A program made the position numbers and the translations under genes. This document shows, piece by piece, positions 1-64,000 of a DNA stretch of 64,000 nucleotides. The DNA comes from Sipunculus nudus. Lineage: Eukaryota > Annelida > Sipuncula > Golfingiida > Sipunculidae. The notes beneath the pieces were generated by a model. It did no database searches. It saw nothing but the letters and a program-made list of their open reading frames with translations, and had not been told where the DNA came from. Where the stretch lies: NCBI GenBank assembly GCA_026874595.1, contig CM049308.1, forward strand, positions 21,117,867 to 21,181,866, given 5' to 3'. The stretch's first letter is position 1. Each line of letters begins with the position of its first letter.

Positions 1-16
1 ATGACCAATTTCCCTT

Positions 17-985
17 TTTAGCTCAGCTGACTTTCAGTCATGCTTAGCCATAGTTGTGGGTCTTTGTCCGTTACACTCCCTTCCATCTGTCTAACCGGCC
101 GTTACAGGGCACAAATTGTAACCACTTGACCTAGAAGCTAAAAATCAGCATCCGGGGAGGTCCAGGGGAAATATCCTTCGAGACCGGAAATTGGGTCACA
201 CTGATCAAATTCTGCATGCGACCCAGTTAAAACATGCATTTTATCAAAAGTTAGGCTCTTCTACATGTTTGAAATATTGCATATTTTCCCATAAAAGTTG
301 ATCCACAAATTGTTTCAACCAATATCCTGAAAACTGGTGATTTTGATCTTCAAGGTAAAATCTGCAGACTTTAATGATTTTTTGTAAGCACTATAATAAG
401 CTCTTTTGAAAAACTGCATATTTCTTCCTCAAATTCAATACACAATTGTTTCAATATGTTCTCAGACGAGTTCAGAAAATGATTAACTTAAGTTAACCAA
501 GAGTTTCAGGTCAAATTTACCAAAAAACTTAGCCCAGTAAACATCATCACTTTTGAGATATTGTATATCGTCCCCCCCCCCCCTTCCACACACACACACA
601 CACACACTACACCAAGTTTGGTAGAAAAATTATTTCAACCAGTTTCAAAACTGGTGACCCTAATCTGTAATGTCATATGTGCAGAAATTTATAATTTCAT
701 AAATGTTGGGATGTGAGACAGGGAGGGGAAGGGGATGGCATGGCTAGACATCTACATTTATAGTGACTGTGAAAAAAATCAGTTCTAGTTTACATACAAA
801 TCCCAGTTTGCATGCAAATTTGGCCAACCAGTTCTTCAAAAAATCTAATTCTTCTCTTGAACAACATTATATAGTTTACCAATCATGGCCGGATTCAGAC
901 TTCACATGTAAATTCCTGTTGTAAACTCGACTGTAATGTCATGCTAGTCAGCTGAGCGTCATGACCCATGAGTCGTGTGTTATGT
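17..985 (+). repeat. Dispersed repeat R-A, copy 1
   Basis: The copy opens with TTTAGCTCAGCTGACTTTCA and closes near 940-985 with GTCAGCTGAGCGTCATGACC. Between them is the family's usual text: a 'ggccgttacagggcacaaattgtaacc' stretch, 'gacctagaag', 'catccggggaggtcc' and 'gaaattgggtcac'. A short C-run (about 572-583) and a (CA)n run (about 588-608) lie inside. The same ordered text recurs at least eight more times in this window on both strands, so this is an interspersed repeat. No transposase or reverse transcriptase frame is seen. The superfamily is unknown; the inverted AGCTCAGCTGA / TCAGCTGAGC near the two ends would fit a non-autonomous DNA element, but this is inference. Confidence 0.8.
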
Positions 986-2273
986 ATATGAGCATGGTTT
1001 CTATTTTCGTCTTTTGAAAAGGATGTTTATTGCTGAACCTCTCATACCCATTGTCTTCTCACAATTGTCAGTATAAATGTAACTTCTAGTCATATCGTTT
1101 ATGTGATCCTCTCTGAAGATTAACACATATCACATTGATTCAGGTGTGCACATGGGTAGATAGAAATATTTGGTTAGGACTGTTATACTGCAAATTATAG
1201 AAGTCTGAAGTGTGCAAAATATAATACCTTTGAGTGTGGAAAAAATAATGAACCATGACAAAATTTATGATTAGAGAAAGGGGCAATGATATAGTTTGTT
1301 GATATAAGTAATAATTAGACTTCAGAGATGATGGACCACTATGGGGTATTCTTAGTGGGTTTTCAGAGGTTTTTAGTCTACTACAGATAAGGATTTGTTG
1401 TCTTTGCCGTTTTCATCTTCATGCATTCAACAGATACAGTGCGGCCACGAGACAGTGTACATAGAGGGTGCTTGTGGCCGATCAACCATGCACGCAATGT
1501 ATTTGTGGATGCAACTTTTAACTGATCCTTCACATTGGTTATCGTTTGCTCAGACTGTGTTGAGCTTGGGCCCGTCCATATTCAGAGGGCTTTCAATATT
1601 TTCCCTGGGTTTTTGGCTTCGAAAATTCACCTCGACTTATATACGGGGTTCTACTGTATACTTCAACAAACGAAGAAGCGTTCAGCAATAAAACATGCAA
1701 AACACATACTCGAACTTTCATAGTATTTGCCAGTTCAGCATATAGCAATAATGTCATCTAGTCGTAGTTCCGTTCAGATGTTGGATGGGTAACAAATATT
1801 ACACCGTGTAATTGTATTTTGTCCAAAAGGCTCTAAACATTATGAATATCCATTTCTCTAAATACTGCATGCGTCGATTAAACAGGTCATACATTTTCAT
1901 TTATATACAGAATATAAAAATTCTTATCATGTAATCTGAGATTTGAAGGAAAGGTTAAAAGTAATAGTCTGATGATCATAAAGCATATTAATGAAATCTA
2001 TGTGAAAGGTATAAATGGTGTGATGATCTGAATGTATATTAAAAGAATATATGTGAAAATAAATATCCTGTTAAAACAGTACAGGTGGAAATATGTGTGT
2101 GCTTTTGTCGAATTACATCAGTGTTTTTGTTTCGTGTGACTCCTGCATTTCTATACTTATGAGGTGTTGTGGGTCAGTTGTAAAAAGTTTGAGCAAAATG
2201 TGATGAAATGAAACTAAGGCCGACGTGATGTTTGACTTGCAAATTTTCAAATACCTTTCACTTAAACTTCTGG
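986..2273. other. AT-rich stretch, nothing recognised
   Basis: No coding frame longer than about 100 codons, no protein motif and no repeat shared with the rest of the window was recognised. Two overlapping short frames at 1395-1723 show no family resemblance. Confidence 0.5.
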
Positions 2274-2295
2274 TTATTATTATTATTATTATTAT

Positions 2296-2338
<43 letters not shown>

Positions 2339-2340
2339 TA
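2274..2340. repeat. (ATT)n then (TA)n microsatellite
   Basis: About 27 bases of ATT triplets run straight into a TA dinucleotide tract. Confidence 0.95.
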
Positions 2341-2342
2341 AA

Positions 2343-3094
2343 ACATTATTTAGTTTGTTTTGATCCGTAATTATTAGTTTGGTCGATATAACCCTGAATA
2401 TATTGTACAGCATACGCAACCTTGCATTTTGAAATTATTGTTCACGTAGAATATAAGGAATAAAAAGAACTTTATATAAAACATTACCACATTTTATACA
2501 TACAAGCAAATTACATTTGTGTCCCTTGCAAAGTATATTTGAGGCCCAGACGAAACGAATGGCTAGTCCAGGCATTATTATAGCCCTGAGTGTCAGTTTT
2601 CTACTGCGTAAAATGAAACGTGATTCCATGTACCGATAAACGTGACTGTTCCATCTCTTCTCACCAAACGAGTCAGTTGGAGAGCCATAAATTAATTATA
2701 TGATTTGCCGCGAGGTGGCAGTACCTATTCTAAGCGTTGCGCCACAGCCGTATAGCAAGTTCCATGACTTGTCAATTGGAGGAATCCTAAAGTTTAGCAT
2801 TAGTACTTATTCACTACTAATTTAGGGGAGTCTAGGATAATTCAACAAACTGAAAAATGTTTCTGTGTTACAATTTACACTAATTTGTTACCTTCTTCCT
2901 CTAGAAAAGTCTTTATTAGCTAAGTTGATACTTTCGCTAGCGTGTATTCTGGATATATCGGAGTTGGTTGGTTGTCTGGTTGCAAATGTCCTACAAAACA
3001 TCTGATCAATTTTTAAGACATCTTGTAGAAGGCCTGTAAGAACAATCCATAACATTTTTCACCATATGGTTTTACACTCAACAGACTGTCAGTA
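2343..3094. other. Unannotated AT-rich stretch
   Basis: Nothing supported by motif or by similarity to other parts of the window. Confidence 0.5.
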
Positions 3095-3640
3095 GACTGA
3101 GCTATAATTATCTTTCAGCGCCCATCCGTCTGGCTGTCGGTCCGTCTGTTAAACAGGCACGTTTTGATACCGTTAAACCTATGAATCTGAAATTTGACAT
3201 AAAATTAGATCTAAGTTCTTTCGCACCTGAATTGGGTCAATGATGCTTCATTCCTTTGAAAATATAAGCAAAACCTAAATTTTTCATTTAAAAACTTGTA
3301 GCACATACGGGACTGCCTACTCTCAAAGCCACGTGTATCAATCTGTTCATATTTGACAAATTCTAAATAGATGCCAGAAATTAGGTAAATATTGTGCTAT
3401 CCGAAGTTATAGAATAAAACATGATATGTGCTTTGTCAAAACAGCAGGAAAAGGTATTTCCTCTATTAAAATGGTAACCGTTGGAGATAGGCAGGTTTTT
3501 TTCAAAGTATATAACTATATTCATTAAGATTTAATTGTATACTAAAAATTATAACAGACTTCTGTTAATATTGTAGTTATATGCATAAATATAATATCAA
3601 TATCTTAAATTTTGCCCAACTTTGTCCATGGCACATATTT
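3095..3640 (+). repeat. Dispersed repeat R-C, partial copy
   Basis: Begins 'agtagactgagctata', has the CCGTCTG-type run and then 'taccgttaaacctatgaat', which matches the same position of the copies at 48541 and 52715. It ends with 'aaattttgcccaactttg', also present in the 59876 copy, and abuts the next R-A copy. Confidence 0.65.
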
Positions 3641-4495
3641 TAGCCCAGCTGACTGAAAGTCATCTGAGCTATAGGGATCATTCTTTGTCCGCGGAGCTAT
3701 CGGGCTCAGAAGTACCCTAAGTATACTTGAAAAATTGATACAACTGCTCAAGTATCTGGACAACTAATGTATTGCTCACCATGATTCTTTGCATGCATAT
3801 TGATCATGGAGTGTTTCATCAGTTCCTCTAGACTGGTGGCGCCACCTTGATTTTTTTCAAACTTGTGTGCATTTTTTACTCTATTTTGAGACCTTCAAAG
3901 ATACGGTCGTCCATTAACAGAGCACAAATCGAGACCACTGGACCTAAAATCTTCTAACTTGAAATTTAAGGAGCTCATTGATAAATCTCCTTGAAAACCT
4001 GAAATCAGGTCTCTGTTACCCATAACCTCTGAGCTATGATGCTCAGAGGTAAACCCCATATTAATAAAATATTTGATACAAAAGGTCAAGTATCTGAACA
4101 ACTAATGCATCGATCACCATGATTCCTTGCATGCACATTCATCATTGAGTGTTTCATCAGTTCCTGGAGACTGGTGGTGCAACCTGGAATTTTTTTTCAA
4201 ACTTTTTTGCATTTTCTTTCAATTGTTATTGTTGAGACCTTCAAAGATGCGGTCGTCCGTTAACAGGGCACAAATCGTAACCATATCACCTAGAATCTTC
4301 CACCTTGACATCCAGGGAGGTCCATGAAAAATTTCCTTGATAACCTAAAATTAGGTCTCTGTTACCCATATCCTCCGAGCTATGCTTAAGTTGAATGACG
4401 ATACCTCAGACAAAATTTGGCATTGATAAAATTCCTTTTGTGAATGTTTCCTAATCAGCTATGCGTCATGACCCCTGGGTCACTTGTTTTGTCAT
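3641..4495 (+). repeat. Dispersed repeat R-A, copy 2
   Basis: Starts 'ttagcccagctgactgaaag' and ends with 'gcgtcatgacccctgggtca'. Internally it holds two tandem versions of the family core (each with 'gagaccttcaaagat.cggtcgtcc.ttaacagggcacaaatcg'), at about 3780-4075 and 4100-4390. This shows that copies differ by number of internal units. Confidence 0.8.
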
Positions 4496-4845
4496 GGCGT
4501 CTCCAGTTCTCCATTAAACTGCATCAACTGATGTGATTATTTTTCTCAGTCTGTTGAACATTTTTTTTTTTTTTTTGTTCTGGGATATGAATATCCAGGG
4601 ACACAAGATACATAAAACAAGTGGGTATTTAGGACAATATAAAGATTGAAGTAGCTAGTCGCTAGTTATTTCAGGTGTAGAAATTCCTATAATTTGGAGC
4701 AACAAAATCGAACAATGCTCCATTTAAAGTATTCTGTTTCCAAATTTCCATTTTAATAGGGGGCAGCTGTGCACATCAAAATTCAGTTCACCATATATAT
4801 TTTATTTTTTTGCCATAGATCATACAAATAAAAATTTACCTATAG
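4496..4845. other. AT-rich spacer
   Basis: Contains a T-run at about 4561-4577. No gene or shared repeat was recognised. Confidence 0.5.

Positions 4846-4909
<64 letters not shown>
4846..4909. repeat. (TA)n microsatellite
   Basis: About 30 TA dinucleotides, immediately before the CGTA-rich region. Confidence 0.97.
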
Positions 4910-4912
<3 letters not shown>

Positions 4913-5576
4913 AGTCACGTGATCAGACAGGTCGTACAACTCGTTGTACCACTAGTCGGGATCGGTCGTGACTTGTCTTTGGGCATAGGCCACCTACCCT
5001 GTGTCACGACTTTGGACAAGTCTGTACCAGTGTGCGACTTCGACTTGCTACCGATCAAATAAGACCACGTACGACCACTCGTAAACTAGGCGTACGACCA
5101 CTGCCGTTTTGTCGTAGGAATATGAACCGCGGACATCCACTCCCGACTAGTTAAACCTCGTCACATACAGGTCTACGACAAAAAAAAGGGTGAAAATCCC
5201 AGGATAATTATTGGTGTGTTGTTCGATATTCAGGTGTTTTGCGACGGAAAAAATACCCTACCTTGTCGTAGAAACATGTTCATTTTTTTCCAGCGTCGTA
5301 GCTTATTCTTTATGTGAGGCCGATCTCGTCGGTCTGTTGAATGATGCCTGACGAATAAGTAACGATAAACCTACGACTTTCATTTTTTTGTTATCTGAGG
5401 TCCTACGAAAGCCAAACGATTGCCATACTTTCTGTCTATGACGGTCCTAGAATGTTCTATGTTTTTTAGGTCATTCCTGTGGGTTTGTATTAGGATTATA
5501 ATTTTATTTTACTGCAGTAAGAACCATCGGAGGCACCTCATACGACTGTCGTAGGAAGAGCGTTCGATTAGACTAA

Positions 5577-5734
5577 GGGTGTGTTGCTATAAGGTGACTT
5601 AAGTCATGTAGGTGACTTAAGCCCGGGGGCACCTGTGTGTCACTATGGTAACCATTATGACGTCACAATTGTCACAATGGTATTTAGGCCCGCAACTGGG
5701 CTTAAGTCCAGTAAAATGTTATTGCAACAGGCCT
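5577..5734. mobile_element. 158-bp MITE-like element with TAA duplication
   Basis: The left end GGGTGTGTTGCTAT and the right end ATTGCAACAGGCCT are imperfect inverse complements. The inner words 'ggtgacttaagtc' and 'ggcttaagtcca' mirror each other. TAA occurs at 5574-5576 and again at 5735-5737, consistent with a 3-bp target duplication. TWA duplications are typical of the PIF/Harbinger superfamily, so a non-autonomous Harbinger-like element is the best guess. It is too short to encode anything. Confidence 0.6.
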
Positions 5735-6186
5735 TAAGACCTTGTACAGTCTAGGCATATTTCGGGGTTCGAGATCGATCTAATGGCGACAAGACCGCCT
5801 CCAAGGCGGTCTCGATGGGACCTGCTCTCGACGTGTTCTAATTTAGATCGAACTCTTTGAGACCTCCTACAGACCGCTTGTGTTCCCGTGTGTACAGGCA
5901 AGCGGTCCATATATACGGTCTGTATATTGGGATCGAACTCCATAGTGTGCGCGTTTGGCGCGACCGAGGACCCGGTCTCGTTGAGACCTGTTCGAAGCCT
6001 GTTCCACTGACTGATGTTGCGCTGCGTGAACATAGTCGGTCTCGATAGGACTGATCTGACATATGTCTGTACACGGCCTAATTAGACAGCCCTCACCAAT
6101 TTTCCCACGACCGTCGTGCAACATAATTTTTTATATGAAATCGTACTATGTTCAAAATCGTAGGTTGTTTGTGACATATATATCCT

Positions 6187-6663
6187 GGCGTACACGTTAC
6201 GAAATTTTGATACGATACGATTTTGTAATTTCCTATCGCAATGTCGTATCGTAAATACCCAAGATCCGCGTCGTATTTCTACGTACATTATACGAATGTC
6301 GTGCAAAAGGGGACGGTATGTTACATCAAATACTGATCAGCAACACGGCTTCCAATGAAACTATACATCGCAGAAAATTGGCTTTGTGCGCTTCGTAGCC
6401 TATTTATTTGGTGGCGATGAAGAGGATTTACCGAACGGAAGAGGAAGAGATTAATGGTATAGCTTTCACTCATACGATTGCCAATTACGACACGAAAATT
6501 TTGAACATGCTTGAAAAAATACGATACGATACGAAGCCAAGATCGTAGGAAGTCGTATCGGATCTCAACAAACACGTTGCGATAAGAAGCCAAGAAGCCA
6601 GGATTTCGTGTCGTATCCTGCTTCCTATCCCATCGTATCCAAATTTCGTAACGTGTATGCGGG
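6187..6663. mobile_element. Inverted-repeat MITE-like element rich in ATACGAT
   Basis: The left arm near 6189-6217 (GCGTACACGTTACGAAATTT) is matched inversely by the right arm near 6632-6661 (AAATTTCGTAACGTGTATGC). Subterminal ATACGATACGA and TCGTATCG words occur inside both halves. The flanking target duplication is unclear (TATA-like on both sides). There is no coding capacity. Confidence 0.6.
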
Positions 6664-6870
6664 CTATAGGCTTTAGGAGTACTTACAACTGCTCAGGACA
6701 ATCTACGACTTGTTGCGGGTGGTCAGGACTTGTCGTACGACCTTTCAACCTACAGTTGTCAAGTCGTAAGTGGTCGTAAACCGGGCGTAAACAAGTCGTA
6801 AGTGGTCGTAAACCGGGCGTAAACAAGTCGTAAGTGCATGTGTGACCGAGGATTAACATGCACGACGCCC

Positions 6871-7434
6871 AAACATATATGTGGTTAGATAAATAATTCA
6901 TTGTAGCTTTATTTGGACGACATTATTTTATCGATGGAGCAAAGTTTTGAAGGAGCGATCCCGCTGCGTGGCTGTGAGAGTGCTCTGAATACACGTGAGA
7001 AATTTAAACTCATCATCCTGAGTAGTTTTACCTAGTCACTCATTCTCCAGACCCAAACTTCTCACTAACTGCTCAATCTGAGAAGCTTCTTCTTGATCAA
7101 AAACACGTCATGCATATATTTTAACGTTTACCGCTAGGGGACACTACCAGCGACTTGTGACATGATACCCGACCGCCCGATAACCGTCGCGGCAGCCATT
7201 CAGACATGTATAGCACGTAACAGACAGCTGATAGCTGTGGTAAGTTAAAAAATAATTATCTCTATCTGCTGTATCTGGAATATTATATTATGTAGAACCA
7301 GTAAGTATTCTGAGCTTTCATTAACTGAGATTCAGCAGGTGGCAGAGGCGTAGGAAGCAGATCAAAAGTGTTTGTGTGTGTGGGGGGGGGGGGCAAATGG
7401 ATATTAAGGAATTGGAAAGTTGATGGTGGATGCA

Positions 7435-7507
<73 letters not shown>

Positions 7508-8084
7508 CCTCAAAGTTAAAAACATAGTAGTGGATCATTAAACGGTCAATAACAGTACAGGTAAACATATTTTTATTTATGATTTGAACTCTAAAAGGTA
7601 ACACTGACACTAAATTTAATCACTTGTTGTTAATCAAAAGAGACAGACATTTAGGTAGTAATCAATATATACACGATGATTTTAACGTCTGTATTTTAAC
7701 GAGACTGTTGTAAGAGTATGGGGAATCATGGGAAAGGGAATTTCAGGTTGTTTCCGGTTGTTTAAATATCATGAAATGTCGGGAATTCAAGGGTTCAAGA
7801 ATGAAAACACTTTATATTTCCAAAGAGAGAGCAACAAAATTTCGTCAAAATATTTTCCGCACAATGTGTACGGCAGACACCCCATCCCCACTACCAGGGG
7901 CCATTTGTCTTCTGGCAGGGTTTTCCCTGCTCATGTCAGTACCAGTTTAGGATTTCTGTAAACGACGACTAACCTGAAAGATGGAGTTCTATCATTGCAA
8001 GACCACTGATAAAATAAAGAATAACTACAGATCTCAAGATTTCTTCTTGCGTAGCTTGCAACTATAGAGATCATCCTCAAATTA
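6871..8084. other. Stretch without recognised gene; (TA)n at 7439-7503
   Basis: A TA microsatellite of about 32 units occupies 7439-7503, preceded by a G-run near 7382-7393. The rest shows no motif; a 77-codon frame at 7728-7961 has no recognisable features. Confidence 0.6.
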
Positions 8085-8225
8085 TTTGGTTGGTCCAAAT
8101 GCCCAGTTTATAATCCCTAAAATATTTGAAAATAGGATAAAAAGGCCAAATTTGTACTTTTCGAGGAACTCCTTATGCCACTCATTATACTAATTCCCCG
8201 AAATGCCCCCCCCCCCCCAAATTTG
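8085..8225 (+). repeat. Dispersed repeat R-E, copy 1
   Basis: The text 'ttggtccaaatgcccagttt' to 'ccccgaaatg' matches 10075-10215 in order, sharing 'gtttataat.cct.a.atacttgaaa.gggacaaaa'-type text and a 'ttttgaggaa' word, with many point differences. Both copies are on the same strand, about 2 kb apart. No coding content. Confidence 0.65.
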
Positions 8226-8532
8226 CAAATCATTCGCTAATCATTTGGTAGCCATGACAACCCGACTTAGTAGACAATCGGATAATCGGGCTGGTAAGCC
8301 TACTCGAGTCGTGATGCAAGTAATATCGAAGAATTAATCGCAGTGGTCTTGCATAAGGTTGCATTCATATTGTGGTAAACGGCTGATATTATGCTGAGAA
8401 TGATGAATTTACACAAAAGTATACATGTCAGGGGCGTAGCCAGAGGGGGGCCGCAGGGGGCCATGCCCCCCCCCCCCCCCCGCGGTCGCTTCCAGTACTC
8501 CCCGTCCTTTCGGAATTGCACTTAATCTAATA

Positions 8533-8534
<2 letters not shown>

Positions 8535-8611
<77 letters not shown>

Positions 8612-8612
8612 T

Positions 8613-8643
<31 letters not shown>

Positions 8644-8661
8644 TTATATTTATATTATATA
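8535..8661. repeat. (TA)n / TATTTATA microsatellite
   Basis: A long TA tract that degenerates into TATTTATA units at its right end. Confidence 0.95.
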
Positions 8662-8879
8662 CGCATTGAATTGCCTTTGCAATCAGTGGCGGATCCAGAG
8701 GGGCGCCTTCGGCGCGAGCCCCCTGTTGAGCTGCAATATCTCTCATTTTATCTAATTTCCCAATTTTCGTGATTAATTTTCGTTTTTCATATTTTTTATA
8801 TTAATTATCAATTAGATTTTATTAAAGTTACCTGCAGTTTATTACTATCCAATTTGTTAGTTGAGCATAAGGATATTTA

Positions 8880-9015
8880 TGAACAGCTGCAGAACAACAG
8901 GCCGTGGTTGGGGTCGACCGTGAACAATCTCACGAACGTGGTGCATACCAGTACTCAAACTCGCGGTCTTTGCTCTTAGAAGTCCTGTGTGTTTTCGAGA
9001 CCACGAAACCCTGTA
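8880..9015 (-). mobile_element. tRNA-derived SINE-like fragment, copy 1
   Basis: On the minus strand, starting near 9015, there is a tRNA-like head with an A-box-like TTTCGTGGTCTCG and a B-box-like GCGAGTTTGAGTAC. A body word GTGAGATTGTTCACGGTCG follows. The same body word (one base longer or shorter, GTGAGATTTTTCACGGTGG) follows the tRNA-like head of the copy at 22697-22930. This shared head-plus-body order is the main support for a SINE family. No A-rich tail is evident. Confidence 0.55.
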
Positions 9016-9456
9016 AAGTTTAACATAAGACTTCAACATAACAGTTATTTCACTCCGAGCATTACATTTAAAAGATAATATTTTGCAAGTTACAAATGTA
9101 AATGCGCCTTTGCGCCATTGATCTATTTGAAAACGACTGAAATTTTATATCCTTATTTTGAAGAAATATAAATATTAAATATCTCTACAGTTTGACTACA
9201 TAACGCAAAGACATAACAGTTTTTCAGGAACAGGAAATCATCATTTTTTTGGGTGAAAATTGCCTCAAAATGTCCTTTTTACATTGCATATTCAAAAAAT
9301 GTCCCAATATGGGAGAGGGATACCCCCTCCCACACCCTCCCCATGTACCTGTAACTAACTTTAATGAAACCATGGTTCATGAATGAAAATAAAAAAAAAT
9401 CATATTTAGCTACACTAAAATATATAACGTATAGTAATAATAATATTATTATTAAT
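9016..9456. other. AT-rich interior, nothing recognised
   Basis: No coding frame or repeat seen; it lies inside the candidate transposon bounded by CAGGGGCGTAGCCAG. Confidence 0.5.
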
Positions 9457-9458
9457 AG

Positions 9459-9502
<44 letters not shown>

Positions 9503-9608
9503 GTGGATATACACGTATATATAACTGTATTCATAGTACCCATACATGCAGATTAGCCCCCCCCCCCCCTCCCCCCCCCTCCCCCCCCTCCCCCCCCCCC
9601 CCCCCCCG
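9457..9608. repeat. (TA)n and C-rich tracts
   Basis: A TA tract (about 9462-9501), then a run of C interrupted only by single T at about 9557-9608. A 170-codon frame crosses it, but its composition (Ile-Tyr then poly-Pro) is only the translated simple repeat. Confidence 0.9.
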
Positions 9609-10074
9609 TTTTCGATTTTCTGGCTCCGCCACTGATCATGGCCCCCTCCCCTCCCTCAATCCTGGCTACGCCCCTGCATGTGAGCTCACAACCCAAACTG
9701 AAACAAACCGTCTCCATGGACACGGGTCATTTCCTGTATCGCCTGCAAGCTGCCTGCGTCCTGAAACCCGTGCGAGTCATGCTTGTGTTCATGCGGTCAT
9801 AAATTCAACAAACATGCCGAGAGTTTACCAATGTGCTGGATTAAAACGGAACTTTTCTCGCTCAAGTTTGGTATAATTAGAAAGTACACAAAAACTGCTA
9901 ACGGTTGGTCTGGTTTATGATGATCGACAGTTTTCCTGAAGGCGATAAAGTGTTGTCAGAAATGAAGAAAATATTTGCATCTTCATCAGGGCCTTATAAT
10001 GCGTTCCTCAGACTTTGACAGACACTCTGGTGCCAGTGATCTATCTGGTCGTAATGCCACAGGGTCGATATGAC

Positions 10075-10215
10075 GCTAATCATTTGGTAGGTTCCACTGT
10101 CCGGTTTATAATTCCTCATATACTTGAAATGGGACAAAAAAGTTTACTTTTTGAGGAATCTATGCCAACCATTATAATAATCCCCCGAAATGAGTCTCTC
10201 TCACAGTCGATCGGA
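10075..10215 (+). repeat. Dispersed repeat R-E, copy 2
   Basis: Shares ordered text with 8085-8225, for example 'catttggtag', 'gtttataattcct', 'ttgaggaa' and 'cccccgaaatg'. Confidence 0.65.
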
Positions 10216-10339
10216 CCGATGATATTGCATAGCTTTTTCATGACCTAAATTAAAAATTCATGACCTTTCCCCCAATGGCTTTGGCCGTTTGAGCGCGGAG
10301 AGTGGTTACCAAAATTAAATAAATTTTCACTAACTTAAC

Positions 10340-10341
<2 letters not shown>

Positions 10342-10398
<57 letters not shown>

Positions 10399-10399
10399 C
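10342..10399. repeat. (GA)n microsatellite
   Basis: About 29 GA dinucleotides with one AAAG interruption. Confidence 0.97.
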
Positions 10400-10999
10400 A
10401 AGGATAAGGGAGATGTTTAGACAGCCTGAAAATATGAAACACCGTCTCCATTTTTGTTACTTAATTGTATGTCAAAATGGTGCCATCTGAAAATTGTGAA
10501 AACAAGATTTATCTGATTCCACCAGCAGCTGAATATAAAATTTCACGGTATACATGTGGCATTATTTCATAACACCTTCTTACCCTATTCAGATGTAACA
10601 ATAGCCACACATGAATATCCCGGCTTATTCTGTACACCCACATTGATGTCGGTTCTATGGACACATGGGGTGTTTAAACAAAGATTGTCTTTCAGGAGTC
10701 TTTTTTTCTGATTTGGCCCACAAGGTAATAATACTCCTCCAGATAAATGTTAAATTATTTCAATGTGTTCACAACCACAATCATCAACACCAAGACATTA
10801 TTGTCAAAACGTGTATTGGCGTTATGCTGGAGCACGTGCGTCTATGAAAACATTAATTCTAAAAACAGAAAATTCAAATATATTTTCGGAGGTTGCAACA
10901 TGGTCACCAGGTACCTAATGTGGGTCGTCCCCAACCGGTGTTTACATTGTTCTTATTCCAAGGTGCGCATAAGTGACAGTACATTTGTAAATATTCCTT
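10400..10999. other. Stretch without recognised gene
   Basis: Two overlapping frames of 60 and 84 codons at 10665-11001 have no recognisable motif. Nothing else was seen. Confidence 0.5.
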
Positions 11000-11165
11000 G
11001 ATCACTTCCCTGAATCCGGATCATGCTCCGGAACCACAACAAAGTAAAAAATTCGACAACTTATGGGCCCATTCCTGCCCTGAAAATTTCATGAGATTCC
11101 GTTCATGACCGAATGAGCTATGTTGTGAGCAAACATACACACAAACACACACGAACATGGATGAG
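11000..11165 (+). repeat. Dispersed repeat R-G, copy 1
   Basis: The text CCTGAATCCGGATCATGCTC, then 'cctgaaaatttcatgagatt', 'gagctatgttgtgagc' and a CA-rich tail recurs in inverse orientation at 55855-55995. The order of blocks and spacing agree. It may be the 3' part of a retroelement, but no coding remnant proves this. Confidence 0.6.
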
Positions 11166-11694
11166 CGTTTACCCTACCTGCGGAGTCAATGAGGCAATAA
11201 ATAGAGAAAGAGTCAAGTGTTAACTGGCATATTTGTGACGTAGGAGGTCTCGCCTATGGAAACACACTCACCAAAATATAAACATGTGATATCATACATC
11301 AATCTGTTCCCATCGTTAAAGAAATTAGGTGATGCTAAGCTGAAATATGCGGGCGTTTTAGCACATAACACGAATCAAGTTAGCAATGCTTAGCTGATTA
11401 TTTTCCACTTTTTTGTAGACTTGTTCCATCTTATCTTGTCGGTTCGAATGAGAGTGGTATATTGGGCAGGAAAGCCTTCAACTTTTCTAGCAGAAAGCAG
11501 AACCAGGTCTTTTTTTTTTGTAGTTCATGAAAAGTTAACTAGGCTTGTTCCCTGCTCCCCTAACCTATGTACATGGATAAGTTAATTGACGTGGGAACCA
11601 GTCCAGCTGTTTACTGTCTCATCATGATGAATTGATTTACTAGAAAACTTCATTCAACAGGGCCACTGCGATGAGGTATATTTATAAAATTGTT

Positions 11695-11746
<52 letters not shown>

Positions 11747-12190
11747 CCACTCTTTTACCTCTTTTTATTTAATAAAGATCTGGAAGATAATAGGCCATTA
11801 CAGGGAGGAAGTCCTATTTTTAATACCATCTCAGCAGTTCGACTCCCCTCTGTACCTATATGGAACTGACTGACTCTCAAAGAAAAACAGGCTCACTTAA
11901 TAAAATTCTAACAGCAGTCCTGAGACCATTATCCGTCTGCCATTCAGGTATAATACTATGCCTCCAGTCCTGTGTCTGTGGTGTAGTCGCTGGATCAATA
12001 CAGCAGTTCTGTCAATAGTTATGACGCTACCGCTGTGTGCGATTAACGCCGACAGTAACGCCCTGCCAGCTGAGGAACACTCAGGTTACCATAGAAGGGG
12101 TCATTTATTAAATTCCTTCGCCAACTGTAACGTGATACGACAAAATAAAAAGTTGACATTTAGAGAAATTACATATTCATTATGACGTTT
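11166..12190. other. Stretch without recognised gene; (TA)n at 11700-11743
   Basis: A TA microsatellite lies at 11700-11743. A 75-codon frame at 11958-12185 contains a hydrophobic run but no family motif, and is not supported as a gene. Confidence 0.5.
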
Positions 12191-12195
12191 TATTA

Positions 12196-12239
12196 GCCAA
12201 TCAGAAAACAGGATACAATTTTGTTCTTGACTTATAAAG
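12196..12239 (+). promoter_or_regulatory. Candidate CCAAT and TATA motifs
   Basis: GCCAATCAG at 12196-12204 and TTATAAAG at 12232-12239 are spaced as in RNA polymerase II promoters. The ATG at 12301 lies about 60 bases past the TATA-like word, and it opens a frame with a signal-peptide-like start. Both words are short and the region is AT-rich, so chance is possible. Confidence 0.4.
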
Positions 12240-12300
12240 ATCATATCACAAAGACTCCGAAATTGTTTTCCGAGTCGTTTGAGCAGACAACATCCTGAAC

Positions 12301-12409
12301 ATGGTGCCGTGGTTCGTTATCTTGCTATCCATCCCCGCGGTTTGCGGCTTGGATCTTTTTAAAAGACAGAACAGGGAGTCCTTCGTTGTTAGATGTTGGC
12401 ATAATTCAG
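12301..12409 (+). CDS. Possible first exon with signal peptide
   Basis: From ATG 12301 the frame begins MVPWFVILLSIPAVCG: a short N-region, a hydrophobic core and an Ala-x-Cys-Gly cleavage-like end, as in secreted proteins. It continues for about 20 residues to an in-frame stop at 12418. A plausible donor (CAG|GTGTTA) lies at 12409/12410, leaving phase 1. It is too short to track by length alone; support is the signal peptide plus the upstream CCAAT/TATA motifs. It could be exon 1 of the trypsin-like remnant starting near 14115, but the phases do not join directly, so an extra exon would be needed or the two are unrelated. Confidence 0.35.
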
Positions 12410-12420
12410 GTGTTACATAA

Positions 12421-13440
12421 CAAGGTATATTTTATGAAAATTTAATAAATGCACAAACTTGTAATTAAATGCATATAAAGATGGGGCTATCGGGCAGTTA
12501 AAGCAGTTGAAGGCCAAAGGACCAAGTTCATCAAATAATAACTTTTCAATTTTAAGGTGAACCCCCCCCCCCCCCCTTCCGGACCTGGGGACCTTTTTTT
12601 AGGCTTGTCATAAGTCCTCCTGGGAAGGATCCCTCCTTTTACTAAATCCTGGATCCGCCCCCACATCACCAGTTTATATCGAGTTTGTGGCGACAACTTT
12701 AAATAAAATAAAGCATCTATAATATAAATATTTTCCATGAATCTACAAATATATGCAATTATATATTCATTACAGAATTTTAACAGCATAATTGCAAACT
12801 TATACCAGAGCGCATTAATTATATTGGGTATTGCCATGATATGAGTGGTAATTTTAATTAATTAAATTCAATCATTTGTTGAAGGGCATGGAAATGGGGG
12901 AGGTTTTAGTCTGTAAATTGTACAAAACACTAAATGGTATACATACACAAATTTCGAATTTAAGAATTTTCATACAACTTCACATAGAGGGGTCAACTGC
13001 ACCTTAAAATATACCCTGTTACATGTGGCTATAGGTTTAAATAGTTTGCCAAATATGTTTCTTTACCGGTGACAGATATTTTTATAAGTATGTAATTTTA
13101 TTCGGCAAGTGATATTTTAGTTTAAGATTTTATTTGCCATCATAAACTTTGTCTTTAGGGATTAACTTTTCTTTTTAAAAAATTTCAATTTTTATCGGGT
13201 ACAATAAGAAGAGATATGAATGCCGTTGCGCCTGTGAAAACCAATATAAATACTGATGTCTATGAACAGAATCGATTAAAATGATAAATACGAAAATATC
13301 TATGAAAAATTACTAAATAATTATATATTTCAATATTAAGCTTTTAAGTACTCACGGAAACATAAAGACATCAAATAAAGACATCATCTTTGAACATGGT
13401 CATCTTTTCTTTGGCACACGGATTCAAATGTAGAAACTTC
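12421..13440. other. AT-rich stretch; C-run and transposon-end-like word
   Basis: A C-run at about 12561-12576 is followed at about 12647-12662 by TCCTGGATCCGCCCCCACAT. This resembles the CTGGATCCGCC termini seen at 8684-9634 and may be the edge of a decayed element. The rest shows nothing. Confidence 0.45.
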
Positions 13441-13444
13441 CTTG

Positions 13445-13725
13445 TGAAGTTCATGTGACTGGCCTCAAAAATCCAAGATCAACGTTGACAGCCCAGACAA
13501 ATTTACGGTTATACACTGCAGTCGTCCCAGATCTCCCTGGCTGTAACCGCTGCTTCGTATAGCAAGTTTCTCTGGGTCCGAACACCTGGGTTGGCACAAA
13601 GCAAAGAAATGTAATCAGACCAATGATACCGTGGAATCGCATTGTGCATTCAGCTAGATTTAAAACATACGACATGCGTTCTCGTTGGTCTGTTCATACC
13701 GATTCGTGAGGAGCGTACGACAAAT
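13445..13725 (+). mobile_element. R-D inverted-repeat element, copy 1 (right end lost)
   Basis: TA followed by CACTGCAGTCGTCCCAGATC at 13512-13533 is the left terminus of the family whose full copy is at 41821-42049. Shared internal blocks are 'aaccgctgcttcgtata', 'gcaaag', 'cagaccaatga' and 'atcgcattgtgca'. No matching right terminus was found. Confidence 0.6.
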
Positions 13726-13849
13726 TAGGTCGCGTAAACAAGACCCATCACAGGCCTAGAGCCGACACGAGAAAAACTATAGTGACCCCACACTGCGAAG
13801 TCTGCGTTGAATTGGACTTAAAAGGATATATAGCACAAGGGTATTGGTT

Positions 13850-13965
13850 AGGGCTTGTGGGCATCGAAATCCAAGCCCCATAATGCACCGGGGCTTCTTA
13901 ATACACCAGCAGCGTAGGTACAAATATAGTGAAGAGAGCAATGGTGTATGTTCAGATATGTTGGA
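13850..13965 (+). repeat. Dispersed repeat R-H, copy 1
   Basis: The text 'cataatgcaccggggctt' then 'aatacaccagcagcgtaggt' and 'aaatatagtgaagag' recurs at 16318-16425 in the same order and strand, on the two sides of the trypsin-like remnant. Confidence 0.65.
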
Positions 13966-14678
13966 TAATAATTTTTCAAGTCATATTGGATAAACAGTTG
14001 TGTTTATGTGGTAAGAACTTCACGGAATTAGTAATATCTTACTTGTAAGCATGCGCAGATGAAATGTAAATAGAAGGTGTTTCTTTAAAATGAAACAAAT
14101 TTTATTTTCGAAGTTTGACAATTGTGACAAGTAGTCCCGGCCAACCCCATAATCCCAAACTGGAAGAAGTTCGTTTTGAGTCGAAGCGACCCCTGGCGGA
14201 AGGGTGGCTGTTACCCGACGCACTTATGTCTGAGAGCAGCGGGCCTTTTGTTGTGGCAGGAACTGGTCTAGAGACTTCTTGTATTTGTGCACGGGACTTC
14301 CCGGGTTTGTCAATAATCACTTGGGAAGATCAGAGTTGGGTAAGGGCATGGAATTACGATGGAGAACCTGAGGACAGTTTCTTGGTGGTCATCTATCTGC
14401 GGACCATTAAGTGGCCATTGGACCCGTATCTACCAAGCACAAGCCGGAAAAACGCTTTTAGGAACAGCGCGCCCTCATCCGCAATTAATAGAAGAAGCGT
14501 TCAATACAATGGATATTCTTCTCTCACAGGAGCTGCTTACCCCTTGCATATGGAAGCCGTGGTCTATATAGAAGCGGGAAAGGTCGCCTGCTCCGGTGTT
14601 TGTATCTCTAAGCGGGTGGTGCTCACGTGCGGGGAATGCCTTCAAGATGAAACAGTCACCAACATCAAGTATGTCATA

Positions 14679-14720
14679 TATTTATTATTATTATTATGAT
14701 TATTATTATTATTATCATTA
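14679..14720. repeat. (TTA)n microsatellite
   Basis: TTA triplets with small interruptions, inside the presumed intron of the trypsin-like remnant. Confidence 0.9.
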
Positions 14721-14979
14721 TCAACATCATCATAATTATAAGTAGTAGTCGTAGTATTAGTGGTATTTATAGTAGTAATTGCTGTATTCGTACTAGCAGT
14801 CGTAGTCGAGGTATATAGCATACATCTAAACAATCTAAAGAGACTGTAGAATCTGTCAATAGGACATACAAAACCCATGCAAAATATTGTTACGGTGGCA
14901 GGTAAAAATGGCAGTGGAGAATTGATGGAGGAATAAATTATTAATGAAGTATTGTACATAAAAGATATATGTTCTAAAT

Positions 14980-14982
<3 letters not shown>

Positions 14983-15021
<39 letters not shown>

Positions 15022-15028
15022 CGTAATG

Positions 15029-15062
<34 letters not shown>

Positions 15063-15072
15063 TTATTATAAT
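14983..15072. repeat. (AAT)n microsatellite
   Basis: AAT triplets with a few substitutions, inside the same presumed intron. Confidence 0.93.
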
Positions 15073-15342
15073 AAATAAATACAAATGAAAAATATATAAA
15101 TAGATTAGCTCAGTTGTTGGAAATGCCCGGTCAGTGACCAACAATAAGTCATTCGTATTTTATTTGTTATGTTAAAGTTGCTCAATTCATTTTGAAACAA
15201 AAGTGAATTTAGAATCAAACTTACGATGGACGCTTTATACATGAATGGAAATCAGTGCAAGCATCTGGAACTTGTGCATTAGCCGTTTATATTATAAATA
15301 AATAAATCGGGTATGAGTGAATTAATAAGCACTGACTCAATA

Positions 15343-15391
15343 GAGACCCCACATGGCGGAGGCTTGCATTCATTAGAATGCAGATTTCTAG
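15343..15391 (+). repeat. Dispersed repeat R-F, copy 1
   Basis: GGAGGCTTGCATTCATTAGA followed by 'atgcagatttcta' is nearly identical to 56008-56051, on the same strand. The repeat word ends shortly before the acceptor site at 15414. Confidence 0.6.
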
Positions 15392-15959
15392 TTGTATTGT
15401 TTGTTTTCTTTCAGACTGTGTTCTGGACCGTCAACAAACCGCAGGAACCGTTCAAGAAGTATGATATACAGAAGATAAAAAGATAGCCATGATAATCATC
15501 AAGGAAACTAAACCATTGACTACCTGTAAACCGCTAAAGCTTCCTTGTAATAAGTATGATGTACCGGCATCTGGTGAAACCCTCGACAGTGCTTGGATGG
15601 GGATGCAAGTCAACTAAGACTGAAACAAATAAGGTACACGGGTGGACTATGAAGTGGGATGGAGATGACACATGTTGTAAAAACAATTTTTTTTATTTAA
15701 CAATGAATAGAAAGAAGAACGTCTGTATGCTGCCGACCGAGAAAAACACAGGCAACGTCTTTCTGTAATTGCGGTGGGCCTGTGGTCAATCGAGACCGGG
15801 TGGTTGGTATAATTATCCAGAATACTCCCAACTGCATACCGAACAAGTGCAGCGTGGTCGCTAGCCTGTTTTCGAGACTTGGGGAACTGTTGGGTGTGAA
15901 TGGCGCAGGTTATTTCTTGGATGATCTATACAGTAAGTTATTACTTCTTTGTGTAAGAT

Positions 15960-16317
15960 GACATGTATTAATCCCATTTCACATTTCCACGAATGTGAAG
16001 CCGAATGACCACGAACTAATATCGTGATACTTCGTGTGGGGTGTCGGAGGTGACGCCTTGAACATTCGGCAATATTCGAAGATATGTCACGGGCACTTAG
16101 AATTCTTCGTGCTATTTTCGAATGTTCAAAATTAGGTGTTCTCGTTACACGTCGTACAAAAGTTGTAGAAGTATCTGGACAAGTCGAGTAAGAGTTGTTT
16201 TAACTCCTGACCACCCGTGTCTGGGGTCATGCACATTCTTAATCGTTTCGTAATGGCAAATCATTCATGCATTGCACGAAATCGGAAGCACAAAGTTCGA
16301 CGCTGCTATTTGGATAT
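15960..16317. other. Possible degraded inverted-repeat element
   Basis: Holds short mirrored words (CACGAATGTGAAGCCGAATG, ACATTCGGCAATATTCG, TTCGTGCTATTTTCGAATG) that resemble fold-back element arms. No terminus or target duplication could be fixed. Confidence 0.3.
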
Positions 16318-16425
16318 TGTTACAGTCCAAATCTGACCCCCACAATGCACCGGGCTTTTAAATACGCAAGCGGCATAGGTATAAATGTAGTGAAGAGGAC
16401 AATTAGTCTGTTCAAGGCAAACTAG
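16318..16425 (+). repeat. Dispersed repeat R-H, copy 2
   Basis: Matches 13850-13965: 'cacaatgcaccgggctttt', 'aatacgcaagcggcataggt', 'aaatgtagtgaagag'. Confidence 0.65.
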
Positions 16426-16984
16426 AAAACTGACAGGTCAGTAAGGGTCCCGCTAAAGATGCAGTCATTATAAATTGAAGTACTGTGAATTTGGTGCACT
16501 TTGGTAGCATGGGCTGAAAGATTGATATTTGAAAATTAGAGAACCTGTAAAGAACAGCTGACATGTATAAACTGGAAGAAAAGATATGGTAAAGTGAAAA
16601 TGTTCAAAGCTATCAAAATCATGATATAAAAGAACTGCATGCATTTTTAGTTTCTGTATTTCTGTATTACCTGAGCCAATTATTCTTGGTTGAAGTCTTG
16701 GCTGGGCTGTGTCAAATATTTTTCCAGTATTTGTATGTTGAATTGGCCTTATAACATGTGAGGCTTGAGTCTTTACATGAACCTTGTAGTATTAGAGAGA
16801 GTCAGCTGTTGTTTAGTAGTGATAAAATGGTCATTCTCTTGAACTGAGATTCAGCTGTTCTTGGGTTTGGGTCTACAGATGCGCTGTGTTGTGTAGAGCG
16901 GCTACATATGAATATCAATGTCAATTTGTTGATGGTCACTATAATAGGTTCAAATTCCTTGAGATGTAAAAAAGATTCATCCAT
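16426..16984. other. Stretch without recognised gene
   Basis: Nothing beyond an ORF of 60 codons at 16802-16984 without motifs. Confidence 0.5.
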
Positions 16985-17935
16985 TTCTGGCCTGCTGAAG
17001 GAGACACCAGCAACTGAACACCAAACTGTGTATTACATTTTTTTTCCTTCTGACCCAAATATCAATAAGCTTCTCCCTTAGGTCATGGGTAATACATCTT
17101 ATGTTTATATCCTATCCATCATATGTTAGGGGAGTTATTATGCGGAAACAAATTTGATTGTTCATCAAATTCTTTGCGGGTTATTGCATTAACATCATTT
17201 GAGAATTATCGCCTCTGTCAAGGTCATCCATCTCGAACTTGACCTAGCCCTTCATAACAAATATTACTGGTGCAAGTTAAGTGAGTGTTAGTCAAATTTT
17301 TTGCGAGCTATTTGGTTAACATCATTTTAGCATTATAACCTCTGTGACCTTGAAAATCCATCAAGGTCACCCATCTTCAAACATGATGTTGTTCATCAAA
17401 AGGTCCATCACTGCCGTGAGTCTGGGGACCTTATATGAAATACTTTTTACGAGTTATTCTGTTAACAATGTGTGTCCTTTTGCATGCATATTTGCTAAGA
17501 GAGTGCAACCTTACTAGGTGTTCAGTAATGGTTTTTACCGCATAACTTACAGAAAAATGGCTGACTATGACCATATATCATGCCTCGTTGCTGTTGACAT
17601 GAGGACCTGTCCTACTATTAAGGTGGTATAAACAATTATGGTTACAATTATTATTTCTACCCTGCTGAAAGAGGGACCTAAAATTTAACACCAAACTGTG
17701 AATAACTTTTTTGACCTTTGACCTCCGGACCCAAAAATCGATAGGGATCTTCCATAATTGATGGTTAATACATATTTCAGGTTTGACCTCAATCCGTCAA
17801 TCCTAACTGGAGTTATCATCTGGAAAAGAATTTGTGGACGGACGGACAGACGGACGGACGGACAGACAGACAGACGGACAGGTCGATTACGATAGGGCAC
17901 CCGCTTTTCAAGCGGGGCCCTAATTACATAAGTAT
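16985..17935 (-). repeat. Dispersed repeat R-B, copy 1
   Basis: Read on the minus strand it opens near 17930 with 'aagcgggtgccctatcgtaa', a CCGTCCGTCCG run, then 'gataactccagtt.ggattga', and carries 'gacctttgacctccggaccc'-type blocks in at least two tandem rounds. The same order appears at 27945-28990 and, in plus orientation, at 37070-37860. No protein is encoded. Confidence 0.75.
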
Positions 17936-18569
17936 CGACCCGGGCTTTGCCACCGAGCGCTCCGCGGGTTCGTACCGGCTTGGGTTGGAATTTGATGTTT
18001 TTATTCCGAGCCAATGAGGAGGTTCCTCGGGATGTTACGGCCCGAGTTGTATACCGAAACAACCCACAGTAAGTATATTATCAAGGTGCTAAGTTAGGAA
18101 GCGGTGTGAGCAAGTTTCTAACCAGAATTGACATGTTGCTTAGGGTCAAGGTCACAGGGAGCAGCCAGTTTTCGAAGTCCTTCTTCTGATTGGCTGTTTG
18201 GTTTCAGGCTCATTCATCATGGAAATACTAGCAGAAGATTTACTGCGTTGTCTCTAATAGTGCCATTTAGTAATTAAAACAGAAAGTTCAGGCTCCAAGC
18301 GGGTGTTGTTGCTACCTGCACATTTTATTGTTTTAACTTATTAGAAATGGTTTACACACCCAGGTAAATACCCACGTTCATTTATTCATTTAAAAATCTG
18401 TGTCCTCGCTATCACACCAATATTTTATATAGTGTGCTTGTCAGGCTCACTGGTAGACTTACTACTTAGATTATCTATCTTATATTATTAAGCAACGCCC
18501 GTGACACAAAAAAACAGTATCCCCTGATGTCGCGCAACTCCTTTGAGGTTTCGCCTGTGAAATACCATT
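17936..18569. other. Stretch without recognised gene
   Basis: No motif or repeat shared with the rest of the window was recognised. Confidence 0.45.
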
Positions 18570-19190
18570 GGTCAGCTGAGCCATAGCGATCACCGTTTGT
18601 CCGTCTTCCCTCCGCGAGGGTCTTGCCAGGATTGAGGCAGGGGCCGACATATTTGGCAAACAGAATTCCAATTAAATTCCAATTAGAAATATCAGGAGAA
18701 GATAAATAAATAAAAAAAATATCATATTAGTAGGATCAAACCTAATGAAGTGTAGAATTATCAATAAACAATTAATTACTGCATTTGCAATGCTTTATTT
18801 TGATATAAATCCCAGATCTGCAGATACCAGTGACAGGAATTTTATGAGTGTGTTTTAGCTTAATTAATCATTATTAGAATAAGTGAAATTCAGGAGGACG
18901 TAGCAATGCTTTATTTTGATATAAATCCCAGATCTGCAGATACCAGTGACAGGAATTTTATGAGTGTGTTTTAGCTTAATTAATCATTATTAGAATAAGT
19001 GAAATTCAGGAGGACGTAGCGAAGGGCCCCCCCCCCCCCCCCGTGGCCCTCCTTGGTTACGTCCCTGGTCTGGACATTAACAAGGCACAAATTATAACGC
19101 TTGACCGAGAAAGTTCTCACTTGCTAACCAGGTAGGTCTTAGGTATATCTCCTTGCATATAATAAAATAGGTTACTGTGACCTATATATG
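18570..19190 (+). repeat. R-A copy interrupted by a tandem duplication and C-run
   Basis: The head 'tcagctgagccatagcgatc' with TTTGTCCGTCTTCC is at 18573-18620. The next expected family block, 'ttaacaaggcacaaattata', appears only at about 19077, and is followed by 'gcttgaccgagaaag' and 'aataggttactgtgacctat'. The 450 bases between hold the 116-bp duplication and a C-run flanked by GTTACGTCCCTG, i.e. probably an inserted sequence. Confidence 0.55.
18787..19018 (+). repeat. Perfect 116-bp tandem duplication
   Basis: Bases 18787-18902 and 18903-19018 read identically, both starting GCAATGCTTTATTTTGATAT and ending AGGAGGACGTA. No mismatch was seen. Confidence 0.9.
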
Positions 19191-20569
19191 CGGGTGTGGC
19201 GTTTTTCTGTGTTTTGGCCCTTAGAAAATCATGTTTGTGTTTTATGCTGCAAAAAAAAACAATTTGCGCTCAACCCGAAAAATGAAACATGTATCATCTG
19301 CACATATATATCATTGTTACCAGGTAAAATAATTATGAAAACAGGCCCAGCACGTTCTTCAGAACCAGAGTGGACTCGACTTCAAAATTTTAACATTTTA
19401 GCCTGTCGATTTATGAAATACTCAGAGAAGATACCTCAGTCGTGACTGCATGGATCTTTCTGACATTTGGTATAAGCTTATTAATCAAGGATATCCCTTT
19501 CAGCTGTGGAATACTAGTGACAGCATCCACATTTTCTTTACGTTTCCGTATTTTTATCATATTTTTCAGACTTTGAAATCAGGGTTGACATGTCACAATA
19601 GGAACCAAGCAAACACGTTTCATACACTGTATGCACATATCAAAAGAACATGCATCATTATCTATCACCGTTGAATATTTGAAGAAATCCCATTCAATAA
19701 AATGATGTGCTCACGTTTTTGTCCAATGAAGAAGTCATTTTGTTATTATTTTAAGTTCATTCCACCATACAACTCAGAAACTGTTACCCATGACGTTAAA
19801 GCTTTTAAAAGGTAGAAAAACGCATATAGATTAGATGAAGTAGGTTGACATAACACTTATTTTCTGCGCTTGAAGATTACTAAATTATTTCTTAATTACA
19901 CCTGCTGCTATCATGGGGATATTTCGGTTGCAGTCTCTCTACGCATGCGCCTGTACAAGAGGGAAATCCTCCGTTAATCTGGCATCCTCCTTTCAGATCA
20001 TATCAATTTTGCTCACTAAAATTAGTGCATGTCACTGGGAATAGGGTACTGAAGCAGACGCATGAAAGATGGCAATTTATCACAGTTTGTCACGATAAAG
20101 ATGCTTCTGAACAAACTTTGATTTTTTCTGGATGCCAGGGCCATGGAGGAATTCGCGAGCAAAATGTTGGAACTAACTTACCACCATTCCTTTGATCAAT
20201 GCCAGCGCATTAAGTTTGCCATTGAAACCTGCTGGTTTGGGAAAACATCATCTGTATCAAAGTCTATATGATCTGTAAGACTGCAAATTGTTAACGGAAA
20301 AAAAATTTCTGTAGTCCATCCATCCACCTGGGAAATGCCTCGAGTCGTTTACATTTACCGTTCTTTAAACGTTTTTCAGCACCTTGAAGGTAATGTTTAA
20401 TTGTATTTCAGCTGACATTGCTTCTTTCAATAGTGGTAAAACAGTGAAGTTGCCATGGAAAATCGAAGTAAGTTTTTAATAAATTTTAACACAATTATAC
20501 TTTATCTTATTTGTTTTATACGGTAAATGGAAACTTTTCCGTCGTATTTCCAATTTCGCTCCGTCTTTT
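19191..20569. other. Stretch without recognised gene
   Basis: Short frames at 19188-19445 and 19450-19674 carry no recognisable motif. No shared repeat was seen. Confidence 0.45.
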
Positions 20570-22650
20570 GCTCAGCTGACTGCTATATAGCGTTCACTCT
20601 CTGTCCGTCGTCCGTTTTCCCGTCCATCTGTCTGTTTGTCTATCTGTCCGCCCGTCCGTTAACAAAGCAAAAATTGTAACCGCTAGTACTAGAAATTACT
20701 CACTGAATATCCATGGAGGTCCATAAATAATCTCCATGGAAACCTGAATTTAGGTCATGGGGACTTTCCTTTTGCAAACTACGGGTCAAAAATATAATTT
20801 TGAGCACCCAGTGAGTAAAATTGTGCAAATATTGTAACTGCTTGACCTAGAAGATTTTTCTGTACACCTATTAAGGTTCATAAAATAATCTCCTCGAAAA
20901 CCTCAAATTAGGTCACTGCAACTTTACTCTTTCGAGGTATGGGGCTCAAAAGGACCTTCCACCAGCACCGCCAACCCCCCCCCCCCCCCCCAGAATAATT
21001 AAAAAAAACTAAATAAATAATGTATGGATTATCATGATTCCATACATGTTAATCATGTAGTGTTTCATCATTTCCTAAAGACTGGTGACGCCATCTCTAC
21101 ATTTTCCAATTTTTACACATTTTTTTTATTTTTGAGACCTTTACATGAAGCAGTCCGGACGGTATTAGTGCACACACCGTAACCATCAGACCTAGAAACT
21201 GTTAATTGTACATCCAGGGATGTCCTAGGCAACCTTAAATTAGGTTATGGTGACCTATATTCTGCGAGCTACTGGCCGAAAACATGATTTTGAGCACCTG
21301 AGTTACACCAGGCACAATTGTATCAATTTGGCCTAGAATATTCTAATGTGACATTCAGGGAGGTCCTGGATGAGTGTCCTTGGAAACATGAAATTGGGTC
21401 ACCGTGACCTATATTCTGCGTTTTATAGGAAAAATATGATTTGAGCACCCTGAAAGTCAGATGGGCTTAAACTGCATCAGTTAGGCCTAGAATCATTTAA
21501 TGTAATATCCAGGGGATTCTTGTACAAATTTCCTTGGAAACCTGAAATTTGATCACGATGACTTATATTTACGAGCGACTGGCTAAAAACATGATTTTGA
21601 ATAACCAGACAGTCAGACAGGACCCAATTGTAACTGTTTGGCCAAGAATCGTATGACACAACATCCAAGGAGGTTCTGACCAAATCTCATTTGAAACCCG
21701 AAAATATTACCTATTTTCTGCAAGTAAATGGCCAGAATTATGATTATGAGCACAAAACAATTATGTTTCATTGTTGGGGTCGCTTTTGTCGATCTCTCCC
21801 ATGCTTAGAATAAGTCGTGGTCTGTAGCTGTTTTGCTGCCGTACTCGCCGCTGCCTTGCCACACAATGACAAATACCCCGCTAACAATGCATACCCCCGT
21901 TTGAAAGGCACCCCCTGTGGTAAGTCATGCATTACCGACTGTGGCGGGTCCTAGCGTACTTCTTAGGCATTAGGCTAGCTCCCAGCCTCCCCCCCCCCCC
22001 CCCCGGAGGTAACTGCAGATTAACTTAGGTCAGTCTTACATATTATGAATACCTAGACAGTCAGGCGTGGTACCAAACTTTACCGTTGGACCTAGAACCT
22101 TCTAATAAGACATCCAGGGAGGTCCCTGGCAAATCTCCTTTGATTCCTGAAATTAGGACACTGTGACCTATATTCTCTGAGCTATGAGCAGAGAAACCTA
22201 ATTTTGAACACAATGAAAGTCAAACAGGTCACAAATCTTAACTGTTGGCTCTAGAAATATTCTTCTTAATATAAAGGGAAGCCATTGCAATGTTTCCTTT
22301 GACATCAAAAATAAGGTCACTGTGACCTATATTGTGTACTCTGTGTGAAACAACATGATTTGAGGTTCCCTATAAGTCAGATGGACACAAGTCATTGCCG
22401 TATGACAGAGAAACTTTAAACTTAGCATCTGTGGAGTTCCTTGTAAAATCTTTTTGCTGTTACCTATTTTCTAATGACTATGGGAAAAAACATTATATTA
22501 AGCACTTTGGAAGTCATTCTTCCAATTGTTCAAGGTTTCTTAACAAATATATTTTACCAGATCATAACATCAATAAATAATACATGCATCACCTGCATAC
22601 ACGCCAAATACAGCTTGGAGTCATGACCCTTGGGTACGTGACAGGGCAAT
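20570..22650 (+). repeat. Dispersed repeat R-A, long copy with internal tandem units
   Basis: Begins 'tttgctcagctgactgctat' and a CGTCCGT run, and ends near 22620 with 'gagtcatgacccttgggtac'. Between them the block 'gacctagaa..ttctaa.tg.acatccagggaggtcc...cctgaaattaggtcactgtgacctatattctg.gagcta' recurs about every 160-170 bases, at least eight times with substantial divergence. C-runs lie at about 20977-20990 and 21990-22003. Confidence 0.75.
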
Positions 22651-22696
22651 ATCACATGCTTTCTCTCGTTTTATACCCTGGTTTAAACCAGCCCTG

Positions 22697-22930
22697 GTGA
22701 CTACTGCACCTGCGGGCCCATGGTGTGTAATCGTCCCCGTTGCTGGGTCATTTCACAGAAACCGAACGAGGCACTCTTTTGTAAGTCAAGCACGGACGTT
22801 GGGCATAGCCTGCAGAGCGCTCAGCCTGGGTAGGGGCCACCGTGAAAAATCTCACCGCCTCGGCCGAGATTCGAACTCACGATCTTCCTGCTTTAAGTCA
22901 TATGCTCTACCCCCGAGCCAGAGAAGTCAG
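22697..22930 (-). mobile_element. tRNA-derived SINE-like element, copy 2
   Basis: Read from about 22923 on the minus strand: an A box within GGCTCGGGGGTAGAGC, where GCTC and GAGC can form a D stem, then a B box GTGAGTTCGAATCTC, whose T loop TTCGAAT is flanked by a mostly paired stem. No acceptor stem closes the structure, so it is not a tRNA gene. The following body word GTGAGATTTTTCACGGTGG is shared with the copy at 8880-9015. The far end toward 22697 is not well defined. Confidence 0.65.
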
Positions 22931-24238
22931 TCAGATTTCAATCCTGCTTATCGATACGAGGGAAAACAAGCTGGAACTCTTGCGTGATCAAAAGTTTATT
23001 CTGAGGTTCGGAGAGAAAAATGAAATCCTAATCATTCATGTGAATGTTCCCGAAACATTCCAAACGTATTGTGGTAGGTGGGCAGATAAAGCTGCTCCTT
23101 GTCCTCATGGTATTCTATTTAAAAATGGAACCGTTTAATTTTTTTATGTATCCAAATCGTATGGTTTTGAAAATGAGTGAATATTTTTATGTTTTAATTT
23201 AGTAATATGATTATTTATTATTTAGCATGCATCGTTATCATTTATTTATTGTTTACCAATCATTTAGACACAGAAGAACAAACAACAAAATTAGAAACAT
23301 CAGCAAATACAGAAATCGAGCATAAAGTATTAAATTTATTTAGAACATATGGGCATTCAAAGGTGTCCATATTCTTTGCTATAACGGTTCACAATGGTCG
23401 AACTTGACTTAAAGTTGAAAAAAAATATATAATAAATAAATGAAATTAATATTAATCTGCCATTAATCATGTTATTTCATAAATTCAAGGCAGATTTATC
23501 TGTTTAAAAGACACACATCGTTGAGCAAAAATCCTGATTTTGTCGTAAAGTCAGCCATGCAAAATGTCAGGCAAATTTGGCTCATCTATCTATCAAAAAC
23601 AAAACCGATGTATTTAATTATCATTGTTATTTAATTCTATGTTTTTGCCTACAAAAAGCTGTTATTAAAAAAATTATTAAACAAAATTACCGACGTTTTT
23701 ACGAGAGTCTTTGATACAGCTCTCCCTGCAACTCTGACGCGTATTGCTCAGTCTCTGTGTCGCCAGATGGATTAGAGTAATACTTTATTAGGTCCACAAA
23801 CTGTGATAGGGATATATTCATTTTAAGGCAATAAGATATATGTTTTCTTAATCATACAAATGCATAGTGATTAAATTATTCGAATAAGGCCACACACAAA
23901 GCAACCATTGTTACACGGGTTTGCCAAGAGCCCTAAGCGTTTGTCGTGATTGCTTTTATACTGTGCACCATTGAGAACTAGAGCGATTTTTTTGTATTTT
24001 TTTTTTTCTATCAAACATGCAAAGTTGTGTAATAAATATGCAATTGTTTTGCCTGGAGAGTCCGTTGAACAATTATTTTTCGTGTGTAATCTGAGTTTTT
24101 TTGTTCAGTTCAGCGTCTTAAATATATAAATGGTAATAAGTTTAAATAAAATAGCTATACTTTATATGTTAATTTTAAGAGATACTCCTAAAAGATAATT
24201 TATTGAAGATTCCAGAAACCTCAAGGGTTTAAGGGACC
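22931..24238. other. AT-rich stretch, nothing recognised
   Basis: No motif or shared repeat. Short frames only. Confidence 0.45.
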
Positions 24239-24634
24239 TTGTGTGCCGATGGATGTGGTTTTCTACCGGATGAGAATCTCCTGGTATTTGTGACGGAAAA
24301 AAGACGACGAAAATATTTAAGGGAGATCTGGTTGGAAAGGTTTGCAAGCACCAGAGGAACCAGAGGCCAGGAACAGTTATCAAAAAGAAGAAAGTATTCT
24401 GTTGTGCCGAGAGGCTGTATAGAGCAACTGGCTGCACGTGCTGCAGCAATGGGATCGTCAGGTATCACTGCCTCAAATGTAATTAGTAATGTGCATTCTA
24501 AGGAACGCAAGCCTCCTGCATTTTGGGGTCCGAAATTTATGCATTCCCTTAAATTCACATATTCTCAGGTTCATTCGTGCATAAGTGACTTTTCATTAAG
24601 TTCCTTGACGGTTCTGAATCTTGATCATGTGTAG
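24239..24634 (+). CDS. Unrecognised ORF, possible exon (low support)
   Basis: A frame of 131 codons that is not made of simple sequence and lies outside all repeat families noted here, which makes it one of the longer unique frames in the window. The translation is basic in its first half (KRRRKYLREIW; Lys/Arg-rich) with an Ala-rich patch (AARAAAMGSSG) in the middle. I do not recognise it. The opposite strand is also open for 109 codons over the same bases, which weakens the case. No splice signal was fixed, and the call may be chance. Confidence 0.2.
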   Translation: MCADGCGFLPDENLLVFVTEKRRRKYLREIWLERFASTRGTRGQEQLSKRRKYSVVPRGCIEQLAARAAAMGSSGITASNVISNVHSKERKPPAFWGPKFMHSLKFTYSQVHSCISDFSLSSLTVLNLDHV

Positions 24635-24639
24635 GATCC

Positions 24640-27419
24640 ACACCTTAATCTAATTGATCCTTTATTGGCCCGTTCCCGAAATGCTTTGAAAATATCATTC
24701 ATGATTACGTGAGCACTGTTGTATATAAACACACACACAAAATGGGATGAACGCATTTAATACAGGCGGAGGCAATTAACCAGAATATATATGTCACCAG
24801 CACTGAAAGAAAAATCTTGTTGGTCACGAATTGACATTCCTTACACAATAACCTATAACCCGTCGTGGACGAGGGAACCAACGTTTTAAAACCAAAACAA
24901 AAATCAGATAAATGTATATAGTATGGACACTGTTGTGCTTACACCATTTCAAGACTAGAAGCATATTTTATATTTTCGAGAAAATGTGTTTTTCTAGGAA
25001 AACTGGGAAAATTGCATGTGCTGTGTCTCGATTGGTACTATTAAGGAAACAAAATAAATATTGCATCTTATGTTTTGTTGTTCCAAGAGTGCGTTGAACA
25101 ATATTTTTCTTGTGTGGCTGTAGTACACATTATACACACAAACGTTTCAACATAGTTTTATTGGATACATGCTACTTTCAAATTTCAAGAATGTCACTGA
25201 TTCACAGCATGTACTCTAACGTGTCTGCAGATGATCTTCTATGCCATCTTAAATAAACGTCCATAAAGGTCAATTTTTAAATGTTTTTTTTTAATTCCTA
25301 CGAATATGAAATGGAGGCATTTAGGTTATACCTGTACAAGAATTAAATATCAAATCATATCAGAAACAAGACAAAACAATGGTTAATCTTATTGCCTGTT
25401 ATCATGTAGTTCTTGTCCAATTGTTCATATCCTTAAAGAACTTAATATATTATATTTAAATATGCATTAGTTTTTTTTTGCCGAGAAATAAAACTCACAA
25501 GAATTGTTTTTCATGAGTAATGAATATCACTGGTACAACATTCTTTTTATGAATCTATAGAGTATGCGTAGCAGGCAGCTTACACTAACTTTATCATGCA
25601 TGCTTAACTTTAAGATTTAGATAAGAATGAAGATAACCAATTTTTTTTATATTTTTACAATATCTGATGGGTTATGGGATGGCTGCCCGCTGAAGATACT
25701 TCATTTGCATAGTCATTAAATGCAAGGCATGTCACGTGCTGCAGTTAAATGTGCATAACTGATGGAAGCCCATTTTTATATGTGATTTCTGAAGCACATA
25801 ACTGTAAGCAAAAAACTGTACCGTTGTAGGCCTGCTTGAAGGAGATAAATCTAAATGGGTAAAGGTTTCCTAATATACCATGCTGTCACGAAACGCTTGC
25901 GATCTAATAAATAATCCCTTCACCCAACATCTTAGGACCCCATGTTCTCATGAGGCCAAATAATGCACGGCTTTAGTATGTCTGTGCATCGGACGCAAGT
26001 GATCTGTTGTTCACACACACGGCAGCACCACGAGGTCAGCTACGTCATGGCGCATACAAACGCACTTGAAAACGACAAAATAGCCGTTGAAAATGACGAA
26101 GTATTATACCGAAGACACTTATCCTGTTACCACACCAGGTCATGGAAATAGCGTTCAGGGTGAACTGTCATGACTGATAGTTCAGATAAAAGGTTACCAG
26201 AGCATGTGAACTAAATCAGATGAAAGAACACGCACGTAATTGGTATGGATGATTATATTCAACTAGACAATGCTTCTTTAACTAGTGCTAACCTCCCTGA
26301 CACCACGATCCGAATCAAGTAGTGAGTAGGCGCACAAGCTAGCAAAATGACAGGTACATTGCCTTAAGTGTAAGTAAAAGTCTAGGGTTTTTTTTATATT
26401 CAGCAATTATAATTTGAATAAAGACAGTATAAACAATAACAAAATTGTTGGGTTTTATAATGTGAGGATCGTAATGGGGCAAGTTAATATTAAGGTTGCT
26501 AGTGAGGAACATATAAGGTATACTTAAATACACTTAACATACACTTGATAATGTTTAGCATTCCTTTTGTTGTCAGCATCCATTTCCAAGTTTTAAGTGA
26601 CAAAGTCTGAAAGAACCTGAACTTAGTTATTCTTACTACTCGTCCCATTTATTGCATAATCTCTCAAGCATACACCAGGATAATAAATTGTGAAAAAAAT
26701 ACGTGAATTAACTCGTTATATGTATCCAGATTTGGCAAAGATTAAATTTAAATATAACAACCTGTCATATGAAGCACCATTTTATTTACAATGTTTTGAT
26801 GACTAAGGAAGAAATTAGTTGCTTATGAATGCCATCATCTCTGTATCCTGTAATTTTGATGTTTTCGTCCAATTAATTCAGATAAATAATTTCACATAAC
26901 TCTGAAAAAGATTAACAGTAACTTGTTACTGTGTTTCCGAACCAATAGGTCGTAAGAAATAAAACACTACGCTCATCTCATGATTAATAGGAAAACCCTT
27001 TTTTTATCTTTTGATTAAGCGATTTGGCAATCAATACAATCCTGGCACTATCTCCAGTTCATCTGTTTTATATTTTGTAATGGTTCTGTGTGTGAGTGAA
27101 CACAATCCACGTGTGTCTGGTTACCATAACAAGACTGGATGGCCAGTGGGCTTACCTTGCGCATAAACAACTCCATAACAAGCAGAAGACGAATGAAGAA
27201 ACAAAGAAGAAATGCCGGTTGCAAGCTTAAACAAGCAAATTCGTGGAATTAATGTGCCCCCGCTTTGGGCTCTGATTGTACGTCTTTCATGCTTGTTAAG
27301 CAACCACAATTCTGATGTGTGGAGAAAATCTTGAGGGCCCATGAAAACTTAAACAGAAGCACCATGACATGTGGAGACATCTGCCGGCGAACAAACAAAC
27401 TAAAACACACTGAGAAATT
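24640..27419. other. Long AT-rich stretch, nothing recognised
   Basis: Only frames of 60-75 codons without motifs; no shared repeat family was recognised over 2.8 kb. Confidence 0.45.
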
Positions 27420-27690
27420 TGATCAAAATTTGAGAATATAGTTTTTGAGCTGGAAAGAAATATTTTTCAGATAGGCACTCCAAAAAAAAATCTCAACGAG
27501 GAATGCATAAGAGCAATCACTGATCCAAATTTGAATGAAATCAGATAAAATTTAGGGAAGTTATTGCACGGAAACGAAAAGAACCTGGCGGACTGACAGA
27601 GAGACAGACAGTGGGACGCAAAGACAGACAGACAAACCTAAATCAATGTCCCAAGCATCCGCGGAGCGGGGAACAAAAAAAGTGACTTGT
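27420..27690. repeat. Probable dispersed repeat fragment with GACAGACAGAC tail
   Basis: 'gatcaaaatttgagaatata', then 'gggaagttattgcacggaaa', then a GACAGACAGAC run and 'tcccaagcatccgcggagcg' has the layout of R-B-like repeat ends. It has no second full copy in this window, so the call is tentative. Confidence 0.4.
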
Positions 27691-27944
27691 GAAGTCGTGC
27701 AAAGCTGTCCACCACTTTAGTATAGAAGTAAATAAGTGGGTTAGAATGAAATATTGGCAGTTACTCTAATTTTTTTAAAGAAAAAACAATATATGTGATT
27801 ATAGCGTATAATATGTTAGGTGCACATTTTACATGTCTGGTTTGTGAATAGGTCTCTTTAATAAAAAAAAGACAACAAGACATTTCAAACTGTTAAACTT
27901 GGGAGCAATGGGTCCCGACGCTCAGCTGAATTTATCTATGAGGA

Positions 27945-28990
27945 TAGGTTAATGAGCTTTTTCAAAATATGGGTCCTGTTATCAGTTTGAAGCCACCCTG
28001 TCTACTCAAACCTGAGTTATCATCCATACAGTAATTTGTGAAATGATGTGCCCTGTGACCTTGACCTTTGACCTAGTGATCCCAAAATCAAAAGGTAACT
28101 TTCCCTATTGGCTTGTGCGCCACGTGGAAGACGGAAGGTTTGGGATGAAAAGGTTGGCTTAAAATGCATCCACAATGAAGTGGATACTGTGACCTTGACC
28201 TTATGACCCAAAATTCAATAGCTGGAGTTCTTGCTTTAGTGGTGGGCCATATAAGTCAAGTTTGAAATCGATATTTCCGTTCAAACTGGATTTATCATCT
28301 GAAAACTAATAAGTGAACAGATGACACCCGTGACCATAACCTTTGACCTTGCGACCGCAAAATCCACCAGTTTCTTCCACTATTGGTGGGTGAGCAATAT
28401 CTGGAAGATTGAAGGTTTGGAATGAAATACGTTCACAATATTTTTGAACAAGTGGGTCCTGTGACCTTGACCTTTGACCTCATGACGCAAAAATTAAAAG
28501 GGTTCTTACATAATTGGTTGGTCATATATAAGTGACCCCAAAATCAAAAGGGTTCTAACACTATTGATGGGTCATATGTAAGTCAAGTTTGAAACCATTT
28601 TGTCAATCAAAACCGGAGTTATCATCTAGAAACATATATTCGGACAGATGGCCCCAGTGACCTTGCCCCTTGATCCTGTGACCCAAAATTCAATCAAGTC
28701 TTCCCTCATAGGCCGGTCAGCTATATATGCAAGATGGAAGGTTTGGGATAAAAAAAATTGGCTTAAAATGCATCCACAATCTTTCTAAATATGTGTGTCC
28801 TGTGACCAAAATCAGTAGAGTTCTTGCGTCAGAGGTGGGCAATATACAAGTCAAGTTGGAAATCCAATCTAATCTAGTTAGTATCAGGAAACAAATCTGA
28901 CGGATATACTGGCACAGAAAGACAAACATACGAAAAGACGGACGGAAAGGGTGATTAATAGAGGGCATCTGCGTATTCAAGCAGTTATCT
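27945..28990 (-). repeat. Dispersed repeat R-B, copy 2 with tandem core
   Basis: On the minus strand it starts near 28985 ('cagatgccctctattaatca' and CCGTCCGTCTTTTCG) and contains about four rounds of the core. Each round has 'gtgaccttgacctttgacc', 'cccaaaatcaaaaggtt.tt', 'attgatgggtcatatgtaag' and 'ggagttatcatctgaaaa', at roughly 240-260 base spacing. Confidence 0.75.
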
Positions 28991-29049
28991 AAAAAACACA
29001 AGGTTTCAGGACACAGATGAAACTACAGTTTCAAATCTGAAAGTATCAT

Positions 29050-29590
29050 CTTAATTTGGCAATCTTAAAATATAGGGAAAAAATGCAAGTACAGGTGGCG
29101 CCAGCAGTCTCCAGGAACTGAAGAAACCAATCGTAAATAATAAACACACCTGATTTAAGGACACTGGATGATACAACAGCTGAGAAACTGGCATAATTGC
29201 TGTCATTTGATGGTCTCAAAAACATTAAAAAATGTAAAAAATTAGAAAAATTATAGGTAGCGCCATCAGTTTTCAGGACCTGAAGAAACTAGTCATGTTC
29301 AAGGTTAATGAGGTTAATGGCAATTCATGCATTCATTATCAAAATACTGGAGGTTTTGTATTAAAATTTTAATTATTCTGGTGGGTATACTTACAAGCCC
29401 CGTAGCTCGGAGGATATATGTTGCACGGACCTAATTTCAGATTTCCAAGGAGATTTTTTACAGACCTCCCTAGATGTACACTTAGAAGTTTTAGGTCAAG
29501 CGGTTACATTTTGTATCCTGCTAACGGACGGCAGGACGGATGACGGACAAAGCGCTATACCTATACCTCAGTCGACTAAACCCCCGAGAG
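29050..29590 (-). repeat. Dispersed repeat R-A, minus copy
   Basis: Inverse R-A text: 'acaggtggcgccagcagtct', 'gtagctcggaggatatatg', 'aatttcagatttccaaggag', 'aagttttaggtcaagcggtt', then GACGGACAAAGCGCTATACC and 'cctcagtcgacta' as the inverted family head. It ends about 180 bases before the Cys-rich/EEP pseudogene. Confidence 0.75.
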
Positions 29591-29773
29591 ACAGAGAGCA
29601 AGTCTACATATAAATTGCTTCTGGCGTCAACAATATATAATAAGCTTTTAAAATGCTCATATAAAACGAAATATAAAACTTTCAATTATGTTGTGACATT
29701 TATGCTCCGTTTTGTCATCTACTTGCAACTTTCAAAACTGTAAACTGGTTGTAAACCAAATGCACAAGAAATC

Positions 29774-30712
29774 AAGCCGTGTTGTGGTTGTAAAGATGGG
29801 ACTTGCATTGCGGATGACTGTCAGTGTAAACCTTAAAGTGCACCAACTGCCTAACCACGCTCTGCAAAAACAACCAAGCTTGGTCTGAAAGATGCTGTTG
29901 ATGCACAGTCAAGGGAGTATGTGGAAAATGTTCATGTTCAACTAAAATTGTGTGTACCAGCTGCGTTCCAGCTGGATCGATGTCAAAATACAACAGAAAA
30001 TACTTCATTTGGATCTGAGGAAAGTGGTCACAGGATTGTTCACATAAATGCCCAGTCTCTGAGAAGCCAAATCAAGGTAAAAAAAAAATATAAGATCAGG
30101 AACTACTTTCTATACCTGCAGTAATGGGGACTTGGTTTAGCCAGTATAAAAGTGTTCCGAAGCAGAAATGCCTGGATGCAGTCTGTTACGAGAGGACCGC
30201 CCTACTGATTTGAAACAGAAAGTCAAGAAGAAGAAAATAGTTGAATTTATATGTTAAAGTTGGTTGCTCAAGTTGTTGATATCGAAAGTGAGGAACTAGA
30301 TTTTTCAAGAAAACAAACTATATTCTTTGGAGAAGTTAACCATCCTCTTGATATATAGGGATCATTGACTGAACATTTTAACGCACAGCTCAAGATAGCA
30401 AAGACAAAAAGTAACAAAAGTTGTGATCCTTGGAGATATCAATATTGATGGTGAAATGAAGCCTGCTCTAGATGTTATAAAAAGAGGGATGCTGACTCAA
30501 CTTGGACGCAGTAAAAGGATAGCGATACGATACTTATGGTTCTCCGGGACAACAAATTACATCAGGTGATTAAAGAAATTACAAGACCTGAAAGCCAAAC
30601 ACTGCCTGGCCTGATCTTTGTTTCCCATTCAAAGAAGGGTATTAGAGAGTAGGGTAGTCGCCGACATAAAAATAAATAACCACTCTCCTGTTGTTATCAT
30701 ATGGAAGGCCGA
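29774..30712 (+). pseudogene. Decayed Cys-repeat/EEP endonuclease relative of 44488-47571
   Basis: In order: KPCCGCKDGTCIADDCQCKP at 29774, then CTNCLTTLCKNNQAW in another frame, a second unit with CC*CTVKGVCGKCSCST and CTSC, then SGHRIVHINAQSLRSQIK (about 30025-30080), AVMGTWF, VILGDINIDGEM (about 30425), LHQVIKEITRPESQTLPGLI (about 30550) and NHSPVVIIWKAD (about 30678). The intact minus-strand gene has the matching blocks GHRMVHVNVGSLLNKMGKVK, AVSETWF, VVLSGDFNIDMF, LHQVITEPTRFVKLIDLVFV and DHSPVCITWK in the same order. At least two frameshifts and several stops break the reading frame. Only two Cys units remain recognisable. Even the catalytic Glu of SETW is Gly here. No reverse transcriptase remnant was recognised after it. 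Confidence 0.8.
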
Positions 30713-32289
30713 TACGTAAGTCAGCAGAAAGGACGCTAGTAAAAAGTGAGCCATCAGAAGAGAAAATCAAGGAAAATCAAGAGTCAAAAGTTTAATAGAC
30801 CGAAGACTTTGCACCATATGATGCATTGCAGCTTTTTGAGTATGTTACAATATTCACGATGAACGAATATAACAAATAATTAGTGAGACAATGAGACACA
30901 CCGCAAAAAAAGATTTGATATAACGATATTATAATTAATTGTAAAATATCTTAAAGCATATATAAAATATGTAGTGCCTGGTAAAATGGCATTTAAAACA
31001 ATACGAAGACGTCAAAGATATATTTGTGTAATTTACACGTTCGGCATAAGCCTCCGAAATATGTCGGTGTTTTAGAATGGTTGTATTATAAGCCTGTGTC
31101 AGAGCTTGTGGCCCTGCCTTTAGATGTGAATATTTTATCTTAAAAGAGTACTAAATATTCATTTTTCAGTGAGCTTGACTCATTCGGAAGTCTAAATAAA
31201 AGGAATTCTTTTATAATAATATAATAAAGTTATACTAAATGGTGTTTTACATCTTTGGAATGAAATTATAGTTTACGTTTCAGTAAAATAACGTAATGGG
31301 CAAAAACATAGGATCCATTTCTTGAAATGGAAAATGCGCATGAATGGCTATTTTCTCTTTTTTCATGTACAGTTCCAATTAGCTATACTTTAGATATTGA
31401 TGATTAAAGTGATTGGTTCATGAAATGTCTTCCCATAATGATCTCGGTTTTTTTTTTTATAAATATTCTTTACACAATGTGGTTGCAATAACAAACTATT
31501 ACTTAGTCGCAGATATAAAAATTTTAATGAGTATTGTATTCTTGTGAAGTTGATAATTATAATCGAGAAGATAAGATATTATTATCATATCAATGTCAGA
31601 TAACAATGCGAATCTTTTAACTACGTGTCTGCTGAGCCGATACCAGTGTGCTTCCCTTAAACATTGATCATATCCATTGATCTATGAAGTGCTTCGACAC
31701 CGTTGACCCATCTCATAGCAGATCTGTTCTATAATATGATTTACCAGGCTCTAGATCATTTTAGTACGTCCTTATCATTCACTTGTCCATACACCAGAGC
31801 AGTAGTTTATCACTGTTCACCTGTCTACAGGCCAATGAAGCACTTGGACATCGTCCACGTATCCAGGGACCCGAGTGGTACTTCGACATGATTTACCCCT
31901 TTATATAACTGGTCAACAAGGCAACCCACGGACAATAACATCCCCCCCCCGGGTCGTCCAGAAGATACTGAAAATTGTGGAGAACTTCGAAACATATATT
32001 AGATTATTTGAGGGATATGAGTGACTGTTTTAAAAAGAGTGATTTGGCAGGCCGGGACTAGTCGTGAAATACAAGAAAGCATTAAGCATATTAATATACA
32101 ACCGTGCAAACAATATTATCCTTGTTATGCTTTCATGTGACCCAATGGTCATGACGCACAGCTAACTCGCCTAACAATTACAACAGGGATTTCCTGATTT
32201 AAAAACCGAATTGAGAGTCTGATCAAATCTGATCTTGACCTTCTTGCAAAGAATGGGAAGAATGAATCCAATTATAAGTTGTCTATTCA
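30713..32289. other. AT-rich stretch, nothing recognised
   Basis: No motif. A frame of about 25 codons at 30800-30880 continues near the pseudogene but shows no clear relation to a reverse transcriptase. Confidence 0.45.
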
Positions 32290-32450
32290 AGCAGAAGTCC
32301 CAGATCTACCTGGCTATAACTGCTGCTGGGTTGGCACAGGGCAAAGAATTGTATTCAGACCAATGAGAGCATAGTATCGCATTGAGCATCTAGCTATATT
32401 TCAAACATGAGATACACGCTCTCGCTGGTCTGAGGAGCGTAGTTGTACAA
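32290..32450 (+). mobile_element. R-D element, copy 2 (truncated)
   Basis: Shares 'gtcccagatctacctggcta', 'gttggcacagggcaaagaat', 'cagaccaatgag' and 'atcgcattgagca' with 13445-13725. Both termini are incomplete. Confidence 0.6.
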
Positions 32451-32530
32451 AAGAACAGAATTTCTGGAGAACTGCTTTTTTTATCCAAATTGTGCATGCT
32501 GACTGGGTTATATTTGTATAAAATAATACC

Positions 32531-33903
32531 TTTTTAGCTCAGGTGATTAAAATTCACCCGAGCTATAGCCAACACTATTTATCAGTTGTCCGTCCATCCG
32601 GCCGGCTGTGCGAGTGTCCGTTAGCAGGACATAAAGCGTAACCGCTGGACCGAGAAATGTCTTGCTGAACATCCACGGATGTCAATAAACAAATCACCTT
32701 AGAAACCTAAAATTAGGTCTCTGCGACCAATATCCCTTCGACCTATGGATAATTAAATATTTGATGTAAAAGCTCCCGTATCTGAATATGCATATTGATC
32801 ATTTAGTGTTCCATCAGTTCCTGAAGACTGCTGGTGCCACCTGTTTTTTTTTCTAATACAGAGGAACCTCTCCTAGTGAGCACCTTTATAAAGTGGGCAC
32901 TTTTGGGCAGTCCCGTTTTCTCTTCTCTTTATTTTGTTTAGCTGATGTGGGCACCTCAATATTCTGTAAAGTGGGCAGTTTTCCAGAGCTAATGTTAGCA
33001 CTTCACAGATTTTCAAGGTTGAACTATCTCCTTACAGCAACTTTGTAAGCCATCTTTATAGACCTTTAAAGTTATTAAGATAATATAAATTCTTAACTAT
33101 TTATTAATAATAATAATTAATATTCATAAATGTTTAATAATAACAATCAAAACAAATGAACCAAATTTAAAGATGTACAAGTGAACATTGCATAATAATG
33201 ATTATAATCTACTTGACTCAAGACTTAGGTTTGGATGCATGCATACTAATTACATTAACATGCCTGCACCGGCCCAAGTCAGAGATCACCTCAGACTAGA
33301 TTGCCCTGTGCTTATAAAATAGTATTTGTTTGTTTGGCCACCAAGAGTGGAAGGAAGCCCTGCTCATTCACCCAATTAATACTCTGTGATGAGGTGACAC
33401 AGCTAAATGCCCCTCTGGCCCATCACAGGTAGTCAGGTACATGCCCACTAGACTAGGGCAGTGTTTATTTAATAGTTGTTACATAACGATTCATACTGTT
33501 GAAATGGTGTTCAACCTGGACTTTCTAAAAGCAAATGCAAAGCTGCAACGTGCACTTTGCTCCAAACAATATACAATCAAAGACTCTTTCACCAAGAAAT
33601 AAGAATTGTGACAATTTAACACATTCATTCAAAGTGTATCACACACTCCAAATGTTTTATGAACTTCCAGTGACTGGATTAATGTTTTGTTTTACTTATT
33701 GTCAACTTGATATAGAATGTTTTCTAAAACTTATAGTATTTAGATTAGTGACGTACTGTCTACTTTTTTACTTGTGTGTTTTTGTATCAGGAAACGACTA
33801 GATTTCAAAGAAATTATTATTAAGAATTATTACTTTCCATGGTAAGGATAAAACTACATGCTGCTTTGCCATTTTGTGCTTATAAAATATAAAAAAACAT
33901 TAA

Positions 33904-33945
<42 letters not shown>

Positions 33946-35250
33946 TTTAACTATCTTATAGAGCATCTGCACACAGCTTCCTTTAATTGTGCTTATTTTT
34001 TCCATACTTTTATGTAATAAAATACATATTTTCTAACAAATGTCTTTAAAATAAAATAAAATATGTCCCTGAAAAACTTATCATTAAATAAAGAGAGATG
34101 ATACATGAAATAAGTTAATTTAGTAATCTCAAAACATGAGTAATTATAGCAATATATCATGCTAGGGGGCAGCACTCTATATGCTGGCCATTACCTCCTT
34201 ATAGTGGGCACCTCTGTAAAGTGGGCACTTTGGTCCAGTCCCAAGGGTGCCCACATTATAGAGGTTCGACTGTATTTAAAGCAATTCTCCTCTCTCTATT
34301 TTTAAACCTTCAATTAAAGTCTGGTCGTTAACGGGGTACACACTTTAACCATTACGCGTAGAAACATCTAACTGTACATCCAAGGAGGACATAGGAACCT
34401 AAAATTAGGTCATGGTGACCTTTATATTGCGAAATATGGACCGAAAACATTATTATGAGCTCCCAGACAGTCGGAAAAGGCACACATTGTACCTGTTAGG
34501 CCTAGAAGCTTCCAACATAATATTCAGGGAGGTCCTTATTACGTCTTCGTGGAAACCTGCATTTAGGTCATGGTGACCTATATTTTGCGAAATATGGGCC
34601 GAAAATACGATTATCAGCACCCAGGCCGTCAGGCAGAGCATAAATTCTATCTGTCAGGTATAGTTTAGCAGTAAGCATTATTTTAGCGGTAAGCACTGTA
34701 AAAGTCAAATGGGCACAAATCAATAGGATGGGAACCTAGAACCCTCTAACTGAAAATTCAAGGAGGTCGCGGGCAAATCTCCTTCAGCACCTGAAATTAG
34801 GTCACGATAACCTATACTTCGTGAACTACAAGCCGAGAACCTTTCTGCACCGTAAAAAGGCCAGACGGAACACCAATTTAATGGTGGGATCTAGTAATGA
34901 TCTAGTAATGTCTTTCTTTGTGTAATGGAAGGTCATCATGGACAAGTTTCCATTAACATATGAGATAAGGTTACTGTGACCAATATTCTGCAAGATATAT
35001 GTAAGGACATAATTTGAGCACCCTTCAAGTCAGAAAAACAAATATCTAGCAGCTGGACGTAGAATCTTCTATCTTAGTATCTAAGGAGTTCCTGGTAAAG
35101 TCTTCTTGTAAACCCTAAAATAAGGTGGCTATAATATTTTAAGGACTATGAGCAAAATGCTTGGTTTTTAGGAATCTAAGAGTCATTTTATCCATTGTAC
35201 AAGGTTCTGTGAATTCAGCTGAGAGCCATGGCCCATGAGACACTTGTTTT
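32531..35250 (+). repeat. Dispersed repeat R-A, split by a 1.4-kb insertion
   Basis: The left part, 32531-32858, starts 'tttttagctcaggtgattaa' and stops inside the block 'ggtgccacctgtttttttt'. The family text resumes at 34275 with 'tctctatttttaaaccttca' and 'gtcgttaacggggtac', exactly where other copies continue. It ends near 35250 with 'gagagccatggcccatgaga'. Tandem core units follow after 34320 at about 160-base spacing. Confidence 0.8.
32859..34272. mobile_element. Pogo/Tigger-like non-autonomous transposon, TA duplication
   Basis: The left end CAGAGGAACCTCTCCTAGTG is mirrored by the right end, whose inverse reads CAGTCGAACCTCTATAATGT. Subterminal AAAGTGGGCACTTT-type words occur in both arms, and TA flanks both ends (32857-32858 and 34273-34274). 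CAG..GAACCTCTATA termini with TA duplication are typical of pogo/Tigger elements of the Tc1/mariner superfamily. The interior is AT-rich, with only short frames (longest 88 codons at 33535-33801) and no DDE transposase, so it is non-autonomous or deleted. A (TA)n tract lies at 33908-33942. Confidence 0.8.
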
Positions 35251-35957
35251 GCCATGAAACAATCTTGCAGATGTCTACCAATGCCCCTCCGTCTCCAGAA
35301 CTAAGGGAAAAATACAAGAAATTCAATACTCTAACTTCAAAATAAGGGTCAAGGTAACTCCTCTGAAAGACTGGCTCAAACAATTTGTTTATTTAAATTT
35401 AGAGAAAAAAATATGCAAATGTTCAAACCTTACGGGGGTCATTAGCTTATATTTCGGCAAACAATGTTTGGTGAAAATTATGATTGATTTTGTCATCTTA
35501 TTTTTTCAGCACCGTTGATATTTGTTTAATTTTCATTGACATCTATAATCGCGACCAACGATTAACATATCGGTTGCCTCGTATATCGGTACATCCATTC
35601 ATCGATGTAATGTGTATAATGTGTTTAAAGTGTTATATTGTATGACCAATGAACATGTTGTCATCAAATGTAAAATTATTCATGAACTTGAATCAAGAAT
35701 ATAATGCATCGCCGCTCCAGACTTGGTCCGAGTGAACTGCGTTTTAGTCATTTTAGGCTTTAGTGTATTAAGTATTTAGTTTTCATATATTGCGTCAACG
35801 GAAAATGAATTCCTCTTTATTTTATAAGCAAATTAAATTTATTTTTTTCTTATCTTTATATATCTTCAGCCACCACTTTTAGTCAGACAATGAAAACTCA
35901 GACCTCCATGGACTTCTTGAATATGATCGCGTAATCAAGTTCAATCAGTGGTGAACC
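35251..35957. other. Stretch without recognised gene
   Basis: No motif or shared repeat was recognised between the R-A end and the next MITE. Confidence 0.45.
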
Positions 35958-35960
35958 TTA

Positions 35961-36362
35961 AGCCTCGGTCACAACCGGAATACGGTCGCCGTACGGCGAG
36001 TGTTTTGGGCTATTCCGTGCACGTCAACCGTGCGTTTTTCAAAGGCCGAAGGGACCCCGCAACGACCGTACGGGCACCGTACAGTAGACGTACGGATGTC
36101 GTAGGATACCCGTGCAATTTATAACGCCTGCTCGGCTACCCGAGAGACGTACGGCGTACCTGCGGCTAAGGGGTCTTAGCGGCTTCCGCAAGGTTAGCTT
36201 GCGGCGTCCGCAGGGTTAGCTTACTCTACCGTGCGAAGGCCGTGAGAATGACGTAGACACCGTGCTTTTCCGGCTTGTCGGCCGCATAAGTATTCCTGCG
36301 GTTCCAAAAACAGAACGGTGATCTACGGTGTGCGGTGGCCGCAGCGGGTTGTGACCAAGGCT
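35961..36362. mobile_element. 402-bp MITE, AGCCTCGGTCACAAC ends, TTA duplication
   Basis: The left terminus AGCCTCGGTCACAACC and the right terminus GTTGTGACCAAGGCT are inverse complements with one difference in 15. TTA precedes (35958-35960) and follows (36363-36365) the element. The interior is clearly richer in G+C than the flanks, with many CGTACGG words. The TTA duplication suggests PIF/Harbinger; there is no coding capacity. The inverse word GTGTGACCGAGG also closes the CGTA-rich block at 6850-6870, so that block may belong to a related family. Confidence 0.75.
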
Positions 36363-36624
36363 TTAAATGAGCAAGGGCCAAGAATAAAGCCAAGAATCAG
36401 ACCAACGAGAGCGGGATGTCCCGGATTAAAAACTTGGGGTGAAGCCTGTATCCCACGTGGTGCATGGTTTCCTCACAAATAAGAGTGCCTTTAGTGGGTT
36501 CCTTACTATTACGGCCCAGTAAGGGAAGTAAATACACACACAGGATATACAGGTGCCATACACCGAGCCTGGTTGACGCTGGAATAATTTTGTACATATT
36601 TGGATATATGTTTGGATGACGTCA

Positions 36625-37010
36625 GCCTGGTTAAAGTCAACTGAAGCCTAGGAATGCCGCTTTGTCAATCGTCCGTCCGTCCGTTGGCCATAACAAATCG
36701 TGACCGCTAACCCTAGTAGCTCCAATGTAGACATCCAGGGAAGTCAATAAAATTCTCCTTGGAAACGTGAATTTAGGCAGTATCTGCTGCCTACATCCTA
36801 TGAGGTGTGTAAGTACCCCCCCCCCCCCACCCCCCACCCCCAATAATCAAAACTTTAATACTAAACCTCCAGTATCTTGATAATGCATGGATTCTTGCCT
36901 TAAATATTTATCATGACTAGTTTCGTAAGTTCCCGTCAACTAGTGGCGTCAAATGTATTTTTGTTTAATTTTACGATTTTGTTTTATTTTTGAAACCGCC
37001 AAATGACAGC
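36625..37010 (+). repeat. Dispersed repeat R-A, partial copy
   Basis: Shows TCGTCCGTCCGTCCGTTGGC, 'gaccgctaaccctagtagct', 'gacatccagggaagtcaata', 'ctccttggaaacgtgaattt', a C-run (about 36817-36840) and 'gtttcgtaagttcc'. The family's right end is missing. Confidence 0.7.
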
Positions 37011-37069
37011 ATTCATGTCAGCATCTAAGCTTGGTTTCATCTGGTGTTCCGAAATCTGGTGTGTTTATT

Positions 37070-37860
37070 AGTCATAAGCGGGTGCCCTGTAGTAATCCCT
37101 CTGTCCGTCTTCCTGTCCGTCCGTTCATCCATTCACAAATTCGTTTCCGGATGATAACTCCAGTTTGGATTGACATATGGATTTGAAACTTGACTTATAT
37201 ATGGCCCTCCTCTAAGGTAAGAAACCTACTGATATTGGGGTTATGAGATCAAAGGTCAAGGTCACTAGATCCTTATCTAAAATAATTTTGGATAAAATTT
37301 TAAGCCAAATTTTTCATCAAAAGCCTTATATCTTCAACTGCCAACAAGGGAAGATTCTTTTCAAAATTGAATCACAGGGTCAAAGGTGAAGGGCTCATCC
37401 GTTCACAAAATAGTTTATGGACGATAACCCAAGATTGGCTCAACAGATTGGCCTCAAACTTGGTTTATCAATGACCCATCCCTTAAGTAAGATTTATTTT
37501 GATTTTGGGGTCAAGGTTCAAAAGTGAAGGTTACAGGGCAAACATCTTTAAAATGATTGTGGATGCATTTTGAATCAAACTTTTCATCCCAAACCTTCCA
37601 TATCATATTTATGCTTACCTGCCCATCCTGGAAGAAACCTGTAGCATTTTAGGTTAACTGGTAAGAGGTCAAGATCCCACTTTTCCATGAAAATCAAAAT
37701 GGCGTTAGTTCAAGAATAGTAAGTTCAAAGATTTTTAGGTCACATGGTCATGCTCACGGGACCCATATAATGAAAAAGCTAAACAAAATATCCTTGTAGA
37801 CCGCTGAGCGTCGATACCCATTGATCCCTAAATAACTAGTCATATCATGGCGCATAAAAT
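37070..37860 (+). repeat. Dispersed repeat R-B, copy 3
   Basis: Head 'aagcgggtgccctgtagtaa', then CCGTCCGTCCG, 'gatgataactccagtttgga' and two rounds of 'gaaacttg.cttat..atgg' with 'aaaggtcaaggtcact'. It ends near 37810 with 'cgctgagcgtcgatacccat', similar to the R-A right end. Confidence 0.75.
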
Positions 37861-38019
37861 TTTGTTAATCTTTGTCAGAAACTGCTGAGTTTAACAAATG
37901 ACCCATCAGGTACTGGAGCTTTACGGACATCCGAAGCAACTATTGGCATATGCGCCTCGGACTGTCAAATGCTCCCCTTATGCCTTGTCCGATCCAAGGG
38001 TTCTGTTGTCAGATTTCCA

Positions 38020-40995
38020 ACAATTGTATATGTAAAGGATCCAAACAACTGCATGTACAGGTGATCCAGGAAAGATCCAAACAACAGCAAGTAAAGGAGA
38101 TCCAAAAAAGATCCAAACAACAACATGTATAGAAGATCCAGTAAGGATCTAAAAACAGCATGTAACAGAGATCCATTAAGGATCCAAACAACTGCATGTA
38201 AAGGTGATCCAGGAAGGATCCAAACAACAGCAAGTAAAGGGGATCCAAAAAAATCCAAACAACAACATGTATAGAAGATCCAGTAAGGATCTAAAACAGC
38301 ATGTAACAGAGATCCAGTAAGGATCCAAACAACTGCATGTACAGGTGATCCAGGAAGGATCCAAACAACAGCAAGTAAAGGAGATCCAAAAAAAATCCAA
38401 ACAACAACATGTATCGAGGATCCAGTAAGGATCTAAAACAGCATGTAACAGAGATCCAGTAAGGATCAAAACAACTGCATGTAAAGGTGATCAAGGAAGG
38501 ATCCAAACAACAGCAAGTAAAGGAGATCCAAAAAAATCCAAACAACAACATGTATAGAAGATCCAGTAAAGATATAAAACAGCATGTAACAGAGATCCAG
38601 TAAGGATCCAAACAACTGCATGTAAAGGTGATCCAGGAAGGATCCAAACAACAGCAAGTAAAGGAGATCCAAAAAAAAGATCCAAACAACAACATGTATA
38701 GAAGATCCAGTAAGGATCTAAAACAGCATGTAACAGAGATCCAGTAAGGATCCAAACAACTGCATGTAAAGGTGATCCAGGAAGGATCCAAACAACAGCA
38801 AGTAAAGGAGATCCAAAAAAGATCCAAACAACAACATATATAGAAGATCCAGTGGGGATCTAAAAACAGCATGTGACAGAGATCCAGTAAGGATCCAAAC
38901 AACTGCATGTAAAGGCGATCCAGGAAGGATCCAATCAACAGCATGTAAAGGAGATCTAGCAAGGGTCCAAACAACATGTATAGAAGATCCAGTAAGGATC
39001 TAAAACAGCATGTAACAGAGATCCAGTAAGGATCCAAACAACTGCATGTAAAGGCGATCCAGGAAGGATCCAATCAACAGCATGTAAAGGAGATCTAGCA
39101 AGGGTCCAAACGACATGTATAGAAGATCCAGTAAGATCTAAAAACAACATGTAACAGAGATCCAGTAAGGATCCAAACAACTGCATGTAAAGGCGATCCA
39201 GGAAGGATCCAATCAACAGCATGTAAAGGAGATCCAAAAAAAGATCAAAACAACAACATGTATAGAAGATCCAGTAAGGATCTAAAACAGCATGTAACAG
39301 AGATCCAGTAAGGATCCAAACAACTGCATGTAAAGGTGATCCAGGAAGGATCCAAACAACAGCAAGTAAAGGAGATCCAAAAAAGATCCAAACAACAACA
39401 TATATAGAAGATCCAGTAAGGATCTAAAAACAGCATGTAACAGGGTCCAGTAAGGATCCAAACAACTGCATGTAAAGGTGATCCAGGAAGGATCCAATCA
39501 ACAGCATGTAAAGGAGATCTAGCAAGGGTCCAAACAACATGTATAGAAGATCCAGTAAGATCTAAAAACAGCATGTAACAGAGATCCAGCAAGGATCTAA
39601 ACAACTGCATGTAAAGGTGATCCAGGAAGGATCCAATCAACAGCATGTAAAGGAGATCTAGCAAGGGTCCAAACAACATGTATAGAAGATCCAGTAAGAT
39701 CTAAAAACAACATGTAACAGAGATCCAGTAAGGATCCAAACAACTGCATGTGAAGGAGATCCACTAAAAATCCAAAAAACAGCAAGTAATGGAGATCCAA
39801 AAAAGATCCAAACAACAACATGTAAAGGAGATCTAGTAAGGATTCAAGCAATATGTAAAGGAGATCCAGTAAGGACCCATAAAAAACAAAGTAAAGGGCA
39901 ACCAGTAAGGATCCTACCAACAGCATGTCAATGAGATCCAGCAAGGATCAGATCAACCGACAACATGTAAAGAAGATACAGTAAGGACCAAACAACAGCA
40001 TGGAAAGGAGATCCAGTAAGGATCCAACCAACAGCATGTTAATGAGATCCAGCAAGGATCTAACCAACCGACAGCATGTAAAGGAGATACAGTAAGGACC
40101 CATAAAAACATTACGTAAAGGGCATCCAGTAAGGATCCAACCAACAGCATATAAAGGAGATTTAGTAAGGATTCAAACAACAGCATGGAAAGGAGATCCA
40201 ATAAGGATCCAAACAACAGCAAATTAAGGAGACCCAGTAAGGATCCAACCAACAGCCTGTAAAGAAGATTTAGTAAGGATTCAAACAACAGCTTGGAAAG
40301 GACATCCAGTAAGGATCCAACCAACAGCATGTTAATGAGATCCAGCAAGGATCTAACCAACCGACAGCATGTAAAGGAGATACAGTAAGGACCCATAAAA
40401 CATCAAGTAAAGGGCATCCAGTAAGGATCCAACAAACAGCATATAAAGAAGATTTAGTAAGGATTCAAACAATAGCATGGAAAGGAGACTCAGTAAGGAT
40501 TCAAACAACAGCATGGAAAGGACATCTAGTAAGGATCAAATCAACAGCATGTAGAGGACATCCAGTAAGGATCCAACCAACAGCATGTCAATGAGATCCA
40601 GCAAGGATCTAACCAACAGACAGCATGTAAAGGAGATACAGTAAGTATCCAAACAACAGCATGGAAAGAAGATCAATTCAGGATCCAAACAACAGCATGT
40701 AAAAGAGATCCAATAAGGATCCAAACAACAGTATATTAAGGAGATTCAGTAAGTATAAAAACAACAGCATGTAATTAAATGAGATCCAGTAAGGATCTAA
40801 ACAACAGCATGTACGGGACATCTGAAGTGATCCAAACAACAGCATGTAAAGGAGATCCAGCAAGGATCCAAAAAACATGTTAAGGAGTATAATAAGGATC
40901 CAATCAACACCATGTAAAGGAGATACAGTAAGGATCTAAACAACAAATGTAAAGAGATCCAGTAAGGATCCAAACCACATCATGGAAAGGAAAGG
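38020..40995. repeat. Satellite array, about 36-bp monomers in about 142-bp higher-order units
   Basis: Monomers read like GATCCAGGAAGGATCCAAAC followed by 'aacagcaagtaaagga' (36 bases). Up to about 39740 four monomer types alternate in fixed order (actgcatgta, cagcaagta, caacatgtatag, cagcatgtaacag), giving an interval of 141-143 bases between 'actgcatgta' words at 38048, 38191 and 38332. After 39740 the order is lost and monomers are single and more diverged. Nearly every monomer has two GATCC words. The minus-strand frames here (up to 260 codons) are a by-product: the monomer is a multiple of three and lacks stops on that strand. Confidence 0.92.
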
Positions 40996-40999
40996 AAAC

Positions 41000-41220
41000 C
41001 GCCCGCTCGCTCAAATTTTAACGCATGGTCGTCAGCAAAATTTTCTTTTTGCTGTAGCCTATATCTTCTAAATCATGACAGATATTATTATCTCCGAGTG
41101 GATGGTTCAGATATCCGGATAGTGAGAATATCTATAACAAATTGTTTAAGGATTATGTGCACTCTCTCTCATACACAGTATCATGCACGTTCACCCCAGT
41201 ACTTTCCAGTACATACGTGC
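41000..41220. other. Spacer, nothing recognised
   Basis: No motif or shared repeat was recognised. Confidence 0.4.
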
Positions 41221-41614
41221 ACTTGTATTATTTCAATCGTTATAAAGGTTTGATCAGGATTTATTCGAATACATGTACATAGCTCCTTTGATACAATCAA
41301 ATGTTTGCGAAATTTAAAATTTTATTACCTATGATAAAATCAGACATTTTCTTTTTAAACACCGTCTGGTGTTTTAATCCGAGACAGATGGTACAATGCA
41401 TGATTTCAAAATACAATGTACTTGTATTATTTCAATCGTTATAAAGATTTGATTAGGGTTTATTCAAATACATGTACATAGCTCCTTTGGTACAATCAAA
41501 TGTTTTTTTTTAAATTGAGCATTTTATTACCTATGATAAAATCAGACATTTTATTTTTAAACACCGTTTGGTGTTTTAATCCGAGACAGGTGGTAAAACT
41601 GCATGATTTCAATG
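41221..41614 (+). repeat. Diverged tandem duplication, about 199-bp unit
   Basis: Copies at 41221-41419 and 41420-41614 both start ACTTGTATTATTTCAATCGT and share 'acatgtacatagctcctttg', 'attacctatgataaaatcag' and 'ggtgttttaatccgagacag'. The divergence is roughly 10-15 percent by eye, so this duplication is older than the one at 18787. Confidence 0.85.
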
Positions 41615-41820
41615 TATATATTTTTAAAATAAAAATCAATGGATAACAAAGATGCTAAATGATATTTTAATTTCAGAGACTGAGATATGATTCAAACTTA
41701 ATTTTACCGTTAAAAAAAGAATTCAAAGTAAATCAACGTCAATGGATGAAACCTTAATGGATGAAAAATATAAGGTATTAAAAGCTCCTCCCTCTGTTTA
41801 CTCCTCATACAGAGGGTCTA

Positions 41821-42049
41821 CACTGCATCCGTTCCAGATCTCCATCCATTTAAACCGCTGCTTTGTATAAGAGGACTTTCTGAGTATCACCGATAAGGCT
41901 CGCAAAGGAGAAACAATTGTATTAAGCAGACCAGTGAGAAAGTGGTATCGCATTGCGCAGTTTTTAGTCTGGGACACCCCGGTCTCGTTAGTCTGATTAT
42001 TGTTGTCCCCGTGTTAGCCCTGGTGTCGAACTCTGGAACGACTGCAGTG
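41821..42049. mobile_element. R-D element, complete copy with TA duplication
   Basis: The left end CACTGCATCCGTTCCAGATC and the right end CTGGAACGACTGCAGTG are inverse complements with a few differences, flanked by TA at 41819-41820 and 42050-42051. It is 229 bases long, with no coding capacity. Relatives are at 13445-13725 and 32290-32450. The TA duplication fits a Tc1/mariner-type MITE. Confidence 0.7.
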
Positions 42050-42059
42050 TATGCAAGCG

Positions 42060-43254
42060 CTGTGTGAGGAGTGAGGTCCTCTTAGACTGATCAGACATTA
42101 AAGTTATAAAACAGCAATGAATATATCATAATCCTTTGTATATACAGGCCACTTCGGAGCATCACCATAATTTGTATTTCTTAATCGGATGCCAGTGTAT
42201 ATATATAAGTAAAATAAATGATGGTCCCGGCATTATAATAATTGGAGTAATTCCAAATTCATCATGAAATATACATATCCATTAATAAAAATTAACTTTT
42301 TAAAAACTGTTTAAGGTTGCATTCTAATTTAATACGCTATTGGTCCCAATTATGCAGCACATTGAAAACAGCATATCAATATAAATTTCATCATAACAGA
42401 ATGTTACAGAATATTATACATATAGATATATATATATGATACATTGTCGTTTTGACATATTAAACACCATTTATGAGTATAAGTATTCTAAAAAACATAT
42501 AGCAATCATGTAAAGAATATCAGTTTTCTAAAACACATATAGCAATCGCGTGATTGAATTATACATCAAATGCATTTGCAAGAGTGTTTGCATTTAAAAT
42601 TTAAAAAATTACTTCTTTTGCATTTGTATTTGATAAAATTAAATTAATCTATTACAATAGCCTTTGCATGTTTCAAAATGGAATTGTACTTTTAGGCTTC
42701 ACATGAAATAAAAAGCAAGACAAAATTTACCATGTATACACATGTGTACACATGTGGTCAAATAAGCACAATACATAATATATTTCAATAGTACCTTATA
42801 TATACAAACGTATACACTAGAAAATACACAGTCACAGGAAGAAATTAATACGTATTGCTACGGATTTATATGTACAGAAAGTTGTGTATTCGGTCACACA
42901 TGTAAAATGTTGACCAGAAGATATATCAGTAAAAATGTTACACAGAAAGACATATGTAAAATTTAAATACAAATGTACAACCGATATATTCTACAGATTT
43001 TTGTATATATGTATTTGGCACTAAAGGTGAGCATGTAATGAAAACTAAAAAGCTATCAAATGAAAATACTGCAGGTTATAAAATATGAAAGAAAAACGAC
43101 TTATTAATTAACAACAGTCATTACCTGCGAAGATAAGTGGTGCATACTATTGACGTAAATAAGCGCGAACATTTGATTTAAAAAGAACTTTTCAGGTTTA
43201 TAATATTTGGATTAAACATTAGAAACTGATATAGTTATGTAGAATTACAGTAAA
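42060..43254. other. AT-rich stretch, nothing recognised
   Basis: No motif, no frame above 60 codons and no shared repeat was recognised. Confidence 0.45.
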
Positions 43255-44480
43255 CATCGCACGGTCTTTTACATTTTGTTCGGGTCACCACGCATGCTGT
43301 GATCACGCAGTGCTCTGTTATAGTTTTCACAGTCACAATACTCTTAAGGTGGTTTTCCATAAGTGCGTAGTGCGTATCCGTAGTCCGCATGCGTAGTCCG
43401 TATGCGTAGTCCGTATCCGCAAAGTTCGTTTTCCATAAGTACGTATATGCGTAGTCCGTACTCCGTATTGATATGTGCTCGAAAGCTGTTTTTTTTTTTT
43501 TTTTTTTTTTGCAAGCCATTTTACCATATATGTATTGTACATTTGTATATATTAGCATCAAAAGTTAAAAACAATAAAATTAAAAATAATAAAATTTTTA
43601 AAAGATCAAAATTAGTAATATTTTATACGTGACAGTGATGTTAACGCTTCAATCATAAAAAAAAACATGTTGTCTGTGATAAAGAAAGGAAAACAAAATT
43701 CAGCCAAATGCCAATATGTTTGGTTGCCGGAAAACTGATGCCAGAAATGACATTTGTGCCAGTTTGACATAGAGACCAGGTGCATACAGCACGGCCTGAA
43801 TGGGAAAACTCTATGGTAAACCTGAAATCGACACGATGATTGGTATGCGTAGTGCGCAAAAATAGCTCCCGGCAGCGTGCGGATACGGACTACGCATGCG
43901 GATGACGCATGCGGATGAATGGAAACGGCCCAGTTAAAAAGTCTACAAAGCGATTTTTGCGGACTACGCATACGGACTACGCATACGGACTACGGATACG
44001 GACTACGCACTTTTGGAAAAGTACCGTTAGTGTGCGTGTTTCTGTTACAGGTTTTACAGTCGTCTCAGAGTGTCTCTGCCCTCTTACAGATAACAGCTAC
44101 ATTATAGCAGTCATCCGTGTCACAGACTTTGGTTCGGTTATAATTTTACAGTCACAGGAATTTGAGGGCGCATGTCTCTGATTCAGGTTTTGCAGTCAGC
44201 GGACTTTGACAGTGCCTGGCTCTGTTAGAAGTTTTACAGTTTTACATTCATCGGACTCTGAAAATACGCGTCTCTGTTACAGGTTTTACAGTCACCGGAA
44301 TCTGAAAGTGCATGGCTCTGTCCCAGGGTTTGATTTTACAGTCAATGGAATCGGAGTACACATGTCTCTTTTACAAGTTTTACAGTCACCGGAATCTGAA
44401 AGCGCTTGGTTCTGTTAAAAGTTTCAAAGTCAAGAGACTATGACAGCGGACAGCTCTGTTACAGCTCTGTTTGTACTTTT
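43255..44480 (+). repeat. About 44-bp minisatellite, split by a MITE
   Basis: Units such as GTTTTACAGTCACCGGAATC followed by 'tgaaagtgcatggctctgttacag' repeat with strong divergence, with units at about 44040-44480 and remnants at 43260-43343. The array begins within about 10 bases of the stop codon of the minus-strand Cys-rich gene, so it lies in that gene's downstream flank. Confidence 0.75.
43347..44026. mobile_element. 680-bp fold-back MITE with TTA duplication
   Basis: The left end AGGTGGTTTTCCATAAGTGC is mirrored by a right end whose inverse reads CGGTACTTTTCCAAAAGTGC. Both arms (about 43347-43460 and 43880-44026) contain subrepeats of CGTAGTCCGTATGCGTAGTC. TTA occurs at 43344-43346 and 44027-44029. 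Joining the flanks with a single TTA restores a minisatellite unit ('cagtcacaatactcttagtg' against 'cagtcaccggaatctgaaag'), which supports these boundaries. A T-run (about 43489-43511) is inside. No transposase; the superfamily is likely PIF/Harbinger from the TTA duplication. Confidence 0.8.
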
Positions 44481-44487
44481 TCTTTCA

Positions 44488-47400
44488 TTATTCACTTTTC
44501 CATGTTATACATACTGGACTGTGATCACCTAAACCTACTGCATCTAAGCGTGGCACCGTAGTCTCAACTACTTTGTCCACATCAGAGACAAACACCAGAT
44601 CAATCAGTTTTACAAAACGGGTAGGTTCCGTTATTACCTGATGGAGACCTTTGTCACGGGGGATTGTATTCATCCTGGCCTTCCGAGAAACATCAAACAT
44701 ATCAATATTGAAGTCTCCCGATAGTACAACATTATCGTAGTTATTACAAGCGCGGGTGAGTTCCTTTTCAAAGTGATCATACCATTCAGCAGTCTCCTTA
44801 GGAGGACGATACATTGTTCCTATAAGAATGGTTTGTTTATCTGGAAAATTCACCTCTACCCAGAGTGACTCGATTTGTCCAGAGCTTATACTAGGCAACT
44901 TGCGGCATTTGTTAGAGTCTTTCACATAAAGTGCAACGCCCCCACCCAGCTTCTCACCCGGTCTGTCCTCTCGAAATAATTTGTAGCCAGGAATTTGTGG
45001 ATCTAGATCCTGCATGTTATTCTTAAACCACGTCTCAGACACGGCTAGTACTGACACTGGCTCCTTTGCCAGTAGTTCCTTTACTTTACCCATCTTATTT
45101 AACAAAGACCCGACATTAACGTGAACCATTCTGTGCCCTTGTTTCTTTAAACCAAAACCCTGCTTTACATCCTGACTTCTTAAACCTTTTCTTCTATTTT
45201 CACAGGATGGAGAAAAACAACTCGTGCAAGACCTTCCCTTCTCCGCACATACACAAGAGTTGCAGTCTCCAGACGTACATTTGCAGCAAAACATGAAACT
45301 ATCATTAACACATCGACATCCCGGAGCCTCGCAGTTGGTACAAGCTTTCCCATTTGACCCACACACACAGTTTTCACAAGCTCCGCTTCGGCAGCTACAA
45401 CACTTTTCATTCATGGCGGATAAAGATAAGTCTGATACATTTTCGCATCCCAAAGACTCACAGTTGGTACAAGCTTCCCCACTCGCTCCACACACACAGT
45501 TTTCACAAGTTCCATTTTTGCATCTACAACATTTTGCATTCTCAGAGGATATAGATGGTTTTGATGCATATTTGCATCCTGAAGACTCACAGTTGGTACA
45601 AGCTTCTCCACTCGCTCCACACACACAGTTTTCACAAGTTCCATTTTTGCATCTACAACATTTTGCATTCTCAGAGGATATAGATGGTTTTGATGCATAT
45701 TTGCATCCCGGAGACTCACAGTTGGTACAAGCTTCCCCACTCGCTCCACACACACAGTTTTCACAAGTTCCATTTTTGCATCTACAACATTTTGCATTCT
45801 CAGAGGATATCGATGGTTTGGATGCATATTTGCATCCCGGAGACTCACAGTTGGTACAAGCTTCCCCACTCGCTCCACACACACAGTTTTCACAAGTTCC
45901 ATTTTTGCATCTACAACATTTTGCATTCTCAGAGGATATAGATGGTTTTGATGCATATTTGCATCCTAAAGACTCACAGTTGGTACAAGCTTCCCCACTC
46001 GCTCCACACACACAGTTTTCACAAGTTCCATTTTTGCATCTACAACATTTTGCATTCTCAGAGGATATAGATGGATTGGATGCATATTTGCATCCCGGAG
46101 ACTCACAGTTGGTACAAGCTTCCCCACTCGCTCCACACACACAGTTTTCACAAGTTCCATTTTTGCATCTACAACATTTTGCATTCTCAGAGGATATAGA
46201 TGGTTTTGATGCATATTTGCATCCCGAAGACTCACAGTTGGTACAAGCTTCCCCACTCGCTCCACACACACAGTTTTCACAAGTTCCATTTTTGCATCTA
46301 CAACATTTTGCATTCTCAGAGGATATAGATGGATTGGATGCATATTTGCATCCCGGAGACTCACAGTTGGTACAAGCTTCCCCACTCGCTCCACACACAC
46401 AGTTTTCACAAGTTCCATTTTTGCATCTACAACATTTTGCATTACCAGAGGATATAGGTGGTTTTGATGCATATTTGCAACCCGGAGACTCACAGTTGGT
46501 ACAAGCTTCCCCACTCGCTCCACACACACAGTTTTCACAAGTTCCATTTTTGCATCTACAACATTTTGCATTCTCAGAGGATATAGATGGTTTTGATGCA
46601 TATTTGCATCCTGAAGACTCACAGTTGGTACAAGCTTCCCCACTCGCTCCACACACACAGTTTTCACAAGTTCCATTTTTGCATCTACAACATTTTGCAT
46701 TCTCAGAGGATATCGATGGTTTTGATGCATATTTGCATCCTGAAGACTCACAGTTGGTACAAGCTTCCCCACTCGCTCCACACACACAGTTTTCACAAGT
46801 TCCATTTTTGCATCTACAACATTTTGCATTCTCAGAGGATATCGATGGTTTTGATGCATATTTGCATCCTGGAGAATCACAGTTAGTACACGCCATCCCT
46901 TTCACTCCGCATGCACACCCTTCACAATTCCCAGTTTTGCATCGGCAACATTTTCCATTCAATGCTTGGCTACCTGCACCTGTAGTTTTTGAACCGTGCT
47001 GGCTTTGCTTGGTCTTGCTTTGGATATTATTGCAAGACGGTGATTCACAACTTGTACACCCTCTTCCTTTCAATCCACATGCGCATGATTCACATTTACC
47101 ACTTTTGCACTTGCAGCATCTAACAACGGCTGGTTTACTGGAAGATCCACCAGCGTATGCTCTTTTACTGTTATGTGAAGTTGATGGAAGCCCAGCTGTA
47201 TACCCATAGGAAGATCTCAGTGATGTGGAATTCGTACAGCCTGATGAAGAACAGTTGACACAAGCTTCACCTTTGAGTGCGCATGCGCATGAATCACAAC
47301 TTCCTGTTCTGCACCTGCAACACGTGTTTGTAGATTGTTGCCTGTATTCTGCTGATGGTCCGCTGGTATAACTGATGTTGTATCCTGATGAGATGCCGTA

Positions 47401-47571
47401 TGCTGCACTGCTGTGGTATGACGACGTTGAGCTGCTTGTATATCCGCATGCTGATGCTCCGCCTGCGTTGGTGCAACCCGGGGATGCGCAGTTTGTACAA
47501 GCGCCACCACTCCTTGCGCATACACATGACGTGCAACTTCCGCTCTTACAACGACAACATCTGCTGCTCAT
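44488..47571 (-). CDS. Nine-cysteine repeat protein with C-terminal EEP endonuclease domain
   Basis: One uninterrupted frame of 1027 residues, starting at MSSRCCRCKSGSC. Seventeen units of the form CC-x-C-x4-C-x2-C-x-C-x6-C-x2-C-x4-C (nine Cys each) fill residues 4-793. Units 1-4 are separated by Ser/Thr/Tyr-rich linkers; units 5-15 (residues 250-722) are near-identical 43-residue repeats; units 16-17 are diverged. Residues 812-1027 form an EEP/AP-endonuclease-like domain: HVN (Asn819), SETW (Glu846), MYRPP (Tyr921), SGDFN (Asp953, Asn955), LIDLVFV (Asp991) and GDHSPV (Asp1016, His1017). The expected catalytic residues are thus present. It resembles the endonuclease of CR1/L2-like non-LTR elements, yet the frame stops just after this domain with no reverse transcriptase. 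Nine Cys per unit would fit a Zn3Cys9 cluster (CXC/tesmin-type) or metallothionein-type metal binding; this is inference. No introns, no signal peptide and no downstream AATAAA were seen. It could be a domesticated gene or part of a retroelement. Confidence 0.85.
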   Translation of the reverse strand: MSSRCCRCKSGSCTSCVCARSGGACTNCASPGCTNAGGASACGYTSSSTSSYHSSAAYGISSGYNISYTSGPSAEYRQQSTNTCCRCRTGSCDSCACALKGEACVNCSSSGCTNSTSLRSSYGYTAGLPSTSHNSKRAYAGGSSSKPAVVRCCKCKSGKCESCACGLKGRGCTSCESPSCNNIQSKTKQSQHGSKTTGAGSQALNGKCCRCKTGNCEGCACGVKGMACTNCDSPGCKYASKPSISSENAKCCRCKNGTCENCVCGASGEACTNCESSGCKYASKPSISSENAKCCRCKNGTCENCVCGASGEACTNCESSGCKYASKPSISSENAKCCRCKNGTCENCVCGASGEACTNCESPGCKYASKPPISSGNAKCCRCKNGTCENCVCGASGEACTNCESPGCKYASNPSISSENAKCCRCKNGTCENCVCGASGEACTNCESSGCKYASKPSISSENAKCCRCKNGTCENCVCGASGEACTNCESPGCKYASNPSISSENAKCCRCKNGTCENCVCGASGEACTNCESLGCKYASKPSISSENAKCCRCKNGTCENCVCGASGEACTNCESPGCKYASKPSISSENAKCCRCKNGTCENCVCGASGEACTNCESPGCKYASKPSISSENAKCCRCKNGTCENCVCGASGEACTNCESSGCKYASKPSISSENAKCCRCKNGTCENCVCGASGEACTNCESLGCENVSDLSLSAMNEKCCSCRSGACENCVCGSNGKACTNCEAPGCRCVNDSFMFCCKCTSGDCNSCVCAEKGRSCTSCFSPSCENRRKGLRSQDVKQGFGLKKQGHRMVHVNVGSLLNKMGKVKELLAKEPVSVLAVSETWFKNNMQDLDPQIPGYKLFREDRPGEKLGGGVALYVKDSNKCRKLPSISSGQIESLWVEVNFPDKQTILIGTMYRPPKETAEWYDHFEKELTRACNNYDNVVLSGDFNIDMFDVSRKARMNTIPRDKGLHQVITEPTRFVKLIDLVFVSDVDKVVETTVPRLDAVGLGDHSPVCITWKSE
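45406..46824 (-). repeat. Eleven near-identical 129-bp coding repeats
   Basis: Units 5-15 of the Cys-rich gene repeat every 129 bases (for example CTCAGAGGAT at 45541 and 45670). The Cys-containing 30 residues are identical across the eleven units apart from Ser/Pro/Leu after GlutaSer (ESSG, ESPG, ESLG); most other changes are in the linker. Diversity is far lower than among units 1-4, indicating recent expansion or homogenisation. Confidence 0.92.
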
Positions 47572-48540
47572 TTTTTTTTTCTCAGGAGCAAAAGCTCAGT
47601 AAATAAAGTTCGTTTCCTTGAGGTACTATAATGTCAACTTTGTCTTTTATCTAAATATGTAATAAATTCACTGCTGACTGTCCATGGAAATTATACAAGG
47701 TCCTTAGTTCACAACAACAATGTGGATGTATAGTTTCTCCAGTTAATAGTCAAATGTAGTAGTACTTTTCTTTCTCTTTGCTCAAGAGGTACCTGCAAAG
47801 AAATTAGATATATGGGTAATATAATTATCACTTATAATAGTTATAATTGTTAAAAATAAAAACACTCGGGAGGCAATGTAATAAGTGGCCCATCGGTCAC
47901 GGAGCTCAGCTTAGCATAATATATGCCCTTCAGGTTCGAAGGCTGGGGGTCAGGGTGTTCCTCCGCCGAGCATCTGAATTTCACCTGTCGTATACAGAAA
48001 TACTATATTACGACATAATCATACAGAGATTTATATGCAACTCATCTGTCATTTTCCATGTCCTGGCATGGAGGGATCGTTTCTGTACCAACATTACTTA
48101 AGCTCTCTTTTCTGTAGTTGTGTCACGGCTGTAGACTGCAAGTAGGCCTATAGAGTTCAACATTTATTTTAACATCCGAAACGAGTATCAAACAACCCCT
48201 TTACTGTACAGGGTGATTATTGCCGATTGACAGGAGGAAAAGTGGAAATAGTCGACCCCCCCCCCCCCCCTACGCCACCCTAACACACACACACAGATAA
48301 CAGCAATACGGCAATACGGATGATGTAATCCAAGGTAACTTTGTCAATATGGCTAAAGGTACACACATATCAAGGGCCAAAACCTAGCTTGATTATATCA
48401 GTAAAATAAATAATGCGTTAAATAAACGTCATGAACACAAAACAAAATCAACTAACAATTAACCAGGTAAGTGTTTTTATTAGAATTTTTAATTGGTTGG
48501 TGTTGGTGTTCTAAATAAACGGAGATCTTATATATGTTTT
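47572..48540. other. Upstream flank of the Cys-rich gene; no clear promoter
   Basis: Just 5' of the minus-strand ATG is a run of A, preceded by CTCCTGAG, which could be an acceptor site but is not decisive. A C-run lies at about 48257-48271. No TATA or CCAAT arrangement stands out. Confidence 0.4.
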
Positions 48541-48735
48541 ATTAGCTCAGCTATAGCTGTAACAGTAAAAGTAACAGCTTTAACAGTAGCAATGATCCAC
48601 TGTCCATCGTCCTGTCAACAATCTGTTTGTCTGTTAGACAAGCGGGTTTTGACATCGTTGAATCTACGGATATGAAATTCTACATACAGTTCGATGTACC
48701 AAAGCTGAAACTAGTTCATCGTTTCCTTTTGGAAA
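48541..48735 (+). repeat. Dispersed repeat R-C, partial copy
   Basis: 'attagctcagctatagctgt' then 'cgttgaatctacggatatga' and 'aaattctacatacagttcga' match the head of the 52715 copy and the 3095 copy. Confidence 0.6.
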
Positions 48736-49649
48736 ATTAAATTAAAACCTCCAGTTAGCATTGCAGACCTTTTTTAAACTTCAACACTGCCTAATATCAA
48801 AATTATGCAATAGTGTTAGTTTGTTCTTATTTGGCATAAAGGTTTTCTATATATTTTCGATGTATATGCAGCTAATAAGAGAATATGGATTGGATCATAA
48901 TGTGTTTAATCAGAACAGCAGTCAGCACTTTTCCAGTCACTTTTTTTTTAACTACAGTTAGTTAATTTAGATTTGAGAGAACATGGTTGTACTAGGAAAA
49001 TCAGATAAAAAGTTTGTATTTTTAAGTAATCAGCTTAAATGCAGAGTCAATTTTCCCTTGCCTATGTCCTTGCCTATGTTAATTTTTATATCATGCATAC
49101 ATGTATTTAAGATATTGGTTCTAAAATTCTAACGCAGCTACCCAATACAAATGGTCAGTTATTGGAGTTTTCGGCGGGGGGGGGTACTTAATTATTTATG
49201 AGTAATCTATATCAGGAAACGGGCCACCTCCACAGTGTATTTGAGGTCTACCTGGCTATCTGCTTTGCCGAAATGTATCACACCTGCTGTGTGCCCTTTC
49301 CTACAGGGACTGAAGCCGGCCATACACTAGGGAACACGTTGCACACCATGTTTCGGATCACGCATCTTGAAACATGTTACAGCGCTTAGTTTATTGAAAC
49401 ACGACCCACATATACTTATGCAACATGTTCCTATACAAAAGGCAGATCTGGTTTTTCGTTGATGAGTAGGTCCATGTCTTGTGATATATTATCATGCATA
49501 TGATCACAAAAATGCAAATTTATATTTATCAGTAATTCCAAGAATTTGTGCGATTTCTTTAAATCTGCGGTTTTTCATGTCTCTGCATGTTTTTGTAATG
49601 ATCAGACTTTGTATCATAAAGACACCTGTATGACTGGTACAAATAAAAA
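48736..49649. other. Stretch without recognised gene
   Basis: A G-run at about 49177-49185. Nothing else recognised. Confidence 0.45.
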
Positions 49650-52600
49650 ATAAGTGGCCCATGGGCCATGACGCTCAGCTGAATTCAAGGAGCCTTGAAA
49701 AATGGGCGAAAGACTCCCAGGGTGCTCAAAATCATGCATTTTGCCAACAGCCCTTAGATATGCAGTGACCTTATTCTACATGCAGCTTCTACCATTTGTG
49801 CCTACCAGACTAATTAAGTGTAAAAATCAAGTTCTTTCACACAGCTTGCAGAAAATGGGTCAGAGTCACATTTCAGGTTTCCAAGGAGATTTTTAGGGAC
49901 CTCCCTGAAAGTCATGTATGAAGATTTTAAGCCAAATGGATAAAATATGTGCCCCATCTGACTCACCTGTTGCTTAAAAATCATGTTTTTTCCCCTAATT
50001 TGCAAAATATAGTTACCCATGACCTAGTTTCAAGTTATCAAGGATATTTTTCATGGAACTCCAAGGATTTCAAGTTAGAAGATTCTAGGTCCAACACTCA
50101 GGATTTGTGCCCTGTTAATGGACAACTGTTTCATTTGAAGTTCTCAAAAAAGACATAAAAACGTGTAAAAAATTTGAAACTAGAATGGCCTAGTTTCTGC
50201 AGTGCAAAATTGTTCTATGTCTAATCATTAGGGGTAAAATATGCAATATCTCAAAACAATGAATCTAGATTTCAGCAAATTAGACATTGAAGTTGACGTC
50301 AAGGTCACCGCTTTTCGAACTCTGATGACATTATGGCAGAAAGATCTGGTGTGTCAAATTTGAAGAAAAAGTCTTCAGTACCTCCTAAGTTATGGGGTAA
50401 CAATAAGCCTAGAATTGCATAAATTTGACCTTGAAGATCAAGGTCAAGGTCACAGAATTTCTAACACATCCAAGACTTCGGTAAGAAAAATAAGTGTTTC
50501 AAATTTCGGAGGAAAATTTACAGCCCTTCAAAGTTATCTCATCCACAAGACAATAACTATAATTCGGCTGATTTTACCTTGAAGATCCTTATCAGGGACA
50601 CCAGGTTTTAAACGCGTCTGAGAACTTCGTAGTAACAGTTGGTGTACTATATTTGAGGACAGAATTGGAAATACTACAAAATTAATGGGGCTCACAAAAA
50701 TGTTTCATTTCAGCCTATTTGACCTTGAAGAAAAATATCAAGGTCACCAGGTTTCAAACTCCGATGAAATTTTGGTAAGAACAATGAGTGTTTCAAATTT
50801 TGGAGGAAAATATGCAGCCCTTCAAAAGTTATCTCATCCAAACTTTCTGCTGATTTGACCTTGAAGATCCTGGTCAAGGTTACCAGGTTTCAAAGTCACC
50901 CGAGAGCTTGGTAGGAACAATTGATTGTTGTACCAAATTTGAGGACAAAATAGGAAATACTTCAAAAGTTATGGGGTTAAAAAAAAATTACATTTCTGCA
51001 GATTTGACGATAAAGGTCAAGGTCAAACATATTCAAACTCATTCGTGATTTTGGTTGGAACAATTGTTGTACAAAATTTGGAACACAATGTGAAACACTT
51101 CAAAAGTTATGGGGTTAAAAAAAATTACATTTCGGCAGATTTGACCTGATAAAGATAAAGAACTGATAAGGAATCTAGTGATCAATACATTAGTTGTTCA
51201 GATACTTGTAACAGAGACCTAATTTTAGGTTTCCAAGGAGACATTTCATGGGCCTCCCTCCACGTCAATAGAGAAGATTCTAGGTTCAGTCGTTACGATT
51301 TGTGCCCTGTAAACAGATAACCGCATCTTTAAGGTCTAAATATAGAGATAAAAAATCATAAAATATTGAAGAGATACACGTGGCACCACCAGTATGCAGA
51401 AACTAATGAAACACTTCAATGCATTAGTTGTTCAGATACTTGAGCTTTGGTATAAATTTTCCATTATTCTGGGGAGTACTTTGAAGCCCTATAGCTCAGA
51501 GGATTTGGGTAACAGAGACCTAATTTCAAGTTTCTTAGAAGACATTTCATGGGCCTCCTTGCATGTCAAGAAAGAAGATTCTAGGTCCAGTCGTTACGAT
51601 TTGTGCCCTGTTAACAGATGACCGCATCTTTTTAGGTCTCAAAAATAGAGGAATAAAATCGTAAAAATTTGAAAAAAAATACAGGTGGCGCCACCAGTCT
51701 GCAAAAACTTATGAAACACTCCAAGAAGAATATGCATGCAAAGAATCATGGTGATCAATGCATTAGTTGTTCAGATTCTTGAGTTTTGTATCAATTTTTC
51801 CATTATTCTGGTGGATACTTCAAAGCCCCCTAGCTCAGAGGATTTGGGTAACAAAGACCTAAATTTAGGTTAGCGAGAAGACATTTCATGGCCTCCCTGC
51901 ATGTCAAGAAAGAAGATTCTAGGTCTAGTCGTTACGATTTGTGTCCTGTTAAAAGATGACCGCATCTTTTAAGGTCTCAAAAATAGAGAAAAAAAATCGT
52001 AAAAAATCGAAAAAAATACAGGTGGCGCCACCAGTCTGCAAAAACTTATGAAACACTCCATGAAGAATATGCATGCAAAGAATCATGGTGATCAATGCAT
52101 TAGTTGTTCAGATTCTTGAGTTTTGTATCAATTTTTCCATTATTCTGGTGGGTACTTCAAAGCCCCCTAGCTCAGAGGATTTGGGTAACAAAGACCTAAA
52201 TTTAGGTTAGCGAGAAGACATTTCATGGCCTCCCTGCATGTCAAGAAAGAAGATTCTAGGTCTAGTCGTTACGATTTGTGTCCTGTTAACAGATGACCGC
52301 ATCTTTTAAGGTCTCAAAAATAGAGAAAAAAAATCGTAAAAAATCGAAAAAAATACAGGTGGCGCCACCAGTCTTCAGAAAATGATGAAACACTCCATGA
52401 CAATATCCATGCAAACAATCATGGGGGATCAATGAATTAGTTGTTCAGATACTTGAGCTTTTGTATCAAATTTTTTTAGAGTACTTCGGAGCCCAATTGC
52501 TCGAAGAATATGGGTAACAGAGACCTAATTTCAAGTTTCCAAGGAGATTTTCCATGAACCTCTTAGGATGTACAGTTAGAAGTATCTAGATCTCATGGTT

Positions 52601-52712
52601 ACCATTTGTGCCCTGTTAACGGACGGCCGGACAGACGGCCGGACGGACGACGGACAATGAGTGATCGCTATAGCTCAGATGACTTTCAGTCAGCTGAGCT
52701 AAAATTCTTCGT
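49650..52712 (-). repeat. Dispersed repeat R-A, longest copy (minus)
   Basis: Reads inverse: the right end 'ggcccatgggccatgacgct' with CAGCTGAATT is at about 49656-49683, and the inverted head (GACGGACAATGAGTGATCGC, then 'gactttcagtcagctgagct') closes it at 52712. The middle (50280-51150) has about five rounds of an R-B-like core ('gaccttgaagatcaaggtca'), so R-A and R-B share modules. The part at 51160-52560 has tandem 337-bp units. Confidence 0.8.
51390..52400 (-). repeat. About 337-bp tandem units inside R-A
   Basis: GCATGCAAAGAATCATGGTG recurs at 51734 and 52071 (337 bases apart). The two units between share almost every base, including 'gttagcgagaagacatttca' and 'acaggtggcgccaccagtct'. 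An older, more diverged unit precedes them. Confidence 0.85.
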
Positions 52713-52714
52713 GT

Positions 52715-53775
52715 TTTAGCTCAGCTGTCTAAAAGTCATCTATATGAGCTATAGTGATGGTCCTTTGTCCCTCCCTCCGTTAACGAGGCAAATTTTGAAA
52801 CCATTAGACCTACGAATCCAAAATTCTACATATACGGTTAGATGTCTCCAAAGTTTTTCTACCAAACCAAAACTGGGTCATTGCGACTTCGTTCCCTCGA
52901 GAAATTCAGGGAAAAAGCTTTGTTTTCAAGTAAAAACATATTGTTACACTTAAAAACTGCCAACTCTGAAAACCACTGGTGTTACTATATTCGTGTTTTA
53001 ACAATTCCAGCATATATTTCATATGTACATCCAAGAAGTAAGGTCAATATTGCGTTAATTGTTGAAGTTATGGGCTCAAACATGATGTATCAAAATAGGA
53101 TATATGATGATGCACTTGTGAATCATTAAATGTGTAGAAATAATGCAAGTGTTCTGCGATCTATATTTTAAGTATTTGGCTGTAAATTGTAATATGTTCA
53201 ATATTTTAAATTATATATTAAATCCATGATTAAAAAGTTTTTGAATTTGCATTGGGAAATAGATAACCTTTTTCAATATTATTAATTACATTTACACGTT
53301 TTTCTTGGCTAAATGCATGTACTTATCGGTTTATGCTCATTTCAAAATAGAAATTTTTATTTTTTGCAGCATTTTATTTCCGTGAATAAATTAAAGGTGT
53401 ATTATTATATTTTAGCTTCTTCCTTATTCTATACTTGAGAGGGGTTTATACATTACCAGTGGAGTGGATATTTTACGTACGTATTACTGTCAGATAGCTA
53501 AAATACTGATACTTTATATTTGCCATGAGAGGCTCCTGCATCTTTGACATAGTTCGTTGGAGTGCACAGTATTAATCTGGCAAATATATTATTTAGTATT
53601 AGATAGTACGACCATTTTTATAATTCATATGCTAATTAATTTTTTTAAACAGAAAAATAAGTATATTTTGCATTTGCTATAATTTAAAAATATCACCAAT
53701 ATCTTACATTAACTAAAATCTTTAAAAAATTCAGCAGAGCGCCATGACCCATGGGTCCCTTTTTTGCTTGGTCCA
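52715..53775 (+). repeat. Dispersed repeat R-C, long copy
   Basis: Starts 'ttttagctcagctgtctaaa' three bases after the inverted R-A head ends, so two heads face each other. The body includes 'ccattagacctacgaatcca' and 'ctgggtcattgcgacttcgt'. It ends with 'cagagcgccatgacccatgg' and 'gtcccttttttgct' near 53770. Confidence 0.7.
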
Positions 53776-53865
53776 TTCGAAGTGGCCTTCCATCTTGAAG
53801 CTAGTTTTTGATGACCACGGCTACCCTAGTGCTGTGACCTCAAATCCTGCTATCCTGCATGACTT

Positions 53866-55795
53866 GACACGGGCAAGGGAAGGCCCCGTCACATTTTTGT
53901 GAACACTGGGCACAGGTATAAGGATAGGCCCTATCACATATATGTGTAGACTGGACACAGGCAAGGGAAGGCCTCGTCACATTTTTGTGAACAATGGGCA
54001 CAGGTATAAGGATAGGCCCTATCACATATATGTGTAGACTGGACACAGGCAAGGGAAGGCCCCGTCACATTTTTGTGAACACTGGGCACAGGTATAAGGA
54101 TAGGCCCTATCACATATATGTGTAGACTGGACACAGGCTAGGGAAGGCCTCGTCACATTTTTGTGAACACTGGGCACAGGTATAAGGATAGGCCCTATCA
54201 CATATATGTGTAGACTGGACATAGGCAAGGGAAGGCCTCGTCACATTTTTGTGAACACTGGGTACAGGTATAAGGATAGGCTCTATCACATATATGTGTA
54301 GACTGGACACAGGCAAGGGAAGGCCTCGTCACATTTTTGTGAACACTGGGCACAGGTATAAGGATAGGCCCTATCACATATATGTGTAGACTGGATACAG
54401 GCAAGGGAAGGCCTCGTCACATTTTTGTGAATACTGGGCACAGGTATAAGGATAGGCCCTATCACATATATGTGTAGACTGGACACAGGCAAGGGAAGGC
54501 CCCGTCACATTTTTGTGAACACTGGGCACAGGTATAAGGATAGGCCCTATCACATATATGTGTAGACTGGACACAGGCAAGGGAAGGCCCCGTCACATTT
54601 TTGTGAACACTGGGCACAGGTATAAGGATAGGCCCTATCACATATATGTGTAGACTGGACACAGGCAAGGGAAGGCCCCGTCACATTTTTGTGAACACTG
54701 GGCACAGGTATAAGGATAGGCCCTATCACATATATGTGTAGACTGGACACAGGCAAGGGAAGGCCCCGTCACATTTTTGTGAACACTGGGCACAGGTATA
54801 AGGATAGGCCCTATCACATATATGTGTAGACTGGACACAGGCAAGGGAAGGCCCCGTCACATTTTTGTGAACACTGGGCACAGGTATAAGGATAGGCCCT
54901 ATCACATATATGTGTAGACTGGACACAGGCAAAGGAAGGCCTCGTCACATTTTTGTGAACACTGGGCACAGGTATAAGGATAGGCCCTATCACATATATG
55001 TGTAGACTGGACACAAGCAAGGTAAGGCCCCGTCACATTTTTGTGAACACTTGGCACAGGTATAAGGATAGGCCCTATCATATATATGTGTAGACTGGAC
55101 ACAGGCAAGGGAAGGCCCCGTCACATTTTTGTGAACACGGGGCACAGGTATAAGAATAGGCCCTATCACATTTTATTGAAGACTGAATACAGGCAAGGAA
55201 AGGCCCCGTCATATTTTTGTGTAGACTGGACACAGACAAGGGAAGGCTCCGTCACATTTTTGTGAAGACTGGACACAGGCAAGGGAAGGCCCCGTCACAT
55301 TTGTGTGAACACTGGGCACAGGTATAAGTATAGGCCCTATCACATATATGTGTAGACTGAATACAGGCAAGGAAAGGCCCCGTCATATTTTTGTGTATAC
55401 TGGACACAGGCAAGGGAAGGCCCCGTCATATTTTTGAGAAGACTGGACACAGGCAAGGGAAGGCCCCGTCACATTTTTGTGAAGACTGGACACAGACAAG
55501 GGAAGGCCCCGTCATATTTTTGTGAAGACCGGACACAGACAAGGGAAGGCCCCGTCACATTTTTGTGAAGACTGGACACAGACAAGGGAAGGCCCCGTCA
55601 CATTTTTGTGAAGACTGGACACAGGCAAGGGAAGGCCCCGTCACATTTTTGTGAAGACTGGACACAGGCAAGGGAAGGCCCCATCACATTTTTGTGAAGA
55701 CTGGACACAGGCAAGGGAAGGCCCCGTCACATTTTTGTGAAGACTGGACACAGGCAAGGGAAGGCCCCGTCACATTTTTGTGAAGATTGGACACA
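53866..55795. repeat. Satellite array, 44-bp monomer evolving into 88-bp dimer
   Basis: From 53866 to about 55170 the unit is 88 bases: one half 'acacaggcaagggaaggccc' + CGTCACATTTTTGTGAAC, the other half 'gcacaggtataaggataggc' + CCTATCACATATATGTGTAG. The halves are themselves related. From about 55400 to 55795 only the first half type occurs, at 44-base spacing, with GAAGACT in place of GAACACT. The zone between mixes both. At least 14 dimers and about 9 monomers are present. The ladder of 68-codon minus-strand frames starting every 88 bases is a by-product. Confidence 0.93.
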
Positions 55796-55854
55796 GGAAG
55801 GTGCCAAGAGTCAGATCTAGTTACCTGTACCAGGAGGCATGTGTTGGTCCCTGT

Positions 55855-55995
55855 TCGTGTGTGTTTTCTCAACATAACTCGCACAATTTTGAATGGAATC
55901 TCATTAAATTTTCATGCAAAGCCTTTCGGAAATGGGTTTATGAAGAATCGATTAAATTTTGTGGATCCGGCACATGACCCGGATTCAGGATCCCA
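55855..55995 (-). repeat. Dispersed repeat R-G, copy 2
   Basis: Inverse of 11000-11165: CCTGAATCCGGGTCATGTGC, 'gcatgaaaatttaatgagat', 'gagttatgttgagaaaacac'. Confidence 0.6.
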
Positions 55996-56007
55996 CAACA
56001 GGGACAC

Positions 56008-56051
56008 CCACATGAAGGAGGCTTGCATTCCTTAGAATGCAGATTTCTATT
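56008..56051 (+). repeat. Dispersed repeat R-F, copy 2
   Basis: GGAGGCTTGCATTCCTTAGA then 'atgcagatttctat' matches 15343-15391 with about one mismatch. Confidence 0.6.
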
Positions 56052-56059
56052 CATACTTG

Positions 56060-57160
56060 ACACAAATCCTCTTGATAATTCATTGGTTGTAGCAGTATAA
56101 TATAGTACTATCAGCAGTAGAAGTAGTGGTTACTGAAATGATACTTCACCTTTATATATATGATAAGGTTCAGGACTCCACACACGTAATTCATATTTCC
56201 TCCTCGTACCGGATGCCATAAATTAGAAAAAGTATCAGGCGTAACACGTTTTGGGTTCAAAGCATTCGCCAGATAAACATGAATGTCGCACTAAGGGCCC
56301 TTCTTTTTCCACATTTCAACACTCGTATTCTGGGAAACCTTAAAGTCATTCGGGAAGCAAGTTTCCCAGAATGTTAGTGAAAGTATTTGTCCTGACACTA
56401 AACTGACGTCATGCATGGGCCTCATTTCAGGATGGATAGAGGGAACCTTAAATGAGTTTTTGTTTTTGTTGGATTTTTTTTTTTTGGGGGGGGGGGATAC
56501 AAAGTACATTTTCCCACTCATTTTTTTTAATTTCGATATACTTCTGTCAATCAGCCTATATTTGGTTTCATTTTCCACAATTACCTAACAGTTACACACT
56601 TCATTCCGAGAAAATGTGAGATACTGCTTGAATAGATTAGCCCATTTAATCTTCATAAATGTTGTTGAATGTTTAAATAAAATATAATGTAGAGTCGAAA
56701 ACTAAGTATAATTATTTAACATATAACGAAAATACATGTCCAATAATATGTGATGGGAGTGAAGAACGTTATGATATTCTGAGAGAGGTATTTATCACGT
56801 TCGCCATGCAGGGTGGTTGGGCGTACATGTAAATAGACGAATAAGTAGTATTTTATAATAGGCTGGTAAGCCTAACTTGAGCCATTACGCTGGTCGCAGA
56901 CTAAATTGTCTAAATTAATCGGGGATGAGCGTTCTATCTGCCGGTATAACTACCTTATAAGGGCATTTCAAGTAATTATTGCGGCCGAATATGTGGAGGT
57001 AAGGTCTGGGTTCCTAGTGAATCTGTCAGCTATTGTTTCGTTGCTTATCACAGCAGAACTCAACAGTTTCAGTAATATAACCTACCAAAACTAATGAGCT
57101 TCGTATTTTCGAGGGTTAAGTGTTAACAAGTTGTTGACATATTTTCAGTTACCACGTAAA
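56060..57160. other. Stretch without recognised gene
   Basis: T- and G-runs at about 56476-56498. No motif or shared repeat was seen. Confidence 0.45.
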
Positions 57161-57770
57161 TGTGGTTTATATTTACCTAAAAACTGCTTTCATTACACCA
57201 AAACTATATAATGGCTTTATTGGCTTACCATATGTGCTGATCTCTGAAGCGACAGGAGGTAAGGCAGCCCTTCAATGTAACACTATCAGAACCAGTTCAA
57301 TATGCGATCATGCGACTCGGCCGGACCCAAGTGGGGAAAAAACGACGTCACCCAAGCGCTCGGGCCTGTGTGGGGGTGGTACCATGAAACGTCACTGGCG
57401 AGCTGTCTCTGCCTGCTGTGTTCGGCGTTATTTAAACAAAATTGCTGGCTTCGACAAACACATAACTCACGGGGCAACACAGTTAAATTATTCTCACAAA
57501 GGCTGCTACTCTATACACGTATACACACGCTATGATAAGAACAGGATCTATTTTCATTCAGCTTGATCCCCATCCAATCTTGAGCCAGGCGCTTATCTTC
57601 GTGTCGCGGTGTGTAAATATAGCGTGGGGATTATTAACCACAGGGTGTGACGTCACGGTGGAAATCCCCAGTGTCAGCCTTTTACTCACCCTTCCGCAAG
57701 AGGTCGTTTCTACTCAAAACGTTACTCTTGCGAGTCCGAGTTTCCGCTGTGTCTTTCACTAACAGTGTTA
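57161..57770. other. Unresolved region with a 35-base match to 14172-14206
   Basis: Frames of 134 and 76 codons overlap here without recognisable domains. Bases 57687-57721 match the inverse of 14172-14206 with four differences in 35. The frame of 57162-57566 shows no convincing family features and both strands are partly open, so no gene is called. Confidence 0.3.
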
Positions 57771-59875
57771 GTTGATATTTTTCAAAGTATAACTGATGTA
57801 TTAAAATGACATTTGGTTTAAATATCTATTTCTATGACTAGATCGAATTTCAGATAATATATGGAAAGTATTAAAATCACATATGTTATTATATATATAA
57901 TTATATATAAATACTTAATCATATTTAAAATAATTATAATGTTTTAGAAAAAAAGTTATTTTGTGAATTCTAAGCAAGGTTTAGATATAAATTTTAAGTA
58001 AATAGATCTAAAGTCTTTAATTATATTGATTAATAGATTTCATTTGCAATATTATAATATTTTTCTCTGAAATGTGGGGATGGGGGGATGATTACATTGA
58101 CCATCCCCCCCCCCCCCCCCTTGCCAAAAAGTGGGGGGGTATATATACCCCCCATCCCCCCCCCCCCCTATATTGACGCCCCTGAGCAAAATATACATGT
58201 TTGAAATGTACATGTGCAACATTCCATCTTCTAGGGCAAGGCTGAAATGTGCAAAGGTCTCTGGCATGACGTCATAAGTGCAAGTGCTTTGAAACAGCAT
58301 ATTACACACAAGCCAATACAAGCAGCTGATAAAATGCACTCACTGACAAGTGACAAAGTATAACATTGACTGCCATTTTCAATTTACTGTAACACCCAAG
58401 GAAATTTCTTTTCATAATTCATATTGAGGTTTGCAAATAAATGAAAAAAAGATTAAATACCTTGCAAGTCTCACTAAATTTGACCACCAAAACATCACTA
58501 TCGCTTAAAATATTGTCATTTCTGTCAAAAATTATCCACTGAACATGGGACCCATCAAATAGGAGAGAAACCTGCTTGTTTCTGCAACGGATCTAGCATG
58601 CGTACATACAGAATGAATAAAAATTCATGGACAGCAGATGGAAATGAATAACATTTAAGGTTATCCTTTCAATGTTTGTACTGAAGTACGTGCTACCATC
58701 CAGGGTTGAAGTGACTATGAATGCCTCATGTGCATATACAAATCTGTTTGGTTCATGTAAATATAAATACAATAAAAGCTAATTGTGGACTCCCATCCAC
58801 CATCTTGCCTATTTGCCCCACACAGCCAAAAATGCAATGACATTTTTCAGCTTCATTTTAATAAAAGTGTTTACCATAAGTAACAGATTAAAGTCTATCT
58901 CCAGACATGCATATCAGACAGGCAACAAACTGTTGTAGGGCTTGCACAATATCAAGGTTGTCAAATATCTGCCATTGCCATTTCTGTTATTTGTCATAAT
59001 GGTATAGAGACATGGAATCAAAGAGGAGAAAACAGATGGGGTTACGCTTTGATGACGAGTGAAACCCTTTGGGCTCCAAATGAAACTAACCAATCATCAC
59101 CAATGGTGATGTCATTTAACCTTTTCCTCTGGTGAATTATTTGCAATAAAGGCACGCACATTTCCTTAAAAATAGGTTAGAAGTTTTTTACCAATCAAGC
59201 TCTGCAGTAAATCTAAAAGTATTATATGTCCCTGTCTTCAATTACATAGGTCCAAAAGAAACAAGGTGTTCCCCGGGTAACATGACATTACCTGTCGTAC
59301 AAACTTGCCTTCAGACCCCTGAGCCTTTATCTGAAAGATTGTTTTTTCTAACAAAATACTTTTCCCCCGAAACTTTCAGAAAATGGTGTTCTACTATAGT
59401 TATAATATCTGGTGCAATGGACTCTCCATGGTGTATATGTTGGCATGCAGTAGTTATCATGTTCCAGGGTGGCAGAAGGAAGAACTATATCATATGGATA
59501 CATGTCTTTCAGTATATGTGCATTATACAGGGCTGAACTTCAGGGGGCTAAAACAGCAATTGACCTATCCACCAGAGCCCAAATGCTCCGCCCTTTTAAC
59601 CTAATTATTACAATCAGCCCCCTACACAGAAAGTCTTCCATGCCCATGATAGCGAGAGCTTCTTACAATATAATAATGACGTCACGAAGGTCGATGACGC
59701 ATGACGTCATATTGACTGACGTCATCAAGTGGTATCACTGTCCTCATATCGCAGTCATTGTGAAATGTTTTGCAATATTTTGGATTATTTGTCTCATACA
59801 ATTTACATGCCAGGTAAGACATTATTATTTACTCGGTAGTCAGTGGAATCGTTCCTGCAGCCTATAGCCTAGATT
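57771..59875. other. AT-rich stretch; C-runs with transposon-end-like word
   Basis: C/G-runs at 58076-58168 end in TATTGACGCCCCTG, similar to CTACGCCCCTG at 9666-9676, and may be the edge of an element. The rest (58190-59875) shows no recognised gene; frames of 70-130 codons at 59282-59867 overlap each other without motifs. Confidence 0.45.
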
Positions 59876-61055
59876 TTTAGCTCAGCAGACTATATAGTCA
59901 TCTGAGCTATAGTCGGGGTCCATTGTCCGTCGTCCGTCCGTCCAATAAAAAATTGGTACCTTAAATTTTGCCCAACTTTGGCCACGGCACGTTTTTTTTT
60001 TTTTTTTTTCCTGTAAGTACTGTGGATTTAATTTTCACAGCATGTGCACGTAAGGATTTAATCTGTTAAAATCTGAAATTTGAAAATAAAAGCTGCAAAA
60101 TTAGGTATTAATTTTTTTTTTGGAGGCTCTTGTTGTATTCCCTTACATTGTCAAGCAGTCCACTTTGGTCACTGTAGGTCATTCAGTGCAGCTCTCTATG
60201 CTCCCTGGGCTGTTGGCATAATGTTATGCAATCCTATCACTACGGCAAGCCCTCTCTCCACTTAGTAGAGCTTGATCAGGCTGTCTGCAATTAATACCAT
60301 ACCGCAGGGAGTCTTTTTCTCCCCCCCCCCCCCCCCCCCCCACCCCATTCTGTTGACAGACCTGTACTATGAACTAGATGAATCTTAAAATTAACATTTT
60401 TTCAGCAACGAGCAGTTACAACAGACCTCTCCCCCCACCCACCCCTTCAATACACAAGACTAATAAACAAGATGAATCTCAAATTTTAATGTTAAATAAA
60501 TTCTTTTTGATGAGACTTGGACAATTTTGATTTTTTAAAGAAAAAAATTTCAGAAATTTAATCCTAATATTCAAATGTGATAAAATATTAGGATCTAATG
60601 TAAGTGCTAACTGACAAGATTTAAGAAGATATAAATACTTTGTAGCATTTCATTCATATCTCTTAAAGTTGGCGGGGCCTAGGTTTGAATAACACTGTTA
60701 ACTTAGTATTAAAATTGGGAATATTGGTCAAACTTTGTGGGATTAATTTTTAACTCACTCATGGCCATATATTTAACTTTTGAAAACTTAATTACCTTCA
60801 CACATTATTTGTTTATGAAATGTTACTTTTATATAACACTGACCGTAGGCCTATTTGTTCCCTTGGTGCATCACTTAATGGTTTAGCTCATGTCCATTAT
60901 TCTATAATTTACAGAGTTTCATTTTAGCAGGGCCATTTTCTCATAGCTTTTCTAATGATAATATACATGAAAAACCAAAAGAAATAAAATATTTTGCAGT
61001 TACTAATATTTTCCAAAATTCAGGTGAGCGATGTTACCCATGGGTCCCTTGTTGC
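59876..61055 (+). repeat. Dispersed repeat R-C, long copy 2
   Basis: Starts 'ttagctcagcagactatata', then CCGTCGTCCGTCCGTCC and 'aaattttgcccaactttggc'. It ends near 61055 with 'caggtgagcgatgttaccca' and TGGGTCCCTTG. A long C-run at 60321-60341 and a T-run at about 59992-60009 are inside. Confidence 0.7.
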
Positions 61056-62381
61056 AAGTAGGGGAGTGATCAGTTATAATTGTTCACGGTCTCGTTGTAG
61101 AAATTATGGTGCAGATATCAGGGTTTGCAGCATTCTAGCAAATTTGACCATCTCATTTCTTGTTTTAGTTTTTTTTATATCTTGTTTTTCTTTTATAGGG
61201 GTGAATTCTTGATGTTACACCATACCGAATATAACGATCACGTTCCCCTGTGGCTTTATGTTTCGGAAGAAAGAGGCAGATGTCATGGGCTGTCTCAGTT
61301 AAATTGATGGTCGCCTTTCATCTGTGTTTATTTTTTTTTTCAGCTCTTTGGTTTTCGTGTTAACAAGAAGGCTGGATCCGGCATTAGTGACTGGTATACG
61401 TGGGTCTCCATAGACCCTATTTAGAATTGAAACAATCTAATTAATCTTTCCCATCAGGACTGTGTAGTTAATGGTCGAAATACCACATTACATTAGGATC
61501 TATAGCTGGCATGGACATATGTTACTATAATATGAGACACGGAGAACTTTAAATTTGCATGGCCTGTACGCAAAAATTATAGTGGCTTTCTGAACGGGAT
61601 CACCAGCCCGTTTTCATGTTTCTATCTGAATAGTATCATGGCTATTGAAACCCTGATGAAAATTACACGTACCGGAACTGTGTATCACTTCGATATTTTA
61701 GGAGTTAAGGAGTGTTCAACAACGTTTAGATATATTAGGGGTTTATATCTGTTCAACAGTCGTCAGAGATGGTTGCCCGTGCTGTTATCTTTACTCTTGG
61801 CAGGATAGAAAACCACAGTAGAGCAATGATCAGATATATTACTACAGGTGTGGTTAATTGGTCAGTGATCAGAACAAGCTCCAGGGAAGGATCAGTGGTC
61901 CAACATGTTGTGTATTATATTGAGAAAACGCGGAAAGGAAGAGACAGGCCTTATGAACATTTCTGCAGATAATGTAAAAGTATAAACTTGATATTAAGGC
62001 TTATCACGCCCAGTAAACCCCAGAACCCAGTAAGCATACTAAGTATTTGTTTTACTCGCCGTATCGCATGCTTTTGGCTTAACTATGCTGTATGGGCACC
62101 TTGATCAGGAAATACGTGGCTAAAAGACGATCAATATATTAAACTGCAAGTAGACAAGTTGAGACTTGTTTTAGTATTTTTGATAAAACATAAAAGTGGC
62201 TGAGGTCATATATTAGAGGCCATGTGTCTATATCGAGGCCACGGTCACAGTGGTATTCCTTAAGTTAGACCAGTTATGTCTTATCTGTCAATTGAGAAAA
62301 TATAGAAATTACCATAAAGTACAAGAATTCTAACAGGTACGTGCTTCCTTCAGAACGGCACCTGACCATTCTATTTGTTAT
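61056..62381. other. Stretch without recognised gene
   Basis: Frames of 60-72 codons without motifs. No shared repeat was seen. Confidence 0.45.
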
Positions 62382-63377
62382 TAGCTCAGCTCACTGAAAG
62401 ACAGCAGAGCTATAGCAATAACTCTTTGTCCGTCGTCCCACCAGCCGTGCTGCCGTCTGTCTGGTCGTCTCTTAACAAGGCAAGAATCGTAACCGTTAAA
62501 CCTAGAAACTTCTAACTGTACATCCTGGGAGTCCCATGACAAATCTCCATGGAAAACTGAAATTAGATCTCTGTTACTCATAACGTCAGAGCTATTGGGT
62601 TCAGAAATTCCCATCCCCCCCCCCCCCCTCATATTAAGAATATGATACAAAACTCAAGTATATGAACAACTATTGCATTGATCACAATGATTCTTTGCAT
62701 GCATATTGATCATGGGGTGTTTCATCACTTCCTGCAGACTGGTGGCACCACCTGGAATTTTTTCACAATTTTTACCATTTATTTCTCTATTTTTGAGATC
62801 TTCAAGGATGTGGTTGCCTGTTAACAGGGCACAAATGGTTAAAATTGGACCTAGAATCTTCTTACTTGACATCCAAGGAGGGCCATGAAAAAATCTTCAA
62901 GGAAACTTGAAATTAGGTCTCTCTTACTTATATCCTCTGACCTATGGTGATCAGAATTACCCCTACCCCCACCCCCCCCCCCACCCCGCCCACCCACCCA
63001 GAATAATTTAAAATTTACCTCAAAAGCTCAACTGTTGCATTGATCATCGTGACACTTTGCATGCATATTCATCAAGGACTGTTTCATCAGTTCCTGCAGA
63101 CTGGTGATCAACCCTAACCTTGATTTTTTTTTCAAAATTTTACGCAGTTTCAGGGCACAAATTGTAACAATTGCACCTAGAATCTTCTTACTTAACATCA
63201 AGGGAGGTCCATGAAAAATCTCCTTGGAAACCTGAAATTAGGTCTATGTTAACCATATCCTCTGAGCTATGCTTAAGCTCAATGGGGCACCACCTACAAA
63301 ATTTGGCATTGAAAAAATTCATTTTGTGAATGTTTTCCTAGTCAGCTGAGCGTCATGACTCCTGGGTCACTTGTTTA
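62382..63377 (+). repeat. Dispersed repeat R-A, complete copy
   Basis: Starts 'tagctcagctcactgaaaga' and ends 'tcagctgagcgtcatgactc' + CTGGGTCACTTG. It has three tandem core rounds with 'gaaattaggtctctgttac'-like blocks and C-runs at about 62615-62628 and 62964-62984. It is the best-bounded copy in the window. Confidence 0.8.
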
Positions 63378-63669
63378 AGTTTCCGCATCCTCGCATTTTA
63401 TGTATAAATATACACTATTTATTGATCACTCTATTGATTGAAGGCTATATGTAAATATCTGCGCGTCGTGCGAAACAGGAATATTTAGACCAATGCCTTT
63501 ATTAAGGGACAGGGTCATGGCACCATTAAAACCATCCCGGGGCTGCATTTAGTCTGGCAGAATAATTTATAAAAAGGGGGTACATCGCAGGGTATAAAAT
63601 ACAAAACTTTATATTTTTAATCTTTGTCCCTTAATTTTCCTGAACAATGATGCCACCCTGCCATTTTAC

Positions 63670-64000
63670 CTCGGTCAGTGGTCAGATAAATTGGTCCGGT
63701 AGTGGGGAAGTGGTCAGTGATCAGATACATTGGTCAAGCGATGATGAAGTGGTCGGGCCGGGTCAGATGCATAGGTCCAGTGGTGAAAAAATGGTCAGTG
63801 GTCAGATGCATTTGTCCAGCTGTGGGGAGGTGGTAATAAGTCAGATTTATTGGTCAAGCGATCGGAAAGTGGTCCGTGGTCAGACACCTAGGTCCAGTGG
63901 TGGGGAATTGGTCAGTGAACAGATATACTGGTCTTGTGGTCAGTGGTCAGATACATGTGTCCATCCGTGGGCAAATGGTCAGTGATCAGAAACATTGGTC
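63670..64000. repeat. 39-bp minisatellite running off the window
   Basis: Units such as GGTCAGTGATCAGATACATT + 'ggtcaagcgatgatgaagt' (39 bases) repeat with substitutions to the last base. Because 39 is a multiple of three, a 112-codon frame stays open through it; this is not evidence of a gene. Confidence 0.88.

Follow-up and report, generated by a model that had tools for sequence, protein, structure and literature searches.

Host genes that arose by domestication of a transposase, an integrase or a reverse transcriptase (RT) are well known, but there seem to be few cases of a retroelement endonuclease retained by a host with no RT attached. One precedent, a 2003 paper represented here by its title in the references of PMC7284322, concerns a host protein that contains the endonuclease domain of a retroelement. 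On its own, the LINE-1 endonuclease domain causes DNA damage and cell toxicity (PMC4176336). Cysteine-rich domains of the CXC superfamily (PF03638 and pre-SET kin; tesmin/TSO1, LIN54, MSL2) have the consensus CX[C/H]X2-13CX4-7CXCX5-60CX2-4CX1-2CX2-15CXN (PMC3447885), and in LIN54-type CXC domains a tyrosine before the central C-x-C enters the minor groove (PMC4974476). Among the matches listed, no title in the open literature describes an EEP-CXC or EEP-metallothionein fusion.

The predicted gene P0001

The window, which is the whole 64-kb stretch of Sipunculus nudus DNA analysed here, contains a predicted gene (P0001) that joins a nine-cysteine array to an EEP nuclease domain. Its features and those of a degraded relative are as follows.

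44488..47571, minus strand: gene P0001, nine-cysteine array and EEP nuclease, 1027-aa frame (from frame, translation and Pfam)
45202..47559, minus strand: 17 nine-cysteine modules, residues 5-790 (17 strict-pattern matches)
45532..46821, minus strand: modules 5-14 as ten 129-base units, nearly identical (3.5 differences per unit length on average, range 0 to 7)
44491..45156, minus strand: EEP domain, residues 806-1027, ending at the stop codon (Pfam, alignment and profile search)
45115..45117, minus strand: catalytic Asn819, invariant in alignment
45034..45036, minus strand: catalytic Glu846, invariant in alignment
44707..44715, minus strand: catalytic Asp953 and Asn955 (GDFN), invariant in alignment
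44599..44601, minus strand: Asp991, invariant in alignment
44521..44526, minus strand: catalytic Asp1016-His1017, invariant in alignment
29744..30719, plus strand: degraded family copy in which parts of the last two modules and the EEP survive, broken by in-frame stops and changes of frame

The single minus-strand frame of 1027 codons lies exactly where the original prediction had placed it, with the start ATG at 47571 and a stop codon ending at 44488. The frame stays open for eight sense codons upstream of the ATG (1035 codons stop to stop) and is by far the longest of the window frames of at least 200 codons. The next longest (661 codons, plus strand, 45224-47209) is antisense to the P0001 repeat. 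P0001 had also been called intronless, which holds for its predicted reading frame, single and uninterrupted, and at that level only. There was no TATA-like box in the 400 bases upstream of P0001 and no AATAAA or ATTAAA in the 1.5 kb downstream; P0002, a relative described below, has both kinds of motif.

The strict module pattern, CC-x-C-x4-C-x2-C-x-C-x6-C-x2-C-x4-C, occurs 17 times in P0001, as had been claimed, and these modules hold 153 of the 155 cysteines in residues 1-800. Because modules 5-14 are near-identical, we read them as the product of recent amplification. The seven distinct P0001 modules (21 pairs) gave a mean pN of 0.25 and pS of 0.83. The 24 modules of P0001 and P0002 all keep nine pattern cysteines, and at every one of these positions TGT alternates with TGC. 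With 88 K+R against 59 D+E, the P0001 array has only a slight basic excess. Structure prediction for one module gave no usable model (pLDDT 60). When the first four modules were used as a genome query, the best candidates scored contained only P0001's own modules, and nothing convincing as a further nine-cysteine array was found elsewhere in the genome. On inspection, two candidates (L041, L042) are repeats or chance; two others (L022, L023) are full of stops.

Pfam Exo_endo_phos matched P0001 over residues 819-1013 (E 1.3e-8; 35.4 bits, cut-off 24.5) and scored 54.1 bits on P0002, placing the predicted nuclease domain in the EEP (Exo_endo_phos) superfamily. Exo_endo_phos_2 stayed below its cut-off on P0001 (23.1 of 27.4 bits). 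A three-EEP profile had its best matches in structures of LINE-1 endonuclease (2v0s, E 2.4e-6; 1vyb, E 3.9e-6). The residues that the original prediction had named as retained in the EEP domain, together with Asp991, are invariant across P0001, P0002 and the RT-bearing element L004. We take the catalytic roles of these Asn, Glu, Asp/Asn, Asp and Asp-His residues to be those usual for EEP enzymes. The P0001 domain is thus like that of non-LTR retrotransposons such as LINE-1 and CR1/L2-like elements in its Pfam and profile matches and kept catalytic residues. Unlike those elements, P0001 has a stop after the EEP, a nine-cysteine array before it and no RT. Structure prediction of the EEP alone gave no usable model (pLDDT 33).

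Comparison of the modules with CXC and metallothionein domains

The modules are like CXC domains in having nine cysteines and in the largely identical spacing of the second half. The C-x-Asn that follows the last cysteine in CXC domains is present in 9 of the 14 distinct modules that were aligned and in 5 of the 17 P0001 modules. They differ from the CXC consensus in lacking a cysteine at the Cys-8 place (24 of 24 modules), in an extra cysteine directly before Cys-1 and in a mostly shorter gap from Cys-3 to Cys-4 (a spacing of 2 in all 17 P0001 modules). They also stand in 7 or 17 tandem copies. None of the 24 modules has a tyrosine at the DNA-contacting place of LIN54, and sequence-specific binding of the LIN54 type would therefore not be expected of them.

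Pfam TCR (PF03638) was the only family matched, and weakly (2 of 14 modules, best E 1.4); a genome search with PF03638 did not return the family's loci among the matches listed. Using hhalign, the 14-module alignment matched CXC with a probability of 68%, and 1 of 200 spacing-permuted templates did as well. The P0001 modules alone reached 11%, which was not significant (34 of 200 permuted templates as good). When 100 permuted templates were made of each of L052, the second LIN54 domain, the first LIN54 domain and L051, the numbers as good were, in that order, 32, 1, 4 and 7 for all 14 modules, 31, 2, 3 and 5 for the P0002 modules, and 60, 66, 14 and 46 for the P0001 modules. With 2000 shuffles of each kind, the module profile was equalled by 1 full and 84 spacing shuffles for the first LIN54 domain, by 9 and 9 for the second, and by 12 and 208 and by 0 and 7 for two plant-type domains. 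These results are no more than suggestive of homology to CXC Zn3Cys9 domains. The kinship originally proposed is suggested by the 14-module profile but not by the P0001 modules alone, and the missing Cys-8 and tyrosine count against it. Cysteine-rich repeats of the Rusticalin type were set apart by their published description, a defensin-like repeat with a signal peptide in one protein (PMC7379824).

The array is also like metallothioneins in being cysteine-rich and in its probable thiolate metal clusters. Unlike metallothioneins, it is joined to a nuclease, its cysteine order is unmatched and no metal-response core lies upstream of P0001. In comparisons with two human metallothionein domains, 109 and 232 of 2000 full shuffles and 657 and 244 of 2000 spacing shuffles were as good, so that the module profile matches these domains no more than weakly above shuffles. 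The 1 kb upstream held no metal-response core for P0001 and one for P0002 (shuffled sequence averaged 0.36 and 0.33), and the suggestion of metallothionein-like control found no support here.

These data bear on an alternative in which the nuclease is metal- or redox-gated, the array being chiefly a metallothionein-like store or sensor, and the EEP being switched or shielded as metal is loaded or released. The high cysteine content of the arrays (about 20% in P0001 and 24% in P0002), the presence of up to 17 modules per chain and a 129-base amplification that can alter array length quickly would all suit such a protein. Against this stand the upstream regions and the poor match to metallothionein domains, and we consider metal gating as the chief role unlikely.

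A small family without reverse transcriptase

P0002 lies about 70 kb from P0001 and encodes a predicted protein of 510 aa with 7 modules and an EEP 48% identical to that of P0001. The two have the same domain order and stop at the same place after the EEP. L002 is a near-identical duplicate of P0002 with a TGA at codon 354; L002 and L003 differ at five codons, and four of these differences alter or end the protein. The flanks of P0002 and L002 are nearly identical for 2.9 kb in both directions, the pattern of a segmental or assembly duplicate. Compared over 3 kb, the flanks of P0001 and P0002 show no relationship (best E 0.005 over 29 bases), which leaves the coding frame as the part they share. 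The degraded copy at 29744-30719, which includes L040 (window 29836-29973), is dead as judged from its sequence and has the tail IIWKADT-stop at the family position. All copies end just after the EEP. The loci found are few and all on C3, among the best candidates of each genome search scored. P0001 is placed in a small clustered family of predicted genes that we call CysEEP. Scans starting from short peptide patterns confirmed no relatives in viral contigs or in bacterial and archaeal genomes.

At E values up to 1e-3, neither the window, including the surroundings of the degraded copy, nor the 10 kb flanking P0002 and L002 on each side yielded an RT, and the same query does find RT in retroelement loci. 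P0001 had been described as lacking RT, and longer homologues in which an RT follows the EEP had been named as the finding that would make it a truncated element; no such copy was found in this genome. Among 18 distinct other EEP loci, 17 contain RT, scored at any position of the sequence taken for each locus and in frames of at least 120 aa, the exception being L035 (none within its 4.3 kb). Six near copies left out of this set and of the EEP tree (L005, L006, L008, L014, L016, L019) all matched RT; L015 was left out of the tree as its EEP is too short. The tree joined P0001 and P0002 at 99/98, adjoining the RT-bearing L004 and L007 at 85/87, so that the nearest relatives of the P0001 EEP in the genome are RT-bearing elements. 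The cysteine-rich stretch before the EEP in L014 and L016 was rejected as a source of the array, since in L016 it is a separate frame and a stop precedes the EEP frame. We take this L016 frame to be a CCHC-type zinc knuckle.

Between the EEP domains of P0001 and P0002, pN is 0.35 and pS 0.73 (dN 0.47; dS 2.7, near saturation). Substitutions between these intact copies are constrained, amino-acid-changing differences per site being far fewer than silent ones. The likeliest reading is that P0001 is an endonuclease of retroelement type that the host has retained as a gene, and not one truncated retrotransposon, because order and end are common to the family, no RT was found and amino-acid-changing substitutions are far fewer than silent ones. 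The same evidence favours the domesticated endonuclease that was one arm of the original prediction. By its title, the 2003 precedent is like P0001 in having a retroelement endonuclease domain in a host protein and differs in the partner region. It reportedly belongs to another element clade and has no cysteine array.

The family could instead be the decaying remnant of an old fusion, with its copies on the way out and no present function. One copy is degraded, and L002 has a stop codon and mostly amino-acid-changing differences; P0001 and P0002, however, remain intact with their catalytic residues kept, although their EEP domains have diverged until silent sites are near saturation. We regard decay as improbable. 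It is quite improbable that the frame represents the coding portion of a still- or recently mobile non-autonomous element, of a class borrowing RT in trans. The position of the EEP in the tree and the several copies on one chromosome would fit mobility, but the loci are few among the best candidates scored, and the flanks are either shared at length, as in duplication (P0002 and L002), or unrelated (P0001 and P0002). A chance fusion of a truncated retrotransposon with a cysteine-rich repeat is very improbable, since despite the retrotransposon-type EEP, diverged members have the same architecture and C-terminal end with no RT found beside them.

A proposed tethered nuclease

Returning to the host-gene reading, we see about even chances that CysEEP is a clustered host gene family in which a metal-cluster array tethers an RT-less, non-LTR-type nicking EEP endonuclease. 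The harm done by the LINE-1 endonuclease domain on its own fits this reading. Weighing against it are the decay of L002 and of the degraded copy, the lack of the TATA-like and AATAAA/ATTAAA motifs at P0001, the absent LIN54 tyrosine, the non-significant CXC match of the P0001 modules alone and the slight basic excess of the P0001 array. The protein would be intracellular, because in both intact proteins a module stands at the very start, with no signal-peptide-like sequence before it. Each module may bind about three divalent metal ions through its nine thiolates, and the array would then act as a multivalent CXC-like tether holding the EEP on DNA, chromatin or RNA. The EEP would be a Mg2+-dependent nicking endonuclease. 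Nicking would proceed with no target-primed reverse transcription to follow, and the target would thus be processed or degraded and would not undergo insertion. Our guess at the substrate is foreign or mobile nucleic acid. The fuller proposal, a host nuclease derived from a retroelement endonuclease whose expandable variant-CXC array forms a multivalent, possibly metal-gated tether that directs nicking against mobile or foreign nucleic acid, in the service of defence or genome processing, is tentative and on balance unlikely to hold as a whole.

The P0001 array is a fast-changing tandem repeat, and its copy number may therefore differ among individuals. Should the family prove to be expressed and active, it would reveal how a retroelement cutter is restrained and aimed, and would provide a natural case of a nuclease that carries a long array of metal clusters.

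The P0001 frame and its relatives

P0001 is a single frame of 1027 codons on the minus strand (window 44488-47571) in which the pattern CC-x-C-x4-C-x2-C-x-C-x6-C-x2-C-x4-C fits 17 times across residues 5-790, in agreement with the original prediction on both points. These 17 modules hold 153 of the 155 cysteines in residues 1-800. Modules 5-14 are ten near-identical 129-base units (mean of 3.5 differences, range 0-7), a product of recent expansion, and modules 1-4, 16 and 17 are diverged. The proposed EEP domain, residues 806-1027, was confirmed by a Pfam match to Exo_endo_phos (E 1.3e-8), and a profile of three EEP sequences had the LINE-1 endonuclease as its top structure match. The stop codon of P0001 coincides with the edge of this domain; 44/94-base tandem repeats (44143-44432) lie a short distance downstream of it.

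Using the P0001 EEP domain as query, we scored 142 out of 1043 candidates in the genome. Apart from the window itself, these comprised two loci on its own contig (47% identity) and 139 weaker matches. P0001 belongs to a family and is not a singleton. No relatives were confirmed in viral contigs or in prokaryote genomes by scans that start from short peptide patterns. Two further members are:

C3:21.2356-21.2371 Mb (L003), ~70 kb from P0001: intact 510-aa frame (P0002) with seven modules and an EEP domain
Window ~29744-30719, plus strand: degraded member, with an EEP remnant, the last module (L040) and an alignment to P0002

In the other same-contig locus, L002, 5 of the 511 codons differ from those of L003: three of the changes alter an amino acid, one is silent, and one turns a Cys codon (354) into TGA. 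Because the 2.9 kb of flank on each side are nearly identical in the two, L002 is a duplicate, either from a recent segmental duplication or from the assembly. The degraded copy lies outside the coordinates of the original prediction. P0002 aligned to it at 29780-30643 (E 1.8e-14) across several stops and frame changes, and comparison by eye placed its VMGTW against SETW, GDINID against GDFNID, and NNHSPV against SDHSA or GDHSP elsewhere in the family. The C-terminal ends of L003 (ITWDKKR-stop) and P0001 (ITWKSE-stop) correspond, and the degraded copy ends in IIWKADT-stop; it is dead, yet its end position matches the other members.

Elsewhere in the window are tandem arrays at 3735-4384 and 51416-52475 (units of 346 and 337 bases, with consensus starts that by eye are mutually reverse-complementary), a satellite at 38035-40991 (period 36/139 bases, ~83 copies of the 36-mer, AT skew near 0.47), and 22 tandem copies of an 88-base unit at 53861-55801. 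A frame at 14094-14699, possibly an exon, matches trypsin below the cut-off (PF00089, E 0.007, 16.7 versus 20.6 bits).

Constraint on the frame and the missing reverse transcriptase

Comparison of the P0001 and P0002 EEP domains gave pN 0.35 and pS 0.73 (dN 0.47; dS 2.7, near saturation), and the seven distinct P0001 modules gave mean pN 0.25 and mean pS 0.83 over 21 pairs. All nine pattern cysteines are kept in 24/24 modules of the two proteins, with codons at each place alternating between TGT and TGC, and the flanks of P0001 and P0002 are unrelated. Together, these pN/pS values, invariant cysteines with alternating codons and unrelated flanks indicate that the coding frame was kept and the surrounding DNA was not; they do not bear on present-day expression. 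The constraint seen between P0001 and P0002 was absent from the L002 copy.

The original prediction named a downstream RT as a check. A tblastn search with the protein of L004, an element with EEP and RT, against the window, a set of retrieved loci and the 10-kb flanks of both P0002 copies matched the EEP part alone in the window, L002 and L003, with no RT downstream. The same query extended into RT at retroelement loci. RT was present in the fetched stretch at 17 of 18 distinct other EEP loci. The single exception, L035 (G000:C12:51775600-51779900), has a 250-aa EEP frame and no RT found in 4.3 kb, and is either a truncated element or another RT-less EEP. An EEP tree of 19 rows joined P0001 with P0002 (support 99/98) and placed the pair next to RT-bearing L004 and L007 (support 85/87, branch not starred). 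RT loss is the simplest reading, its direction not being proven because the tree is unrooted. Bovine Bcnt is reportedly a precedent for a retroelement endonuclease within a host protein. No title among the literature matches listed concerned a fusion of a nine-Cys array with EEP.

Comparison of the module with CXC domains

Alignment of 14 distinct modules showed invariant cysteines at nine places. Pfam returned one family for them, TCR (CXC), matching 2 of the 14 (best E 1.4), and no family up to E 10 for the whole P0001 array. The module profile matched a profile built from four CXC sequences, of which two are unconfirmed, with a probability of 68% (E 4.7e-5; 67.8% without those two), and 1 of 200 permuted-spacing templates did as well against the 14 modules. 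For the window modules alone the probability was 11%, with 34 of 200 permuted templates as good. P0001 modules were at chance against each of four single templates (14 to 66 of 100 permuted as good), and none of the six places listed by a genome search with PF03638 was a P0001-family locus.

The published CXC consensus (PMC3447885) includes a C-x-Asn signature. The modules agree with this consensus in part: Asn is found in 9 of 14, Cys-8 is missing, and in every P0001 module Cys-3 and Cys-4 are separated by fewer than the four residues it calls for. Since Cys-8 of the MSL2 CXC domain (Cys558) is described as a ligand to one zinc only, and an extra Cys ahead of Cys-1 keeps the module total at nine, three metal ions per module are plausible. 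The LIN54 Tyr that inserts into the minor groove (PMC4974476) is absent from all 24 modules of P0001 and P0002. A CXC-like stretch also occurs at an integrase-bearing locus elsewhere in the genome:

L052:1-1599 (G000:C10:18.64 Mb): match to PF17921, an integrase zinc-binding family, with E 1.5e-7

After this match, a separate 339-aa frame ends in the CXC-like stretch (PF03638, E 0.039, below the cut-off), which also lacks Cys-8 and matches the modules at chance (32 of 100 permuted templates as good). We therefore do not class the module as CXC; it may work in a CXC-like way.

A possible role for the array

In both P0001 and P0002 the first module stands at the very N terminus; judged from this start, a role as a secreted protein with disulfide bonds is less probable. 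The main rival to the mechanism we propose is a metal-gated variant of the nuclease. In the proposed mechanism, the EEP domain, with its catalytic residues, is attached to a long series of probable thiolate metal clusters, and numerous weak contacts would keep such a nuclease on its target. The LINE-1 endonuclease domain on its own causes DNA damage and toxicity in cells (PMC4176336). A host keeping such an endonuclease would therefore need to aim or restrain it, and the array would be the obvious candidate.
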